From contig NZ_JASCIS010000006.1 of NCBI RefSeq assembly GCF_029968015.1, forward strand, positions 1 to 64,000: DNA of 64,000 nt, read 5' to 3'. Both the position numbers and the translations under genes were made by a program. Each line of letters opens with the position of its first letter. The stretch's first letter is position 1. The stretch is from Streptomyces luteolus (lineage in GTDB: Bacteria > Actinomycetota > Actinomycetes > Streptomycetales > Streptomycetaceae). Under the pieces are notes generated by a model, which did not search any database, was not told where the DNA came from, and saw only the letters and a program-made list of their open reading frames with translations. Shown one piece after another: positions 1-64,000 of the stretch.

Positions 1-200
1 GTTTGCTTTCCGGCCCTTCCGGGCCTTTCGGCGGTGTTGACTCTATCAGATCCTTTCGGGCCTGATTCCCTGCCAACCGGGTTTGTCGTTGCGGCTGTTG
101 GGCCGTTCCGACGAGTGAGACTTTAGCGGAATCCCGGCCCCGAACCTAATCGGGGTTGCGCCCTTTCGAACGCGGATTCCACATTCCGCAAAAGCACACG
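1..200 (-). promoter_or_regulatory. Candidate rRNA-operon promoter/leader region pointing off the left edge
   Basis: Read on the minus strand this gene-free stretch carries two promoter-like -10 hexamers, TAAAGT (120-125) and TAGAGT (40-45). The second sits in GGATCTGATAGAGTC, wording that recurs in Streptomyces 16S rRNA leaders. A small hairpin GGCCC-TTCC-GGGCC lies at 12-24. The 16S gene itself would lie outside the window, so the call rests on promoter wording recalled from the family. The 94-codon frame at 46-330 on this strand has no recognisable content and is not called. Confidence 0.45.
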
Positions 201-324
201 AAAAGAAGACCGCGACGATGCGCGGTTCGATCCTTGGGTTCTTGCTGAATGGCTGTCCGGGGACCAACCGGAGTCGGCGCTCACGTCGGACAACTCGCAG
301 GACTCTACGTAGGCCGAATGGCCC

Positions 325-353
325 TGTCAACCTGGGGCCTGGGTCGCTATGGT
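325..353 (+). promoter_or_regulatory. Candidate promoter of the trpS leader
   Basis: A -10 like TATGGT lies at 348-353 with a weak -35 (TGTCAA, 325-330) 17 bp upstream. This would start transcription about 7 bp downstream of the -10, at or within a base or two of the A of the leader-peptide ATG at 360. The leader would then be translated from a leaderless mRNA. The -35 is a poor consensus match and the assignment is an inference. Confidence 0.4.
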
Positions 354-359
354 GGCGGC

Positions 360-401
360 ATGACTACGCACGCGTGCACCAATCAGTGGTGGGCCGCCTG
401 A
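360..401 (+). CDS. trpS leader peptide (MTTHACTNQWWAA)
   Basis: A 13-codon open frame reads MTTHACTNQWWAA and then TGA. Two adjacent tryptophan codons (387-392) lie just before the attenuator hairpins, as expected of a Trp-sensing leader peptide: ribosomes stalled at uncharged tRNA-Trp would cover the first hairpin strand. It precedes trpS by 123 bp. No clear Shine-Dalgarno is present and the likely transcript start coincides with its ATG, so leaderless initiation is likely. The call rests on position, tandem W codons and the hairpins that follow. Confidence 0.8.
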   Translation: MTTHACTNQWWAA

Positions 402-455
402 CGGCGGCCGTACCTACGCGTGCATCAACGGCCGCCGCCTCGGCGGCCGTTTGCG
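391..455 (+). promoter_or_regulatory. Transcription attenuator of trpS
   Basis: Four mutually exclusive strands are visible. Strand 1 is GGGCCGCC (391-398), overlapping the WWAA codons. Strand 2 is CGGCGGCCGT (402-411), strand 3 ACGGCCGCCG (428-437) and strand 4 CGGCGGCCGT (441-450). Strands 3 and 4 form a perfect 10-bp terminator stem with a 3-nt loop followed by TTTGCG. Strands 2 and 3 form an equally perfect 10-bp antiterminator. Ribosome stalling on the Trp codons would mask strand 1 and favour 2:3, so trpS is read when charged tRNA-Trp is scarce. This is the classic trp attenuator logic applied to a synthetase gene. Confidence 0.82.
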
Positions 456-524
456 TATCCCCTTCCTGAGGACCGCGGCTCGGCCGGCGGACCGGCGGTG
501 GCCATGACTCAGGAGGAAGAAGCA

Positions 525-1535
525 GTGACGCGGATCTTCAGTGGCATCAAGCCGACCGGCCACCTCACGTTGGGGAACTACCTGGGCGCACTGCGCCAGT
601 GGGTCGAGGTGGACCAGCACCGCGCGGAGTCGTTGTTCTGTGTGGTGGATCTGCACGCCCTCACCGTGGAGCACGACCCGGCGCGGGTGCGCAGGCTCAG
701 TCGGCAGGCGGCGACGCTGATGCTGGCGGCTGGGCTCGATCCCGAGCGGTGCGCGGTGTTCGTGCAGAGCCATGTCGACGAGCATGCGCGGCTGTCGTAC
801 CTCCTTGAGTGCGTCGCCAATGACGGGGAGATGCGGCGGATGATCCAGTACAAGGAGAAGTCCGTGCGCGAGCGGGAGCGGGGCGGGAGTGTGCGACTGT
901 CGCTGCTGACCTACCCCGTACTCATGGCGGCGGACATCCTGGCCTATGGGGCGGACGAGGTTCCTGTGGGTGAGGACCAGACGCAGCATGTGGAGCTCAC
1001 GCGGGATCTGGCCGTGCGGTTCAACCAGCGGTACGGGCACACCTTCGTGGTGCCGCGGGCCACGCCGCCGAAGGTCGCCGCGCGGGTGATGGATCTGCAG
1101 GAGCCGACGTCGAAGATGGGGAAGTCCCATGAGTCGGGTGCCGGGATCGTCTATCTGCTCGATGAGCCCGAGGTCGTACGGAAGAAGATTCTGCGGGCCG
1201 TGACCGACAGTGGGCGGGAGGTCGTCTACGACCGGGAAGGCAAGCCCGGGGTGTCGAATCTGCTGGAGATTCTGGCGGCGTGTGAGGGGCGTGGGCCCGA
1301 GGAGTTGAGCGGGGCCTTCGATTCGTACGGGGAGTTGAAGAAGGCGACCGCCGAGGCCGTGGTGGAACTGCTGCGGCCGGTGCGGGAGCGGCACCGGGAG
1401 TTGTGTGCCGAGCCGGGGCGGGTCGACGCGGTGCTGCGGGCCGGGGCAGAGAAGGCGCGGGCGATGGCGCGGCCGACGGTTGATGCCGCGTACCGGGCGA
1501 TGGGGCTGATGATGCCTGCGGGTGGCGAGGTCTGA
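525..1535 (+). CDS. trpS: Tryptophan-tRNA ligase
   Basis: Charges tRNA-Trp with tryptophan using ATP; cytoplasmic class Ic synthetase of 336 residues, normal for the family. The GTG at 525 is chosen because AGGAGG (511-516) lies 8 bp upstream and the protein then begins with IFSGIKPTGHLTLGNYLGAL, the family N-terminus with its HIGH-type signature (HLTLGN). The KMSKS-type loop is KMGKS. The longer frame from 420 would swallow the attenuator and is rejected. Expression should be controlled by the WW leader peptide and terminator upstream. It converges with proC across a shared terminator hairpin. Confidence 0.96.
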   Translation: MTRIFSGIKPTGHLTLGNYLGALRQWVEVDQHRAESLFCVVDLHALTVEHDPARVRRLSRQAATLMLAAGLDPERCAVFVQSHVDEHARLSYLLECVANDGEMRRMIQYKEKSVRERERGGSVRLSLLTYPVLMAADILAYGADEVPVGEDQTQHVELTRDLAVRFNQRYGHTFVVPRATPPKVAARVMDLQEPTSKMGKSHESGAGIVYLLDEPEVVRKKILRAVTDSGREVVYDREGKPGVSNLLEILAACEGRGPEELSGAFDSYGELKKATAEAVVELLRPVRERHRELCAEPGRVDAVLRAGAEKARAMARPTVDAAYRAMGLMMPAGGEV

Positions 1536-1544
1536 GGGGGACGT

Positions 1545-1572
1545 GCGGCGCCGTTCTCCGGAACGGCGCCGC
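1545..1572. terminator. Bidirectional terminator between trpS and proC
   Basis: A perfect 12-bp stem (GCGGCGCCGTTC and its complement) with a TCCG loop lies 9 bp after the trpS stop and 7 bp after the convergent proC stop. It has no strong T-run on either side, as is common in Streptomyces, and probably serves both genes. Confidence 0.75.
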
Positions 1573-1579
1573 AGTCGTG

Positions 1580-2389
1580 TCAGCCGTTGCCGGAGGCGAG
1601 TTCGCGGCTGCGGTCGCGGGCGGCTTCGAGGGCGGCGATGAGGGCCGCGCGTACGCCGTGGTTCTCCAGCTCGCGGATGGCGTTGATGGTGGTTCCGGCG
1701 GGGGACGTGACGTTCTCGCGGAGCTTGACCGGGTGTTCGCCGCTGTCGCGGAGCATCACGGCGGCGCCGATGGCGGCCTGGACGATCAGGTCGTGGGCCT
1801 TGTCCCGGGGCAGGCCGAGGAGGATGCCGGCGTCGGTCATGGCCTCGACGAGGAAGTAGAAGTACGCCGGTCCTGAGCCGGAGAGTGCCGTGCAGGCGTC
1901 CTGCTGGGCCTCGGGGACGCGGAGCGTCTTGCCGACGGCGCCGAAGATGTCCTCGGCGTGGCTGAGGTCGGCCGGGCTGGCGTGGGAGCCGGCGGAGATG
2001 ACCGACATGCCCTCGTCGACGAGGACGGGGGTGTTCGGCATGACGCGGACGACCGGGGTGCTGCCGGGGAGGCGTTCCTCGATGAAGGCCGTCGTGATGC
2101 CCGCCGCCGCGCTGATCACCAGGCGGTCCGCGGTGACGTGCGGGGCGAGTTCGTCGAGGAGTGCGCCCATGTCCTGCGGCTTGCAGGCGAGGATCAGGGT
2201 GTCGGCGTGCTTGGCGGCCTCGGCGTTGGTGACCGGGTCGACGCCGTAGCGGGTGCGGAGTTCCTCGGCTCGTTCGGCGCGGCGGGTGGTGACCAGGAGG
2301 TCGGCGGGGGCCCAGCCGGCCCGGATCATTCCGCTGAGCAGGGCCTCACCGATCTTGCCGGTGCCGAGGACTGCGACTTTCTGGGTCAT
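1580..2389 (-). CDS. proC: Pyrroline-5-carboxylate reductase
   Basis: Last step of proline synthesis: reduces 1-pyrroline-5-carboxylate to proline with NAD(P)H in the cytoplasm. The 269-residue product begins MTQKVAVLGTGKIGEALLSG, a Rossmann dinucleotide fold. It carries the family C-terminal signature around ALSGSGPAYFYFLVEAM and the helix with VTSPAGTT. The ATG at 2389 gives the normal length; the long upstream extension of the open frame is low-complexity and rejected. Its neighbours (trpS and an ABC transporter) give no operon context. Confidence 0.96.
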   Translation of the reverse strand: MTQKVAVLGTGKIGEALLSGMIRAGWAPADLLVTTRRAERAEELRTRYGVDPVTNAEAAKHADTLILACKPQDMGALLDELAPHVTADRLVISAAAGITTAFIEERLPGSTPVVRVMPNTPVLVDEGMSVISAGSHASPADLSHAEDIFGAVGKTLRVPEAQQDACTALSGSGPAYFYFLVEAMTDAGILLGLPRDKAHDLIVQAAIGAAVMLRDSGEHPVKLRENVTSPAGTTINAIRELENHGVRAALIAALEAARDRSRELASGNG

Positions 2390-2476
2390 GAGCGGGTGCC
2401 TTCCGGTGAGTCGTCCACGGTCATCCTCGCATCGGGCGGCGGAGGCGCGATCAGGTGTCCGATGGGCGGTACGACT

Positions 2477-2540
2477 CCCCGTACGGCAGGGCTCCCCGTA
2501 CGGCAGGGCTCCCCCTACGGCAGGGCTCCCCCTACGGCAG
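2477..2540. repeat. 17-bp tandem repeat, 3.8 copies
   Basis: CCCCGTACGGCAGGGCT starts at 2477, 2494 and 2511, with a partial copy at 2528. One base changes in the last two copies (G to C). The array fills the gap between the proC start and the stop of the ABC permease, ending 7 bp from the latter. Probably a slippage-prone non-coding array. Confidence 0.9.
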
Positions 2541-2547
2541 CGGACGC

Positions 2548-3348
2548 TCAGGCCGTGCGGCGGCGGAGGGTGGCGGCGCCGAGGGCGAGGACCAGGAGGG
2601 CGCAGGCGGCTACGACGAGGATGTCGCGGATGAAGTCGGCGGTGACGTCGGTGTGCTGGAGGACTTCGTTCATGCCGTCGACCGCGTACGACATGGGGAG
2701 GACGTTCGAGATCGCCTCCAGGACGGGGTGCATGGTGTCGCGCGGGGCGAAGAGGCCGCAGAGGAGGAGCTGGGGGAAGATCACGGCCGGCATGAACTGG
2801 ACGGCCTGGAACTCGGAGGCCGCGAAGGCCGAGACGAAGAGGCCGAGGGCGGTGCCGAGGAGGGCGTCCAGGAGGGCGACCAGGAGCAGCAGCCAGGGCG
2901 AGCCGATGACGTCGAGGCCGAGGCCCCACAGGGCGAGGCCGGTGGCGAGTGCGGACTGGACGACGGCGAGCAGGCCGAAGGCGAGGGCGTACCCGAGGAT
3001 CAGGTCGGCCTTGCCGAGGGGCATGGCGAGGAGGCGTTCCAGGGTGCCGGAGGTGCGCTCGCGGAGGGTGGCGATGGACGTCACCAGGAACATCGTGATC
3101 AGCGGGAAGATGCCGAGCAGCGAGGCGCCGATGGTGTCGAAGGTGCGCTGGCTGCCGTCGAAGACGTAGCGCAGCAGGAGCAGCATCACGCAGGGGACGA
3201 ACAGCATCAGGGCGATCGAGCGCGGGTCGTGCCGGAGTTGGCGCAGCACGCGCGCGGTGGTGGCGAGTGTGCGGGATGCGGAGAAGGCGGGGGCGCGGGT
3301 CGGGGTGGGGGCCGGGGCCATGGCGGTGTCGGTTGCGGGGGTGGTCAC
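2548..3348 (-). CDS. ABC-2 type exporter permease (start codon rebuilt by an IS insertion)
   Basis: Integral membrane subunit of a drug- or polymer-type ABC exporter, about 266 residues. A soluble N-terminus of about 50 residues precedes six hydrophobic segments. The ABC-2 core includes LRERTSGTLERLLAMPLGK, and the C-terminus resembles NatB/DrrB permeases. Its partner ATPase is now 1.5 kb upstream, separated by an IS110 element. The present GTG at 3348 lies exactly at the element junction. In the reconstructed empty site the start would have been ATG, overlapping the ATPase stop as ATGA. The IS end supplies an AAAGGA 10 bp before the GTG, so translation may continue. Substrate unknown. Confidence 0.85.
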   Translation of the reverse strand: MTTPATDTAMAPAPTPTRAPAFSASRTLATTARVLRQLRHDPRSIALMLFVPCVMLLLLRYVFDGSQRTFDTIGASLLGIFPLITMFLVTSIATLRERTSGTLERLLAMPLGKADLILGYALAFGLLAVVQSALATGLALWGLGLDVIGSPWLLLLVALLDALLGTALGLFVSAFAASEFQAVQFMPAVIFPQLLLCGLFAPRDTMHPVLEAISNVLPMSYAVDGMNEVLQHTDVTADFIRDILVVAACALLVLALGAATLRRRTA

Positions 3349-3404
3349 TGGTCCACCATCCTTTCTGCGGGCGCCAGTTGGAGGCTCGTGGTTAGATGCC
3401 GGTG

Positions 3405-3546
3405 AGAGCCGGGGTGACGGCCTGGGGTGGTCGCTCTGCGAGAGCCCCGATGACACTGCCGCCCCCGGCTCTTCCGGAGCTGTCGACCGGCAACAGAGGG
3501 ACGCGCCGCAGAGCGCCAGTCAGTGACCGCCCGGGGACCAGCTCCG
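3405..3546 (+). ncRNA. Candidate bridge RNA of the IS110 element, with two guide loops
   Basis: Loop 1 (target): outer stem AGAGCCGGGG (3405-3414) with CCCCGGCTCT (3463-3472), inner GGC/GCC, and a terminal hairpin GCTCT-GCG-AGAGC (3433-3445). The 5' strand GGGGTGGTC (3424-3432) equals the left target flank at 3338-3346. The 3' strand CGATGAC (3448-3454) is the complement of the right flank at 4843-4849. Loop 2 (donor): stem CGGAGCTG (3475-3482) with CAGCTCCG (3539-3546) and hairpin GCGC-CGCAGA-GCGC (3503-3516). Its 3' strand CAGTGAC (3521-3527) complements the element left end at 3344-3350. A left donor guide is not clear: ACAGAGGG at 3493-3500 resembles 4834-4841 only out of register. Exact RNA ends are unknown. 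Confidence 0.8.
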
Positions 3547-3581
3547 TCACCGGCCTGTCGCTGATAGGCCCAAGGAGAGCT

Positions 3582-4826
3582 GTGGCACTGCCCGAGAGCG
3601 CGTACTACGTCGGGATCGACTGGGGATCGGCCGAGCACGCGGTCTGCGTCCTGACCGAGGCCGGCCGCCCCAAGACCCAGTTCACGATCACCCACACCGC
3701 CGCCGGGTTCGCCGACCTGGCCCGGCGCCTGGCCCGGCTCGGGGCAGCCGAGGACATCCCCGTGGCCATCGAGCGCCCGGACGGACGTCTGGTCGACACG
3801 CTGCTGGAGGCCGGGCATCCGGTGGTCCCGGTGAAGTCCAACGCCATCAAGGCATGGCGGGACGCAGAGGTCCTGTCCGGCGCGAAGTCCGACCCCGGCG
3901 ACGCGATGGTGATCGCCGAGTACCTGCGGCTGCGGCACCACAGGCTCACCCCAGCCCGCCCGTTCTCCGAACAGACCAAGGCACTGCGCACCGTGGTCCG
4001 CACCCGCGACGACGTAGTGAGGCTGCGGGTGATGGCCACCAACATGCTCTCCGCGCTGCTGGACGCCTTCTGGCCGGGCGCGAAGGTGCTGTTCAAGGAC
4101 GGTCAGTCGCCGATCGCGCTGGAGTTCCTGACCCGCTACCCGACCCCGGCCTCCGCCGCCGCGCTGGGGCAGAAGCGCATGGCCGCCTTCTGCGTCAAGC
4201 ACAGCTACTGCGGCCGCCGCAGCCCTGCCGACCTGGTCAAGCGCCTGCGCTCGGCCCCGCCCGGTGTCACAGCCGAGCACCACACCGAAGCCGGCCGGGA
4301 CGCCGTCATGGCCCTGGTCACCGTGCTGCGGACGCTGGGAGGCGTCAAGAAGGACCTCGACCGCTCGGTCGACGCCCACCTCGCCCAGCACCCCGACGGC
4401 CGGATCTTCGCCTCGCTGCCCAGAGCCGGACGCGTCAACGCCGCCCAGATGCTCGCCGAGTGGGGCGACTCCCGCGATGCCTACGACAACCCGGACGCCA
4501 TCGCCGCATTCGCCGGGGTCGCCCCGGTCACCAAGGCATCCGGACGCATGCGCGGCGTCTCCTACCGCTGGGCCTGCAACAAGCGCCTGCGCCAGGCCAT
4601 CACAACGTTCGCGGACAACAGCCGCCACGAGAGCGCCTGGGCGGCCGACACCTACCAGCGCGCCCGCGCCCGCGGCATGGACCACCCGCACGCCACCCGC
4701 GTCCTGGCCCGCGCATGGGTCCGCGTGATCTACCGATGCTGGCTCAGCCACGAGCCCTACGAACCCGAACAGCACCGCGCAGCACGGCCCTTCACACCCC
4801 AGCCCGAGCTGATTCAAACAGTCTGA
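3582..4826 (+). CDS. IS110-family DEDD recombinase (transposase)
   Basis: RNA-guided recombinase that inserts and excises the element; 414 residues from the GTG at 3582, which has AAGGAGA 4 bp upstream. The N-terminal RuvC-like domain shows the acidic set at D13 (GIDWGSAEH), E64 (VAIERPDG), D104 and D107 (KSDPGDAM). The C-terminal transposase_20 domain contains SLPRAGRVNAAQML and GVAPVTKASG, where S320 is the expected catalytic serine. All residues are in place and the frame is intact, so the enzyme looks functional. The longer frame from 3396 would run through the bridge-RNA region and is rejected. Confidence 0.95.
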   Translation: MALPESAYYVGIDWGSAEHAVCVLTEAGRPKTQFTITHTAAGFADLARRLARLGAAEDIPVAIERPDGRLVDTLLEAGHPVVPVKSNAIKAWRDAEVLSGAKSDPGDAMVIAEYLRLRHHRLTPARPFSEQTKALRTVVRTRDDVVRLRVMATNMLSALLDAFWPGAKVLFKDGQSPIALEFLTRYPTPASAAALGQKRMAAFCVKHSYCGRRSPADLVKRLRSAPPGVTAEHHTEAGRDAVMALVTVLRTLGGVKKDLDRSVDAHLAQHPDGRIFASLPRAGRVNAAQMLAEWGDSRDAYDNPDAIAAFAGVAPVTKASGRMRGVSYRWACNKRLRQAITTFADNSRHESAWAADTYQRARARGMDHPHATRVLARAWVRVIYRCWLSHEPYEPEQHRAARPFTPQPELIQTV

Positions 4827-4843
4827 GGTTGACACAGGGGGTG

Positions 4844-5668
4844 TCATCGCGCCGGCTCCTGTCGGTCGTCAGTGGTGGTGGTGGCGGCGGCGCGGTCGGC
4901 GTGCGCTCGGGCGTTGGCCTCGTCGACCAGCTGGAGGAAGGCGGACTCGACGGTTCCGGAGGTGCCGCGCAGGGCGTCCGGGGTGTCGTCGGCGAGGATC
5001 TCGCCCTCGCGCATGAGGAGGAGGCGGTGGCAGCGCTCGGCCTCGTCCATGACGTGTGAGGAGACGAGGAGGGTGGTGCCGCGCCCGGCGATGGTGTGGA
5101 AGAGGTTCCACAGGTCGCGGCGGAGCACCGGGTCGAGGCCGACGGTGGGTTCGTCGAGGACGAGGAGTTCGGGGCTGCCGAGCAGGGCGACGGCGAGCGA
5201 GACGCGGCTGCGCTGGCCGCCGGAGAGGGTGCCGGCGAGGGCGTCGGTGTGCGAGGTGAGGTCGACCTCGGCGATGGCGCGGGTGACGTCGGCGCGGCGG
5301 CGGGTGGCGGCCGCGCGGCCCGGGTCGAGGATCGCGGCGAAGTAGTCGAGGTTCTGGCGGACCGTCAGGTCGTCGTAGACGGACGGGTCCTGGGTCACGT
5401 ATCCGATGCGGGAGCGGAGTTCGGGGGCGCCGGCCGGGTGGCCGAGGACCCGGAGCGTGCCGGTGACCCTGGCCTGGGTGCCGACGATCGCGCGCATCAG
5501 CGTGGTCTTGCCGCAGCCGGAGGGGCCGAGGAGGCCGGTGACCTGGCCGCGCGGCACGTCGAAGCCGAGGCCGCGCACCACGGGGCGGCCGCCTCGTACG
5601 ACGGAGAGGTCGGCGGCATGGATGGCGGTGTGCACGGCTGCGCCCCTTCCGGACGAATAATTCATCAC
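4844..5668 (-). CDS. ABC exporter ATP-binding protein
   Basis: Cytoplasmic ATPase of an ABC-2 exporter, 274 residues. Walker A is GPSGCGKTTLM, Q-loop YVTQDPSVYDD, signature LSGGQRSRV, Walker B LLVLDEPTVGLDP, and the H-loop follows as VSSHVMDEAERC. The stop codon (4844-4846) survives at the edge of the IS110 insertion; before insertion it overlapped the permease start. Two in-frame starts, GTG 5668 and ATG 5665, both lie inside an 18-bp palindrome, with AGGAGG at 5681-5686. Expression is thus likely repressed by something that binds over the start. Probably an antibiotic or lipid exporter; substrate not deducible. Confidence 0.92.
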   Translation of the reverse strand: MMNYSSGRGAAVHTAIHAADLSVVRGGRPVVRGLGFDVPRGQVTGLLGPSGCGKTTLMRAIVGTQARVTGTLRVLGHPAGAPELRSRIGYVTQDPSVYDDLTVRQNLDYFAAILDPGRAAATRRRADVTRAIAEVDLTSHTDALAGTLSGGQRSRVSLAVALLGSPELLVLDEPTVGLDPVLRRDLWNLFHTIAGRGTTLLVSSHVMDEAERCHRLLLMREGEILADDTPDALRGTSGTVESAFLQLVDEANARAHADRAAATTTTDDRQEPAR

Positions 5669-5677
5669 GTGATGAAT
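5660..5677. promoter_or_regulatory. 18-bp palindromic operator over the ABC ATPase start
   Basis: ATTCATCACGTGATGAAT is perfectly self-complementary and lies between the Shine-Dalgarno (5681-5686) and the start codons of the ABC ATPase. A dimeric repressor bound here would block the gene. No regulator gene is adjacent, so the protein is unknown; the HTH family cannot be named from the sequence. Confidence 0.75.
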
Positions 5678-5700
5678 AATCCTCCTGGGTGGGGCGGGGA

Positions 5701-5759
5701 GTCAAGGCGTGGGGCGTCGAGGTGTGGGGCGTCAGGGTGTGGGGCGTCAAGGTGTGGGA
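5701..5759. repeat. 15-bp iterons, 4 copies, upstream of the ABC exporter
   Basis: GTCAAGGCGTGGGGC and close variants start at 5701, 5716, 5731 and 5746. They lie just upstream of the ABC ATPase Shine-Dalgarno, in its promoter or 5' leader. On the gene strand each unit contains a CCCCAC block and a TTGACG-like hexamer. This could be a protein-binding array or simply a slippage array. Confidence 0.85.
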
Positions 5760-5793
5760 GACCGGCGGGACCGGGCCGGCCGCCGGGTTGCGG

Positions 5794-6303
5794 CTACTTG
5801 CGCTTCTTCCTGCGGTTCGCCGGGTTGCCCGCGCGGCGGGAGGTGCGGCGTTCGTACTGCTTGACGGCCGCTTCGTACTCCGCGCGGCGGAGCTTCTCGC
5901 CGGGGGCCTCGGACAGGGAGCGGAGGAAGTACGCGAGCAGGACGCCGACGAAGCCGATGGCCGTCATCGAGCGCAGGGAAGCCTGCGTCTGCGGGTCCGG
6001 GCGCCTGCTGTACGCGTCCCAGGTACGGCGGAACGCGAGCGCGCTGCAGACGGCGAAGACCGCCACGACCAGCAGGTCGACGAAGGCGCCGACCTTCGCG
6101 ATCTCCAGTCCCTCGTACGCGAACCGGAGCAGCAGGCAGCCGCCGAACGCGGCCGAGATCGAGCCGAGGGCGACGGCGGCGCGGCGCAGTCCGTACTTGC
6201 CGGAGTGGTCGAGCCAGTGCGTGCCGAAGAAGCGGATGGGCTCGGGTTCGGGGCCGCCCTGGCCGTCCTGGGTGCGGGCTTCGGATTCGGGTGCGTCGCT
6301 CAC
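5794..6303 (-). CDS. Conserved small membrane protein, function unknown
   Basis: 169 residues. The N-terminus is acidic and Pro/Glu-rich, followed by a conserved-looking RFFGTHWLDHSGKYGLRRAA and three hydrophobic segments (roughly 45-62, 72-90 and 113-130). The C-terminus is very basic (RRTSRRAGNPANRRKKRK) and could bind nucleic acid or phospholipid. The ATG at 6303 is the only reasonable start. I do not recognise a named family. It is divergent from the kinase gene at 6443, with 139 bp between. Confidence 0.75.
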   Translation of the reverse strand: MSDAPESEARTQDGQGGPEPEPIRFFGTHWLDHSGKYGLRRAAVALGSISAAFGGCLLLRFAYEGLEIAKVGAFVDLLVVAVFAVCSALAFRRTWDAYSRRPDPQTQASLRSMTAIGFVGVLLAYFLRSLSEAPGEKLRRAEYEAAVKQYERRTSRRAGNPANRRKKRK

Positions 6304-6442
6304 GGTGCCGATTATCGCGCGCGGCGGGCGCGATACGGAGTGCGCGCTACCGGCCCCGCGGCGGCCTTCTGTCGGTGGGGCGCGCTAGTTTGGTCGGACG
6401 GCCGGGCGCGACGGCCGGGGGCGACTGGGGGAGGTCGGCGCA

Positions 6443-8821
6443 GTGCGGCTGCGGTCAGGTGATCCGGAGACGATCGGCGGCTACCCGCTGGAGCGGCGGC
6501 TCGGGGCGGGCGGCATGGGCATTGTCTATCTGGCGCGTACGGCGTCGGGGCGGCGGGTCGCGATCAAGCTGATCCATCAGCAGTTCGCGGACGACGAGGA
6601 GTTCAGGACCCGGTTCCGGCAGGAGGTCTCGGCGGCCCGGCGGGTCAGCGGCGCGTTCACGGCGGCCGTGGTCGACGCCGACCCCGAGGGTGCGCACCCG
6701 TGGATGGCCACGGCGTACATCGAGGGCCCCACGCTCTCCGAGCGGATCACGTCGGGCGGGCCGCTCGGCGGCGGGGAGCTGCGCACGCTCGCGGTCGGCC
6801 TGGCCGAGGCGCTGCGCGACATCCACCGGGTCGGCGTGGTGCACCGCGACCTCAAGCCGTCCAACGTCGTGCTCTCGGCGGAGGGCCCCCGGGTGATCGA
6901 CTTCGGCATCTCGCGCGCCGCCGACCACCAGACGCTGACGATGACGGGGCGCGTCATCGGCACACCGCCCTTCATGTCGCCCGAGCAGCTGCAGGCGCCG
7001 CGCGACGTGGGCCCCGAGTCGGACGTGTTCTCGCTCGCCACGCTGCTCGTGTTCGCGGCGACGGGGCAGGGGCCGTTCGACGCGGACAGCCCGTACCTCA
7101 CGGCGTACCAAGTGGTGCACGAGGAGCCGAGGTTGAGCGCCGTGCCGACCGTGCTGCGGGCCGTGGTCGAGCCGTGCCTCGCGAAGGACCCGGGCGAGCG
7201 GCCGTCCACGGACGAGCTGCTCGCTCAACTCCTCGCGCTTCCTACGGGCTTTCACGTGGGCTTTCACGTGGGCGCGGGCTCGGGCACGTCCGCCGGTGGG
7301 CCCGTGGACTCGGCGACGCGGGTGCTCGGCGGGGGCGCGCGGGGCCAGACCACTGGGCCGGAGCGCGTGGAGCGGCCCGAGCCGGTGGAGCAGGTGGAGC
7401 AGGCGGGGCCGCGCACCGGTTCTCGTACGCTCACCGGCATCGGGCCCGGCCTGCGCAGACGGTGGCGGTCCGTGCTCGCCGCGGCCGTCGCGGTGGCGGC
7501 CGTCGCGAGCGGCGTCGCCCTGCTCGGCCCGGACCGCGGCGCGGACGCGCAGAACACGGCGCAGGGCGAGCAGCCAGGCGCTGGCTCCCCCGGAAAGCCG
7601 CTGCCCGAGGGCTTCGCGCCCTGGGAGGTGTCGGTACGGGGCGGCAAGGGCATCCCTGACGAGTTGCGCTGCGTGCCGCGCGGCGCCGACCTGTACTGCG
7701 GGGGCGGCGGGGTGGTCGCCACCCGGCTGCGGGCGGCCGACGGCAAGCGGCTGTGGACGGTGCGGAGCCCGGGCGTACCGGCGAACGGGATGCACTTCGT
7801 CGGCGTGACGGGGGCGGGGACGGCGTCGGGAGGCGAGGTGGAGAGCGCCGCGGACGCGGGGCAGAACGGTGCGGACGCGGGCCCTACCGTCGTCGGCTAC
7901 CGCATTCCCGACGGTGCCGGATCACCCCAGGTGGTCGCGCTGACCGAGGGCGGCAAGGAGCGCTGGTCCGCGCCGCTGGGCGGGGAGTCGACGCTGCTCA
8001 CCGGGCGTACGCAGAGTGCGGTCCTGCACCGCGGGGACGTGCTGTCCGTCGACCCTGCGGGGACGCGGATCGAGGCGCGGCGGGCGGGCGGCGACGGCAG
8101 TGTCCGCTGGTCCCGGCCCTTCCCGCCCGGTACGCAGTGCGCGCCGTACGCCCCGAATCCGCGCGCGGCCCGGCTCTACGCCCTCTGCGCGTCGGCAGCG
8201 GAGGTGGAGTCCGTGCAGGTGGACCGCCCGACGCTGCGGCTGCTCGACCCGGCGGACGGGCGGCTCGGCGAGCCGGTCCGGCTGAAGGGGCGGTGGCGTC
8301 CCGTCGGTGAGGCGGACGGGAAGCTCGTCCTCGTCGAGGAGCGGATGGAGGGGCTCGACTTCGCCGGGTACTCGGCGGTGGCGCTGTTCGACCCGCGGAC
8401 CGGCAAGGTCGGCGAGCACGCGCTGCGCGGGGCGTCCGGGGATTCCGTCGCGGTGGCGGAGGGTGCGCAGCCCACGGTCGTCGCGGGCGCGCTGCACTTC
8501 GTGGAGCGGAGCGGGCGGGTGCACTCCGTGGACCCGGCGAGCGGGCGGGTGCGGTGGTCCCGGCAGACGGGTGTCGAGTGGGCCTCGGCGCCCGTCGCCT
8601 CCGACGGGGTGCTGTACTTCGGCTCGGCCAGCGGCCGCGTCGCCGCGCTCGACGCGCGCGAGGGCGAGCTGCGGTGGGCTACGCCGCCGCGGGTCGAGAG
8701 CCCTGGGAGTGAGATGGGGGCTACGGCTCGGGTGGTGGTGGCGGGGCGTGCGGTGATTGGTTCTGCGGGCGGGAACACGGTGTTCGGGTTCGATGGGGGG
8801 CGGCCGCCGGAAGAGGGGTGA
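6443..8821 (+). CDS. Transmembrane Ser/Thr protein kinase with extracellular PQQ-type beta-propeller
   Basis: 792 residues from the GTG at 6443, preceded by GGGGGAGG. Kinase domain, about 12-275: glycine loop LGAGGMGIVYLA, catalytic lysine in VAIKLI (K42), HRDLKPSNVV, DFGIS and the APE-equivalent SPEQL. A linker holds a 12-bp duplication (GFHVGFHVG). One transmembrane segment lies at about 343-363. The external domain, about 390-790, has repeated blades such as VRWSRQTG, LRWATPP and VLYFGSASGRVAALDA, typical of PQQ-like propellers that sense ligands at the envelope. Ligand and substrates unknown. Confidence 0.93.
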   Translation: MRLRSGDPETIGGYPLERRLGAGGMGIVYLARTASGRRVAIKLIHQQFADDEEFRTRFRQEVSAARRVSGAFTAAVVDADPEGAHPWMATAYIEGPTLSERITSGGPLGGGELRTLAVGLAEALRDIHRVGVVHRDLKPSNVVLSAEGPRVIDFGISRAADHQTLTMTGRVIGTPPFMSPEQLQAPRDVGPESDVFSLATLLVFAATGQGPFDADSPYLTAYQVVHEEPRLSAVPTVLRAVVEPCLAKDPGERPSTDELLAQLLALPTGFHVGFHVGAGSGTSAGGPVDSATRVLGGGARGQTTGPERVERPEPVEQVEQAGPRTGSRTLTGIGPGLRRRWRSVLAAAVAVAAVASGVALLGPDRGADAQNTAQGEQPGAGSPGKPLPEGFAPWEVSVRGGKGIPDELRCVPRGADLYCGGGGVVATRLRAADGKRLWTVRSPGVPANGMHFVGVTGAGTASGGEVESAADAGQNGADAGPTVVGYRIPDGAGSPQVVALTEGGKERWSAPLGGESTLLTGRTQSAVLHRGDVLSVDPAGTRIEARRAGGDGSVRWSRPFPPGTQCAPYAPNPRAARLYALCASAAEVESVQVDRPTLRLLDPADGRLGEPVRLKGRWRPVGEADGKLVLVEERMEGLDFAGYSAVALFDPRTGKVGEHALRGASGDSVAVAEGAQPTVVAGALHFVERSGRVHSVDPASGRVRWSRQTGVEWASAPVASDGVLYFGSASGRVAALDAREGELRWATPPRVESPGSEMGATARVVVAGRAVIGSAGGNTVFGFDGGRPPEEG

Positions 8822-8895
8822 GCCCCTGCCCCGAGCTTCCGGGCTGCCGGGTCCGCACCCGCCGTGGTGTGTCCGCCTCGTCAGCGGCTGACCCG

Positions 8896-8962
8896 CCGTC
8901 GTGGCTGGTCGCGCCCACGCGGCGGAGCCGCCAATGTCACAGCCCCGCGCCCCTATCGGGGC
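8896..8962. repeat. Dispersed intergenic repeat, copy A, with terminator-like hairpin
   Basis: A 67-bp unit that recurs, about 90 percent identical, at 19767-19833. It includes GCGGCGGAGCCGC and then ATGTCACAGCCCCGCGCCCC, and ends in a hairpin GCCCC...GGGGC. Here it lies between the convergent kinase and SH3 genes and may terminate both. Confidence 0.85.
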
Positions 8963-8988
8963 CCCCAGCACACCCCCGTACGAAACTC

Positions 8989-9288
8989 TCAGCAGCGCGG
9001 TGCCACGTACCCGTCGCTGCCCGTCCTTACGTACGCGTCCGAGACGTAGCGGCCGGAGCCTATGCGGTCCCAGATGGCGGTCGTGCCGGTCGGGCCCGTG
9101 ATCGTCTGGCCCGGGGTCTGGCAGTGGAGGGTGACGCGGGTGCCCGCCTCGATGCGGCCGACCTTGGCGTACGAAGTGCCGGGGCCCGAGCGGACGTTGA
9201 CGTCGGCGACGACCGTGTACGTCCGCGTGCCGGCCGCCGCGGTCTGCATCGCCGAGGCCGTGTCTCTGATCGTGACCTGCTCACTCAT
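8989..9288 (-). CDS. Small SH3-like (SH3b) domain protein
   Basis: 99 residues. The C-terminal two thirds forms a bacterial SH3 domain: YTVVADVNVRSGPGTSYAKVGRIEAGTRVTLHC..., with the NVRSGPGTSY and G-x-Y-V-x-D signatures (GRYVSDAYV). Such domains bind peptidoglycan or peptides. No signal peptide is visible in the N-terminal MSEQVTIRDTASAMQTAAAG, so export is unclear. The ATG at 9288 has GGGGAGAG upstream. Two cysteines, in LHCQ and the terminal PRC, could pair if the protein is exported. Specific role unknown. Confidence 0.82.
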   Translation of the reverse strand: MSEQVTIRDTASAMQTAAAGTRTYTVVADVNVRSGPGTSYAKVGRIEAGTRVTLHCQTPGQTITGPTGTTAIWDRIGSGRYVSDAYVRTGSDGYVAPRC

Positions 9289-9410
9289 GCCGCTCTCCCC
9301 CGTGTCCGCGGCACGCCGCTGTGCGTGCCGTCCCCCATGACGACGAGCAGCGGGCCCCCGTCAGTTCCCTGGACGGGGGCCTGCTGTGACGCAGAAAGAC
9401 GCGGAGAGGC

Positions 9411-11264
9411 TCAGCCGAGCTTGGAGACGTCCCGCACCGCGCCCTTGTCCGCGCTGGTCGCCATCGCCGCGTACGCCCGCAGCGCGGCGGAGACCTTGCG
9501 CTCGCGGCCCTTCGGGACGTACGAACCGCCGAGCGCCGCCTCACGACGGCTCAACTCGTCCTCGTCCACGAGGAGTTCGATCTGGCGGTTCGGGATGTCG
9601 ATGCGGATGCGGTCGCCGTCCTCGACCAGGGCGATCGTGCCGCCGGAGGCCGCCTCGGGCGAGGCGTGGCCGATGGACAGGCCCGAAGTGCCGCCGGAGA
9701 AGCGGCCGTCGGTGATCAGGGCGCAGGCCTTGCCGAGGCCGCGGCCCTTCAGGTACGAGGTCGGGTAGAGCATCTCCTGCATGCCGGGGCCGCCCTTGGG
9801 GCCCTCGTAGCGGATGACGACGACGTCGCCCTCCTTGACCTGCTGGGTGAGGATCTTCTCGACGGCCTGCTCCTGCGACTCGCAGACCACGGCCGGGCCC
9901 TCGAACGTCCAGATCGACTCGTCGACGCCCGCCGTCTTCACGACGCAGCCGTCCACGGCCAGGTTGCCCTTGAGGACCGCGAGGCCGCCGTCCTGGGAGT
10001 AGGCGTGGGCGACGGAGCGGATGCAGCCGCCCTCGGCGTCCGTGTCCAGGGAGTCCCAGCGCTCAGACTGCGAGAAGGCCTCGGCGGTGCGCTTGCAGCC
10101 GGGCGCCGCGTGCCACAGCTCCTCGGCCTGGGCGGAGGCGGCGCCGGAGCGGACATCCCACTCGGCCAGCCAGCCGTCGAGGTCGTCGGAGTGCACGGAG
10201 TGCACGTCCTTGTTGAGCAGCCCGCCGCGGTGCAGCTCGCCGAGCAGGGCGGGGATGCCGCCGGCGCGGTGCACGTCCTCCATGTAGTACGTCTTGCTGC
10301 CCGCGACGTTCGGGGCGACCTTGGAGAGGCACGGCACCCGGCGCGAGACCGCGTCGATGGCGTCGAGCCCGAAGGGGACGTCGGCCTCCTGCGCGGCGGC
10401 GAGCAGGTGCAGGATCGTGTTGGTGGAGCCGCCCATGGCGATGTCGAGGGCCATGGCGTTCTCGAAGGCCTGGAACGTGGCGATGTTGCGCGGCAGGACG
10501 GACGCGTCGTCCTGGCCGTAGTACCGCTCGGTGAGCTCGACGACCGTGCGGCCGGCGCGCTCGTACAGGTCCTTGCGGGCTGTGTGCGTGGCGAGGACGG
10601 AGCCGTTGCCCGGCAGGGACAGGCCGATGGCCTCGGTCAGGCAGTTCATCGAGTTGGCGGTGAACATGCCGGAACAGGAGCCGCAGGTCGGGCAGGCGTT
10701 CTCCTCGATACGGAGCATGTCCTCGTCGGAGATCTTGTCGTTGACCGCCTCCGACATGGCGTCGACCAGGTCGAGCGTGCGGACCGTGCCGTCGACGAGG
10801 GTGGCGCGGCCGGACTCCATCGGGCCGCCCGAGACGAAGACCGTCGGGATGTTCAGGCGCAGGGCGGCGTTGAGCATGCCCGGCGTGATCTTGTCGCAGT
10901 TGGAGATGCAGATCAGGGCGTCCGCGCAGTGCGCCTCGACCATGTACTCCACGCTGTCCGCGATCAGGTCGCGGGACGGCAGGGAGTAGAGCATGCCGCC
11001 GTGGCCCATCGCGATGCCGTCGTCCACGGCGATGGTGTTGAACTCGCGCGGGATGCCGCCCGCTTCCTTGATCGCCTCGGAGACGATCCGGCCGACGGGC
11101 TGCAGGTGGGTGTGGCCGGGCACGAACTCCGTGAAGGAGTTGGCGACGGCGATGACCGGCTTCCTGCCGATGTCCGCGCCGGGTACACCGGAGGCCCGCA
11201 TAAGGGCGCGGGCGCCCGCCATGTTGCGGCCGTGGGTGACAGTGCGCGACCTCAGCTCGGGCAT
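9411..11264 (-). CDS. ilvD: Dihydroxy-acid dehydratase
   Basis: Fe-S dehydratase of valine, isoleucine and pantothenate precursor synthesis; converts dihydroxy acids to 2-keto acids. 617 residues from the ATG at 11264 ([20 protein letters not shown]), with GAAGGAG 9 bp upstream; a 10-residue longer frame is rejected. Cluster ligands are visible in [10 protein letters not shown] and in [17 protein letters not shown]. The C-terminal [19 protein letters not shown] is the family signature. Stand-alone gene; downstream is the SH3 protein on the same strand. Confidence 0.97.
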
Positions 11265-11416
11265 CGCCGCTCGCTCCTTCTCCAGGCCCTTCAACAGGGC
11301 CTACTAAGGGTCAGACTGCCTTCGAGAGTACGCCCGAGATCCAAGATCCGGACACCCTGTCCGCATTTCGGGACGCGCGGCCCACGTACCGGGCACCCGG
11401 ACGGAGAGCCGCGCGC

Positions 11417-12025
11417 TCACGCCTGCGTCAGATACCGCTGCAGCGTCGGCGCGACCAGGGCGATGATCTCCTCCTGGTCCACGGACGCCAGCGGCTCGAC
11501 CTTGATCACGTACCGCACGAAGGCGATCCCGACCAGGTGCGAGGCGGCGAGCTCCGCGCGGAACTTGGGCTCCGGCACGTCCAGGTCGTCCGCGACGCGC
11601 TCCAGGAGGCGGCGCAGTACGAACGTGCGCAGCGCCTTGGCGGCCGCCTCGTGCGTCACCGCGGAGCGGATCACGGCGAGCAGCGGGGCCCGGGTGGCCG
11701 GGTTCTCCCACACCCCGAAGAAGAACCGGGCGAGCCGCTCACCGACCTGCTCGGGCCCTTCGGCGAGTACGGCGGGGACGACCAGGGCGGGCTCGAAGCT
11801 GACCTCGATCGCGGCGGCGAAGACCTCGTCCTTGCTGCCGAAGTAGTGGTGCACGAGCGCCGCGTCGACGCCCGCGACCTTGGCGATGCCGCGTACGGAC
11901 GTCTTGTCGTAGCCACGCGCGGCGAACTCGGCGCGGGCGGCCTCCAGGATGCGCTCGCGGGCGGGCGTCCGGTCCTGCTCCGTGTGCGCGGGCCGGCCGC
12001 GGCGGCGCGGCGGCTCGGCGCTCAC
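11417..12025 (-). CDS. TetR-family transcriptional regulator
   Basis: 202 residues from GTG 12025. The N-terminal HTH reads [48 protein letters not shown], a textbook TetR DNA-binding domain at about 22-68. The rest is a ligand-binding helical domain. The start overlaps the stop of the TIM-barrel gene upstream (GTGA, 12022-12025), so the two are co-translated. The ligand may relate to the sugar-phosphate-like substrate of that partner, but this is inference. Confidence 0.92.
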
Positions 12026-12870
12026 GCGCGCTCCGAGGAGGCCCGGCCGGAGGCCGCCCGGTTCGGGGCGGACGCGAGGTGGAGCCGGGTGAACGCGAGG
12101 GCCTCGGCGAGGTCGGCCTCCCGCTCCGCGCTGGACATCGCGCGGCGGGTGTTGACCTCGATCACCACATGGCCGTCGAAACCGCCGAGCGCGAGCCGTT
12201 CGAGCAGTTCGGCGCAGGGCTGGGTGCCGCGACCGGGGACCAGGTGCTCGTCCTTGGCGGAGCCGTTGCCGTCGGCGAGGTGGATGTGGGCGAGCCGGTC
12301 GCCCATGCGGTCCACCATGTCCAGGGCTTCGGTGCGGGCGGTCGCGGTGTGCGAGAGGTCGACCGTGAAGTGCCGGTAGTCGTCCTTGGTGACGTCCCAC
12401 TCGGGGGCGTACGCGAGCATCTCGCGGTCGCGGTAGCGCCACGGGTACATGTTCTCCACCGCGAACCGCACGTCCGTCTCGTCGGCCATCCGCCACAGGC
12501 CGGTGACGAAGTCGCGCGCGTACTGCCGCTGCCAGCGGAACGGCGGGTGCACGACGACCGTGGACGCGCCGAGCTTCTCGGCGGCGGCCTGGGCGCGCTG
12601 CAGCTTCACCCACGGGTCGGTGGTCCAGACGCGCTGGGTGATCAGCAGGCAGGGCGCGTGCACGGCGAGGACCGGGATGCCGTGGTAGTCGGAGAGGCGG
12701 CGCAGGGCCTCGATGTCCTGGCTGACGGGGTCCGTCCAGACCATGATCTCGACGCCGTCGTAGCCGAGGCGCGCGGCGATCTCGAACGCCGTCGCCGTCG
12801 ACTCCGGATAGACCGAGGCCGTCGACAGGGCGACCTTCGCATCCGGGATGCGCACCACTGGTTCTGCCAC
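12022..12870 (-). CDS. Sugar phosphate isomerase/epimerase-like TIM-barrel protein
   Basis: 282 residues of the xylose-isomerase-like TIM-barrel family (AP_endonuc_2). Visible features are the [11 protein letters not shown] strand, [40 protein letters not shown] and [22 protein letters not shown], in which His, Glu and Asp residues would bind a divalent metal. The GTG at 12870 starts just before the conserved [19 protein letters not shown]. No Shine-Dalgarno is evident, so it may be leaderless. Translationally coupled to a TetR regulator. Substrate unknown. Confidence 0.87.
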
Positions 12871-12972
12871 GAAGGACAGGGTACGGGCCGCCGCGCACCA
12901 TCCGGACGGTGACTTCCGGCACGTACGCGAAGGCTTGCGAAGGCTTACGGAGCGGGTGCGGCCAGGTTCCGC

Positions 12973-13005
12973 AACGCGCACTCAGCCTGTAACGCGCACT
13001 CAGCC
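12973..13005. repeat. Duplicated 3' end of the Ppx/GppA gene including its stop codon
   Basis: AACGCGCACTCAGCC occurs at 12991-13005, covering the stop codon of the phosphatase gene (TCA, 13000-13002), and again at 12973-12987, period 18. On the gene strand the unit is GGCTGAGTGCGCGTT, so the stop TGA and its flanks are copied just downstream. Confidence 0.85.
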
Positions 13006-13968
13006 CGTGGCCGTCGCGGCGCCCTCGTCCAGCTGCACGCCCTCCGGGAGGTGGTCGAGGCGGCGCAGGATGACGCCCTCGCGCAGCGCCCAGGGGCAGA
13101 TCTCCAGGGTCTCGACACCGAACAGGTCCATGGCCCCCTCGGCCACGAGCGCGCCCGCGAGCAGCTGGGCCGCGCGGCCCTCGGACACCCCGGGCAGCTC
13201 GCCGCGCTCGTCCACGGTCATCGCGGCCAGCTGCGGAACCCAGTCCTCCAGGGACTTCCGCTTGAGCTCCCGCTGGATGTAGAGCCCCTCGGCGGACCGC
13301 GCGGCCCCGGCCAGCCTGGCCAGCTGCTTGAACGTCTTGGACGTGGCGACCACATGGTCCGGCGAGCCGAAGCGGCTGAACTCGCCGACGGTACGGGCGA
13401 TCTGGGCGCGCGCGTGCCGGCGCAGCGCCTTGACGTCCTGCGGGTCGGCCGGGTCGCCGGGCAGCCAGGCCGAGGTGAGCCGGCCGGCGCCGAGCGGCAG
13501 CGAGACCGCGGCGTCGGGGTCCTCGTCGATGCCGTACGCGATCTCCAGGGAGCCGCCGCCGATGTCGAGGACGAGCAGCTTGCCCGCGGACCAGCCGAAC
13601 CAGCGGCGGGCCGCGAGGAACGTGAGCCGCGCCTCGTCCTCGCCGCTGAGCACCTGCAGCTCGACCCCGGTGGCCTCCTTGACCGCTCTCAGCACCGCGT
13701 CGGCGTTGCTCGCCTCGCGCACGGCGGAGGTCGCGAAGGAGAGCACCTCCTCGCAGCCCTTGTCCTCGGCGGCCTCCAGGGCCTCAAGGACGGTCGTGAT
13801 CAGCCGGTCGACGCCCTCGGGGCCGATCGCGCCCGAGGGGTCGAGGAGTTGGGCGAGCCGCAGCTCCGCCTTGTGCGAGTGCGCGGGCAGCGGTCGCGCG
13901 CCGGGGTGGGCGTCCACCACCAGCAGATGCACCGTGTTCGAACCCACGTCGAGGACACCGAGTCTCAT
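13000..13968 (-). CDS. Exopolyphosphatase / guanosine pentaphosphatase family protein
   Basis: Ppx/GppA family phosphohydrolase acting on polyphosphate or pppGpp; 322 residues. ASKHA fold motifs are [19 protein letters not shown] at the N-terminus and [16 protein letters not shown] for the second phosphate loop, with [16 protein letters not shown] between. The ATG at 13968 directly precedes the first motif; a 20-residue upstream extension is rejected. It is divergent from the gene at 14040, with 71 bp between. The short actinobacterial form lacks the C-terminal HD domain of E. coli Ppx. Confidence 0.92.
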
Positions 13969-14039
13969 ACGGAAAACGCTACTGCCCTCCGCAGGCCCGC
14001 CGGTCCACTCCACCAGGTCCGCACGCATACCCTGGATTC

Positions 14040-14939
14040 GTGGCCAAGACGAAAAAGGCGAAGACCGACAAACCTTCCAAGGCGCCCAAGAAGGACGGGG
14101 AGAACGGGAAGAACGCCCAGCACGAGAAGCACGGTGAGCACGGCAAGCACGGCAAGCACGGCAAGCACGGCAAGAAGGCCGCTGCCGCCGTGCCGGACGA
14201 GCAGGGCCTCGACTTCGCCCGCGCCTGGGTCGAGTTCCCCGACCCCGCCGACGACGAGCAGGTCTTCCGCTGCGACCTGACCTGGCTCACCTCGCGCTGG
14301 ACCTGCATCTTCGGCAGCGGCTGCCAGGGCATCCAGGCGGGCCGCGCCGACGACGGCTGCTGCACGCTCGGGGCGCACTTCTCCGACGAGGACGACGAGA
14401 AGCGCGTGGCGGGGCATGTGGCCAAGCTCACCCCGGAGATCTGGCAGCACCACGATGTCGGCACGCAGACGGGCTGGATCCAGGAGGACGAGGACGGCGA
14501 GCGCCAGACCCGCCGCTTCGAGGGCTCCTGCATCTTCCAGAACCGCCCGGGCTTCACGGGCGGCGCGGGCTGCTCGCTGCACATCCTGGCGCTGCGCGAG
14601 GGCCGCGAGCCCCTGGAGACGAAGCCGGACGTCTGCTGGCAGCTCCCGGTCCGCAGGACGTACGAGTGGATCGACCGGCCGGACGACAGCCGGGTGCTGC
14701 AGATCTCCATCGGGGAGTACGACCGCAGGGGCTGGGGCCCGGGCGGCCACGACCTGCACTGGTGGTGCACCTCGGCGACGTCGGCGCACGGCGCGGGCGA
14801 GCCGGTGTACGTCTCGTACCGCCCGGAGCTGATCGAGCTGATGGGCAAGGAGGGGTACGAGCGGCTCGCGGAGCTGTGCGAGGAGCGGCTCGCGTCCCAG
14901 CTCCCGCTGGTGGCACCGCACCCGGCGGACCCCGCCTGA
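14040..14939 (+). CDS. Conserved cysteine-rich protein with Lys/His-rich N-terminal tail
   Basis: 299 residues from GTG 14040. Residues 1-47 are a lysine/histidine tail with tandem HGK units ([17 protein letters not shown]), coded by a 9-bp repeat. The body contains many conserved-looking Cys residues ([62 protein letters not shown]), which suggests metal or cluster binding. Dense acidic patches and WW-rich segments suggest a folded cytosolic domain. I recall close relatives across actinobacteria but no named function. The basic tail may bind nucleic acid, polyphosphate or metal; the divergent neighbour is a polyphosphatase-family gene. Confidence 0.8.
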
Positions 14940-14962
14940 GGCGCGCGACTGCCCCGGCCGGG

Positions 14963-15048
14963 CTGCTGAACCGTCACTGCGGGTCTGCTGAACCGTCACT
15001 GCTGGGGCTGCTGAACCGTCACTGCTGGGGCTGCTGAACCGTCACTGC
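14963..15048. repeat. 22-23-bp tandem repeat, 4 copies
   Basis: CTGCTGAACCGTCACTGC occurs at 14963, 14985, 15008 and 15031, separated by short G-rich spacers. The array fills the gap between two convergent genes and ends at the base before the stop codon of the minus-strand sigma-like gene. On that strand each unit contains GCAGTGACGGTTCAGCAG. Confidence 0.92.
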
Positions 15049-16767
15049 TCAGCCTGACTGGCTCGGCGATCCCGTGCCCGAGGGGCTCGTCGTCGGGTCC
15101 GTGGGCGACGGGTCGGTGGGCGTCGGCGTGGGATCCGTCGGGCTCGGGTCCGTCGGTGACGGGTCGGTGGGGCTCGGGTCCGTGGGCGACGGGTCGGTCG
15201 GCGTGGGATCGGTGGGCGTGGGGTCCGTGGGCGTCGGCGAGGTGGGCCGACCCGGATCACTGGGCGAGGGAGAACCCGCGCCACGACCGTCGATCACCAC
15301 CACGGAGTCTCCGGGACCGATGCGCACGCGCGCGTGCCACCTGCCCGCGGGCTCCCGGCTCTCGTCGACGTACACCCGGAGCGTCGTGGACCGGCCCGGT
15401 TCGAGCACCCCCGACGTCCGGCTCAGCCACAGCCAGGACGCGCCCTCGTACGCCGACCAGTGCACCGGCGCACCGCCGGACGCGGTCAGCGTGATCAGCG
15501 TCGAACCCCCGCTGGGCTGCGCGTCCACGGTGAGGCGCCCCGGTCCCACACCCGTGCGGGTGGGGGCATCGCCGGGGCTGATCACCTCGACCGAGACGTC
15601 CGGCGACCGGCCGTCGTCCGTGAACCGGGAGTCGGGCTCGCTGCGCGCGTTGCCCGCGTTCTCGTAGTGGTCCGCGCGGCCGCCGTCGAGGCCGGTGGAG
15701 CCGTCCTCGCTCGCGCTGACCGAGGGGCCGCCCATGGCCTCGCCGGTGAGCGGCGCGCCTCGGTACGCCGCCCACAGGGCGAGCACAGGGGCCGCGACGA
15801 CGGTGGCGACGACCGTCGTCGTCACCGCGCGGGCGCGCATCCGGTCCCGGCGGGCCGCGTGGTCCTTGGGGTCCATCGGGAAGCCCCGCCGGTCGAACCG
15901 GGGGGCCTGCGCACGCGCGCGTGGTGCCCGCACCATCGCGCCGTGCACGGCGTCGCGCGGCGCCGGGACCACGGGCAGCGCGGCGGGCGCGGCCGCGGTG
16001 CCCGGCCAGGCGGCGGCCCCGGCGCGCTCGGCGGTACGGCGGCAGCGCGGGCAGTCGTCGACGTGCCGGACGAGCTCGCGGCGCAGGGCCGCGCCGAGGA
16101 ACACCTGCTTGTCGCCGGTGAGCCGGACGATGCTCGGGCACGTGCCGGTCTCGACCACGGCGAGCGCGGCCCTGGTGCGCTCCACCTCACAGGCCGCGGC
16201 GGCGAGCAGCTCACGCGCGGCGTCGCCTTCGAGGCCGAGCACCGCGCCGACCTCGCCGGCCGACAGGCCGTGCCGGACCGCGAGTTCAAGGGCCTCGCGC
16301 TGTTCGGGAGTGGTGCCGGCCGCCTCCGGCCAGGCCAGCAGGGCGAGTTGGCGGCGCCGCTCGCCGTCGACCGCGTCGGGCACGGCTGCTCCGCCGCCGC
16401 TCTGCGGGGCCCGGCCCGCCACATGGGCGCCGCCCTGCCGCTTCCGCTTGGCCTCGGCGAGCCGTCGCAGACAGGACCAGCGCGCGAGCGCGTACAGCCA
16501 CGCGCGGCGTGCGGTGCCTTTCTCGGGGGCGCGTGACGAGCGCCGTTCGGCGAGCGCGAGGACGTCGCCGAGGGCGGCGGTCGCGGCGTCGTGGTCGCAC
16601 AGCACGGACAGGCAGTACGTGAACAGGCCGTCCAGATAGGGCTCGTGGCGCGCCGACGGCTCCTGCGGGACGGTCCTGGGCGCACGACGGTGCGCCCGGT
16701 GTGCGCCGGTGGTCTTCGTGGGATGCTCCGGGCTACTGGTCGTCACGCGTGCGACCGTAGGGGCCAT
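15049..16767 (-). CDS. Membrane-anchored sigma-70-like protein with zinc finger and external domain
   Basis: 572 residues. In order: an ECF-sigma-like region 2 (about 42-110: YLDGLFTYCLSVLCDHDAA...AWLYALARWSCLRRL) and region 4 (about 153-205: TTPEQREALELAVRHGLSAGEVGAVLGLE). Next are a putative anti-sigma zinc finger (HVDDCPRC, about 235-242), one transmembrane segment (about 314-334) and an external part. The external part has an Ig/BACON-like domain (about 425-505: LTASGGAPVHWSAYEG...SWLWLSRTSGVLEPGRSTTLRVYV) and a Ser/Thr/Pro tail of PTDP repeats (about 510-560). Start may be ATG 16767 or GTG 16746; neither has a clear Shine-Dalgarno. Its role is probably envelope sensing; DNA-binding activity is unproven. 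Confidence 0.85.
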   Translation of the reverse strand: MAPTVARVTTSSPEHPTKTTGAHRAHRRAPRTVPQEPSARHEPYLDGLFTYCLSVLCDHDAATAALGDVLALAERRSSRAPEKGTARRAWLYALARWSCLRRLAEAKRKRQGGAHVAGRAPQSGGGAAVPDAVDGERRRQLALLAWPEAAGTTPEQREALELAVRHGLSAGEVGAVLGLEGDAARELLAAAACEVERTRAALAVVETGTCPSIVRLTGDKQVFLGAALRRELVRHVDDCPRCRRTAERAGAAAWPGTAAAPAALPVVPAPRDAVHGAMVRAPRARAQAPRFDRRGFPMDPKDHAARRDRMRARAVTTTVVATVVAAPVLALWAAYRGAPLTGEAMGGPSVSASEDGSTGLDGGRADHYENAGNARSEPDSRFTDDGRSPDVSVEVISPGDAPTRTGVGPGRLTVDAQPSGGSTLITLTASGGAPVHWSAYEGASWLWLSRTSGVLEPGRSTTLRVYVDESREPAGRWHARVRIGPGDSVVVIDGRGAGSPSPSDPGRPTSPTPTDPTPTDPTPTDPSPTDPSPTDPSPTDPSPTDPTPTPTDPSPTDPTTSPSGTGSPSQSG

Positions 16768-16967
16768 GGACCGGGGTGGTCCGCCCCCTTCAGCACCTTT
16801 AATCCTTACGGGTGAACAGATCCCTCGAAAGGGGACAGGAACCCCTCATTCCGTCGCAGCGGCCGGGCAGGGGCGCACAGAAGCACGCCCCGGTGCACAG
16901 GTGCCGGGCGGACGGGTACGGCCGCCCCCGGGCCGGATTGTCAGTGGCCCCCGCTACGGTTTCGCAC

Positions 16968-18371
16968 ATGGCTGCCCGTACGAAATCCACCAAGGACCGT
17001 CCGTCGTACCGCTGCACGGAGTGCGGCTGGCAGACGGCCAAGTGGCTCGGCCGCTGCCCCGAATGCCAGGCCTGGGGCACGGTCGAGGAGTACGGCGCGC
17101 CCGCGGTCCGCACCACCGCCCCCGGCCGCGTCACCAACTCCGCCCTGCCCATCGGCCAGGTCGACGGCCGCCAGGCCACCGCCCGCTCCACGGGGGTGGA
17201 CGAGCTGGACCGCGTGCTCGGCGGCGGCCTCGTGCCCGGCGCCGTGGTGCTGCTCGCCGGCGAGCCCGGCGTCGGCAAGTCCACCCTGCTGCTCGACGTC
17301 GCGGCGAAGGCGGCGAGCGACGAGCACCGCACGCTCTATGTGACGGGCGAGGAGTCCGCGAGCCAGGTCAGGCTGCGCGCCGACCGCATCAACGCCCTGA
17401 ACGACCACCTGTATCTGGCCGCGGAGACCGATCTCTCCGCCGTCCTCGGCCACTTGGACGCGGTCAAGCCCTCCCTGCTGATCCTCGACTCGGTGCAGAC
17501 GGTCGCCTCGCCGGAGATCGACGGCGCCCCCGGCGGCATGGCCCAGGTGCGCGAGGTCGCGGGCGCCCTGATCCGCGCCTCGAAGGAACGCGGCATGTCC
17601 ACGCTCCTCGTCGGCCACGTCACGAAGGACGGCAACATCGCGGGCCCCCGCCTCCTGGAGCACCTGGTGGACGTGGTGCTGTCCTTCGAGGGCGACCGGC
17701 ACGCGCGCCTGCGCCTGGTCCGCGGCGTCAAGAACCGATACGGGGCGACGGACGAGGTCGGCTGCTTCGAGCTGCACGACGAGGGCATCACCGGACTCGC
17801 CGACCCCAGCGGCCTGTTCCTCACCCGCCGCTCCGAGCCGGTCCCCGGCACCTGCCTGACCGTCACCCTGGAGGGCCGCCGCCCGCTGGTCGCCGAGGTC
17901 CAGGCCCTGACGGTCGACTCGCAGATCCCCTCCCCCAGGCGTACGACCTCCGGTCTTGAGACCTCCCGCGTCTCGATGATGCTCGCCGTGCTCGAACAGC
18001 GCGGCCGCATCAGCGCCCTGGGCAAAAGGGACATCTACAGCGCGACGGTCGGCGGGGTGAAGCTCTCCGAACCGGCGGCCGACCTCGCGGTGGCCCTCGC
18101 CCTGGCGAGCGCCGCGAGCGACACCCCGCTGCCGAAGAACCTGGTCGCGATCGGCGAGGTCGGCCTGGCGGGCGAGGTCCGAAGGGTCACGGGCGTCCAG
18201 CGCAGACTGGCCGAGGCCCACCGCCTGGGCTTCACGCACGCGCTCGTGCCGAGCGATCCGGGCAAGGTCCCGGCCGGCATGAAGGTCACCGAGGTCGCCG
18301 ACATGGGGGACGCGCTGCGAGTCCTGCCGAGGTCCCGCCGCAGAGAGCCCAAGGAAAGCCAGGAGGGCTAG
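16968..18371 (+). CDS. radA: DNA repair protein RadA (RecA-like branch-migration ATPase)
   Basis: 467 residues from ATG 16968. An N-terminal zinc finger (CTECGWQTAKWLGRCPEC), a RecA-like core with Walker A GEPGVGKST, the RadA-specific KNRYG motif and a C-terminal Lon-type domain (LPKNLVAIGEVGLAGEVR) are all present. It drives branch migration and processes recombination intermediates. The longer frame from 16812 is rejected because the zinc finger follows at once after MAARTKSTKDRPSYR. disA follows 231 bp downstream; RadA is known to interact with and inhibit DisA in other Gram-positives. Confidence 0.97.
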   Translation: MAARTKSTKDRPSYRCTECGWQTAKWLGRCPECQAWGTVEEYGAPAVRTTAPGRVTNSALPIGQVDGRQATARSTGVDELDRVLGGGLVPGAVVLLAGEPGVGKSTLLLDVAAKAASDEHRTLYVTGEESASQVRLRADRINALNDHLYLAAETDLSAVLGHLDAVKPSLLILDSVQTVASPEIDGAPGGMAQVREVAGALIRASKERGMSTLLVGHVTKDGNIAGPRLLEHLVDVVLSFEGDRHARLRLVRGVKNRYGATDEVGCFELHDEGITGLADPSGLFLTRRSEPVPGTCLTVTLEGRRPLVAEVQALTVDSQIPSPRRTTSGLETSRVSMMLAVLEQRGRISALGKRDIYSATVGGVKLSEPAADLAVALALASAASDTPLPKNLVAIGEVGLAGEVRRVTGVQRRLAEAHRLGFTHALVPSDPGKVPAGMKVTEVADMGDALRVLPRSRRREPKESQEG

Positions 18372-18401
18372 GAGGACCAGGAGGGGGCCAGGAGGGCTAG
18401 G
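18358..18401. repeat. Duplicated 3' end of radA including the TAG stop
   Basis: GCCAGGAGGGCTAGG covers the radA stop (TAG, 18369-18371) at 18358-18372 and is repeated exactly at 18387-18401, with a degenerate copy between them. Confidence 0.85.
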
Positions 18402-18602
18402 CGCTCGCCACCCGGGTAGACGCACCCCGCCCGAAGGGTGGGGGAAGGACTCAGCGGACACGGCCTGGGACCGCCGGTAGACTTTGCCCCGGTCTCGCCC
18501 ATCCGTACGAACCAGGGGCCGTACGAGCAAGGGGCGTACGGCACCGAGCACCAGGTGTTCCGTACACACCGAGGGCAAGGAAACCGCGACCGGAGGAGTG
18601 CA

Positions 18603-19727
18603 GTGGCAGCCAATGACCGGGCGGCAGCTCCCGGCAAGTCGGGTGGGAGCTCCGGCTCCGATGGGCTGATGCGCGCCTCGCTGAGCGCGGTCGCGCCCGG
18701 CACCGGGCTGCGCGACGGCCTGGAGCGCATCCTCCGCGGCAACACCGGCGGACTCATCGTGCTCGGCTCCGACAAGACCGTCGAGGCGATGTGCACGGGC
18801 GGCTTCGTCCTCGACGTGGAGTTCACCGCGACGCGACTGCGCGAGCTCTGCAAGCTCGACGGCGGCATCGTCGTCTCGTCGGACCTCTCCAAGATCCTGC
18901 GGGCCGGCGTCCAGCTCGTACCGGACCCGACGATCCCCACCGAGGAGACCGGCACCCGGCACCGCACCGCGGACCGCGTCAGCAAGCAGGTCGGCTTCCC
19001 GGTGGTCTCGGTCTCCCAGTCGATGCGCCTGATCGCGCTGTACGTCGACGGGCAGCGCCGCGTCCTGGAGGACTCCGCCGCGATCCTGTCCCGCGCCAAC
19101 CAGGCCCTGGCCACCCTTGAGCGGTACAAGCTCCGCCTGGACGAGGTCGCGGGCACGCTCTCCGCCCTGGAGATCGAGGACCTGGTGACGGTCCGGGACG
19201 TGACGGCGGTCGCCCAGCGCCTGGAGATGGTCCGCCGCATCGCCACGGAGATCGCCGAGTACGTGGTGGAGCTCGGCACCGACGGCCGGCTTCTCGCCCT
19301 GCAGCTGGACGAGTTGATCGCGGGCGTCGAGCCGGAGCGCGAACTCGTCGTACGGGACTACGTCCCCGCGCCGACCGCGAGGCGCTCCCGCACGGTCGAG
19401 GAAGCGCTGCACGAGCTGAACGAGCTCACCCACCCCGAGCTGCTCGAACTCCCCACCGTGGCAAGGGCGTTGGGGTACACGGGCTCACCCGAGACGCTCG
19501 ACGCGGCGGTCTCGCCGCGCGGCTTCCGGCTCCTCGCGAAGGTGCCCCGGCTGCCCGGCGCGATCATCGACCGCCTGGTGGAGCACTTCGGCGGCCTGCA
19601 GAAGCTGCTCGCGGCGAGCGTGGACGACCTGCAGACGGTGGACGGCGTCGGCGAGGCCCGCGCGCGGAGCGTCCGCGAGGGGCTTTCGCGGCTTGCGGAG
19701 TCGTCGATTCTTGAGCGGTACGTGTAG
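18603..19727 (+). CDS. disA: Diadenylate cyclase DisA (DNA integrity scanning)
   Basis: Makes c-di-AMP from two ATP and scans DNA for lesions; 374 residues, the normal length. The N-terminal DAC domain shows [10 protein letters not shown] (the DGA-type motif) and GTRHRTADR (the RHR motif). A helical spine and a C-terminal helix-hairpin-helix domain follow ([33 protein letters not shown]). GTG 18603 is chosen for its GGAGGA 6 bp upstream and N-terminus [12 protein letters not shown]. c-di-AMP controls potassium transport and cell-wall hydrolase riboswitches in Streptomyces. Confidence 0.97.
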
Positions 19728-19766
19728 GTCGCCGCCTGACTGCGGCGCTGTCGTTCGTCTGCTGCA

Positions 19767-19833
19767 CCGTCGTGGTTGCTCGCGCCCCGCGGCGGAGCCG
19801 CTGATGTCACAGCCCCGCGCCCCTTATCGGGGC
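19767..19833. repeat. Dispersed intergenic repeat, copy B
   Basis: Second copy of the 67-bp unit at 8896-8962, again between convergent genes and again ending in GCCCC...GGGGC. It overlaps no coding sequence and probably terminates disA and the minus-strand gene that follows. Confidence 0.85.
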
Positions 19834-19837
19834 ACGA

Positions 19838-20650
19838 CTACGCCTCCTTGAGCACGAACGAAGCCCGCGCCGTCGGCAACCCCGGCGTCTTCGCCTCGAC
19901 CAAGTACGTGCCGGGCTCGGCCGATCCGGGGCGCGGCGTGGCGCACTCCTTCTCGCTCGGCTTGCGGTCCCACTCGACGGCGTGCGTGAACTTGCCGCCC
20001 TGGGCCACCTTCAGGAAGACATGGGCGGGGCCTGCCGGGCAGTCGTCCGAGGCCCACAGGACGTCGCCGCCGTCGGCCTGAGTGATCGTCAGGATCGTGC
20101 CCTCGGGACCGACATCGACCTTGCAGGCGCTGGCCGAGGTGTTCTCGGCGATCATCTCGAACTTCGGCTTCTCGCCCGGCTCGTACTCGTTGCGGACGCT
20201 GCGCAGGGTCCACATCACCTGGGACGGCGTGCAGTTGGCGAGCGCCGCGCCCGCCGGAACCCGCGTACCGGAGCCGTCGGCGACGCCGTTCTCGCCCACG
20301 TCACCCTTGGTACCGCCGACGCCGCCCGAGTCGCCGCCCGCACCCGAACCGGAGCCCGAACCGGAACCGGAACCGGAACCGCCACCCGAACCGCCGCTCT
20401 CGCCCGACTCGTCCCGCCCGCCCGGCTGTTCACTGATGGCGGGGCCGGAACCGGAAGGTCCGGGAGTGATGGAGGGCGCGGGCCCCTTGCCGTCCGGTGT
20501 GCCCGATCCGCCGGCGCCTCCGCCGCCCCCGCCCGTGACGGCCCAGGCGGCGAGCAGTGCGAGCACCGCGACCACGGACAGCAGAACTGCCCTCCGTCGC
20601 CAGTAGATGGAGGAGGGAAGCGGCCCGATCGGATTGCGCAGAGATCCCAC
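19838..20650 (-). CDS. Membrane-anchored secreted protein with Gly/Ser linker, function unknown
   Basis: 270 residues from GTG 20650 (VGSLRNPIGPLPSSIYWRRR). One transmembrane or signal-anchor segment lies at about 20-39 (AVLLSVVAVLALLAAWAVTG). A Gly/Ser-rich linker with (GS)n, coded by a hexamer repeat near 20340-20385, leads to a C-terminal beta-rich domain. That domain includes VMWTLRSVRNEYEPGEKPKFEM, ending in LPTARASFVLKEA. The fold resembles DUF4232-type or Ig-like external domains; two Cys pairs may form disulphides. The longer frame from 20680 is also possible. Confidence 0.8.
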   Translation of the reverse strand: MGSLRNPIGPLPSSIYWRRRAVLLSVVAVLALLAAWAVTGGGGGGAGGSGTPDGKGPAPSITPGPSGSGPAISEQPGGRDESGESGGSGGGSGSGSGSGSGSGAGGDSGGVGGTKGDVGENGVADGSGTRVPAGAALANCTPSQVMWTLRSVRNEYEPGEKPKFEMIAENTSASACKVDVGPEGTILTITQADGGDVLWASDDCPAGPAHVFLKVAQGGKFTHAVEWDRKPSEKECATPRPGSAEPGTYLVEAKTPGLPTARASFVLKEA

Positions 20651-20832
20651 GGCCCAAACCTTACGAGAGATCGGCCCCAACTCCCGCCCCCACCCGCCGC
20701 CCTGGGCCCGGACTTTTACGGATCATCAGCCCGGAGGGCCCTCGGGCGACCCCGGGTCATGACTTTCGTCAGGTGCCTTCCTGGTCGTTCGCGGGAGGTG
20801 GCGGGTCGGAGCTGCCCGTAGCGTCCACGACC

Positions 20833-21540
20833 ATGGATGGCATGGAAAGCAACACTCCGGTCGACACCTCCGACCTCTATCGCGACATCACCGGCTTCGC
20901 CCACGACACCCCGGCCTGGCTGCAGACCGTGGCCGAAGTGTGGACCGAGGCCGGGCTGTTGCTCTTCGGCGTGCTCTTCGTGGCGGCCTGGTGGCGTGCG
21001 CGGCGCGGCGATCCGCGCGCTCTGGCGATATCGGTCCTGGCGCCGCTCGGCACCGCTCTCGCCTATGTGGTCAGCGAGTTGTCCAAGTCGGTGGTGGACG
21101 AGGAGCGGCCGTGCCGGGCCGTCGCGGGTGCGGCGGCGTCCCTGGTGGAGTGTCCGCCGGTGGGCGACTGGTCCTTCCCCAGCAACCACTCCACGATCGC
21201 GGGCGCCGCCGCCGTCGCCCTGGTCCTGGCCTGGCGCTCGCTTGCCTGGCTGACGCTGCCGATGGCGGTCCTGATGGCCTTCTCCCGGGTCTTCGTCGGC
21301 GTGCACTACCCGCACGACGTGGCGGTCGGCCTGCTGCTCGGCGCGCTCGTGGCGTTCCTCGCGGTCCGCGTCGGCACCCGTCCCGGCGCGCGGGTCGTCG
21401 CGGCGATGCGCGGTTCGTCAACGGGCGTGGTGCGCTGGTTCGCCGGTCCCGGTGACGCCGCCGTACGCGGTGACGCGGGCGGTGCGCACCTGCCCGCGCC
21501 CCCGCAGCCCGGCGCGTACCAGGGCGAGCGGACCCGCTGA
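20833..21540 (+). CDS. PAP2-family lipid phosphatase
   Basis: 235 residues, integral membrane. The three phosphatase motifs are complete: KSVVDEERP (K-x6-RP), PSNHST (PSGH type) and SRVFVGVHYPHD (SR-x5-H-x3-D). Probably dephosphorylates undecaprenyl pyrophosphate or phosphatidic acid on the outer face of the membrane. ATG 20833 or 20842 could be used; no strong Shine-Dalgarno is visible, and a TAGCGT -10-like hexamer ends 8 bp before 20833, so the mRNA may be leaderless. mutY follows 76 bp downstream on the same strand. Confidence 0.93.
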   Translation: MDGMESNTPVDTSDLYRDITGFAHDTPAWLQTVAEVWTEAGLLLFGVLFVAAWWRARRGDPRALAISVLAPLGTALAYVVSELSKSVVDEERPCRAVAGAAASLVECPPVGDWSFPSNHSTIAGAAAVALVLAWRSLAWLTLPMAVLMAFSRVFVGVHYPHDVAVGLLLGALVAFLAVRVGTRPGARVVAAMRGSSTGVVRWFAGPGDAAVRGDAGGAHLPAPPQPGAYQGERTR

Positions 21541-21616
21541 GGCGGCAGGGCGGCGGACGGTGTACGGCACGGCGATGTCCCCGCCCTCAACTCGCCCGTG
21601 GGACACTCGCCGTGCC

Positions 21617-22537
21617 ATGACTGCGACCGCTTCCACCCCCCAAGCACCCGACGCTCCCGACGCGTCGCACTCGCTCCACACGCCCGTCATCGCGTGGTTC
21701 GAGGCGCACGCACGCGACCTGCCCTGGCGCCGCCCCGACGCGGGCCCGTGGGGCGTGATGGTCAGCGAGTTCATGCTGCAGCAGACCCCGGTCAGCCGGG
21801 TCCTGCCGGTGTACGAGCAGTGGCTCGCGCGCTGGCCGCGCCCCGCCGACCTGGCCAAGGAGCCGCCCGGTGAGGCGGTCCGCGCCTGGGGGCGGCTCGG
21901 CTACCCGCGCCGCGCACTGCGGCTGCACGGCGCCGCCGTGGCGATAACGGAACGGCACGGCGGCGACGTACCACGCAGACACGCGCAGCTGCTCGCGCTG
22001 CCCGGCATCGGGGAGTACACGGCGGCGGCCGTGGCCTCCTTCGCGTACGGGCAGCGGCACGCGGTGCTCGACACGAATGTGCGCCGGGTGTTCGCGCGGG
22101 CGGCGACCGGCGTGCAGTACCCGCCGAACGCCACCACCGCCGCCGAGCGCAAGCTGGCCCGCGCGCTGCTGCCCGAGGACGAGTCGACGGCGGCGCGCTG
22201 GGCCGCCGCCTCCATGGAGCTGGGCGCGCTGGTCTGCACGGCGAAGAACGAGGACTGCGCGCGCTGCCCGATCGCCGGCCAGTGCGCCTGGCGCCTCGCC
22301 GGAAAGCCCGCGCACGAAGGCCCCGCCCGGCGCGGCCAGACGTACGCGGGTACCGACCGGCAGGTGCGCGGCAAGCTGCTCGCCGTGCTGCGGGAAGCGG
22401 TGGCCCCGGTGCCGCAGGCCACGCTCGACCGGGTGTGGGACGAGCCGGTACAGCGGGCCCGTGCCCTGGACGGTCTGGTGGCGGACGGCCTGGTCGAGCC
22501 GCTGCCGGGCCGTCTGTACCGGCTGCCGCTGAGCTGA
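21617..22537 (+). CDS. mutY: A/G-specific adenine glycosylase
   Basis: Removes adenine opposite 8-oxoguanine in base-excision repair. 306 residues from ATG 21617. Visible are VMVSEFMLQQTPVSRVLPVYEQW (catalytic Glu in SEFMLQQT), the helix-hairpin-helix LPGIGEYTAAAVASFAYGQ and the following VLDTNVRRV. The 4Fe-4S ligands are C-x6-C-x2-C-x5-C (CTAKNEDCARCPIAGQC). The C-terminus is short, without the full NUDIX-like 8-oxoG domain of E. coli MutY, as usual in actinobacteria. Its 3' end is duplicated downstream. Confidence 0.95.
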   Translation: MTATASTPQAPDAPDASHSLHTPVIAWFEAHARDLPWRRPDAGPWGVMVSEFMLQQTPVSRVLPVYEQWLARWPRPADLAKEPPGEAVRAWGRLGYPRRALRLHGAAVAITERHGGDVPRRHAQLLALPGIGEYTAAAVASFAYGQRHAVLDTNVRRVFARAATGVQYPPNATTAAERKLARALLPEDESTAARWAAASMELGALVCTAKNEDCARCPIAGQCAWRLAGKPAHEGPARRGQTYAGTDRQVRGKLLAVLREAVAPVPQATLDRVWDEPVQRARALDGLVADGLVEPLPGRLYRLPLS

Positions 22538-22571
22538 GCCCCGTAGCCGCCGCGTGCCGCTGAGCTGAGCC
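22524..22571. repeat. Duplicated 3' end of mutY including its stop codon
   Basis: TGCCGCTGAGCTGAGCC (codons for PLS and TGA) lies at 22524-22540 and exactly again at 22555-22571, followed by a degenerate third copy near 22585. Confidence 0.85.
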
Positions 22572-22908
22572 CGTACCCACCGCGCGTGAGCCGAGCCCTG
22601 GCGCACCGCCCCTTCGAGGCCCGCACGACTCCGGTCGCGCGGGCCTCTGCCTTGGGTCCGCGCGGCCCGTACGCCTGGAAATCCTTTCCCTACATCGTCC
22701 CTACACCGCGCGAATCCGGGCTGATCAGGCATACCGCCGGGGATTTTTAGGCGCCGCTTAGCCCTGTTACACAACCGAGGGGTAGCCGTGCGCCTGCCGC
22801 AGGCTGCTTCGCGAAGCGCCGTTACACCGCCTCCGTAGCTTCGGAGATGTTCCGGAGAGAGATCCGGTTCCACTTCGGATGCAGGTGTGAGAACGGAGGC
22901 GGTTGAGA
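22538..22908 (+). other. mutY-sigE intergenic region: repeats, terminator and sigE control region
   Basis: 371 bp without a gene. It holds the mutY tail duplication, a terminator hairpin (22616-22647) and then the sigE upstream region. That region shows palindromic hairpins GCCTG-CCG-CAGGC and GCTTCGCGAAGC between 22790 and 22820. sigE is known in S. coelicolor to be activated by phosphorylated CseB. I cannot point to the CseB site with confidence. Confidence 0.6.
22616..22647 (+). terminator. Terminator after mutY
   Basis: GAGGCCCGC (22616-22624) pairs perfectly with GCGGGCCTC (22639-22647) across a 14-nt loop, followed by TGCCTTGG. It would isolate sigE from mutY transcription. Confidence 0.65.
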
Positions 22909-23457
22909 ATGGCGCACGGCGAGGTGCTCGAATTCGAGGAGTACGTCCGTACGCGGCAGGACGCCCTGCTGCGCAGCGCCCGCCGCCTCGTGCCCGACCC
23001 TGTGGACGCCCAGGACCTGCTGCAGACCGCGCTCGTGCGGACGTACCACCGCTGGGACGGGATCGCCGACAAGCGGCTCGCGGACGCCTACCTCCGCCGC
23101 GTGATGATCAATACGCGGACCGAGTGGTGGCGGGCCCGGCGCCTGGAGGAGGTGCCCACCGAGCAGCTGCCGGACGCCAGCGTCGACGACTCCACCGAGC
23201 AGCACGCCGACCGCGCCCTCCTGATGGACGTACTCAAGGTCCTCGCCCCGAAGCAGCGCAGCGTGGTCGTGCTGCGACACTGGGAGCAGATGTCGACCGA
23301 GGAGACGGCTGCCGCCCTCGGCATGTCTGCCGGTACGGTCAAGAGCACGCTGCACCGGGCGCTCGCCCGCCTCCGCCAGGAGCTGGAGAGCCGCAACGCC
23401 GAGACCGGCGCCGGCGGCGTGCTCGGAGTTAAGGAGCGGGAGCGTTGCACGGCCTGA
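22909..23457 (+). CDS. sigE: ECF sigma factor SigE (cell-envelope stress)
   Basis: 182 residues, with sigma region 2 (DAQDLLQTALVRTYHRWD...) and region 4 (LAPKQRSVVVLRHWEQMSTEETAAALGMSAGTVKSTLHRALARL). Sequence and the following cseA-cseB-cseC genes match the S. coelicolor cell-wall stress operon, in which SigE directs transcription of envelope-repair genes and is controlled by CseBC instead of an anti-sigma factor. ATG 22909 has GGAGGC 8 bp upstream; a TTG two codons earlier is less likely. The 3' end overlaps cseA. Confidence 0.95.
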   Translation: MAHGEVLEFEEYVRTRQDALLRSARRLVPDPVDAQDLLQTALVRTYHRWDGIADKRLADAYLRRVMINTRTEWWRARRLEEVPTEQLPDASVDDSTEQHADRALLMDVLKVLAPKQRSVVVLRHWEQMSTEETAAALGMSAGTVKSTLHRALARLRQELESRNAETGAGGVLGVKERERCTA

Positions 23458-24086
23458 AACGGCTCGGCGGACCCAGGGCGGGGAGTGCGGCTGCGGCGGC
23501 GCTCGCCGCCCTCGGGCTTTGCCTGGGCGCCCTCGTCTCCTGCAGCACGGGCGGCACCGGCACGCGTGACGAGGGCCCGGCCCGCAGCGACCAGGTGGCG
23601 CAGGGCTCCCCCGCCCCGTCCGCCAGGCCCGGCAAGGAGCACGCGGTCGACCCGGTGCGCCTCGTGCGCGAGGACCCCCGGGTCAGCAAGGCGGTCAAGG
23701 CCGATCTGAAGCCCTGCGCGGGCGACTCGTACCCGGTCGACGTCAGCTACGGGAACCTGACCGGCGGATCCCGCAACGATGTCGTGGTGAACGTCCTGAC
23801 CTGCGGTGACGCCATCGGCATCGGGGCATACGTCTATCGCGCCAAGGGGGGTGCGTACGAGAATGTGTTCCGCACCGAGCAGCCCGCGTCGTACGCCGAG
23901 ATCGACCGGGACGGGCTGACCGTCACGCGGCAGACGTACGAGAAGGACGACTCGGTGGCCTTGCCCTCCGGCGAGGACATCACCCTCTACGAATGGCGTG
24001 ACGACGCCTTCGTGCAGACCAGGCACTGGACCAACCGATACGGCAGCGCGGGCGGCGACGTCAGACCCGCGCCCGAGGAGAACTGA
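23445..24086 (+). CDS. cseA: CseA, lipoprotein modulator of the SigE system
   Basis: 213 residues from a TTG at 23445 that overlaps the end of sigE by 13 bp, so translation is coupled. The N-terminal signal ends in the lipobox LVSC, and the mature protein faces outward. The body is basic/polar with DPVRLVREDPRVSKAVKADLKPCAGDSYPVDVSYGNLTGG and a C-terminal TLYEWRDDAFV. In S. coelicolor CseA is a membrane lipoprotein that damps sigE activation. The rare TTG start probably limits its level. Confidence 0.9.
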   Translation: MHGLKRLGGPRAGSAAAAALAALGLCLGALVSCSTGGTGTRDEGPARSDQVAQGSPAPSARPGKEHAVDPVRLVREDPRVSKAVKADLKPCAGDSYPVDVSYGNLTGGSRNDVVVNVLTCGDAIGIGAYVYRAKGGAYENVFRTEQPASYAEIDRDGLTVTRQTYEKDDSVALPSGEDITLYEWRDDAFVQTRHWTNRYGSAGGDVRPAPEEN

Positions 24087-24096
24087 GAGCGAGCGG

Positions 24097-24816
24097 ATGG
24101 CCGAGCAGACCCATGTCCTGTTCGTCGAGGACGACGACGTCATCCGCGAAGCGACGCAGCTCGCCCTTGAGCGCGACGGCTTCGTGGTCACCGCCATGCC
24201 GGACGGCCTGTCGGGCCTGGAGGCGTTCCGGTCGAACCAGCCGGACATCGCCCTGCTCGACGTGATGGTGCCGGGGCTCGACGGCGTCTCGCTGTGCCGG
24301 CGCATCAGGGACGAGTCCACGGTGCCGGTGATCATGCTGTCGGCGCGGGCCGACTCCATCGACGTGGTCCTCGGCCTGGAGGCCGGCGCCGACGACTACG
24401 TGACGAAGCCGTTCGACGGCGCCGTGCTCGTCGCCCGGATCCGCGCCGTGCTGCGCCGGTTCGGGCACGCGGGCGGTCCCGGCAACGGCTCGGGCGGTGC
24501 GGCGGACGAGGGTGCGGGGCAGGTGAGCGGGGGCGTGCTCGTCTTCGGCGACCTGGAGGTGGACACGGAGGGCATGGAGGTGCGGCGCGGCGGTGCGCAC
24601 GTCGCCCTGACGCCCACCGAGATGCGCCTGCTCCTGGAGTTCTCGGCGGCGCCCGGCACGGTCCTCTCCCGCGACAAGCTCCTGGAGCGGGTGTGGGACT
24701 ACGGCTGGGGCGGGGACACCCGCGTCGTCGACGTCCATGTGCAGCGGCTGCGCACCAAGATCGGCCAGGACCGGATCGAGACCGTCCGCGGCTTCGGCTA
24801 CAAGCTCAAGGGATGA
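24097..24816 (+). CDS. cseB: Response regulator CseB
   Basis: OmpR/PhoB-type regulator, 239 residues. The receiver domain has acidic pocket FVEDDD, phospho-acceptor D55 (IALLDVMVPG) and lysine in DDYVTKPF. The winged-helix domain occupies about 150-239 (VALTPTEMRLLLEF...DKLLERVWDYGWGGDTRVVDVHVQRLRTKIG). A Gly/Ala/Glu-rich linker near 126-143 separates them. It activates sigE when phosphorylated by CseC. ATG 24097 follows cseA by 10 bp. Confidence 0.95.
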   Translation: MAEQTHVLFVEDDDVIREATQLALERDGFVVTAMPDGLSGLEAFRSNQPDIALLDVMVPGLDGVSLCRRIRDESTVPVIMLSARADSIDVVLGLEAGADDYVTKPFDGAVLVARIRAVLRRFGHAGGPGNGSGGAADEGAGQVSGGVLVFGDLEVDTEGMEVRRGGAHVALTPTEMRLLLEFSAAPGTVLSRDKLLERVWDYGWGGDTRVVDVHVQRLRTKIGQDRIETVRGFGYKLKG

Positions 24817-24830
24817 CGCTCAAGCGATGA
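24813..24830 (+). CDS. Five-codon minicistron (MTLKR) between cseB and cseC
   Basis: ATG at 24813 overlaps the cseB stop (ATGA) and reads MTLKR. Its TGA (24828-24830) in turn overlaps the cseC ATG at 24827. The arrangement would let a terminating ribosome re-initiate twice to reach cseC. It may instead mark an old start of cseC in another frame. No protein function is proposed. Confidence 0.4.
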   Translation: MTLKR

Positions 24831-26215
24831 GGCGGACCGGGTTGCGGCTGAGCGGGCGGGGGCGGATCGGGCGGAGGCTGTCCGGGCTGCGCCTCACCGA
24901 ACTGCCCAAGGGACTGCGCACGGGCCTGCGCTGGAAGCTCAGCGCGGCGATCGCGCTGGTCGGCGCCCTGGTGGCGATCGCGCTCAGCCTCGTCGTCCAC
25001 AACGCCGCCCGGGTCTCGATGCTGGACAACGCCCGCGACCTCCAGGACACCCAGCTCCAGATGGCGCAGCGGCTGTACGAGTCCTCGAAGAGCCCCCGCC
25101 TGCAGAGCAAGATCGACGACCCCGAGCTGCCGCCCGAGCTCCGCGCCAAGGCCGAGGCCGGCCGCCGCGCCACCTACGTCCAGGAGACCGACGGCGCCCC
25201 CGACATATGGGCCGCGACCCCGGTCAGCGGCGGCAAGATCCTCTCCCTGCACTCCCGCTTCACCGACCGCAGCGCCACCGTGATGAAGGACCTCGACCAG
25301 GCCCTGATCATCGGCTCGATCGCGGTCGTCTTCGGCGGCTGCGCCCTCGGCGTGCTGATCGGCGGCCAGCTCTCCCGCCGCCTGCGCGAGGCCGCGGCCG
25401 CCGCGCACATGGTCGCCCAGGGCGAGACCGAGGTCCGGGTGCGGGACGCCATCGGCGGTGTCGTACGCGATGAGACCGACGATCTGGCCCGCGCCGTGGA
25501 CGCCATGGCCGACGCCCTGAAGCAGCGGTACGAGGCGGAGCGCCGGGTGACCGCCGATATCGCGCACGAGCTGCGCACCCCGGTCACCGGGTTGCTCACG
25601 GCGGCCGAGCTGCTGCCGGAGGGGCGCCCCAGCGAGCTGGTCAAGGACCGGGCGCAGGCGCTGCGCACGCTGGTCGAGGACGTGCTCGAAGTCGCCCGCC
25701 TGGACGGCGCGTCCGAGCGGGCCGAGCTGCAGGACATCACGCTCGGCGAGTTCATCTCGCGCCGGGTGCGGGCCATGTACCCGGACGTGGATGTGCGGGT
25801 GGTGCACGAGTCCGAGGTGACGACCGACCCACGCCGCCTGGAGCGGATCGTCGGCAACCTCCTCGCCAACGCCACCAAGCACGGCGGCGCCCCGATCGAG
25901 ATCTCCGTCGAGGGCCGGGTCATCCGCGTACGCGACCACGGCACCGGCTTCCCCGAGGACCTCCTCGCCGACGGGCCCAGCCGGTTCCGCACCGGCTCGA
26001 CGGACCGCGCTGGCCACGGCCACGGGCTCGGCCTGACCATCGCCGCAGGCCAGGCCCGCGTCCTCGGCGCCCGCCTCACCTTCCGCAACGTCGGCCCGGA
26101 GCACGGCAACGGTCCGGCGGAGGGCGCGGTGGCCGTGCTGTGGCTGCCGGAGCACGCGCCGACGAACACGGGCAGCTACCCGATGCCGGAGCTGGGGAGC
26201 CTCGGCGTGAGCTGA
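24827..26215 (+). CDS. cseC: Sensor histidine kinase CseC
   Basis: 462 residues. A basic cytosolic N-terminus (about 1-35) is followed by a transmembrane segment (about 38-60), an external sensor loop (about 61-155) and a second transmembrane segment (about 160-182). HAMP, DHp with the phospho-acceptor His in ADIAHELRTPVTG (about residue 246) and the HATPase domain (N box GNLLANATKHGG, G boxes VRDHGTGF and GHGHGLGLTI) complete it. Senses cell-wall damage and phosphorylates CseB. ATG 24827 sits 10 bp after the cseB stop. Confidence 0.94.
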   Translation: MRRTGLRLSGRGRIGRRLSGLRLTELPKGLRTGLRWKLSAAIALVGALVAIALSLVVHNAARVSMLDNARDLQDTQLQMAQRLYESSKSPRLQSKIDDPELPPELRAKAEAGRRATYVQETDGAPDIWAATPVSGGKILSLHSRFTDRSATVMKDLDQALIIGSIAVVFGGCALGVLIGGQLSRRLREAAAAAHMVAQGETEVRVRDAIGGVVRDETDDLARAVDAMADALKQRYEAERRVTADIAHELRTPVTGLLTAAELLPEGRPSELVKDRAQALRTLVEDVLEVARLDGASERAELQDITLGEFISRRVRAMYPDVDVRVVHESEVTTDPRRLERIVGNLLANATKHGGAPIEISVEGRVIRVRDHGTGFPEDLLADGPSRFRTGSTDRAGHGHGLGLTIAAGQARVLGARLTFRNVGPEHGNGPAEGAVAVLWLPEHAPTNTGSYPMPELGSLGVS

Positions 26216-26228
26216 GGCGGCGGCGGGC

Positions 26229-26663
26229 CTATCCCCACTCCTTCGACAGGTCGAGGCCTTCCCCGCGCTCCGTCAGCGAGTACCAGTTCCCGTTGTCGTC
26301 CCGGAAGATCGCCTCGATGCCGTACGGCCGCTCCTTCGGCTCCTGCAGAAACTCCACGCCGCGCGCCCGGAACGTCTCGTAGTCCCCGCGGCAGTCGTCC
26401 GTACGCAGGGCGCAGGCACCGATGACCCCCTTGGTCACAAGCTCGATCAGCGCCTTCGACGACTCCGGGTCCACGCCGTGACCGTCAGGGCGCATCAGCG
26501 CCAGCTCGACGTCCGGCTGGTCCTTGGCGCCCACGGTGACCCATCGCATATCGCCCATGGCCATGTCCGTACGGACCTCCATGCCGAGCTTCTCGGTGAA
26601 GAACGCCTTCGTACGGTCCTGGTCGAGGGTCCAGACGGTGGTGATGCCGACGCCTTTGATCAT
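26229..26663 (-). CDS. Glyoxalase/VOC-superfamily protein
   Basis: 144 residues of paired beta-alpha-beta-beta-beta modules: MIKGVGITTVWTLDQDRTKAFFTEKLGMEVR in the first, GACALRTDDCRGDYETFRARGVEF in the second, ending with IFRDDNGNWYSLTE. Metal-binding positions typical of glyoxalase I are only partly visible, so it may bind a small molecule (antibiotic or aldehyde adduct). Encoded just downstream of, and on the same strand as, an AraC-type regulator, the usual regulator/effector pairing. Converges on cseC. Confidence 0.88.
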   Translation of the reverse strand: MIKGVGITTVWTLDQDRTKAFFTEKLGMEVRTDMAMGDMRWVTVGAKDQPDVELALMRPDGHGVDPESSKALIELVTKGVIGACALRTDDCRGDYETFRARGVEFLQEPKERPYGIEAIFRDDNGNWYSLTERGEGLDLSKEWG

Positions 26664-26738
26664 GAGGTGCTCCTGGGGCTGAGGGGGGGGAAGAGGTGGT
26701 CGCCGTTGACTTCCCTGTCACCGTAGGCAGCGCCGGGT

Positions 26739-27254
26739 TCAGTCGGCTTCTCGAAAGTTGCTGTCCCGCTGCGGCTTGAATCCGCCGGCCCAGAGCAGCG
26801 CGTAGCACCCGGGGATGAGTGCGGCGCCGCGGCCGACGTTCTCCCGTCTGTACTCGCTCGGGCTGAGCCCCGTCTGCTCACGGAAGCGGGTGGAGAACGT
26901 GCCGAGGCTGCTGAACCCGACCAGGTTGCAGATCTCGGTGACGGTCAGATCGGCCGTACGCAGCATCTCCGCGGCGCGCTCGATCCGGCGCCGCGAAAGA
27001 TACTGGCCGGGCGTCTCCCCGTACACCGCCTTGAAGGCGCGGACGAAGTGCGAGCGGGAGTACCCGGCGCGGGCCGCCGTCGCGTCCAGGTCGAGCTCCG
27101 GGTCGGCCCAGTCCCGGTCCATGGCGTCCTTGGCCAGGCGCAACTGCCGCAGATGCGCGACGTGCGCGGTCACGGGCGTACGCACGGGCTCGGCGGGCTC
27201 GGCGGGCTCAACAGTCTCGACGGGGTCCACGCCTTCGATGCTGGCACGCCCCAC
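26739..27254 (-). CDS. AraC-family transcriptional regulator (short form)
   Basis: About 171 residues. The C-terminal double HTH reads LDATAARAGYSRSHFVRAFKAVYGETPGQYLSRRRIERAAEML and LTVTEICNLVGFSSLGTFSTRFREQTGLSPSEYRR. There is no sensor domain; the N-terminus is an acidic Pro/Glu repeat (VETVEPAEPAEPV). GTG 27254 is preferred but GTG 27173 (VTAHVAHLRQL) is possible. A 16-bp direct repeat lies over its start. The 75 bp to the VOC gene downstream suggest one operon. Confidence 0.87.
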   Translation of the reverse strand: MGRASIEGVDPVETVEPAEPAEPVRTPVTAHVAHLRQLRLAKDAMDRDWADPELDLDATAARAGYSRSHFVRAFKAVYGETPGQYLSRRRIERAAEMLRTADLTVTEICNLVGFSSLGTFSTRFREQTGLSPSEYRRENVGRGAALIPGCYALLWAGGFKPQRDSNFREAD

Positions 27255-27281
27255 TGACAATCCACCCCACTGACAATCCAC
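27251..27281. repeat. 16-bp tandem repeat at the AraC regulator start
   Basis: CCACTGACAATCCAC occurs at 27251-27265 and 27267-27281, period 16, overlapping the proposed GTG start and its upstream region. Such direct repeats are typical AraC-type binding sites, so autoregulation is plausible; a slippage duplication is equally possible. Confidence 0.7.
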
Positions 27282-27357
27282 CCGGCCCCGAGACGCGTCG
27301 AGGCCCCCGGAGCGCGCGGCTCCAGGGGCCTCGACGTACCGCCGGGCGACCGGACAC

Positions 27358-29013
<1,656 letters not shown>

Positions 29014-29059
29014 TCAGTTCGCGTACGACGACGGCCGAGCGCAGCCGCAGGAGACCACG

Positions 29060-29650
29060 ATGAGCAGCAACGCAGACGCCCGCCCCCGCCGGGGCAATAC
29101 GCGGCAGCGGATCCAGGACGTCGCCCTGGAGCTCTTCGCCGAGCGCGGGTACGAGAAGACCTCGCTGCGGGAGATCGCGGAGCGGCTCGAGGTCACCAAA
29201 GCGGCGCTCTACTACCACTTCAAGACCAAGGAAGACATCCTCGGCAGCCTCTTCGAGGACCTGGCGCGGCCGACCGACGAGCTGATCGAATGGGCCGCCG
29301 AGCAGCCGCGCACCCTGGAGACCAAGCAGGAGATCCTGCGCCGCTACAGCGAAGCGCTCGCCGGAGCGGAACGCCTCTTCCGGTTCATGCAGGAGAACCA
29401 GGCGACGATGCGGGACCTGCAGGCCGGCGAGGAGTTCAAGGCCCGCATGCTGCGCCTGCTCGACGTCCTGCGCGAACCCGACGCCCCGCTCACCGACCAG
29501 GTCCGCTGCTTCAGCGCGCTGTTCTCGATGCACGCCGGGCTGTTCGCCCTCAAGGACGTCGAAGGCGACCCGGAGGAGAAGCGCAGGGCCATCCTCGAGG
29601 TCGCCACCGATCTGGTCACCCAGGCCCACTCGGACCGGGAATCCCGCTAA
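29060..29650 (+). CDS. TetR-family repressor of the adjacent MFS exporter
   Basis: 196 residues with the HTH TRQRIQDVALELFAERGYEKTSLREIAERLEVTKAALYYHFKTKEDIL (about 14-60). The C-terminal domain is helical. The gene is divergent from the DHA2 exporter and the intergenic inverted repeat is a ready operator. The regulator/exporter arrangement is the QacR/TetA pattern; the ligand is unknown. Confidence 0.93.
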   Translation: MSSNADARPRRGNTRQRIQDVALELFAERGYEKTSLREIAERLEVTKAALYYHFKTKEDILGSLFEDLARPTDELIEWAAEQPRTLETKQEILRRYSEALAGAERLFRFMQENQATMRDLQAGEEFKARMLRLLDVLREPDAPLTDQVRCFSALFSMHAGLFALKDVEGDPEEKRRAILEVATDLVTQAHSDRESR

Positions 29651-29672
29651 AGGGCGGGCGTGCGCAGACGCG

Positions 29673-30371
29673 TCAGAAGTTCACGCCGAGCGAGCGCATG
29701 AAGCTGACCGGGTTGATCGCCGAGCCGTAGTTCGGGGACGTACGGATCTCGAAGTGCAGGTGCGGGCCGCTGGAGTTGCCGGTGTTGCCGGAACGGGCGA
29801 TCTCCTGGCCGGTCTTCACCTTCTGGCCGACCTTGACGCCGACCTTGGACAGGTGCGCGTACTGCGAGTAGCGGCCGTTGTCGTGCTTGATCACCACGGC
29901 GTTGCCGTACGCGGGACCGTCACCGGCGCCGTTCGGGCCGGCCTTGACGACGGTGCCGTTGTGCACGGCGGCGACCTTCGTGCCGACCGGCACGGCGAAG
30001 TCCTGGCCGGAGTGCTTGTGCGACCACATGCCGCCGGCCTGGGCGTAGCTGGCGCTCAGCGTGTAGTTCTTGACCGGGTTGCCCCAGCCGGCCGCCTTCT
30101 TCTTCGCGGCGGCCTTGGCCTCGGCCTTCTTCTTCGCGGCCGCCTCGGCCTTCTTCGTGGCGGCCTGGGCCTGAGCCTTGGCCTGCGCCTTGACGGCCTG
30201 CGCCTCGACGGAGGCGGACGCACCGGTGAAGCCACTGCCCGAGCTCTGCTCGGCGGCCATGGCAACCCCCGCGCCGAGCGTCGCCACCACGCCGACACCA
30301 GCGACGAGAACGGTCGCCCGGGTACGGAACAGCGACGACTTGGATATGTGGGACTCGGCGCGCTTCGACAT
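29673..30371 (-). CDS. Secreted M23-family peptidoglycan endopeptidase
   Basis: 232 residues from ATG 30371, with GGAGG 10 bp upstream. A signal peptide, about 1-40 (VLVAGVGVVATLGAGVAMAAEQ), is followed by an Ala/Lys-rich coiled linker (KAQAQAATKKAEAAAKKKAEAKAAAKKK in part) and a LytM domain. Zinc ligands are visible as H and D in HSGQDFAVP and the first His of HLHFE. It cleaves stem-peptide cross-links. In Streptomyces such hydrolases are often controlled by c-di-AMP riboswitches, but no such aptamer is visible in the roughly 300-bp leader. Confidence 0.93.
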   Translation of the reverse strand: MSKRAESHISKSSLFRTRATVLVAGVGVVATLGAGVAMAAEQSSGSGFTGASASVEAQAVKAQAKAQAQAATKKAEAAAKKKAEAKAAAKKKAAGWGNPVKNYTLSASYAQAGGMWSHKHSGQDFAVPVGTKVAAVHNGTVVKAGPNGAGDGPAYGNAVVIKHDNGRYSQYAHLSKVGVKVGQKVKTGQEIARSGNTGNSSGPHLHFEIRTSPNYGSAINPVSFMRSLGVNF

Positions 30372-30400
30372 CACGGATGACCTCCAGGGGGTGGGGGCGG

Positions 30401-30420
30401 TCCGGACATCGACGTCCGGA
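30401..30420 (-). other. Leader hairpin next to the M23 gene RBS
   Basis: A perfect 7-bp stem TCCGGAC/GTCCGGA with a 6-nt loop lies about 15 nt upstream of the Shine-Dalgarno of the M23 peptidase gene. It could limit ribosome access or be part of a larger leader structure. Confidence 0.5.
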
Positions 30421-30675
30421 GCAAAGACATGAGCGGACCCGGCCGACGAACCTCTGCGACCGGGCTGCCCCACCTTGGTAACCCGCCCCCACCGCCGCAC
30501 TCAAACACCCCATCTACTACCAAAGCTCGTACGGAGGCAGGGGAATGATGGCCTCTTGACGCTGTTTGGGCGCTCTTCCTGAGACCTTTGGAAATGATCC
30601 TGGAAGTGGTGTTTAGCCCCACTTCAGTAGCTTATTGAGGGACACTAACGCCCCACTTGCCCCCGACTCGCCCGA

Positions 30676-30695
30676 TTCGGGACTTTAGTCCCGAA
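30676..30695. promoter_or_regulatory. DosR/DevR-type box
   Basis: TTCGGGACTTTAGTCCCGAA fits every position of the mycobacterial DosR consensus TTSGGGACTWWAGTCCCSAA and is a perfect 9+2+9 palindrome. It lies 305 bp upstream of the M23 peptidase start. The nearest open direction on the other strand has no gene. A weaker half-site, GGGACACTAACGCCC, lies about 40 bp to the left. Streptomyces has DosR-like regulators (OsdR). Confidence 0.7.
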
Positions 30696-30934
30696 GGTTG
30701 CCTGCCGAAGGTCCCCCACCCCCCGGGACCGCCGTCGACTATTCCGGCTAGTACCCCTCGAAACGCCTGTGCGTCATGTCACCGCGGGGCAAGATCGAAC
30801 CCTGCCGGGATGTGACCGGGGCTACTCGGATCACGGCTCACGAGAGGCTTCCGGGAAGCTTCCCGGAGGCTCCTGGGAAGCTCCGGGAAAGCGCCAGGAA
30901 AGCTCCAGGAGGCAGCTCGCTGGGGCACGACGAA

Positions 30935-30980
30935 AAGGGGCCGGCCCCGAACCGATGTCTCGGTTCGGGGCCGGCCCCTT
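30935..30980 (-). terminator. Strong intrinsic terminator of clpC
   Basis: A perfect 21-bp stem (AAGGGGCCGGCCCCGAACCGA and its complement) with a 4-nt loop lies 23 bp after the clpC stop. On the clpC strand it is followed by TTTTC. The stem is symmetrical, so it may also stop plus-strand transcripts. Confidence 0.93.
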
Positions 30981-31003
30981 GCTGCCTACTGGCTACAGCC
31001 GAC

Positions 31004-33526
31004 TCAGCCCTTGGTCAGGTCCGGGCCGGAGCCGCCCGCGGCGGCGTCCACCGGCGGCACGTCCGGCAGCGTCGACTTCTCCTCGCCGCGGAAGGTGAAG
31101 GTCTGCTGCTCGCCCTCGCCCTCGGTGTCCACGACCACGATGTGACCGGGGCGCAGCTCGCCGAAGAGGATCTTCTCCGACAGGCTGTCCTCGACCTCGC
31201 GCTGGATCGTGCGGCGCAGCGGCCGGGCGCCCAGGACCGGGTCGTAGCCCTTCTTGGCGAGGAGCTCCTTGGCGGACTGGGAGAGCTCGATGCCCATGTC
31301 CCGGTCCTTCAGGCGCTCGTCCACCTTGTCGATCATCAGGTCGACGATCCGCAGGATGTCGGCCTGGCTGAGCTGCGGGAAGACGACGACGTCGTCGACA
31401 CGGTTGAGGAACTCGGGGCGGAAGTGCTGCTTGAGCTCGTCCGAGACCTTGTTCTTCATGCGCTCGTAGTTGGTCTTCGTGTCGCCCTGCGCCGCGAAGC
31501 CCAGGTTGAAGCCCTTGGAGATGTCCCGGGTGCCGAGGTTGGTCGTCATGATGATGACCGTGTTCTTGAAGTCGACGACCCGGCCCTGGGAGTCGGTCAG
31601 GCGACCGTCCTCCAGGATCTGCAGGAGCGAGTTGAAGATGTCCGGGTGGGCCTTCTCGACCTCGTCGAAGAGGACCACGGAGAACGGCTTGCGGCGCACC
31701 TTCTCGGTGAGCTGGCCGCCCTCTTCGTACCCGACGTAGCCGGGGGGCGAGCCGAAGAGCCGCGAGACGGTGTGCTTCTCGCTGAACTCCGACATGTCGA
31801 GGGAGATCATCGCGTCCTCGTCGCCGAAGAGGAACTCGGCGAGCGCCTTGGACAGCTCGGTCTTACCGACACCGGACGGGCCGGCGAAGATGAACGAACC
31901 GCCGGGACGCTTCGGGTCCTTGAGGCCCGCGCGCGTACGCCGGATGGCCTTGGAGAGCGCCTTGACCGCGTCGTTCTGGCCGATGACGCGCTTGTGCAGC
32001 TCGTCCTCCATGCGCAGCAGACGCGAGGACTCCTCCTCGGTCAGCTTGAAGACCGGGATGCCGGTGGCGGTCGCGAGGACCTCGGCGATCAGATCGCCGT
32101 CGACCTCGGCGACGACGTCCATGTCGCCGGCCTTCCACTCCTTCTCCCGCTTGGCCTTGGCGGACAGGAGCTGCTTCTCCTTGTCCCGCAGCGAGGCGGC
32201 CTTCTCGAAGTCCTGCGAGTCGATCGCGGACTCCTTGTCCCGGCGGACACCGGCGATCTTCTCGTCGAACTCGCGGAGGTCCGGCGGCGCGGTCATCCGG
32301 CGGATGCGCATCCGGGAACCGGCCTCGTCGATCAGGTCGATCGCCTTGTCCGGCAGGAAGCGGTCCGAGATGTACCGGTCGGCCAGGGTCGCGGCCTGGA
32401 CGAGGGCCTCGTCGGTGATGGACACACGGTGGTGCGCCTCGTACCGGTCGCGCAGGCCCTTGAGGATCTCGATGGTGTGCGGCAGCGACGGCTCCGCGAC
32501 CTGGATCGGCTGGAAGCGGCGCTCGAGCGCGGCGTCCTTCTCCAGGTACTTGCGGTACTCGTCGAGCGTCGTCGCACCGATGGTCTGCAGCTCACCGCGG
32601 GCCAGCATCGGCTTGAGGATGCTGGCGGCGTCGATCGCGCCCTCGGCGGCACCCGCACCCACGAGCGTGTGCAGCTCGTCGATGAACAGGATGATGTCGC
32701 CGCGGGTGCGGATCTCCTTGAGGACCTTCTTCAGGCGCTCCTCGAAGTCACCGCGGTAGCGGGAGCCCGCGACCAGCGCACCCAGGTCGAGGGTGTAGAG
32801 GTGCTTGTCCTTGAGGGTCTCGGGCACCTCGCCCTTGACGATGGCCTGGGCGAGGCCCTCGACGACGGCGGTCTTGCCGACGCCGGGCTCACCGATCAGG
32901 ACCGGGTTGTTCTTCGTACGGCGGGACAGCACCTGCATGACCCGCTCGATCTCCTTCTCGCGCCCGATGACCGGGTCGAGTTTGGACTCACGAGCGGCCT
33001 GGGTGAGGTTCCGGCCGAACTGGTCGAGGACCAGGGACGTGGAGGGCGTGCCCTCGGCAGGACCGCCGGCGGTGGCGGTCTCCTTGCCCTGGTAACCGGA
33101 GAGCAGCTGGATGACCTGCTGCCGCACCCGGTTGAGGTCGGCACCCAGCTTCACGAGGACCTGGGCGGCGACGCCCTCGCCCTCGCGGATCAGGCCGAGC
33201 AGGATGTGCTCCGTGCCGATGTAGTTGTGGCCCAGCTGAAGGGCCTCGCGGAGCGACAGCTCCAGGACCTTCTTGGCACGAGGGGTGAAGGGGATGTGCC
33301 CGGACGGGGCCTGCTGGCCCTGGCCGATGATCTCCTCCACCTGCTGGCGGACCGCCTCGAGCGAAATCCCGAGGCTCTCCAGGGCCTTAGCGGCGACACC
33401 CTCACCCTCGTGGATCAGGCCCAGGAGGATGTGCTCGGTGCCGATGTAATTGTGGTTGAGCATCCGGGCTTCTTCCTGAGCCAGGACGACAACCCGCCGC
33501 GCGCGGTCGGTGAACCTCTCGAACAT
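31004..33526 (-). CDS. clpC: ATP-dependent Clp protease ATPase subunit ClpC
   Basis: AAA+ unfoldase that feeds substrates to ClpP; 840 residues. It has two Clp_N repeats (about 1-145), AAA-1 with Walker A GEPGVGKT, a UVR-type middle domain (about 415-455: [34 protein letters not shown] in part) and AAA-2 with Walker A GPSGVGKT. The C-terminal D2-small domain and acidic tail close it. It starts [20 protein letters not shown] at 33526. A ClgR-type site lies about 217 bp upstream. Terminated by the strong hairpin downstream. Confidence 0.98.
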
Positions 33527-33967
33527 CGTTAATCGCTCCTCAGAGCGGTCAGGCAGTAAAGGGGTCGGTCCCCTCCCTGTCCTTCCGCAGCTTAGTCCCG
33601 CAAGCGGGGACCGCTCATTCCAACTGCCGACACCCGGCCCTACTTCCCGGGGGATCTCCTGCCACGAACGCCGACATCTGCTCCAACCCGATGGTGGGAG
33701 ACGATGTTCCCGCAGGCCAGGCAGTTACCCCCATCGCCAGTACGCCGATGGCGAACGTGAGACGTCCGAGCCTGCGTGTCGCCCCTCCCCACTAGGAATG
33801 TCTTACCCGCAGGGACTGACACTCCATGCGGCGCGCACCGGTTCCCTCCGCTACGGGCGAACACCCTTGCGCCCCCCGAGTCCTGCGAGCGCCCCGGTTT
33901 CGGGCACAAGGCGCAGTCGATCACGCACGCTGCGTAACCCGAGGCGCTGTGGAGAGTTGCTCCAGAC
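33527..33967. other. 441-bp divergent control region of clpC
   Basis: No gene is visible. It contains the upstream leader of clpC (minus strand), the ClgR-like site at 33743-33756 and the 5' region of the plus-strand gene at 33968. Short inverted segments such as CATCGCC...GGCGATG-like runs occur around 33730-33755. I see no further recognisable element. Confidence 0.5.
33743..33756 (-). promoter_or_regulatory. ClgR-type operator upstream of clpC
   Basis: On the clpC strand the sequence is GTTCGCCATCGGCG, which fits GTTCGC-N5-GCG, the core of the ClgR motif known from Streptomyces and corynebacterial clp promoters. It lies 217 bp upstream of the clpC start, consistent with activation of clpC under proteotoxic stress. 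Confidence 0.6.
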
Positions 33968-34543
33968 ATGTCGCCCGCGATTCCGCTCCCGCGCAAACCG
34001 GCCGCCGCTCCCGGCGATCCGGTGCAGCAGTGGTACGAGAACGAGCTCGGCTGGGCGACGGCCGCGGGGCCGCCGGCTCAGCTGGTGGCGGGGCTGCGCT
34101 TCGACGTCCTGGAGGTCCCGGCCGACGCGGGCTTCGCCGTCCTGCGGCGGCTCGGCACCACGGCCGCGACGGGTCCGGTGGCGCTCGACGGGAACACGGT
34201 GCGGTTCCTGGTCGCCGCGGGCAGCGCGGACGAGCTGCCGGGGCTGCTCGAATGGCTCGAGTGGGGCGGCCTCGCGAGGGACCTGCGGGCCGTGGGGGCG
34301 GGCGGCCTGATGCCCGCGCCGCTGCCGCCCGGCCGGCCCGGCCCCCGGGAAGCCGCCGTCTGGCTGCGGCCCCCCGGTCCGGGGCGCGAGGTGGAGCCGA
34401 CCCTGCCGACGCTGTCGGCTCTCACCGGGCTCGGGAAGAGTGCGGGCGCTCCCGATCTCGTACGACTCGTGGATACGGCGGCGACTCAGTGCCACCGGCT
34501 CCGGTTGCTGCGCGCGAGCGCTCAGCCGTTGGCCTTCTCGTAG
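33968..34543 (+). CDS. Conserved hypothetical protein between clpC and lsr2
   Basis: 191 residues: PLPRKPAAAPGDPVQQWYENELGWATAAGPPAQLVAGLRFDVLEVPADAGFAVLRRLG in outline, then an Ala/Leu-rich domain and the segment AAVWLRPPGPG, with LVRLVDTAATQCHRLRLLRA at the end. The N-terminal part resembles short prim-pol-like or 'bifunctional primase' N-domains in wording, but no catalytic residues are visible and the function is not assigned. I recall it as a conserved Streptomyces neighbour of lsr2. Its 3' end overlaps the convergent lsr2 gene by 22 bp. Confidence 0.75.
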   Translation: MSPAIPLPRKPAAAPGDPVQQWYENELGWATAAGPPAQLVAGLRFDVLEVPADAGFAVLRRLGTTAATGPVALDGNTVRFLVAAGSADELPGLLEWLEWGGLARDLRAVGAGGLMPAPLPPGRPGPREAAVWLRPPGPGREVEPTLPTLSALTGLGKSAGAPDLVRLVDTAATQCHRLRLLRASAQPLAFS

Positions 34544-34851
34544 GCCTCACGGATCGAGGCGGGGACACGGCCGCGGTCGTTGACCTCGAATCCGTTCTCC
34601 TTCGCCCACGCGCGGATCTGTGCGGTGTTCTCACTGCTGGCCGCGGCGGCACGCCCCTTGCCGCGAGCGCTGCGGCCTCCGGTGCGACGCCCCTTCTGAA
34701 CGAACTGCTCAAGCGCGACGCGGAGTTTGTCCGCGTTCTTGTTGCTGAGGTCGATCTCGTACGACTTGCCGTCCAGCGCAAACGTCACGGTCTCGTCCGC
34801 CTCGCCACCGTCGAGGTCGTCGACAAGAAGGACCTGAACCTTCTGTGCCAC
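34522..34851 (-). CDS. lsr2: Lsr2, nucleoid-associated silencing protein
   Basis: 109 residues from GTG 34851, with AAAGGA 8 bp upstream. The N-terminal dimerisation domain reads MAQKVQVLLVDDLDGGEADETVTFALDGKSYEIDLS in outline. The C-terminal DNA-binding domain carries the AT-hook-like RGR loop (NGFEVNDRGRVPASIREAYEKANG in part). H-NS-like silencer of AT-rich genes and secondary-metabolite clusters. Its own upstream region (34920-34990) is locally AT-rich with a TATAAC -10-like hexamer (34922-34927, minus strand), so autoregulation is plausible. Confidence 0.96.
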   Translation of the reverse strand: MAQKVQVLLVDDLDGGEADETVTFALDGKSYEIDLSNKNADKLRVALEQFVQKGRRTGGRSARGKGRAAAASSENTAQIRAWAKENGFEVNDRGRVPASIREAYEKANG

Positions 34852-35083
34852 CGGATTTCCTTTCATCGATAACTTCAGGGCCCGAGGTCGCGGCGCGTCC
34901 GCCGCTGTTTCCCAGGCCCCGGTTATATGGAGTACATCGGAAAGCAAACCGCTTTTGCCGGAAAAACACAAACCCCCGGTTGAGACCGAGACCTCAAGAG
35001 CCCTTGAAACGTGCGCGTTTCGGACATAGCACCGCCGCAGACCCGCAGTGATCTCAACGGCCGGTATAAACCGAGGCGCATGC

Positions 35084-35626
35084 TCAGAGGTGCAGAAGCA
35101 TGCGGCTGTTCCCCAAGGTGTTCGGTTTCACTCGTTCGAGACCGAGGAACTCCGCGACGCCTTCGTCATAGGACCGCAGCAGCTCGCTGTAGACATCTGT
35201 GTCGACCGGAGTCTCACCGATCTCCACGAAGCCGTGCTTCACGAAGAAGTCCACTTCGAAGGTGAGACAGAAAACCTTGCGCACACCGAGCCAGCGGGCG
35301 GTCTGCACCAACTTGCCGAGCAGTTGATGACCCACTCCGGAACCCTTGGCATCGGAGTTCACGGCGAGCGTGCGCACTTCGGCGAGGTCTTCCCACATCA
35401 CGTGCAGCGCACCGCAGCCGACGACCTGTGCGTTGTCGTCGCGTTCCGCGACCCAGAACTCCTGGATGTCCTCGTAAAGCGTCACCGTGGCTTTGTCGAG
35501 GAGGATGCCGTCGCCCACGTAGGAGTCGATGAGGTCACGCACGGTGTGGACATCGCTGGTACGTGCCCTGCGGATGGTGACGGGTTTTGCGGGTGCATCG
35601 GGATACGCGGGGATCTCTGCTGGCAT
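35084..35626 (-). CDS. Short-form N-acetylglutamate synthase (GNAT)
   Basis: 180 residues. GNAT core motifs are visible: VTIRRARTSDVHTVRDLIDSY, VGCGALHVMWEDLAEVRTLAVNSDAKGSGVGHQLLGKLVQ (acetyl-CoA loop GSGVGHQ) and FVKHGFVEIGE. This matches the short actinobacterial amino-acid N-acetyltransferase (ArgA-like) that acetylates glutamate for arginine synthesis. It lies 9 bp downstream of a BlaI/MecI-type regulator gene on the same strand, forming a two-gene operon. Confidence 0.9.
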   Translation of the reverse strand: MPAEIPAYPDAPAKPVTIRRARTSDVHTVRDLIDSYVGDGILLDKATVTLYEDIQEFWVAERDDNAQVVGCGALHVMWEDLAEVRTLAVNSDAKGSGVGHQLLGKLVQTARWLGVRKVFCLTFEVDFFVKHGFVEIGETPVDTDVYSELLRSYDEGVAEFLGLERVKPNTLGNSRMLLHL

Positions 35627-35635
35627 GTCCGGACG

Positions 35636-36034
35636 CTATCGCCCTGTGCCGCCCTCCGCCGCGCCGGGGCTCTCCGGCCCCTGCACCATGCGAACGGCGT
35701 CGTTGAGGGCTTCGCGTTGTTCCGGCGACATCATGCCGAAGAAGGCGACGAGCGCGGCCGCGGGGTTGTCGCTCTGCGACCAGGCGTCGTTCATCAGGGC
35801 GGCGGAGTAGGCGGCACGCGTGGAGACCGCCTCATATCGATAGGCGCGGCCTTCCGCTTCTCGCCGGACCCAGCCCTTCTGATGGAGATTGTCCAATACG
35901 GTCATCACCGTGGTGTAGGCGATGGACCGTTCCTGCTGAAGGTCTTCCAGGACTTCTCGAACCGTGACCGGGCGGTTCCACTTCCAAACCCGCGTCATCA
36001 CGGCGTCTTCGAGTTCTCCCAAGGGGCGAGGCAC
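35636..36034 (-). CDS. BlaI/MecI/CopY-family transcriptional regulator
   Basis: 132 residues from GTG 36034. The winged-helix domain reads LGELEDAVMTRVWKWNRPVTVREVLEDLQQERSIAYTTVMTVLDNLHQKGWVRREAEGRAYRYEA in outline; the C-terminal dimerisation helix ends near residue 115. No adjacent sensor protease (BlaR) is present. Such regulators in actinobacteria often act with M56 proteases encoded elsewhere. Operon with the N-acetylglutamate synthase gene. Confidence 0.92.
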   Translation of the reverse strand: MPRPLGELEDAVMTRVWKWNRPVTVREVLEDLQQERSIAYTTVMTVLDNLHQKGWVRREAEGRAYRYEAVSTRAAYSAALMNDAWSQSDNPAAALVAFFGMMSPEQREALNDAVRMVQGPESPGAAEGGTGR

Positions 36035-36133
36035 ACCTGAAGAATAGTGGGAGTTGTCCTGATTTCGGGAGCAAAAAGGGCGTACGGCTCGAAAATAAGT
36101 GAGCCGTACGCACGGGTGATGCTGGGGGGACGG

Positions 36134-36325
36134 TCAGGCGTCGCCGGTCTTCGGGGCGGCCTGCTGCGCCTGGCGGACGCTCTCGGCCCGGGCGACCGCG
36201 GCGTCCACGGCGTCGTCTTCCTTGGCCTTGTTGGCGCCGCCCTGGGTCTTGACGATCGTCACGATGAGGGCGGTGAAGAAGGCCGCCATCACTACGGGGG
36301 GCAGGAGCGCGGAGACGTAGTCCAT
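36134..36325 (-). CDS. Small single-pass membrane protein
   Basis: 63 residues from ATG 36325 (MDYVSALLPPVVMAAFFTALIV...), with GGGGG just upstream. One transmembrane helix (about 6-25) is followed by an acidic/Ala-rich cytosolic tail (EDDAVDAAVARAESVRQAQQ). It lies 13 bp downstream of the next hypothetical gene on the same strand. Not recognised; conserved-looking small protein typical of Streptomyces gene pairs of this kind. Confidence 0.75.
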   Translation of the reverse strand: MDYVSALLPPVVMAAFFTALIVTIVKTQGGANKAKEDDAVDAAVARAESVRQAQQAAPKTGDA

Positions 36326-36338
36326 GCCCCCAGCGTAG

Positions 36339-36968
36339 CTATCCGGCGGCGAGCTTCTGCGGCGGGGAGGCCGGTTCGTCGCTCTCGCCGGGTGCCGCGG
36401 GGCGGCGCTTGGGCGGGAAGACCTCGGCCGGGGTGGGTACGGGACGGGCCGGGTCGGTGCGCTGCGGCGGTGCCGGCTTCTTCGGGTCGGGGGCCGGCTT
36501 GCCGTCCTCGGCACGCCCGCCGGGCAGGGCGAGCAGCCGCCTGCGCGAGGCCGGCACCCGCGGGACTGCCACCGGCTCCGCGCGCACGTCGTGCTCCGCG
36601 AGGGCGCGGCAGCGGTCGAGGAGGGCGGCCGCGAGGGGGTTGCCGCGCAGGGCGCGCAGGGCGGCCAGGTCGTCCACCTCCGGGCGGTGGCCGGCCGCGA
36701 GGGCGTCGGCGAGCAGCTGGAGGTAGCCGGCCGCGGTGCCGGGGAGTGCGGCGCGGTAGCGGCCGAGGTCGGCGAGGAGGAAGGCGCGCAGTCGGGCCGC
36801 CTCGTCGATGGCCTCGATGATGCCGTCGGAGAGATCCAGGCAGTCCTGGACGTCGGCGACGGAGGCGGCCTTGCTGGGATGGAGGGCGACGGCGAGGGCG
36901 CGTCGGAGCACACGCAGCTCGTCTGCGCTGAACGCCATGCCGCCGTGGGATCCGTATGGCGTGGGCAT
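36339..36968 (-). CDS. Conserved hypothetical protein, probably cytosolic
   Basis: 209 residues from ATG 36968 (MPTPYGSHGGMAFSADELRVLRR). Residues 12-130 are helical and Ala/Leu-rich (VADVQDCLDLSDGIIEAIDEAARLRAFLLADLGRYRAALPG in outline). The C-terminus, about 140-209, is Pro/Lys-rich and disordered (PDPKKPAPPQRTDPARP). The MPTPYGSxGGMAFS start recurs in Streptomyces homologues as I recall. Function unknown. Followed after 13 bp by the small membrane protein. Confidence 0.8.
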   Translation of the reverse strand: MPTPYGSHGGMAFSADELRVLRRALAVALHPSKAASVADVQDCLDLSDGIIEAIDEAARLRAFLLADLGRYRAALPGTAAGYLQLLADALAAGHRPEVDDLAALRALRGNPLAAALLDRCRALAEHDVRAEPVAVPRVPASRRRLLALPGGRAEDGKPAPDPKKPAPPQRTDPARPVPTPAEVFPPKRRPAAPGESDEPASPPQKLAAG

Positions 36969-37078
36969 GGGCCGACGATACGCGCTAATCGGACAAAATC
37001 GACTAAATGCTGAGGTGGCGCGCCGGGCGCGCACGTGTGCTGCGCGCGCCCGTACGACCGTGTTCCGCGCCTGTGCCT

Positions 37079-37133
37079 CAGCCGCGTGCGACGTTGGCTG
37101 CCTGCGACGTTGCGTCAGCCGCGTGCGACGTTG
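37079..37133. repeat. Duplicated 3' end of coaX including its stop codon
   Basis: CAGCCGCGTGCGACGTTG covers the last codons and stop of coaX (37116-37133, stop at 37115-37117) and recurs at 37079-37096. A degenerate copy lies between them at about 37097-37115. On the gene strand the unit is CAACGTCGCACGCGGCTG. Confidence 0.87.
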
Positions 37134-37912
37134 CGTTCGTGGACCAGGCGGAGGCCGATCAGGGTCAGCCACGGCTCGTGCTCGTCGATCACCGTGGACT
37201 CGCCGAGGACCATCGGGGCCAGGCCGCCGGTGGCGATCACGGTGACGTCCTCGGGGTCGTCGGCGAGCTCGCGGGCCATGCGGCCGACGACGCCGTCGAC
37301 CTGGCCCGCGAAGCCGTAGAGGATGCCGGACTGCATGGCCTCGACGGTGTTCTTGCCGATCACGCTGCGCGGGCGGGCCAGCTCGATCTTGCGGAGCTGG
37401 GCGCCGCGCACCCCGAGCGCGTCGACGGAGATCTCGATGCCGGGGGCGATCACGCCGCCGACGTACTCTCCGCGTGCGGAGACCGCGTCGAACGTCGTCG
37501 CCGTGCCGAAGTCGACGACGATCGCCGGGCCGCCGTAGAGCTCGACGGCCGCGACCGCGTTGATGATGCGGTCCGCGCCGACCTCCTTGGGGTTGTCCAT
37601 CAGGATCGGCACGCCGGTCTTGATGCCGGGCTCGACCAGGACGGCCGGGACGTCGCCGTAATAGCGGCGGGTGACCTCGCGCAGCTCGTGCAGGACCGAG
37701 GGGACGGTGGCGCAGATCGCGATGCCGTCGATGCCGTCGCCGAGCTCCTCGCCGAGCAGCGGGTGCATGCCCATCAGGCCGTTGAGCAGGACGGCGAGTT
37801 CGTCCGCGGTGCGGCGGGCGTCGGTGGAGATGCGCCAGTGCTCGACGATCTCCTCGCCGTCGAAGAGGCCGAGGACGGTGTGGGTGTTGCCCACGTCGAT
37901 GGTCAGCAGCAT
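37115..37912 (-). CDS. coaX: Type III pantothenate kinase
   Basis: Phosphorylates pantothenate, first step of CoA synthesis; 265 residues. ASKHA motifs are DVGNTHTVLG at the N-terminus, GADRIINAVAA, VVDFGTATTFDAV and GGVIAPGIE. ATG 37912 shares its A with the nadC stop (TGATG), so translation is coupled. Last gene of the pan/nad operon. Confidence 0.96.
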   Translation of the reverse strand: MLLTIDVGNTHTVLGLFDGEEIVEHWRISTDARRTADELAVLLNGLMGMHPLLGEELGDGIDGIAICATVPSVLHELREVTRRYYGDVPAVLVEPGIKTGVPILMDNPKEVGADRIINAVAAVELYGGPAIVVDFGTATTFDAVSARGEYVGGVIAPGIEISVDALGVRGAQLRKIELARPRSVIGKNTVEAMQSGILYGFAGQVDGVVGRMARELADDPEDVTVIATGGLAPMVLGESTVIDEHEPWLTLIGLRLVHERNVARG

Positions 37913-38928
37913 CAGGCGGTCTCCCCCGCGCCGCGCCCCTCCGAGGAGGCCTCGCGCAGGTCGAGGCCGATGTCGAGGATGCGCGACGAGTGCGTGAGGG
38001 CGCCCACCGCCAGGTAGCCGACGCCCTTCTCCGCGTACGCGCGGGCGTTGTCCAGGGCCAGGCGGCCGGAGGACTCCAGGAGCGCGCGGCCGTCCACCAG
38101 GGCGACGGCCTCCTCGGTCTCGGCGGGCGTGAAGTTGTCGAGGAGGATCAGGTCCGCGCCCGCGTCGAGCACCTCGCGCAGCTGGTGCAGCGTGTCGACC
38201 TCCACCTCGATCGGCAGGTCGGGGAAGCGCTCGCGTACGGCGGTGAAGGCCTGGGCCACGCCGCCGGCCGCGACCACGTGGTTGTCCTTGACCAGGGCGG
38301 CGTCCGAGAGGGACATGCGGTGGTTGACTCCGCCGCCGCAGCGCACCGCGAACTTCTCCAGGGCGCGCAGGCCGGGGGTGGTCTTGCGGGTGTCCCGCAC
38401 CTTGGCCTTCGTACCGTCCAGAACGTCCGCCCACGCGCGCGTGGCGGTGGCGATGCCGGAGAGACGGCACAGGATGTTCAGGGCGCTGCGCTCGCCGGTC
38501 AGCAGGTCGCGGGTGCGGGTGGTGACGCTCAGCAGCTTCTGGCCGGCCTGGACGCGGTCGCCGTCCTCGACGTGCCGCTCGACCTCGAAGGCCTCCGTGC
38601 AGACCACCGAGAGGACCGCCTCGGCGACCCTGAGGCCCGCGACGACGCCGTCCTCACGGGCGGTGAAGTCGCCGGTGGCGACGGCGTCCTCGGGGATGGT
38701 GGCGACCGAGGTGACGTCCACGCCGCCGTCGAGGTCCTCGGCGAGCGCCATGTGGGCGATGTCCTCGACGAGGACGGGGTCGAGGCCGTCCTGGACGATG
38801 AGGGCGGCGAGCGCGGGGTCGAGGCCGCACTCCATGACGGCCTCGTCGGCGTCGCCCGCGCAGCCGCAGGCGTCGCCGCAGCCGCCGGTCTCGGCGAGGG
38901 GGAGGTCGGGGGTGCTCACGTCGGTCAC
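37912..38928 (-). CDS. nadC: Nicotinate-nucleotide pyrophosphorylase (carboxylating)
   Basis: Makes nicotinate mononucleotide from quinolinate and PRPP; 338 residues. An unusual N-terminal Cys-rich leader (GGCGDACGCAGDADEAVMECG) precedes the standard domain (IAHMALAEDLDGGVDVTSVATIPED). Catalytic segments include TRKTTPGLRALEKFAVRCGGGVNHR and KDNH. GTG 38928 has AGGAG 5 bp upstream and overlaps the nadB stop (GTGA). Confidence 0.95.
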   Translation of the reverse strand: MTDVSTPDLPLAETGGCGDACGCAGDADEAVMECGLDPALAALIVQDGLDPVLVEDIAHMALAEDLDGGVDVTSVATIPEDAVATGDFTAREDGVVAGLRVAEAVLSVVCTEAFEVERHVEDGDRVQAGQKLLSVTTRTRDLLTGERSALNILCRLSGIATATRAWADVLDGTKAKVRDTRKTTPGLRALEKFAVRCGGGVNHRMSLSDAALVKDNHVVAAGGVAQAFTAVRERFPDLPIEVEVDTLHQLREVLDAGADLILLDNFTPAETEEAVALVDGRALLESSGRLALDNARAYAEKGVGYLAVGALTHSSRILDIGLDLREASSEGRGAGETA

Positions 38929-40661
38929 TGCTCCTGGGGAGGGGTCGGCTGCGGCCGGGTCGGGTACGGCCCGGTCGGCGGGAAGTCCGCGGTCTCGGTT
39001 CGGTGCACCGCGAGGGTGCGGTCGGGGCGCAGGCGTACGACGAGGTGGCGGCGCCAGTCGGTGTCGTCGCGGTCGGCGTGGTCCTCGCGCCAGTGGCAGC
39101 CGCGGGTCTCCTCGCGGCGCAGGGCCGCGGCGACGAGCACGCGCGCGACGCACAGGAGGTTGGTGGCCTCCCAGCTGTCGGTGCCGGGCTCGGCGGTCTT
39201 GCCGTGCTCGGCGAGCGCGTCCCGGGCGGCCGCGTGGACCGCGTCGAGCTGCTCGGCCGCCGCCTTGAGGGAGTCGGCGGAGCGCAGCACTCCGGCCCCA
39301 CGGGTCATGATCCGCTGGATGGTGAGACCCGCCTCGGACGGCAGCAGCGGGTGCGCGGGCGGCTCGGCCTGCGGCAGGGGCGCGGGGACGCGGCTCGCGG
39401 GGGTGTCGCGGCCGATGTCGGCGGCGATGCGCTCGGCGTAGACCAGGCCCTCCAGAAGGGAGTTGGAGGCCAGCCGGTTGGCGCCGTGCACGCCGGTGCA
39501 GGCGACCTCGCCGCAGGCGTACAGGCCCGGGACCGTCGTACGGCCGTGCCGGTCGGTGCGGACGCCGCCGGAGGCGTAGTGCGCGGCGGGGGCGACCGGG
39601 ATGGGCTGGGTGACCGGGTCGATGCCGTGGGCGCGGCAGGCGGCGAGGATCGTCGGGAAGCGGCTCGCCCACATGTCGGCGCCGAAGTGCCTGGCGTCCA
39701 AGTACATGTGCTCGGCGCCCAGTTCCTGCATGCGGCGCGTGATGCCCTTCGCCACGATGTCCCGCGGCGCCAGCTCGGCCAGTTCGTGCTGTCCGACCAT
39801 GAAGCGCACGCCGTCCGCGTCCACGAGGTGGGCGCCCTCGCCCCGCACCGCCTCGGAGACCAGGGGCTGCTGGCCCTCCGCGTCCGGGCCGAGGAACAGC
39901 ACCGTGGGGTGGAACTGGACGAATTCCAGGTCGCTGACCTCGGCGCCCGCGCGCAGCGCCAGGGCCACGCCGTCCCCGGTCGACACCGGGGGGTTGGTCG
40001 TCGCCGAGAAGACCTGGCCCATGCCGCCGGTCGCGAGGACCACCGCGCGCGCGTGCACCGCGCCCACGCCGTCGTGCTGGCCCTCGCCCATGACGTGCAG
40101 GGTGACGCCGGCCGCGTGGCCGTCGGCGTCCGTCAACAGGTCCAGTACCAGGGCGTTCTCGATGGTTTCGATGCCCCGCGCGCGTACCGCCTCGACCAGG
40201 GCGCGGGAGATCTCCGCGCCGGTGGCGTCGCCGCCCGCGTGCGCGATGCGGCGGCGGTGGTGGCCGCCCTCGCGCGTGAGGGCGATCGCGCCGCCGTCCG
40301 CCTTGTCGAAGTCGGCACCGGTCTCGATCAACCGCCGCACCGCGTCCGGGCCTTCGGTCACCAGCGTGCGTACGGCCTGCTCGTCGCAGAGGCCCGCGCC
40401 CGCCACCAGAGTGTCGTCCAGGTGCTGTTCGGGGCTGTCGCCCTCGCCGAGCGCCGCCGCGATGCCGCCCTGGGCCCAGCGCGTGGAGCCGTCGTCCAGG
40501 CGGGCCTTGGTGACGACGACGGTACGCAGACCGCTCGCCGCGCAGCGCAGGGCGGCCGTCAGGCCTGCCACGCCGGAGCCGACCACGATCACGTCGGCCG
40601 CGCGGGCCCAGCCGGGGGCCGGCGCGTGCAGCCGTATGCCGGTGGTTTCGGGGGCGGTCAT
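38925..40661 (-). CDS. nadB: L-aspartate oxidase
   Basis: FAD enzyme that oxidises aspartate to iminoaspartate for quinolinate synthesis; 578 residues. The dinucleotide fold [23 protein letters not shown], the flavin contact [13 protein letters not shown], the conserved [24 protein letters not shown] loop ([15 protein letters not shown]) and [27 protein letters not shown] are all present. ATG 40661 overlaps the panC stop (ATGA). The partner nadA is not in the window. Confidence 0.96.
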
Positions 40662-41785
40662 ACGGCGGCTCCGGGGGCCTCGTCGGTTCCTGCGGGGGCG
40701 GGCGAAGGGGTGTCCCGGGGGCTTTCCTCGGGCGTTTCCTCGGGGGTTTCGTCGGGAGTTTCCTCGGGGGCGAATGTCAGAGGCAGGTTGTCGATCAGGC
40801 GGGTCGTGCCCACCCGCGCGGCGACCGCGAGGACGGCTTCGCCGGTGAATCCGTCCGGCACCTCGGTGAAGTCGGACGGATCGACGAGCGCCAGATAGTC
40901 CAGGACCAGCGGGGGCCGCAGCCGCGCCGCGTCGTCGAGCACCGCGCGGGCGGCGGTGCGCACGGCGCTCGGGCGGCGGAGCGCGGCCTGGGACACGGCG
41001 TGCGCGTCGGCGGCTGCGCGGGCCTCACCGAGCGCGGTCAGGGCGTCGGCACGCGCGCGTGAGGCGGGGGCCGCCTGGGCGCGCGCGGAGAGTGCCTGCT
41101 GCGCGGCGAGCCGCTCCCGGCCCGCGAACAGGGCCGTGGACAGGGCGAGTGCCGTGCGCCGCTCGCCCGCCGCGAGATAGCGGTTGCGGCTGGACAGGGC
41201 GAGTCCGTCCGGCTCGCGCACCGTCGGTACGCCGACGATCTCGACCGGGAAGTTCAGGTCCCGCACCATGCGCCGGATCAGGGCGAGTTGCTGGGCGTCC
41301 TTCTCGCCGTACAGCGCGAGGTCGGGCGCCGTGAGGTGCAGGAGTTTGGCGACGACGGTGAGCATGCCGTCGAAGTGGCCGGGGCGCGCGGCGCCTTCGA
41401 GGCGCTCCCCCATCGGCCCCGCGCTGATCCGCACCTGCGGTTCGCCGCCCGGGTAGACCTCGTCCACGCCAGGGGCGAACACCACGTCCGCGCCTGCCTG
41501 TTCGGCCACCTTGAGGTCGGCTTCGAGGGTGCGCGGGTAGCGGTCGAGGTCTTCGCCGGCGCCGAACTGGAGGGGGTTCACGAAGACCGTGACGACGACC
41601 TGGCCGTGCGGGCCCGCCAGGTCGCGCGCGCGGTGCACGAGCGTGGCGTGGCCCTCGTGCAGGGCGCCCATGGTCATGACGACGGCGCGGGCGCCCTCGT
41701 GGGTGAGCGCGCGGAGTTCGGCCGCGGTGTGCAGGAGCCGCGTCGGCCGTGGCTGTCGTCGCGTCTGCCTCGGCTGCTGTGTCAC
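40658..41785 (-). CDS. panC: Pantothenate synthetase, with extended acidic C-terminus
   Basis: Condenses pantoate and beta-alanine with ATP; 375 residues versus about 280 in most bacteria. Core motifs: [16 protein letters not shown] (HIGH type), [34 protein letters not shown] (KMSKS-like region) and SSRNRYL. An Ala-rich insert (about 225-265) interrupts the second half. The last 45 residues are a Glu/Thr/Pro repeat ([15 protein letters not shown]) coded by a 12-15-bp tandem repeat. GTG 41785 overlaps the upstream stop. Confidence 0.94.
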
Positions 41786-42738
41786 TGGGGGTCCCCGTCC
41801 GTGCCGGTCGTCGGGCCCGGGGCCGGGCCGGTCTCGCCGGCGAGCACGCCCAGGAGCTCCTCGGCGAGCTCCGGCTTGAGCAGGCCGTGGGCCAGGGCGC
41901 GGTCGGCGGTGGCGCGGGCCATCGCCAGGTACCCGGCGACGGCGCCGGGGGCGTGCTTGCGGAGCTCGGCGACATGCGCCGCGACCGTGCCCGCGTCACC
42001 GCGCGCCACCGGGCCCGTGAGCGCCGCGTCCCCGGACCGCAGGGCGTTGTCGAGGGCCGCGCCGAGCAGCGGGCCGAGCATGCGGTCAGGTGCGCCGACG
42101 CCCGCCTGGCGCAGCAGCTCCATGGCCTCGGCGACCAGGGTGACCAGGTGGTTCGCCCCGAGCGCGAGCGCCGCGTGGTAGAGCGGGCGGGCCGACTCCT
42201 CGATCCACTCGGGCTCGCCGCCCATCTCGATGACCAGGGCCTCGGCGGCGAGACGCAGCTCCTCGGGCGCCGTCACCCCGAACGAGCACCCGGCGAGCCG
42301 CTGCACGTCCACGGGGGTGCCGGTGAACGTCATGGCGGGGTGCAGGGCGAGCGGCAGGCCGCCGGCGCGGAGCGCGGGTTCGAGCACGCCCACGCCGTAC
42401 CGCCCCGAGGTGTGCACGATCAGCTGGCCGGGGCGGACGGCGCCGGTCTCGGCGAGCCCCTCGACCAGGCCCGGCAGGGCGTCGTCGGGAACGGTGAGCA
42501 GGACCAGCTCGGAGCGGGCGAGCACGTCGGCGGGCGGGACGACCGGCACGTCGGGGAGGAGCGCCGCGGCCCGGCGCACCGAGGCGTCGGAGACCCCGGA
42601 CACGGCCACCGGGCGGTGTCCGGCGAGCTGCAGCGAGGCCGCGAGGGCGGGTCCTACGCGGCCGGCTCCGACCACGCCGACCGCCAGCCGGGCCGGTCGA
42701 TCCGCTGGATTCTGGGGTTCCGCATGCGGTGTGTTCAC
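41782..42738 (-). CDS. Rossmann/DUF2520-type dehydrogenase-like protein linked to panC
   Basis: 318 residues. An N-terminal NAD(P) fold ([24 protein letters not shown]) and a helical C-terminal DUF2520 domain ([23 protein letters not shown]...[14 protein letters not shown]) resemble ProC- and ketopantoate-reductase-like enzymes. First gene of the overlapping DUF2520-panC-nadB-nadC-coaX operon. Because it precedes panC and no panE is seen, ketopantoate reduction is a reasonable but unproven guess. Confidence 0.85.
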
Positions 42739-42824
42739 TCGACGAGCGCCTTCCGTTCCAGTCCGCTCGGGGTACCGGACGATTTCTCGTCATGCTAACG
42801 CGAGGGGGTTTCCGCGGTCGCCGG

Positions 42825-42950
42825 CTGTCCACAGGCTGTGCGGTTAGTACGACTGGTGCGGCGGGTGTTGTCCACAGGGCGACGGTTGTCCACAGGGTGT
42901 GGGAAATCCGCATGCCCGTACGAGACGGGTGCGCGACGATCTGTGGATGA
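42825..42950. promoter_or_regulatory. Cluster of four DnaA boxes
   Basis: Two perfect Streptomyces DnaA boxes TTGTCCACA (42868-42876 and 42886-42894, 18 bp apart), a near match CTGTCCACA (42825-42833) and a reverse box TCATCCACA (42942-42950, minus strand) lie within 126 bp, between the DUF2520 gene and the aldolase-like gene. No dnaA, dnaN or oriC structure is present. The known role of such clusters in Streptomyces is DnaA titration or control of replication initiation. Confidence 0.85.
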
Positions 42951-44200
42951 GCGACAGCGGGCGGGACCACACGGACGAGCCGGACGGGCCGGACGGGCCG
43001 GACGGGCCGAACCAGCAGGAAGAGCCGGACGAGCAGGGTAAACCGGACGAGCAGGATGAACCGGACGACCACGGCCGCGCGCAGAGTGCGCGGGAGCGGT
43101 TGCGTACCGCCCTGCGCGGCGCCCGGCGGACACTCGCGCGCCCCGCGATCGACGCGACGGTCGGCGAGCGGCTGACCAGGCTCGCGGCGGACGCGGGCGA
43201 GGTGTACGACCTCGGCGAACCGGCCGACATGTACGGGAACGGGGTCGTCGCCGAGCTCGAAGTCCGGGTCGCCGAGCTGCTCGGCGCGGAGGAAGCCGCG
43301 TTCTTCCCGACCGGCACCATGGCCCAGCAGGTGGCGCTGCGCTGCTGGGCGGGCCGCACCGGCAACGCCACGGTGGCCCTGCACCCGCTGTCCCACCCCG
43401 AGCAGCACGAACGAGGGGCGTTCCCCGTCGTCAGCGGTCTGCGCACGGTGCATCCGACGAGCGAGCCGCGCCTGCCGACCGCCGAGGAAGTGCGGGACCT
43501 CGACGAGCCGTTCGGGGCGCTGATGCTCGAACTGCCCTTGAGGGAAGCGGGTTTCGCGCTGCCCTCCTGGGAGGAGCTGGTCGAGGTCGTCGAGGCGGCG
43601 CGTGAACGGGACGCCGTCGTGCACTTCGACGGGGCACGGCTGTGGGAGTGCACGACGCACTTCGGCCGCCCCTTGGAGGAGATCGCGCAGCTCGCGGACA
43701 GCGTGTACGTGTCGTTCTACAAGTCGCTCGGCGGGCTCGGCGGCGCCGCCCTCGTCGGCCCGGGCTCCTTCGTGGCGGAGGCCCGCGCCTGGCGCCACCG
43801 CTACGGCGGCCAGGTGTTCCAGCAGTTCCCCACGGCCCTGTCCGCGCTGCTCGGCCTGACCCGCGAACTGCCGCACCTGCCCTCGTACGTCGCGCACGCG
43901 CGCGTGGTGGCGGACGCGCTGCGCGCCGGATTCGTGGAGGCGGGGGTGCCGTGGTTCCGGGTGCACCCCGAGGTGCCGCACACGCACCAGTTCCAGGTCT
44001 GGCTGCCGTACGCCCCGGACGTGCTGACCAACGCGGCCGCCGAGCAGGCCGAGGAGACGGGGAACGCGCTGTTCCGCCCATGGTTCCGGGAAGGCCCGCC
44101 CGGACTCGCCGTGACCGAGGTGACGGTGGCGGGCCCGGGCCTGGAGTGGACGGCGGAGGACGTACGGAAAGGGGTACGGGATTTCGTACGGCGGCTCTGA
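42947..44200 (+). CDS. Threonine-aldolase / beta-eliminating-lyase family PLP enzyme
   Basis: 417 residues from ATG 42947 (alternatively GTG 42929). The acidic, repetitive N-terminal 45 residues (EPDGPDGPDGP, EEPDEQGKPDEQDEPDD) precede the PLP domain: DMYGNGVVAELEVRVAELLGAEEAAFFPTGTMAQQVAL, then VHFDGARLWECTTHFG, and the PLP-lysine context YVSFYKSLGGLGGA. It cleaves or forms beta-hydroxy amino acids; the substrate may be other than threonine. The DnaA-box cluster overlaps its promoter and start. Confidence 0.9.
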   Translation: MSDSGRDHTDEPDGPDGPDGPNQQEEPDEQGKPDEQDEPDDHGRAQSARERLRTALRGARRTLARPAIDATVGERLTRLAADAGEVYDLGEPADMYGNGVVAELEVRVAELLGAEEAAFFPTGTMAQQVALRCWAGRTGNATVALHPLSHPEQHERGAFPVVSGLRTVHPTSEPRLPTAEEVRDLDEPFGALMLELPLREAGFALPSWEELVEVVEAARERDAVVHFDGARLWECTTHFGRPLEEIAQLADSVYVSFYKSLGGLGGAALVGPGSFVAEARAWRHRYGGQVFQQFPTALSALLGLTRELPHLPSYVAHARVVADALRAGFVEAGVPWFRVHPEVPHTHQFQVWLPYAPDVLTNAAAEQAEETGNALFRPWFREGPPGLAVTEVTVAGPGLEWTAEDVRKGVRDFVRRL

Positions 44201-44203
44201 AAA

Positions 44204-44243
44204 GGCGCGCCCTTACGGGAGTATGGCGCGCCCTTACGGGAGT
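44204..44243. repeat. 19-bp direct repeat at a gene junction
   Basis: GGCGCGCCCTTACGGGAGT occurs at 44204-44222 and 44225-44243, filling the whole gap between the aldolase-like gene and the stop of the small convergent gene at 44244. Each unit contains GCGCGC and CCCTTACGGG, giving weak hairpin potential. Confidence 0.88.
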
Positions 44244-44456
44244 TCAGTGCGCCGCCCTGCGGAGGCCCGCCAGGCGGGACAGGGCCAGGCGCAGGCGCCC
44301 GCGGGCCGGGCGCTCGCGCACCACGGCCTCGAAGCGGCGGTGGTCGCGCAGTTCGCGCACCACGCGCCAGTCGTCGCGGCCGGGGGCCGGCGGCTGCGGA
44401 GTGCCGCGCTGGGCGGCGCGGTAGGAGTCGAGCAGGTACTGCTGGGTGACGCTCAT
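44244..44456 (-). CDS. Small basic protein of unknown function
   Basis: 70 residues from ATG 44456: MSVTQQYLLDSYRAAQRG..., then an Arg-rich helical C-terminus (RDDWRVVRELRDHRRFEAVVRERPARGRLRLALSRL in outline). It lies divergent from the ArsR-like gene at 44636 with 179 bp between. Composition suggests nucleic-acid or membrane-surface binding. Coding bias is good; no family recognised. Confidence 0.65.
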   Translation of the reverse strand: MSVTQQYLLDSYRAAQRGTPQPPAPGRDDWRVVRELRDHRRFEAVVRERPARGRLRLALSRLAGLRRAAH

Positions 44457-44571
44457 GGCAGGTCGCCTCTCGGAGTGCTGCACACAGATTTCGGGTGGAG
44501 GAGAGGGCCCCGCGGAAAGCCCGGATCTCGTCGACAGCTCCACAGTGCGGAGGCCGCGGCGGGCCTGTCGC

Positions 44572-44598
44572 GTCGATTGACGGGAGTCGTCAATCGAC
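44572..44598. promoter_or_regulatory. Operator-like inverted repeat upstream of the ArsR-like gene
   Basis: GTCGATTGAC (44572-44581) and GTCAATCGAC (44589-44598) are perfect inverted arms with a 7-bp spacer, 37 bp before the ATG at 44636. The size and symmetry fit an ArsR-type dimer site; the adjacent regulator is the obvious binder. Confidence 0.78.
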
Positions 44599-44635
44599 CC
44601 GGGCGTTGTCAGAGCCGCCGTGCACCATGGAGGGC

Positions 44636-45742
44636 ATGAGCGTGACCATCGACATCAGCGGCCTCCCGCCGGAGCGGATCTCCGTCGTGCCGTCTCCCCT
44701 CGCGGAGCTCGGCATGGCGCTGCACGCACTGAGCGAACCGGGCCACCACCCGGGCCTGCAGGGCTGGGTCACTGCCGTCTCAGCAGGCCTTGACGCGTGT
44801 CTCGCCGACCGGCTGTGCGAGGCGGACTTCCTGTGGCGTACGACGTTCTCGGACGTCTTCGCCCCCTTCGCCGGGATACCGGGCGGCAGGTCGATGCCGG
44901 GCGGGACGCTCGCCGCCGAGCTGGACCTGCTCGACACGTTGAGCAACGAGACGTTCGTCGACGTCGCCCTGGAGTTCACCTGCCAGCTGACGTACGACAC
45001 GGTGGCGCCGGACCCGTTGAACGACGCTGCGGTGCGCAAGCGGGCACTCGATCTCGCGGCGACGCGCGGCGTGCACCAAGTGCGTTTCACCAAGCGCCTG
45101 TTGGACGACCCACCACAGATCCGGACCTGGTTCCGGCAGTTGATGGAGGACTGCGAGGAGGCGTTCTTCGCGGACATCTGGGGACGACTTGAGCACCAGC
45201 TGGCGGCCGACGCCCGGCACAAGACGGAGCTGCTGCGCCACAAGGGCCTCAAGGAGACGTTGAGCGCGGTGTCGGCGGCTGTCTCGCTGGACGAGCGGGC
45301 CGAGCGCATCACCGTGGACAAGCTGTCCGAGGGGCGTACGGCGACGGGGGACGGCGGCCTGGTCCTGGTGCCCACCAGCCTGGGCTGGCCGCACCTGTTC
45401 GTGCTGCACCGGTACGGGTGGCAACCCGCCATCACGTACCCCGTGGGCGCCCCGCGCCCCACCACGCCGGCCTCCGTCGAGGAGCTGACGCGCCGCATGG
45501 AGGCACTGGCCCACCCGGTGCGGATGCGGCTCTGCCGTCACCTGGCGCGTGGCGCGTACACGACCAGCGAGCTGGTGGACGCGCACGGCATGACGGCGCC
45601 GGAGATCTCCCGGCACCTCACCGTCCTGAAGAAGGCCGGGCTCCTCACGGCGCGGCGCCGGGGCCGCTACGTCCTGCATCAGCTGGACCTGACGGCGGTC
45701 GCGCGGCTTGGCAGTGACTTCATCGAGGGGGTGCTGCGGTAG
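44636..45742 (+). CDS. ArsR-like winged-helix regulator with DUF5937 domain
   Basis: 368 residues. The N-terminal 260 residues form a DUF5937-like domain (ISVVPSPLAELGMALHALSEPGHHPGLQGWV...). The C-terminal wHTH is typical ArsR: RMEALAHPVRMRLCRHLARGAYTTSELVDAHGMTAPEISRHLTVLKKAGLLTARRRGRYVLHQLD in outline. ATG 44636 has GGAGGG upstream. No metal-binding ELCVCDL motif is visible, so the signal is unknown. A 10-bp inverted repeat upstream suggests autoregulation. Confidence 0.9.
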   Translation: MSVTIDISGLPPERISVVPSPLAELGMALHALSEPGHHPGLQGWVTAVSAGLDACLADRLCEADFLWRTTFSDVFAPFAGIPGGRSMPGGTLAAELDLLDTLSNETFVDVALEFTCQLTYDTVAPDPLNDAAVRKRALDLAATRGVHQVRFTKRLLDDPPQIRTWFRQLMEDCEEAFFADIWGRLEHQLAADARHKTELLRHKGLKETLSAVSAAVSLDERAERITVDKLSEGRTATGDGGLVLVPTSLGWPHLFVLHRYGWQPAITYPVGAPRPTTPASVEELTRRMEALAHPVRMRLCRHLARGAYTTSELVDAHGMTAPEISRHLTVLKKAGLLTARRRGRYVLHQLDLTAVARLGSDFIEGVLR

Positions 45743-45928
45743 GGGGCCGCGCTTGTTCCCGGCACGTTTTCGCACCGTCGGCTCGGGTGCCGTCTGTCGC
45801 GCTCCGCGCTCGTCCTCAAGCGCCGGACTGGCTAAGATTCTCCCCTCCCCGCCCCTTCCCGAAAGACCTGCGGTCGGCCTCGGGGCTCCGCCCCGGACCC
45901 CGCTCCTCAAACGCCGGAGGGGCTGAAG
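45743..45928. repeat. Streptomyces intergenic repeat block between convergent genes
   Basis: The gap holds two copies of CTCAARCGCCGG followed by A[C/G]xGGCT (near 45818 and 45906) and a hairpin CGGGGC-TCC-GCCCCG (45881-45895). Such CTCAAACGCCGGAGGGGCT-type segments recur in Streptomyces genomes between convergent genes and are thought to act in termination. Confidence 0.7.
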
Positions 45929-46594
45929 TTATCCCCCGGCCCGCACCAGCCCCGTCTCGTACGCGAGGACCACGACCTGGACGCGGTCGCGGAGGGCGAG
46001 TTTGGTGAGGATGCGGCCCACGTGGGTCTTCACCGTGGCCTCGGAGAGGACCAGGCGGGCGGCGATCTCGCCGTTCGACAGGCCCTGGGCGACCAGGACC
46101 ATCACCTCGCGCTCGCGGTCGGTGAGCCGCTCCAGCTCCTTGTGCTGCGGTTCCCCGCCGGTCTGCGGCAGCATCGGCGCGAACCGGTCGAGCAGGCGGC
46201 GGGTCGTCGAGGGCGCGACGACCGCGTCGCCGCTGTGCACGGAGCGGATGGCGCCGAGGAGTTCGCCGGGCGGCACATCCTTGAGCATGAAGCCGGAGGC
46301 GCCCGCCTTCAGCCCGGAGAAGGCGTACTCGTCCAGGTCGAACGTGGTCAGGATCAGCACCTTCGGCGGGTTCGCCGCCGAGCAGATGCGCGCCGTGGCC
46401 TCCACACCGTCGAGGCGCGGCATCCGTACGTCCATGAGCACCACGTCGACCGCCGTCGAGCGCAGCACCTCCAGGGCCTCGGCGCCGTCACCGGCCTCCG
46501 CGACGACCTCCATGTCCGGCTGGGCGGCGAGCACCATGCGGAACCCGGTGCGCAGCAGCACCTGGTCGTCGACGAGCATCACGCGGATCGGCAT
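45929..46594 (-). CDS. NarL/FixJ-family response regulator
   Basis: 221 residues. The receiver has acidic pair VDDQ, phospho-acceptor D55 (VVLMDVRMPRLDGV) and lysine near 105 (SGFMLKDVPPGE). The LuxR-type HTH occupies about 155-215 (LTDREREVMVLVAQGLSNGEIAARLVLSEATVKTHVGRILTKL in outline). It follows the sensor kinase gene by 51 bp on the same strand, forming one two-component system. Target genes unknown. Confidence 0.95.
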   Translation of the reverse strand: MPIRVMLVDDQVLLRTGFRMVLAAQPDMEVVAEAGDGAEALEVLRSTAVDVVLMDVRMPRLDGVEATARICSAANPPKVLILTTFDLDEYAFSGLKAGASGFMLKDVPPGELLGAIRSVHSGDAVVAPSTTRRLLDRFAPMLPQTGGEPQHKELERLTDREREVMVLVAQGLSNGEIAARLVLSEATVKTHVGRILTKLALRDRVQVVVLAYETGLVRAGG

Positions 46595-46645
46595 TTCCGG
46601 TTCCCTCCAAGGGCACGGCGAGTGGCTGACAGGTGTCAGCGGGCG

Positions 46646-47848
46646 TCAATGGGCGGGTTTGAGCGGCAGCAGGGCACTGATCCGGAACCCGCCGCCGGGC
46701 CGCGGCCCCGCGTCCAGGGTGCCGCCGACCATACCGACGCGCTCCCGCATTCCGATGAGTCCGTGGCCGCGGCCGTCCGCGCCCCCGTCCTCGTACAGCT
46801 CGTGCGGGGCGCCCTTGCCGTCGTCCTCGACGAGCAGGCCGAGCCCGTCGTCGAAGTAGACGATCCGGACGCTGGCCCCGGCGTTGTCGCCGCCGTGCTT
46901 GCGCGTGTTGGTGAGCGCCTCCTGCACGATGCGGTACGCGGTCAGCTCGACGCCGCTGGGCAGGGGGCGCGGGGTGCCCTCGATCTTGAAGTCGACGGTG
47001 ACGCCGGAGCCGCGGACCTGCTCCACCAGCTCGTCGATCTGCTGGACGTCGGGCTGCGGGACGTACTCGCCGCTCTCCCGCTGCTCCCCGGTGCGCAGCA
47101 CGCCGAGCAGCCGGCGCATCTCGGCGAGCGCCTGCCGGCCCGTGCCGGAGATCGTCTCCAGGGCCTTCCTGGCCTGGTCGGGCGCGGTGTCCATGACGTA
47201 CGCGGCGCCGTCCGCCTGCACCACCATCACCGAGACGTTGTGCGCGACCACGTCGTGCAGCTCGCGGGCGATCCGGGCGCGCTCGGCCGCGACGGCGACC
47301 TTGGCCTGCGCCTCGCGCTCCTGCTCAAGGCGGGTCGCGCGCTCCTCGAGCTGGGCGAAGTACGCGCGGCGGGTGCGGATCGAGTCGCCGAGGGTCCAGG
47401 CGAGCGCGAACGGCACCATCGTGAAGCCCGCGATGAGGATGTTGCCCCCGACGCCGCTGTACTCGTTCGGCCAGGCGATCTGCGAGATCGGCGCCGCGCA
47501 GAGCCCGCCGACGAGCGCGAACCGCCGCGCCCAGTCGGCCCCTTCGGCCGCCACGGTGTAGATCAGCACCAGCATCGCGAAGTCCGCGGGCAGCACACTC
47601 ACGTCGGTGACCAGCTGGACGACGCCGACCCCGGCCGTGAGCAGCAGCATCTTCTCCGGCCACTTGCGGCGCAGCGCCACGGCGAGGCTCAGCAGGAGGG
47701 AGACCGCCACGGCGGGTACCTCCGGAACGCGCCCCTGACTGTTGCCCTGCGACGCAAGGCCCACGAACGCCACCATCAGGAGCACGACAGCCCAGAAGGT
47801 GTCGACGCCCGTGGGGTGTCTGCGGAGGAATTCATAGAGGCGCTGCAC
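46646..47848 (-). CDS. HPK7-type sensor histidine kinase
   Basis: 400 residues. Five to six hydrophobic segments span residues 18-155. HisKA_3 with phospho-acceptor H198 (ARIARELHDVVAHN) and a HATPase domain, about 285-385 (VQEALTNTRKHGG, LLVEDDGKG, GHGLIGMRERV), follow. It lacks a large external loop, so the signal is probably sensed in the membrane. Pairs with the response regulator downstream. Confidence 0.94.
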   Translation of the reverse strand: MQRLYEFLRRHPTGVDTFWAVVLLMVAFVGLASQGNSQGRVPEVPAVAVSLLLSLAVALRRKWPEKMLLLTAGVGVVQLVTDVSVLPADFAMLVLIYTVAAEGADWARRFALVGGLCAAPISQIAWPNEYSGVGGNILIAGFTMVPFALAWTLGDSIRTRRAYFAQLEERATRLEQEREAQAKVAVAAERARIARELHDVVAHNVSVMVVQADGAAYVMDTAPDQARKALETISGTGRQALAEMRRLLGVLRTGEQRESGEYVPQPDVQQIDELVEQVRGSGVTVDFKIEGTPRPLPSGVELTAYRIVQEALTNTRKHGGDNAGASVRIVYFDDGLGLLVEDDGKGAPHELYEDGGADGRGHGLIGMRERVGMVGGTLDAGPRPGGGFRISALLPLKPAH

Positions 47849-47985
47849 ATAACCCAGCGTAGGTACGCGCCACTCGTGCGGGGGTCAACCGCAGGTTCGA
47901 TCCCGTACGACACCTCGTACTCCCCAAGGTGGAGGCGCATAGCCTGGACGCCTCGGCGGGAGACGTCTGCAGGACGGGGTGCGGT

Positions 47986-49035
47986 GTGGCGGATGGACAA
48001 GGTGGGGTCGCCGGTACGGGTGCGTCGTGGCCGCGCGGCTGGCGCGAGGCCGCCGAGGACGCGCTGTACGGGCGGCCGGACGGCTTCTATCTGCGGCCCG
48101 AGGGGCCCGCGGGCCACTTCCGTACGTCCGTGCACGCCTCGCCGCTCTTCGCCGAGGCCGTGGCGCGGCTGCTGTGCCGGGTCGACGCCGCGCTCGGCGG
48201 CCCGGCGGAGCTGGCGTTCGTCGACGTCGGCGCCGGGCGGGGCGAGCTGGCGGCCGGGGTCCTTGGCGCGCTGCCCGCGGAGGTGGCGGCGCGCGTGCGG
48301 GCGTACGCGGTGGAGCGCGCGCCCCGCCCGGAGGGCCTCGACGACCTGCGCATCGTGTGGACGGCCCAAGTGCCGCACGGCGTCAGCGGGTTGCTGTTCG
48401 CCAACGAGTGGCTGGACAACGTGCCCGTGGACGTCGTCGAGGTCGACGCGGACGGGGTGCCGCGCCTGGTGCTCGTCGACGCGGACGGCACCGAGACCCC
48501 CGGCCCGGAGCCGTCCGGCGCGGACGCGGAGTGGCTGGCACGCTGGTGGCCGCTCAAGCCATCGGAACCCGGGCTGCGCGCTGAACTCGGCGGTCCGCGC
48601 GACGCGGCCTGGGCGGCGGCCGTCGGCTCTCTGGAGCGGGGCCTCGCGGTGGCCGTCGACTACCACCACACGCGCGGGAAGCGGCCCGAGTTCGGCACGC
48701 TGAGCGGGTTCCGCGACGGCCGCGAGTGCCGGCCCGTGCCCGACGGCTCCTGCGACCTGACCGCCCACGTGGCGCTCGACGCCTGCGCGCTGCCCGGCGC
48801 GAAGCTGACCGACCAGCGCACCGCGCTCACCGCACTCGGCGTCTCGGGCGCCCGGCCCCCGCTGTCCCTGGCGAGCACCGACCCGACCGCGTACATCCGT
48901 GCCCTCACGCACGCGGGCGAGGCCGCCGAGCTCAGCGCGCAGGGCGGGCTCGGCGACTTCGGCTGGCTGCTCCAGGCCGTGGACGTACCCCTGCGGGCGC
49001 TACTTGTCGATGTCGCCGACGACGAAGAACAGTGA
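47986..49035 (+). CDS. MidA/NDUFAF7-family SAM-dependent methyltransferase
   Basis: About 349 residues from GTG 47986; GTG 47929 is an alternative. Domain features: [43 protein letters not shown] in outline, the SAM-binding strand [16 protein letters not shown], the [18 protein letters not shown] segment and [25 protein letters not shown]. The mitochondrial member NDUFAF7 dimethylates an arginine of the NDUFS2 subunit of complex I. The convergent neighbour here encodes NuoD, the bacterial counterpart of NDUFS2, and the two coding regions overlap by 36 bp at their 3' ends. Confidence 0.88.
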
Positions 49036-50160
49036 CCCCAGAATCGCCACCATGTCGGCGACGAGCGTCCCGGGCAGCAGCTCGGTGATCGCCTGGATGT
49101 TGTTGAACGAGGCGGAGCGCAGCTTCAGGCGGTACGGGGTCTTCTCGCCCTTGGACACCAGGTAGTAGCCGTTGATGCCGAGCGGGTTCTCCGTCCAGGC
49201 GTACGTGTGCCCCTCGGGCGCCTTGAGGACCTTCGGCAGGCGCTGGTTGATGGGGCCCGGCTCAAGCTCCGCGATCCGGTCGAGGCAGGCGTCGGCGAGG
49301 TCGAGGGCGACGTGCGTCTGCTCCAGGAGGACTTCGAAGCGGGCCAGGCAGTCGCCCTCCTGCCGCGTCACCACCTTCAGCTCGCGCTGCAGCTCCCCGT
49401 ACGCCAGATACGGCTCGTCCCTGCGCAGGTCGAAGTCGACACCGGAGGCGCGGGCGATCGGTCCGCTCACCCCGTACGAGTGCACCGCCTCGGGGGTGAG
49501 GACACCGACGCCGCGCGTGCGGCCGCGGAAGATCTCGTTGCCGAGGACCAGGCGGTCGTAGACGTCCATCCGCGAGCGGACCGAGGCAACCCCGTGGCGG
49601 GCGCGCGACGTCCAACCGAGCGGAAGGTCCTCCTTGAGGCCGCCGACGCGGTTGAACATGTAGTGCATCCGGCCGCCGGAGACCTCCTCCATGACGTGCT
49701 GGAGCTCCTCCCGCTCCCGGAAGGCATGGAAGACGGGGGTGATTCCACCCAGTTCGAGCGGGTACGAACCAAGGAACATCAGATGGTTGAGGACGCGGTT
49801 CAGCTCCGCGAGCAGCGTGCGCGTCCACACCGCGCGTTCGGGCACCTCCATGCCGAGCATCCGCTCGACGGCGAGGACCACGCCCAGCTCGTTCGAGAAG
49901 GCGGAGAGCCAGTCGTGGCGGTTGGCCAGCATCACGATCTGCCGGTAGTCCCGCGCCTCGAAGAGCTTCTCGGCGCCGCGGTGCATATAGCCGATCACCG
50001 GCTCGGCGTGCTGGATGCGCTCGCCGTCGAGCACCAGGCGCAGGCGCAGGACGCCGTGGGTGGACGGGTGCTGGGGGCCGATGTTGAGCACCATGTCGGT
50101 GCTCTCCGCGGCTCCGCCGACACCGACAGTCCTGATCTGCGGATCCGTCTTCGGGCTCAT
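49000..50160 (-). CDS. nuoD: NADH-quinone oxidoreductase subunit D, orphan copy
   Basis: 386 residues of the 49-kDa/hydrogenase-large-subunit family: [72 protein letters not shown] and the C-terminal [13 protein letters not shown]. It lines the quinone cavity of complex I. No other nuo genes surround it, so it is either a second copy beside a main nuo operon or part of a specialised enzyme. ATG 50160 is chosen; the upstream part of the open frame is a repeat. It overlaps the methyltransferase gene tail to tail. Confidence 0.94.
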
Positions 50161-50216
50161 GGCACACAGTCTCTCGTACGGGACCGACATCGATCGAGAC
50201 GGGGACCGGTGCGCGC

Positions 50217-50288
50217 GCGACGGACAGGTAGGAAACAGGTGCGACGGACAGGCAGGCAACAGGCGCGACGGACAGGCAGGCAACGGGC
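50217..50288. repeat. 24-bp tandem repeat, 3 copies, between nuoD and the PH-domain gene
   Basis: GCGACGGACAGGTAGGAAAC and then AGGT starts at 50217; near-identical units start at 50241 and 50265. The array occupies the divergent promoter region of nuoD (start 50160) and the gene at 50331. Could bind a regulator or be a simple slippage array. Confidence 0.9.
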
Positions 50289-50330
50289 AGGGATGAGGGG
50301 AGCTTCGATGAGCTCGGGACGGAGACCGGC

Positions 50331-50876
50331 ATGACGCAGCAGCCCGGCGACAGGTACGGGACGGAGGGGAGCGCGGCGGCCGCCGACGCGCCCCCGGGAG
50401 AGACGGCGAGCCCCGAGCCCGTCTGGCGGAGCCTGCCGCGGTCCATGCTCACGCTGCGCCGCCTCCTCCTCGTGGTGTGGATGGTGCCGCTGGCCGTGGC
50501 CGCCGGGCTGCTCCTCGGACTGCTCGCGGGCCCGGCCTGGGCGGCCTTCGCCGCGCTGCCGCTCGCGCTGCTGCTGTGGGGCTGGCCGCTGCTCGGCCGC
50601 AATTGGCGGTCCTGGCGGTACGCGGAGCGCGCCGACGACCTGCTCATCCAGCGCGGGGTGCTGTGGCGCGAGGAGACGATCGTCCCGTACGGCCGGATGC
50701 AGCTCGTCGAGGTCGAATCCGGGCCGCTGCAGCGGAAGTTCGGGCTGGCCAGCCTGCAGCTGCACACCGCCGCCGCCGCGACCGACGCGACCATCCCGGG
50801 ACTCGACCCGCGCGAGGCCGAACGCCTCCGCGACCGGCTCACCGAGCTGGGCGAGGCACGATCGGCGGGCCTGTGA
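50331..50876 (+). CDS. Membrane protein with bacterial PH domain (YdbS-like)
   Basis: 181 residues. A Pro/Glu-rich cytosolic N-terminus (1-40), two transmembrane helices (about 46-85) and a bPH_2 domain (about 95-165: [59 protein letters not shown] in outline). YdbS/YdbT pairs confer resistance to amphiphilic agents in Bacillus; the exact role is unknown. Its stop overlaps the next gene (GTGA, 50873-50876). Confidence 0.9.
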
Positions 50877-52285
50877 AGCCGATGGACGAGCCAGAGGTGG
50901 AGGCTATGGACGAGCCAGAGGTGGAGGCTATGGACGAGCCAGAGGTGGAGGCTCCCGGCGCTCCCGGCGCTCCCGGCGCTCCCGGCAGGGGCGTGCGGGA
51001 GCGGCGGCTGCACCCCGTCACGCCCTTGCGCCGCGCCTGGGCGCCCGTCGCGGTCGGGGCGGGCTGGGCGGTGCACGATCCGGACGGCGCGTACCGGCAG
51101 GTCACGGACCTGGCCCTGTGGACGCTGCTGCTCGCCGGAGGCGGACTGGTCGTCGCGGCGGCCCTGTACGGCTTCCTCAGCTGGTGGTTCACGCACTTCG
51201 CGGTGACCGACACGGAGCTGCGCATCCGCACCGGCCTGCTCTTCCGGCGCACCGCCCACATCCGCCTCGACCGGCTGCAGGCCGTCGACGTCAACCAGCC
51301 GCTGCTGGCCCGCGTCGCCGGCGTCGCCAAGCTGAAGATGGACGTCATCGGCACGGACTCCAAGGACGAGCTGGCCTACCTGAGCGAGAAGGACGCCGCC
51401 GCGCTGCGGGCCGAACTCCTCGCCCGCGCCGCCGGGTTCGCGCCCGAGACTGCCCAGGACGTCGGCGAGGCACCGGTCGCGAACCTCGTCCACGTACCGC
51501 CGAGACAGCTCGCCGTCTCCCTCCTCCTGACCGGCTCGACCTGGGTGCTGCTCGTCGCCGCGCTCGCCGTGCCGCCGGTGCTCTGGCTGACCACCCACAG
51601 CCCCGGCCTGGTGATCGGCACCGGTCTGCCGCTGCTCGGCGCGGCGGGCGCGAGCAGCGTGGGCAAGTTCGTGAAGGAGTACGACTGGCGGGTCGGCGAA
51701 TCCCCGGACGGGCTGCGGCTCGACCACGGGCTGCTCGACAAGGAGCACGAGACCGTGCCGCCCGGCCGGGTCCAGACCGTACGGATCGTGGAGCCGCTGC
51801 TGTGGCGGCGGCGCGGCTGGGTGCGGGTGGAGCTGGACGTCGCCGGGTCGTCGAACAGCGTGCTCGTGCCGGTCGCGCCGCGCGAACTCGCCGTCGAAGT
51901 GATCGCCCGGATCCTGCCGGGGGTGACGGTGCCCGAGGCGGAGGCGCTGTCCCGGCCGCCCGAGCGCTCGAAGTGGTGCGTACCGGTGTGGTGGCGCGGC
52001 CACGGACTCGCGGTCACGGACGCGGTGTTCGCCACCCGGCACGGGCTCCTTGGACGCACGCTCGCCCTCGTCCCGCACGCGAAGGTGCAGAGCGTACGGC
52101 TCACCCAGGGGCCCTGGGAGCGCCGCAACGGTGTGGCCGACGTCCATGTGGAGACCGGCGCCAACACCACCGTCGCCGCCCGGCTCCGGGACGCGGCGGA
52201 GGCCGAACTCCTGCTCCAGGCCCAGGCGGACCGCTCGCGCACGGGGCGCAGGACGGCTCGGCCGGATCGGTGGATGGCGCAGTAG
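50873..52285 (+). CDS. Membrane protein with PH domains (YdbT-like), N-terminal repeat tail
   Basis: 470 residues from GTG 50873. Begins with three perfect MDEPEVEA units and PGA repeats, then two or more pairs of transmembrane helices (about 68-105 and 215-260). Three bPH_2-like domains follow, around VTDTELRIRTGLLFRRTAHIRLDRLQAVDVNQPLL, SPDGLRLDHGLLDKEHETVPPGRVQTVRIVEPLL and VTDAVFATRHGLLGRTLALVPHAKVQSVRLTQGP. Operon with the shorter PH protein. Each 24-bp unit holds an ATG, so alternative starts are possible. Confidence 0.9.
   Translation: MKPMDEPEVEAMDEPEVEAMDEPEVEAPGAPGAPGAPGRGVRERRLHPVTPLRRAWAPVAVGAGWAVHDPDGAYRQVTDLALWTLLLAGGGLVVAAALYGFLSWWFTHFAVTDTELRIRTGLLFRRTAHIRLDRLQAVDVNQPLLARVAGVAKLKMDVIGTDSKDELAYLSEKDAAALRAELLARAAGFAPETAQDVGEAPVANLVHVPPRQLAVSLLLTGSTWVLLVAALAVPPVLWLTTHSPGLVIGTGLPLLGAAGASSVGKFVKEYDWRVGESPDGLRLDHGLLDKEHETVPPGRVQTVRIVEPLLWRRRGWVRVELDVAGSSNSVLVPVAPRELAVEVIARILPGVTVPEAEALSRPPERSKWCVPVWWRGHGLAVTDAVFATRHGLLGRTLALVPHAKVQSVRLTQGPWERRNGVADVHVETGANTTVAARLRDAAEAELLLQAQADRSRTGRRTARPDRWMAQ
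50882..50980. repeat. In-gene repeats: 24 bp x 3 and 9 bp x 3
   Basis: Three perfect 24-bp units (coding MDEPEVEA) start at 50882, 50906 and 50930. They are followed by three 9-bp units CCCGGCGCT at 50954-50980. Both unit sizes are multiples of three, so copy number can change without breaking the frame. Confidence 0.95.
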
Positions 52286-52363
52286 CCACTCGGAGATGCG
52301 AGCGGGGCCACGGTTCGCTGACCGTGGCCCCATTTGTTCGCGGCAGGTGACGTGCTCCCTGCT

Positions 52364-53503
52364 CTACGAGATCGCGCTGCGCAGATCCGCCACGTCGAGC
52401 TGTTCCGTGTCGTCGTGCGCGGTCAGGTCGATGACCTCGCCGACGGCCGGGCCGTCTGCGTCTGCGTCTGCGTCTTCTGGGGTGAACTCGGCTTCGGACT
52501 GCGGCACTTCGGTCTCCGCGGGACCGGCCTCCGTGGATTCGGCCCGGTGCAGCGCGAGGGCCTCCTCGCCCACCACGTCCGCGAGGTCCTTGTGCTCGAT
52601 CGCCCTGACCTCGTCCCGTACGGCCTGCTCGGACTGTTCGGCCTGCTCGGACTGTTCGGACTGCGGGCCCTGCGTGCCGAAGAAGTCGAAGCCGCCGACG
52701 GTGCGCCGCACCGGGGTGTACGGGGCGACCGCCGCCGCGGCGGGTACCGGGTAGTGACGCGGAGCCGGAGCCGGGGCCGGAGCCGGAGCCGGGGGCGTGG
52801 CGGTCGTACGCAGCTGTGCGCCGACCGCCCCGGACTTCCCCTGGGCCGCCTCCGCCCCCTCACGCCCCGCGCCCTCGCGCGTCAGCCGGTCGAGCGCGGC
52901 GTTGGCCCGGCGGTAGAGGGCGGGACTCGGGACGCGGGCCGACGAGCCGAGCCCACCGCGAGCGTCACCGTTGACGCGGCGGGCGCCGGTCCCTGTGCCC
53001 GTGCCCGTACCCGTACCCGTGCCCGCGGTCAGCGCCTTCGTGGGTGCGGACGCCTCGATCGCGAGGCGCCTGCGGCCCTCGAGCGCGCTGGCCCGCTCCG
53101 TCTCCGCCGTGGCGTACCGGCGCAGCAGGGCCGCGTGTTCGGACCGCAGGGCGGCCAGCTCGGTGCGCTTGGACCGGAGTTTGGCCTCCAACTTGGTGCG
53201 CAGCTCGCGCGACTCCTCCAGGTCGGACTCCAGCTCGGCGGTGCGTTCCTCGTGCTTCCACTCGTCGCTCGCTCTTGACCGGGTCAGTTCCGCGACGCGC
53301 TTGCCGGCGACCCGGTCCCATCGGCGCATGACGACCGAGCCGACGACGGCCGCTGCTGCGGCGGCGCCGACCAGGCCGCGGAGCACCACGGGTTCCGCGA
53401 CCAGCCAAGCTGCGGCGGCACAGACCAGTGAGACACCGGCGACCGTCGAGGGGGGAAGCAGCCTGTGCAGGGGTGGGGAATGGCGGTGACGTCCACGTGG
53501 CAT
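52364..53503 (-). CDS. Membrane-anchored coiled-coil protein, function unknown
   Basis: 379 residues. Two adjacent transmembrane helices (about 21-38 and 41-59) lead to a long coiled coil (about 70-145: ELTRSRASDEWKHEERTAELESDLEESRELRTKLEAKLRSK in outline). A disordered, repeat-rich region follows with (GT)n, (PA)n and SEQSEQAEQSEQA runs, and an acidic C-terminus. No signal for a named family. Resembles polar-growth or divisome scaffold proteins only in general build. ATG 53503 lacks a clear Shine-Dalgarno. Confidence 0.78.
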   Translation of the reverse strand: MPRGRHRHSPPLHRLLPPSTVAGVSLVCAAAAWLVAEPVVLRGLVGAAAAAAVVGSVVMRRWDRVAGKRVAELTRSRASDEWKHEERTAELESDLEESRELRTKLEAKLRSKRTELAALRSEHAALLRRYATAETERASALEGRRRLAIEASAPTKALTAGTGTGTGTGTGTGARRVNGDARGGLGSSARVPSPALYRRANAALDRLTREGAGREGAEAAQGKSGAVGAQLRTTATPPAPAPAPAPAPRHYPVPAAAAVAPYTPVRRTVGGFDFFGTQGPQSEQSEQAEQSEQAVRDEVRAIEHKDLADVVGEEALALHRAESTEAGPAETEVPQSEAEFTPEDADADADGPAVGEVIDLTAHDDTEQLDVADLRSAIS

Positions 53504-53639
53504 GGCCAGAAACTTACCGCGCGTGCACGACAGACGAACCCCCGCCCGGGAATCTGTTCCCTTGTGGTTACGTACGCACGGCGTCCACCCCATTCAGTTC
53601 AAGCGGCAACCACCGGTAACCCGCTCCCGTTCCCCGCCA

Positions 53640-53656
53640 CTTGAGGCGAACTCAAG
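53640..53656 (-). terminator. Hairpin after the betaine-binding protein gene
   Basis: CTTGAG-TTCGC-CTCAAG on the minus strand lies directly after the stop codon of the substrate-binding protein gene (53658). Six-bp stem, UUCG-like loop; likely terminator. It looks superficially like a HAIR element but the spacing is 5, not 7. Confidence 0.5.
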
Positions 53657-53657
53657 A

Positions 53658-54632
53658 TCATTTATTGAGCAGGCCCTTTGCCTCCAGGTACTCCTTCGCC
53701 GCGTCGGCCTCCTTCACGCGCTCCGCGTCGACCTTGCGGTTGAGTTCCACGAGGTCCTGTGTCGTCAGCGTCTCGGTGAGCTTCGCGAGCGCGTCGGCTA
53801 TCGCCTTGTCGCCCGCCTCCTCGGCGTTCACCACGGGAAGGATGTTGTCGGCGTTCTGCAGCTTCTTGTCGTCCTTCAGCAGGACCAGGTCGAAGTTCTC
53901 CAGCGTGGCGTCCGTCGTGGTGGTCAGGACCAGCTGGTCCTCCCCGTCCTTGACGGCCTGCTTGGCCTGCGGCGTGCCGACGCCCTTGGGGTCGACCCCC
54001 GTCACGTCTATGCCGTACGTCTTCTTCAACCCCGGCGCGCAGAACGGCCGGACCTCGCATTCGTCACCGGCCGCGATCTTCACCTTCAACTTCGCGCGGC
54101 CCAGGTCGGAAAGCGTCTTGAGGTTGTTCTTCCGCGCGTATTCCTTGCTGACCGCGAAGGCGTTCTGGTCCACCGCGGCTCCAGCCGGAAGCACCTTCAG
54201 GCCGCGCGGTTCGGCGAGCTTCTCCAGGGCGGCGACGGTGTCTTCCACATCGCTCGACGCGACGGGCTTCGCCTTCGGGCCGTTCTTCTCGGTGTTCAGG
54301 AATTCGGCGAGCGTCGCGGCGTATTCCGGGACGACGTCGATGTCGCCCTTCTCCAGGGACGGTTCGTAAAGCTCGCGGTTCTCCACCGTCTTGATCGACG
54401 TGTTGTATCCCGCGTCTTTCAGCACCTGGGCGTAGAGCTCGGCGAGGACCTTCGACTCGGTGAATCCGGCCGAACCCACCACCAGCGGGCCCTTCTTGCC
54501 TGCACCGCCCTCGCCGCCCGAGCCCTTGTCCTCCTCCAGGCTCTTGCCGCCACAGGCGGTGAGCCCGGCGGCCAGGCCGACCACGGCCACCGTCGCCGCC
54601 GCCCTGCGGATGCCCTGCGCGAAGTGCTTCAT
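53658..54632 (-). CDS. Glycine-betaine/choline-type substrate-binding lipoprotein
   Basis: 324 residues. Signal peptide with lipobox LAAGLTAC (Cys about 27), then an OpuAC/OpuCC-like domain: PLVVGSAGFTESKVLAELYAQVLKDAGYNT, GDIDVVPEYAATLAEFLN, then PAGAAVDQNAFAVSKEYARKNNL and the C-terminal LVELNRKVDAERVKEADAAKEYLEAKGLL. Captures quaternary amines at the outer face for the two permeases encoded upstream on the same strand. 107 bp separate it from the permease stop. Confidence 0.92.
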   Translation of the reverse strand: MKHFAQGIRRAAATVAVVGLAAGLTACGGKSLEEDKGSGGEGGAGKKGPLVVGSAGFTESKVLAELYAQVLKDAGYNTSIKTVENRELYEPSLEKGDIDVVPEYAATLAEFLNTEKNGPKAKPVASSDVEDTVAALEKLAEPRGLKVLPAGAAVDQNAFAVSKEYARKNNLKTLSDLGRAKLKVKIAAGDECEVRPFCAPGLKKTYGIDVTGVDPKGVGTPQAKQAVKDGEDQLVLTTTTDATLENFDLVLLKDDKKLQNADNILPVVNAEEAGDKAIADALAKLTETLTTQDLVELNRKVDAERVKEADAAKEYLEAKGLLNK

Positions 54633-54739
54633 GGGGTATCACCAATCAATGTCGTCATGGCCGTTGCCGTACAAGAGCCAGCTGCCGTACGAGAAAACCA
54701 GTCGTCCTGCGTTCTACGGGAGCGTCCTACGGGAGCCTC

Positions 54740-55414
54740 TTACGGGAGCGCCCTTCCCCGCATCGGGTCGAGCACCTTGCCGAGGGCCACGAGGACCCCT
54801 TCCACGAGCAGCGCGAGTGCCGCCACCAGGACCGCGCCCGCCACCACCTGCGCGGTGTCCTGGAGGCTGAACCCGGCCGTGATGATCCGGCCGAGGCCGC
54901 CCTCCCCGGCCATCGCGGCGAGCGTCGCCGTGGCGACCACCTGGACCGCCGCCGAGCGCAGCCCCGTCATGATCAGCGGGTAGGCCAGCGGGAGTTCCAC
55001 CCTCAGGAACAGCTGGCGGCCGCTCATCCCCATGCCCCGCGCGGCCTCCACCACCGCCCGGTCGACCTCGCGCATCCCGATGTACGCGTTGGTGAGCAGC
55101 GGCGGCACCGCGAACAGCACCAGGGCGATCAGCGTCGGCAGGTCGCCGTACCGGCCGAGCGGGGTGAGCGTGAGCAGCACGAGCACCGCGAGCGTCGGCA
55201 CCGCGCGGCCCACGTTGGAGATGTTGACCGCGAGCGCACCGCCCTTGCCTATGTGGCCGAGCCGCAGGGCGAGGGGCAGCGCGATGAGGCAGGCTACGGC
55301 CAGGCACGTACCGCTGAAGTACAGGTGCTCGCCGAGGCGGTGCCCTATCCCCTTCTCCCCCTGCCAGTTGGCGGCGGTGGTGAGCCAGGTGAAGGCCTCC
55401 GACAGCGCGTTCAT
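54740..55414 (-). CDS. Betaine-type ABC permease, second copy
   Basis: 224 residues, five to six transmembrane helices. The binding-protein-dependent loop for ATPase contact is EAARGMGMSGRQLFLRVELPLAYPLIMTGLRSAA. ATG 55414 overlaps the stop of the other permease (ATGA). The N-terminal MNALSEAFTWLTTAANWQG precedes the first helix. Forms the membrane channel with the product of 55411-56127. Confidence 0.92.
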   Translation of the reverse strand: MNALSEAFTWLTTAANWQGEKGIGHRLGEHLYFSGTCLAVACLIALPLALRLGHIGKGGALAVNISNVGRAVPTLAVLVLLTLTPLGRYGDLPTLIALVLFAVPPLLTNAYIGMREVDRAVVEAARGMGMSGRQLFLRVELPLAYPLIMTGLRSAAVQVVATATLAAMAGEGGLGRIITAGFSLQDTAQVVAGAVLVAALALLVEGVLVALGKVLDPMRGRALP

Positions 55415-56127
55415 GCGGGCTCCACCACCTTTGCCGTACGGACGCCGGGCGCGCGCCCCGACCGTATGCGCGTCCAGGGCGTGAGCCACCGCTGCAGCGC
55501 GAGCAGCAGCAGGTCGGCGACGACGGCGAGGAGCACGCAGAGCACCGAGGCGGTGAGCACCTGCGCCTTGAAGTCGCTGCGCAGGCCGGACATGATCAGG
55601 CCGCCCAGGCCGCCGTAGTCCACGATGGCGCCGACCGTGGTCAGGGCGACCGTGGCGACCGTGGCTATCCGCACACCCGCGAGCAACGCCGGTAGCGCCA
55701 ACGGCAGTTCGACCTCCCACAGCTGCCGCACCGGCCCGTACCCCATCCCGCGCGCGGCCTCGCGGGCCTCCGCCGGGACGGCTTCGAGCCCCGCCAGGAT
55801 GTTCCGCACGAGGACCGTCAAGGAATAGAGGACCAGGCCCGTCACGACCAGGGCCGCCGAGAGCCCGAACAGCGGGAGCAGCAGCGAGAACATCGCGAGC
55901 GAAGGCACCGAGTAGAGCACCGTGGTGAGCCCGAGCACCGGGCCCGCGAACGCCTTGCTGCGGCGCGCGAGCAGCGCGAGCGGCAGCGCGACCGCGAGTC
56001 CTATGACGATCGAGGCGGCCGTGATGCCCACGTGTTGAACCGTGGCGTCGATCAACTCCTGGCTGCGCGTGCGGACATACTCCGCGCACACCCAGTCGTT
56101 CTCGACCAGGCAGTTCTGCCCGTCCAC
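55411..56127 (-). CDS. Betaine-type ABC permease, first copy
   Basis: 238 residues from GTG 56127, chosen because GGGGGAGG lies 8 bp upstream. Contains LLARRSKAFAGPVLGLTTVLYSVPSLAMFSLLLPLFG and the contact loop EAARGMGYGPVRQLWEVELPLALPALLAGVRIA. Five helices. Its promoter region runs towards the ATPase gene of the same system at 57524 and is interrupted by a TnpB element. Longer starts up to 56214 exist but lack a Shine-Dalgarno. Confidence 0.9.
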   Translation of the reverse strand: MDGQNCLVENDWVCAEYVRTRSQELIDATVQHVGITAASIVIGLAVALPLALLARRSKAFAGPVLGLTTVLYSVPSLAMFSLLLPLFGLSAALVVTGLVLYSLTVLVRNILAGLEAVPAEAREAARGMGYGPVRQLWEVELPLALPALLAGVRIATVATVALTTVGAIVDYGGLGGLIMSGLRSDFKAQVLTASVLCVLLAVVADLLLLALQRWLTPWTRIRSGRAPGVRTAKVVEPA

Positions 56128-56364
56128 CGGCCCCACCTCCCCCGCCACCCGACGGAACCCCGCCCCGAACCCCTGCCCCGAGCGCGTGAATCCCCGAACA
56201 TCCGTCCGCCGCAAACTGTCTTGTCGGCGACCCTAAACCCCAGCACTGACAATCGCCGAGAGACGTTGTTCTGCAGCAACATGAACTTCACCGGACCGTC
56301 CGAGGATGTACTGGTCCACAGCAAGCAAGCTCAACTGTCAGTCGCCCCAGGTAGGTTCAGAAAC

Positions 56365-57450
56365 ATGACGAGGGACACCGCAGGCGGCCGGGAGTCCGCG
56401 CCCGCGCGGTACACCTTCCGCCTTCGCGTGTCCGCCGGCGCCCGTGTCGCACTTGAGGCGGAATGGGCACGCTGCCGCTGGATCTGGAACGAATGCGTCG
56501 CGAAGTCCCGGGCCGTACACCTGGACAACAAGGCCCCGGGCGGCAAGCAGACGTGCGGTCCTGCCCAGCTCGACAAGATGCTGACACGGACCCGCAGGAG
56601 GACGCCGTGGCTGGCCAAAGGCTCAAGCGTTCCCCAGCAGCAGCTCGTACGCGACTTCGGTAGATCTCGCGCCAAGGCCGTGAAGGACGTCAGGGACCGG
56701 TTGCCTCAGCGGCAGCGGGCCGGGATGCCGAAGTACAAGAAGAAGCGCGAGGCTCGGCCGACCCTCAACTACACCGGGCGGGGCTTCCGCCTCAGAGACG
56801 GCCTGCTGCACCTCGCGGGCGGGATCGTGCTGCGGGTGGTGTGGTCACGTGAGCTGCCCGAGCAACCGTCCTCGGTACGCGTGTACCAGGACGCCACCGG
56901 AGCGTGGTACGGCTCATTCGTCGTCCAGGCCACGACCGATCCCCTTCCGGAGACCGGCCGAGCGATCGGAGTGGACTGGGGCGTCAAGGAGCTCGCCACG
57001 ACGACATCCGACGCGCACGATCTTCCTCACCCCCAGCACGGCAGGAAGGCCACGGCCCGTAAGTGGGCCAAACTCGCCGTACGTGATCACGACACCCTGG
57101 CCGTGGAGGACTTCAGGCCGCGCTTCCTCGCGAAGTCGACGATGGCCCGTAAAGCGGCTGACGCCTCGATCGGTGCGGCGAAGCGGGCGCTGCTGGAGAT
57201 GGCCCGTAAGCACGGCCGGATCGTGCACCTGATCAACCCCGCGCACACCACCATGGACTGCGCGCAGTGCGGAGCGAGAGCCAAGCACGCACTCCCTCTT
57301 TCAGAGAGAACGTATGCCTGCACCGCGTGCGGAACCGTCTCGCCCAGGGACAAGAACTCCGCCCTCGTGATGCTGGCCCGGGCGGGCCTCAACCCGGCTG
57401 ACGCCGAGGGCGCAAGACCTGGCCGCACGCCGTGCGGCCAGGCAGCCTGA
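56365..57450 (+). CDS. TnpB RNA-guided nuclease with a probable internal deletion
   Basis: 361 residues from ATG 56365. N-terminal WED/REC part (YTFRLRVSAGARVALEAEWARCRWIWNECV...), then RuvC I D204 (GVDWGV), RuvC II E248 (LAVEDF), zinc ribbon CAQCG...CTACG and RuvC III D329 (PRDKNSA). D204 to E248 is only 44 residues; in ISDra2 TnpB the matching distance is 87. The segment between PHPQHGRKA and TARKWAK, which I recall as a ~40-residue helical block in Streptomyces homologues, is missing in frame. Catalytic residues remain, but folding and activity are doubtful. Confidence 0.85.
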   Translation: MTRDTAGGRESAPARYTFRLRVSAGARVALEAEWARCRWIWNECVAKSRAVHLDNKAPGGKQTCGPAQLDKMLTRTRRRTPWLAKGSSVPQQQLVRDFGRSRAKAVKDVRDRLPQRQRAGMPKYKKKREARPTLNYTGRGFRLRDGLLHLAGGIVLRVVWSRELPEQPSSVRVYQDATGAWYGSFVVQATTDPLPETGRAIGVDWGVKELATTTSDAHDLPHPQHGRKATARKWAKLAVRDHDTLAVEDFRPRFLAKSTMARKAADASIGAAKRALLEMARKHGRIVHLINPAHTTMDCAQCGARAKHALPLSERTYACTACGTVSPRDKNSALVMLARAGLNPADAEGARPGRTPCGQAA

Positions 57451-57498
57451 GTCAGGAATCCCCTTCCTGAGCGCAAGCGCAGGCAGGGGAGGATTCAA
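57418..57498 (+). ncRNA. Candidate omega RNA 3' scaffold of the TnpB element
   Basis: Within and after the tnpB 3' end: a perfect 10-bp hairpin CCTGGCCGCA-CGCCG-TGCGGCCAGG (57418-57442), then a CCCCT...AGGGG stem enclosing GCGC-AA-GCGC. The RNA ends GAGGATTCAA at 57498. The adjoining flank from 57499 (AGAACGCCCACC...) would be read as the guide, matching the present insertion site. Layout follows known TnpB elements; 5' end unknown. Confidence 0.6.
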
Positions 57499-57523
57499 AG
57501 AACGCCCACCACAATGGGGAGCC

Positions 57524-58687
57524 ATGATCCGGTTCGAGCACGTCACCAAGCGGTACGAGGACGGCACCACGGCCGTGGACGACCTGTCGTTCGAGGTCGC
57601 GGGCGGTGAACTCGTCACGCTCGTCGGCCCGTCGGGCTGCGGCAAGACCACGACGATGAAGATGGTGAACCGGCTGATCGAGCCCACCTCGGGCCGGATC
57701 CTGCTCGACGGCGAGGACATATCCGGCGTCGACCCGGTCGAGCTGCGCCGCCGCATCGGCTATGTCATCCAGCAGGTCGGCCTGTTCCCGCACAAGACGG
57801 TCCTGGACAACACCGCGACCGTCCCGCACCTCCTCGGCGTCAAGCGGGCCAAGGCCCGCGCCCGGGCCGCCGAGCTCCTCGAACTCGTCGGCCTCGACCC
57901 GTCGGTGCACGGGGCGCGCTACCCGGAGCAGCTCTCCGGCGGCCAGCGCCAGCGCGTCGGCGTGGCCCGCGCGCTCGCCGCCGACCCGCCCGTGCTCCTG
58001 ATGGACGAGCCGTTCGGAGCGGTCGACCCGGTGGTCCGCGAGCGTCTGCAGAACGAGTTCCTGAAGCTCCAGGCGGCCGTGCGCAAGACGGTTCTGTTCG
58101 TCACGCACGACATCGAGGAGGCCGTGCGCCTCGGCGACCGCATCGCCGTCTACGGCTCCGGCCGCATCGAGCAGTACGACGCCCCCGCCGCCGTCCTCGG
58201 TGCCCCCGCCACTTCGTACGTCGCCGAATTCGTAGGCGCCGACCGGGGGTTGAAGCGGCTCTCGGTCACGCCGATCGAGGAGGGCGACCTGCAGCAGCCC
58301 CCGGTCGTACGGCTCGACGACCCCCTCGACCGCGCCGCCGAGCAGCTGCGCGGCGAGGGCGCCCACTGGGCCGTCGTCCTGGACGCGGAGGGCAACCTGC
58401 ACGGCTGGATCTCCGCCGAGCACACCGGCAACAAGGGCACGGTGCGCGATCAGGCCCGCCGGATGGAGGCCTGGCTGCCCGTCGGCGCGTCCCTGAAGCA
58501 GGCGTTCTCCACGATGCTGCAGCACGACGCGGGCTGGATCGCCGTCATCGACGAGGACTCCGCGGGCCGCTTCCTCGGCGTCCTGACCCCCGCGACCCTG
58601 CACGAGGCCCTGCGCCGCTCGACCACGGCGGACGCCCGGGACATCACACGCGCGGAGGTCGATCTGGATACGGTCACGGTCCGCTGA
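57524..58687 (+). CDS. Glycine-betaine-type ABC ATPase with CBS domains
   Basis: 387 residues. Walker A GPSGCGKTTTMKMVNRLIEPTSG, Q-loop YVIQQVGLFPHKTV, signature LSGGQRQRVGVARAL, Walker B LLMDEPFGAVDP, H-loop THDIEEA. The CBS tandem, about 245-375 (LSVTPIEEGDLQQPPVVRLDD...AGWIAVIDEDSAGRFLGVLT), senses ionic strength in OpuA-type systems. ATG 57524 has GGGGAG 2-7 bp upstream. The gene is divergent from its permeases; the TnpB element ends 25 bp before the ATG, so its native promoter is likely displaced. Confidence 0.94.
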   Translation: MIRFEHVTKRYEDGTTAVDDLSFEVAGGELVTLVGPSGCGKTTTMKMVNRLIEPTSGRILLDGEDISGVDPVELRRRIGYVIQQVGLFPHKTVLDNTATVPHLLGVKRAKARARAAELLELVGLDPSVHGARYPEQLSGGQRQRVGVARALAADPPVLLMDEPFGAVDPVVRERLQNEFLKLQAAVRKTVLFVTHDIEEAVRLGDRIAVYGSGRIEQYDAPAAVLGAPATSYVAEFVGADRGLKRLSVTPIEEGDLQQPPVVRLDDPLDRAAEQLRGEGAHWAVVLDAEGNLHGWISAEHTGNKGTVRDQARRMEAWLPVGASLKQAFSTMLQHDAGWIAVIDEDSAGRFLGVLTPATLHEALRRSTTADARDITRAEVDLDTVTVR

Positions 58688-58753
58688 GCCTGCCTTCCCC
58701 GAAGTCCGCTGAGCCTGCCTTCCCCGAAGTCCGCTGAGCCTGCCTTCCCCGAA
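58679..58753. repeat. 25-bp tandem repeat x 3, copying the 3' end and stop of the ATPase gene
   Basis: GTCCGCTGAGCCTGCCTTCC and then CCGAA starts at 58679, 58704 and 58729, all identical. The first copy contains the last two codons and the TGA of the ATPase gene. Two copies of GGTTGAGCAGC follow. Confidence 0.95.
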
Positions 58754-58811
58754 GGTTGAGCAGCCCCCGAGGTTGAGCAGCTCCCGAAAACCGACTCCCC
58801 TACGGAAAGCG

Positions 58812-59927
58812 TCACTTGGCCGAAAGCCGCTCGCTCATCCACACCAGCGCCGGCGGGATCTCCCGCCGCCACGTGTTGAAGTTGTGGCCGCCGCTGTCGA
58901 GGATGATCGAGAACATCCGCGTGGGTGCCCGGCCCTTGTCCAGGAACTTCTCGGTGTCGGCGTAGTTCCCCTCCCCCTGCTTGCTGCTGGTCGCGAGCAG
59001 CGACACCTTCGGGGGCGGCCGGTGGTCGAGCAGCCACATCAGGTCGGACTCCTGCTCGACCCGCCTGTCGCCCTGGAAGAGGTCGCCCGTGGTGTCGTCG
59101 ATGGGCGCCCGGTAGTTGGCGGAGAGCCCCGCTCCGGCGGCGAACCGGTCCGGGTGCTTCAGGGCGATCTTCAACGCGCAGTAGCCACCCGTGGAGTTGC
59201 CGATGACGCCCCAGCTGCCCGGTTTCTCACCGACCCGGTAGTGGCCGGCGACCGCGGCGGGCAGGTCCTTCGCGAAGAACGTCTCGGTCTGCGGCCCGTG
59301 CGGCACGTCCACGCACTCGGTGTCGCGCGGCGGCACCACGGTCGGCCGCAGCATGACCAGGATCATCGGCTGCATCTTGCCCCGCTTGGCCTGGTCGTGG
59401 GCGGTGGCCGGGTAGCGCAGGCCGTTGAGCAGGTTCTCGGCGGTGCCCGGGTACCCGGTGATCACGATCGCCGTGGGGAACGTACGCCGCTTGTCCTCGA
59501 AGTACTCCGGCGGCAGGTAGACGTACGCGGGCGACCGTATGCCGGACCGCTCGCCGGTCACCTCCACGCGCTGGATCCGGCCGCCCACGGTGGGCGTGGA
59601 GCCGCCCGCCACCTGGCTCACCGGCTGGGTGCCGAGCACCTTGAGGGCGCGGTTCGCGCCGCCCGTGTCGTGCTCCACGACCACGCCCATCTCCTGCTCC
59701 TGGCCGAAGAGGTCGGCCCAGGACGCGTAGAACTCGAAGGACCGGTTGGCGGTCAGGCCGACCGTGGCGAAGAGCATCAACTGTGTTGCCCCGAGCGCCA
59801 GTACGCGCCCGAGCACCGCGCGCCAGTTGCGGCCCGCCAGCTTCGGCCAGAGCCAGACCGTGCCGAAGAACAGCAGCACGGCCAACAGGGCGGCCGAGGC
59901 CAGGACGAGGTTGCTCTTGAGACCCAT
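58812..59927 (-). CDS. Membrane-anchored esterase (alpha/beta hydrolase, antigen-85-like)
   Basis: 371 residues from ATG 59927. Two or three N-terminal transmembrane helices (LVLASAALLAVLLFFGTVWLW, VLALGATQLMLFATVGLTA) are followed by an external esterase domain. There the nucleophile elbow is GNSTGG, oxyanion region VITGYPGT, and the catalytic His lies in DSGGHNFNTW. Family members (PF00756) transfer or hydrolyse acyl chains. The neighbouring MprF/LysX-like gene suggests envelope-lipid metabolism. Confidence 0.88.
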   Translation of the reverse strand: MGLKSNLVLASAALLAVLLFFGTVWLWPKLAGRNWRAVLGRVLALGATQLMLFATVGLTANRSFEFYASWADLFGQEQEMGVVVEHDTGGANRALKVLGTQPVSQVAGGSTPTVGGRIQRVEVTGERSGIRSPAYVYLPPEYFEDKRRTFPTAIVITGYPGTAENLLNGLRYPATAHDQAKRGKMQPMILVMLRPTVVPPRDTECVDVPHGPQTETFFAKDLPAAVAGHYRVGEKPGSWGVIGNSTGGYCALKIALKHPDRFAAGAGLSANYRAPIDDTTGDLFQGDRRVEQESDLMWLLDHRPPPKVSLLATSSKQGEGNYADTEKFLDKGRAPTRMFSIILDSGGHNFNTWRREIPPALVWMSERLSAK

Positions 59928-60138
59928 GGGGTGTTCCTGCCTGCGCTTTCCGCCGGGCGAGCGCCCGGACTCCCTTTGTCCCGATGCCGGTTGTCCCGAT
60001 GCCGGATTTCCGCGCTCCTGCACCGGTTTTCCGGGCGGAGAGTGAACCCGTCTCCCGGAAGCGCCGTCCTAGAGGGCGCAATTTGTCCGGCGTAACCGCA
60101 GAAGCCGGACTCCAGCTCTCGCAGAACTACGGGATGCG

Positions 60139-62115
60139 ATGTCAGTCAGGATAGATGGGGAAATGTCGGGTGGGGTTGCAGTGGCTTCTTCTCGCGGTGC
60201 AGGGGCATCCCGCGAGGCAGGGGCATCCCGCGAGGCAGGGGCGTCCCGCGAGGCAGGGGCGTCCCGCGAGGCGGGGGCTTCGCGCGGTGCGGCCGCAGCT
60301 CGCGGACTCCGGCGCCTGCTGCGCGGCCCGCGCCCCGAGAAGGTGCCGTCCCTGGTCGCCACCGCCTGCACACTCGTGGGCCTCCTGGACATCGCCGCCG
60401 GCGTCTTCCCCCGCTTCCGGCACAGCCGCCTGCACGCCATCGCCGAGGTCCTGCCCGGAGCCCTCGGCCCCTTCGCGGCCGCCCTCGCCCTCAGCGCCGG
60501 CGTCCTCCTGCTGCTCCTCGCGCACGGCCTCAGGCGCCGCAAGCGGAGGGCCTGGCGGGCGGCCGTGTTCCTGCTCCCGGCGGGCGCCGCGTCCCAGTTC
60601 GCGTACCGGCACTCGCTCATCGGCGTCCTGATCGCGGGCCTGCTGCTCGCCCTGCTGCTGCGCCATCGGAGTGAGTTCGCCGCCCTGCCCGACCCGCGCA
60701 GCCGCTGGCTCGCGCTCGCCAACTTCTTCCTCATGGGCACGTTCTCGCTCGGCCTCGGCACCCTGATCGTCGCCACCCACCCGCGCAAGGTCGTCGGCGA
60801 CCCGAGCCTCGCCGACTACCTCACCCATGTCGTGTACGGCCTGTTCGGCGCCGAGGGCCCCCTCCACTACACCGGGCGCACCGGCTGGACGGTCGGCTAC
60901 TCGCTCGGCGCCCTCGGCATGCTCACCGCCCTCACCACCGTCTACCTGGCCTTCCGCCCCGAACACCCGGCGGCCCGGCTCACCGAGGACGACGAGCAGC
61001 GGCTGCGCGTACTCGTCGACCGGCACGGCGCCCGCGACTCCCTCGGCCACTTCGCCCTCCGCCGCGACAAGGGCGTGGTCTTCTCGCCCAGCGGCAAGGC
61101 GGCCGTCACGTACCGCGTCGTCTCCGGCGTGATGCTCGCGAGCGGCGACCCGATCGGCGACGTGGAGGCCTGGCCCGGCGCCATCGAACGGTTCATGGAC
61201 GAGGCCGGGAAGCACTCCTGGACCCCGGCCGTCATGGGCTGCTCGGAGACCGGCGGCGAGGTCTGGACCCGCGAGACCGGCCTCGACGCCCTCGAACTGG
61301 GCGACGAGGCGGTGGTGGACGTCGTGGATTTCTCCTTGGCCGGGCGCGCTATGCGCAACGTGCGCCAGATGGTCAAGCGCATCGAGCGGAATGGCTACGA
61401 GACCCGGGTACGGCGCGTACGTGACCTGAGCGAGGGCGAGTTGGAGCGCGTGCGGCGCGCCGCCGACGACTGGCGGGGCACCGACACCGAGCGCGGCTTC
61501 TCCATGGCGCTCGGCCGCATCGGCGACCCCACCGACGGCGACTGCCTGATAGCCACCGCCCACAGACAGACCGCACACAGACAGACCGCACACAGACAGA
61601 CCGAAATGCCGGGCCCGTACGGGGACTTGAAGGCGATCCTGCACTTCGTGCCCTGGGGCGACGACGGCGTCTCGCTCGACCTGATGCGCCGGGACCGCGG
61701 CGCCGACCCCGGCATGAACGAACTCCTCATCGTGGCCGCCCTGCAGGCGGCGCCGAAACTCGGCATCGCGCGTGTGTCGCTCAACTTCGCGATGTTCCGC
61801 TCCGCACTCGCCCGCGGTGAGCGACTCGGCGCGGGACCGGTCCTCCGCACCTGGCGCGGACTGCTCGTGTTCCTGTCGCGCTGGTTCCAGATCGAGTCGC
61901 TGTACAAGTTCAACGCCAAGTTCCGCCCCCGCTGGGAGCCCCGTTTCGTGGTCTTCCGCAACAACCGGGACCTGCCGCGCATCGGCGTCGCCGCGATGCA
62001 GGCCGAGGGCTTCGTCACGCTCACCCTGCCCCGCTTCCTGCGCGCCGGCTCCCGCCCGCGGCGGCCGTGCCCGCACACCCCCACCGCCGCACCCCAGGAC
62101 GTGCGGGCGGTCTGA
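60139..62115 (+). CDS. MprF/LysX-type lysyl-phosphatidylglycerol synthase-like protein
   Basis: 658 residues. Seven or so transmembrane helices (about 75-285) are followed by a DUF2156 GNAT-like catalytic domain, about 300-640 (VVFSPSGKAAVTYRVVSGVMLASGDPIGD, MGCSETGGEVW, GYETRVRRVRDLSEGELERV, LHFVPWGDDGVSLDLMRRD, FNAKFRPRWEPRFVVF). The first 55 residues contain GASREA repeats; another repeat (HRQTA x 3) lies around residue 475. It aminoacylates phosphatidylglycerol to make the membrane less anionic. ATG 60139 is the longest start; ATG 60163 is possible. Confidence 0.87.
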   Translation: MSVRIDGEMSGGVAVASSRGAGASREAGASREAGASREAGASREAGASRGAAAARGLRRLLRGPRPEKVPSLVATACTLVGLLDIAAGVFPRFRHSRLHAIAEVLPGALGPFAAALALSAGVLLLLLAHGLRRRKRRAWRAAVFLLPAGAASQFAYRHSLIGVLIAGLLLALLLRHRSEFAALPDPRSRWLALANFFLMGTFSLGLGTLIVATHPRKVVGDPSLADYLTHVVYGLFGAEGPLHYTGRTGWTVGYSLGALGMLTALTTVYLAFRPEHPAARLTEDDEQRLRVLVDRHGARDSLGHFALRRDKGVVFSPSGKAAVTYRVVSGVMLASGDPIGDVEAWPGAIERFMDEAGKHSWTPAVMGCSETGGEVWTRETGLDALELGDEAVVDVVDFSLAGRAMRNVRQMVKRIERNGYETRVRRVRDLSEGELERVRRAADDWRGTDTERGFSMALGRIGDPTDGDCLIATAHRQTAHRQTAHRQTEMPGPYGDLKAILHFVPWGDDGVSLDLMRRDRGADPGMNELLIVAALQAAPKLGIARVSLNFAMFRSALARGERLGAGPVLRTWRGLLVFLSRWFQIESLYKFNAKFRPRWEPRFVVFRNNRDLPRIGVAAMQAEGFVTLTLPRFLRAGSRPRRPCPHTPTAAPQDVRAV

Positions 62116-62172
62116 GCGCTTCGGGGCCCCGGCCCGTACGGGTCACTCCCCGTACGGGCCTACGCTGGAGGC

Positions 62173-63036
62173 ATGAGTACGTTGCGCGGCCGCGGCACGG
62201 TCGAAGGCCTTCCGGAGTGGGACCGCTGTGCGGTGATGGGAGTCGTCAACGTGACGCCAGACTCCTTCTCCGACGGTGGCCGCTGGTTCGACACCACGGC
62301 CGCCGTCAAGCACGGCCTGGACCTGGTCGCCCAGGGCGCCGACCTGGTCGACGTCGGCGGTGAGTCCACGCGCCCCGGCGCCAGCCGCGTCGACAAGGAC
62401 GAGGAGCTGCGCCGGGTCGTGCCCGTCGTGCGCGGCCTCGTCTCGGAGGGCGTCACCGTCTCCGTCGACACCATGCGCGCCACCGTCGCCGAGGCCGCGC
62501 TCGCCGCGGGCGCCCGCCTCGTCAACGACGTCAGCGGCGGCCTCGCCGACCCCGCCATGATCCCGGCCGTCGCCGCCGCCGACGCCCCGTTCGTCGTCAT
62601 GCACTGGCGCGGCTTCAGCGAGGACATGAACAGCCGCGCGGTGTACGAGGACGTCGTCGGCGAGGTCGTCAGCGAGCTGCACGCGCGCGTGGAGGCGGTT
62701 GTCGCGGGCGGCGTGGCTCCCGAGCGGATCGTCCTCGACCCCGGCCTCGGCTTCGCCAAGGACGCGGAGCACGACCTCGCCCTGGTCGCCCACATGAAGG
62801 AACTGCGCGCCCTCGGCCTGCCGGTCCTGGTCGCCGCCAGCCGGAAACGTTTCCTCGGCCGGGTCCTGGCCACCGGCCCGGACTCCGCCCCTCCGCCCGC
62901 CCGTGAACGCGACGCCGCTACCGCCGCGGTCTCCGCCATCGCCGCCCACGAGGGCGCCTGGGCGGTCCGCGTCCACGAAGTCAGGGCCACCGCCGACGCC
63001 GTCCGCGTAGCCCGCGCCGTAGAAGGAGCCCAGTGA
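62173..63036 (+). CDS. folP: Dihydropteroate synthase
   Basis: Condenses pABA with dihydropterin pyrophosphate, the sulfonamide target; 287 residues. MGVVNVTPDSFSDGG, DVGGESTRPGA, NDVSGG, DPGLGFAK and ASRKRFLG are the pterin and pABA sites in order. Its stop overlaps the next gene (GTGA). First gene of a folate operon with folB. Confidence 0.96.
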   Translation: MSTLRGRGTVEGLPEWDRCAVMGVVNVTPDSFSDGGRWFDTTAAVKHGLDLVAQGADLVDVGGESTRPGASRVDKDEELRRVVPVVRGLVSEGVTVSVDTMRATVAEAALAAGARLVNDVSGGLADPAMIPAVAAADAPFVVMHWRGFSEDMNSRAVYEDVVGEVVSELHARVEAVVAGGVAPERIVLDPGLGFAKDAEHDLALVAHMKELRALGLPVLVAASRKRFLGRVLATGPDSAPPPARERDAATAAVSAIAAHEGAWAVRVHEVRATADAVRVARAVEGAQ

Positions 63037-63551
63037 CGCCCCGTACCGACATCGAAGCCGTCGAGACCGCCAACACGTCCTTCTACGAGGCTCTGGAGCG
63101 CGGCGACTTCGAGGCGGTCTCGGACCTCTGGCTGCACGACCACAGCGACGCCGTCGACAACGAGGACGGCGACGAGACGGCCACGGTCTCCTGCGTGCAC
63201 CCCGGCTGGCCCGCCCTCTCCGGCCGCGGCGAGGTCCTCAGGTCGTACGCCCTGATCATGGCGAACACCGACTACATCCAGTTCTTCCTCACCGACGTAC
63301 GCGTCTCGGTGCACGCCGACACCGCGCTCGTCAGCTGTACGGAGAACATCCTCAGCGGCGGCCCCGCCGAGGAGGGCGCCGATCTCGGCCCGCTCGTCGG
63401 CCAGCTCGTGGTGGCCACGAATGTGTTCCGCCGCACACCCGGCGGCTGGAAGCTGTGGTCGCACCACGCCTCACCGGTGCTCGCGGAGACGGACGACGAC
63501 GAGGGCGCGGCGGGCAACGGCGGTGCCGAGGGCGGCGAAACACCCGCCTGA
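63033..63551 (+). CDS. NTF2/SnoaL-like protein in the folate operon
   Basis: 172 residues from GTG 63033, overlapping the folP stop. NTF2-like cone fold: IEAVETANTSFYEALERGDFEAVSDLWLHDHSDAV, VHPGWPALSGRGEVLRSYALIMANTDYIQFFLTDV, VATNVFRRTPGGWKLWSHHASPV. Function unknown; it is a conserved companion between folP and folB in Streptomyces as far as I recall. Could bind a small ligand such as a pterin; inference only. Confidence 0.85.
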   Translation: MTPRTDIEAVETANTSFYEALERGDFEAVSDLWLHDHSDAVDNEDGDETATVSCVHPGWPALSGRGEVLRSYALIMANTDYIQFFLTDVRVSVHADTALVSCTENILSGGPAEEGADLGPLVGQLVVATNVFRRTPGGWKLWSHHASPVLAETDDDEGAAGNGGAEGGETPA

Positions 63552-63742
63552 GTGGGTAGGGGCCCGGTGGGGGTTGGACGACCCGCCGCCGGGGTATGGG
63601 CGGCTACCAGCCCGGGACCGGCATGGTCCAGAGCCCCCGTGGGCAAGCACTGTCAGCACCCGAAGGTAGATTCGAATGGGTCTCGTGAGCCGACCGCACT
63701 CGGCCCGGGCCCGCCGAACCGACGAATGCAGGAGTGATTCGC

Positions 63743-64000
63743 GTGGATCGTGTCGCGCTGCGCGGCCTCAAGGCCCGCGGGCACCACGGTGTCTTCGCCC
63801 ATGAACGCGAAGAGGGCCAGACCTTCATCGTGGACCTGGTCCTCGGCCTGGACACCAGGGCGGCCGCGGCCGACGACGACCTGGCGAAGACCGTGCACTA
63901 CGGCATCGTCGCGGAGGAGGTCGTGGCCGTCGTCGAGGGCCAGCCGGTCGACCTCATCGAGACCCTGGCCGAACGCATCGCACAGCAGTGCCTCAAGCAC
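63743..64000 (+). CDS. folB: Dihydroneopterin aldolase (truncated by the window edge)
   Basis: First 86 codons only; the gene runs off the right edge. VDRVALRGLKARGHHGVFAHEREEGQTFIVDLVLGLDTRAAAADDDLAKTVHYG in outline shows the family signature GxHGVxxxER and the Glu/Lys active-site segment. GTG 63743 has AGGAG 8 bp upstream; GTG 63734 is possible. Third gene of the folate operon; folK is expected to follow outside the window. Confidence 0.93.
   Translation, partial: MDRVALRGLKARGHHGVFAHEREEGQTFIVDLVLGLDTRAAAADDDLAKTVHYGIVAEEVVAVVEGQPVDLIETLAERIAQQCLKH

Follow-up and report, generated by a model that had tools for sequence, protein, structure and literature searches.

An IS110-group element of ~1.5 kb interrupts an operon encoding an ABC ATPase and an ABC-2 permease in Streptomyces luteolus (contig NZ_JASCIS010000006.1, positions 1 to 64,000; this whole stretch of 64,000 nucleotides is referred to as the window). 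The bridge RNA predicted in its left end likely steered the element onto the ATGA overlap between the two genes, and the operon is predicted to remain translated by virtue of the element's ends and antisense strand. On a broader and less secure scale, we think it probable that gene starts are the programmed targets of an entire branch of bridge-RNA elements, which would be see-through to ribosomes: the host start codon would open an antisense frame that takes in the noncoding RNA gene, the far end would restart the host gene, and selection would keep the frame rather than its protein. A preliminary description of this DNA had presented the element as carrying a bridge RNA matched to its insertion site and had missed three features that we read from the sequence, namely, the location of the site at a start codon, the rebuilding of this start by the ends of the element, and an antisense frame running from end to end.

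The element and its relatives

The bounds of the element (Table 1) include a copy of GTC at each junction, and GTCA is common to both junctions, such that the exact cut is ambiguous. A DNA search found one copy of the element in its own genome, and a protein search found three IS110-like proteins there, two of them distant. The permease gene now starts at GTG (3346-3348), the first base of which is derived from the element; the related loci examined have ATG at this position.

Relatives were grouped into clade A (~58 to 86% identity) and clade B (~40 to 50%), with 21 IS110 elements of the same genus at 30 to 34% identity serving as controls. They comprise 25 loci from one genome set, 30 fetched from matches in 221 of 295 genomes, and an additional 13 plus 3; of the 16 plasmid records found, five were fetched, and mycobacterial plasmid relatives at 64 to 69% identity were compared in place of IS900, which did not turn up among the loci. 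A search of the class for further relatives returned no new element, and the one distant relative found in phages (29%) was left out of the analysis. Seven duplicate loci were dropped (L001, L003, L034, L058, L076, L077, and L078); L010 and L079 represent partial copies, and L002, a short hit, resembles chance. L034 shares its insertion with L004, the two coming from a genome of the genus and from a Streptomyces niphimycinicus record. The counts of full-length frames, left ends, and host frames exclude L048 and L050, and the left-end count also excludes L051, in which that region is missing. All of these elements are kin, and counts across them are not counts of independent events.

The recombinase passes the IS110 family RNA-guided transposase model NF033542 (174 bits; cut-off, 140), as well as the curated cut-offs of PF01548 and PF02371 (DEDD_Tnp_IS110 and Transposase_20). 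Residues D13, E64, D104, D107, and S320, previously listed as kept, are indeed present in the window protein and do not vary among the clade A proteins (22 of 22); clade B keeps E64 in 17 of 18 proteins and the other four residues in 18 of 18. Judged by its sequence, the element would appear to be intact and active. A sequence search of the PDB gave no match up to E 0.001. Residues 136 to 371 weakly match the TIGR-Tas endonuclease model NF052498 (29 bits versus a cut-off of 100), and a TIGR-Tas paper (PMC12045711) reportedly names IS110 often.

Table 1. Coordinates of the element, its predicted RNA and guides, and the adjoining host genes in the window
Feature	Position	Strand	Basis or remark
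Host ABC-2 permease gene	2548..3348	-	PF01061; empty sites
Left target (host flank + GTC)	3338..3346	+	
IS110-group element	3344..4845	+	Sequence; insertion-free site in 19 best-matching related loci
End-to-end antisense frame, 500 aa	3345..4847	-	Host ATG at right junction to TGA overlapping GTG at left junction
Shine-Dalgarno-like AAAGGA of left end	3359..3364	-	10 nt before rebuilt GTG
Predicted bridge RNA, conserved two-loop core	3396..3562	+	Covariation; model R1; core bounds, not RNA ends
Left target guide (LTG)	3424..3432	+	Identical to 3338-3346
Hairpin between LTG and RTG	3433..3445	+	Covariation
Right target guide (RTG)	3448..3454	+	Complementary to 4843-4849; includes ATG of host start codon
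Left donor guide (LDG)	3493..3500	+	ACAGAGGG, 7/8 identical to 4834-4841
Right donor guide (RDG)	3521..3527	+	Complementary to 3344-3350
IS110 recombinase, 414 aa, GTG start	3582..4826	+	NF033542, PF01548, PF02371
Left donor (element right end) matched by LDG	4834..4841	+	
Right target (GTC + host flank)	4843..4849	+	Minus strand reads CGATGAC, ATPase stop TGA overlapping ATG
Host ABC ATPase gene	4844..5668	-	PF00005; stop TGA 4844-4846 retained

A predicted bridge RNA in the left end

Bridge RNAs have been established for IS110 elements since 2024, and comparison among relatives supports the prediction that the left end encodes one here. Folded alone, the window sequence is only moderately better than its shuffles (z −2.0), of which 7 in 200 do equally well; since this single-sequence signal is weak, the evidence was taken from relatives. 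In an alignment of 25 clade A left ends, the two-loop fold put forward in the preliminary description covaries strongly: the consensus shows two internal loops, 95.0% of 984 cells are paired, and 23 of 41 pairs display two-sided changes. These measures were reached in 0 of 500 shuffles, and slid structures yielded at most seven pairs with two-sided changes, a comparison in which the consensus is favored because it derives from the same alignment. The perfect 5-bp hairpin reported between the target guides stands (3433-3437/3441-3445). The reported 10-bp stem is also present (3405-3414/3463-3472), but it encloses the first (target) loop rather than both loops, which are jointly enclosed by a helix at 3401-3403/3549-3551.

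Covariance model R1 scores the window, which is one of its training sequences, at 175 bits. When trained on clade A, the model detects 18 of the 19 clade B loci searched (E 2.7e-7 or better), none of which were in the training set, versus E 0.003 for the best of 21 controls; the single locus missed is L060, and L069 (a near-copy of L063) and L010 were left out of this search. The left-end RNA has no match in Rfam up to E 1. Elsewhere in the window, a weak hit at 44565-44681 (E 0.24) looks like chance.

Guides and their DNA partners

Direct reading bears out the three matches claimed previously: the 9-mer identity between LTG and the left flank (GGGGTGGTC), and RTG (CGATGAC) and RDG (CAGTGAC) as reverse complements of the right flank and the left end of the element, respectively. 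The LDG, by contrast, had been called unclear but can be located, reading ACAGAGGG against ACAGGGGG in the right end. With all four guides present and the target guides matching both flanks, the claim that the element is programmed for this site is supported.

Each guide was evaluated across the 25 aligned left ends (left junction seen in 22, right junction in 22) by re-pairing it with the partners of other elements. For the target guides, whose tests pair an element with host DNA, 85 of 176 variable letters of LTG match its own flank (re-pairing mean, 55), as do 101 of 154 variable letters of RTG (mean, 69.7). For the donor guides, whose tests pair parts of one element and are therefore inflated by kinship, the matches number 154 of 176 letters in LDG (mean, 126.4) and 87 of 132 variable letters in RDG (mean, 73.2). 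None of 20,000 re-pairings did as well for any guide. The signal is gone when LTG or RTG is slid by 1 to 3 bases; LDG shows no excess at shifts of −3, −2, +1, +2, and +3 and a faint one at −1 (56 versus 50.3). All eight LDG letters match in 8 of 22 elements (L037, L038, L039, L042, L044, L046, L056, and L071), and the match ends before TGTC, with the next position matching in 0 of 22. Related copies lie at sites that match their own guides, the point on which the preliminary description had staked its reading; the left flank of L033 fits its guide only at a one-base offset. That the RNA is expressed and directs recombination is a prediction.

Target sites and start codons

Read on the minus strand, the right junction (CGATGAC) holds the TGA of the ABC ATPase gene overlapping the permease ATG, i.e., an ATGA stop/start overlap. 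The joined flanks of the element find matches somewhere in 149 of 150 genomes of the genus, the window's own included. The 19 best-matching loci besides the window all have an uninterrupted ATGA in which the stop of the ATPase gene overlaps the permease start; having been chosen as the best matches to the joined flanks, these loci are uninterrupted partly by selection, and the ATGA overlap is the independent point. Such related operons place the ends of the element where they had been drawn before.

The right flank presents ATG or GTG in 37 of the 42 elements for which the right junction is seen (window included). Guide codon and flank codon are the same in 36 of 39 elements (re-pairing mean, 20.3; 0 of 20,000 re-pairings as good): agreement extends over ATG, GTG, CTG, TTG, ACG, and GCG, and the exceptions are L005, L056, and L073. 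Of 38 target codons, 22 have a Shine-Dalgarno-like 4-mer ahead of them (shuffle mean, 6.3); because the other 16 are without one, the landing sites of most relatives, not all, are likely to be gene starts. On a tree of 60 proteins, the start-codon label requires at least five changes and hence was not simply gained or lost once. The labels on this tree are older ones, as are those in the A-ending codon count and the third-base test below: that grouping was partly hand-sorted and placed L059 among the elements without a start codon, whereas the current grouping follows a single rule, the flank codon.

The opposite end of the element rebuilds the gene start lost to the insertion. Read outward, the left end supplies AAAGGA, ten bases, and GTG, followed in frame by the ACC ACC of the permease. 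A Shine-Dalgarno-like 4-mer occurs in 32 of the 37 left ends with a start codon, which are kin and do not amount to an independent count. The extent of the host frame beyond the rebuilt start was discarded as evidence: at least 100 codons are open in 25 of 35 elements, but in another frame the same holds nearly as often (21 of 35).

A clade B relative (L075, 1754-3237, on a plasmid of Streptomyces sp. NBC_01454) lies within the ATGA overlap of a thiopeptide-type biosynthesis gene and a lanC-like gene. In the existing annotation, the ATG supplied by the element serves as the start of the lanC-like gene, the thiopeptide-type gene upstream closes with the overlapping TGA, and the ends of the annotated genes fall at the ends of the element.

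An antisense reading frame from end to end

From the host ATG at 4845-4847, a reading frame continues for 500 codons on the strand opposite the recombinase gene and closes at a TGA (3345-3347) that overlaps the rebuilt GTG. Among the 37 elements with both junctions, a full-length frame of this kind exists in 26 of the 33 sited at ATG or GTG versus 0 of 4 others (p 0.005). Its stop lies within GTGA or ATGA in some elements and within TAGTG or TAATG in others.

Stops in this frame correspond to TTA, CTA, and TCA codons of the recombinase, which were tallied over the best-aligned part of each gene. ATG/GTG-sited genes contain five antisense stops in 14,033 codons, all five in L059, such that 36 of 37 genes have none. 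Genes sited at other codons contain 14 in 1,952 codons (0 of 5 genes free of them), and the same-genus controls contain 55 in 8,257 codons (2 of 21 genes free of them). In the nine relatives whose right junction is not seen, there are eight antisense stops in 2,857 codons, confined to L048 (three), L070 (four), and L009 (one), with six genes having none. Other A-ending codons, counted under the older grouping, are about as common as in controls and are not depleted. The frame also crosses the noncoding left end, and in that region it is stop-free in 29 of the 32 elements sited at ATG or GTG, compared with 6, 3, 2, 0, and 4 of 32 for the five remaining frames.

The seven of 33 ATG/GTG-sited elements that are without the full frame are L040, L041, L049, L056, L047, L059, and L065. 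The first four of these derive from one Nocardioidaceae metagenome genome (CP059259.1), in which all are sited at ATG and the full antisense frame is absent. In L047, the right end carries a tandem duplication of AGGTTGACATAGGG (~3750-3785), where the antisense frame is cut to 58 codons. In three further elements (L051, L054, and L011), internal deletions leave the length of the element in frame and do not close the antisense frame; L051 is without the RNA region.

Origin of the antisense frame

Under the explanation that we prefer, the left-end RNA would be made and would pair with target and donor DNA, and the recombinase would join the element into a start codon matching the target loop. 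Ribosomes that initiate at the start codon of the host would then translate across the element on its antisense strand, terminate at the left junction, and reinitiate on the host gene, in the manner of ordinary ATGA or TAGTG coupling. Translation of the operon would continue, and the insertion would cost the host little.

The frame could instead encode a needed protein, like the proposed Hed of IS900, with start-codon targeting serving its expression. It spans the whole element, begins at host codons, and is preceded by the Shine-Dalgarno-like sites counted above (22 of 38), and the same proposal was made for IS900 (Doran et al. 1997, by its title as cited in PMC8141618); all the same, we regard a needed product as unlikely. 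The antisense frame has no Pfam match, and it is the frame, not the whole product, that survives the deletions in L051, L054, and L011. The third base of matched recombinase codons is the first codon position of the antisense frame, and its identity would rise if the antisense protein were conserved. Its excess over the expectation from codon usage is mostly not above that of controls: 0.046 versus 0.068 at 40 to 50% identity and 0.063 versus 0.079 at 60 to 70%, the latter against three control pairs only. The exception is the 70 to 80% range (0.133 versus 0.096), which would fit some conservation of an antisense protein. The frame thus seems to have been kept and the protein, for the most part, not; selection appears to hold the frame open and not to act on its product.

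More doubtful still is that these are ordinary bridge-RNA elements that hit start codons through an ancestral ATGA guide, with the open frame a by-product of high GC content. Antisense codons are in register with those of the recombinase, so the only stops possible are TTA, CTA, and TCA, which are rare in high-GC genes, and the trait partly follows the tree. Yet the same-genus control elements, at 65 to 71% GC, average 2.6 antisense stops per gene, one to four occur in each sister element sited at another codon, the missing A-ending codons are the very ones that read as stops on the other strand, and the frame extends across the noncoding left end. We assign the lowest probability to a role at the level of RNA, in which host transcription would yield a translated antisense RNA that silences the recombinase and the bridge RNA. 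The ATG/GTG flank codon does face against the recombinase gene, so the host gene would be read antisense to it, but silencing alone leaves the rebuilt Shine-Dalgarno-like site, the left-end start codon, and the stop/start overlap unexplained.

Relation to known systems and implications

Like IS621 and the IS110 group, the element has an IS110-type recombinase, a left-end noncoding RNA with two internal loops, and an analogous donor loop (PMC11208160, as far as its available text describes them). In that text, all four guide pairings of IS621 are said to include the core (PMC11208160); here, the LDG match leaves out the last four bases up to the end of the shared GTC, and the core is not in all four pairings. 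Such an arrangement is a difference of layout within the IS110 family, not a failure of membership in it. Also unlike IS621, the elements described here have mostly ATG/GTG targets, ends that rebuild a start, and an antisense frame from end to end.

The closest precedent in these respects is IS900 of Mycobacterium avium subsp. paratuberculosis, an IS110 family element for which CATGNNNNNNTCTCCTT is given as the target motif and in which hed, a frame without a start of its own, occupies the complementary strand over the entire element (PMC8141618, in the portion available). We read this motif as a start codon plus a Shine-Dalgarno sequence on the other strand. Both IS900, whose layout is known here by description, and the present elements would insert at translation starts and have an antisense frame begun by a host codon. 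The seekRNA elements of the IS1111 and IS110 groups similarly employ an RNA from a noncoding region to select their target; start-codon targeting and an antisense frame are not described in the accessible part of that report (PMC11187229). In the literature searched, which most subscription papers fall outside, we found no paper joining a bridge RNA with IS900 and, among partially available texts, no description of start-codon targeting or of an end-to-end antisense frame in bridge-RNA elements.

These findings tie bridge RNAs to the older report that IS900 targets translation starts. If the explanation that we prefer is true, a mobile element could sit inside an operon without killing it, and the puzzling hed of IS900 would have a purpose in passage rather than product, making hed function directly testable. 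The natural guides would then be aimed at a functional signal and not at one locus. The relatives also give tool makers a collection of naturally occurring bridge RNAs whose targets are start codons, along with a donor guide that stops short of the core.

An IS110-like element in mycobacteriophage Omega was reported with a 5-base duplication, CACTG (PMC3706429, in the part available). CACTG is also present in many of the left ends analyzed here, and the Omega "duplication" may be a shared core instead.
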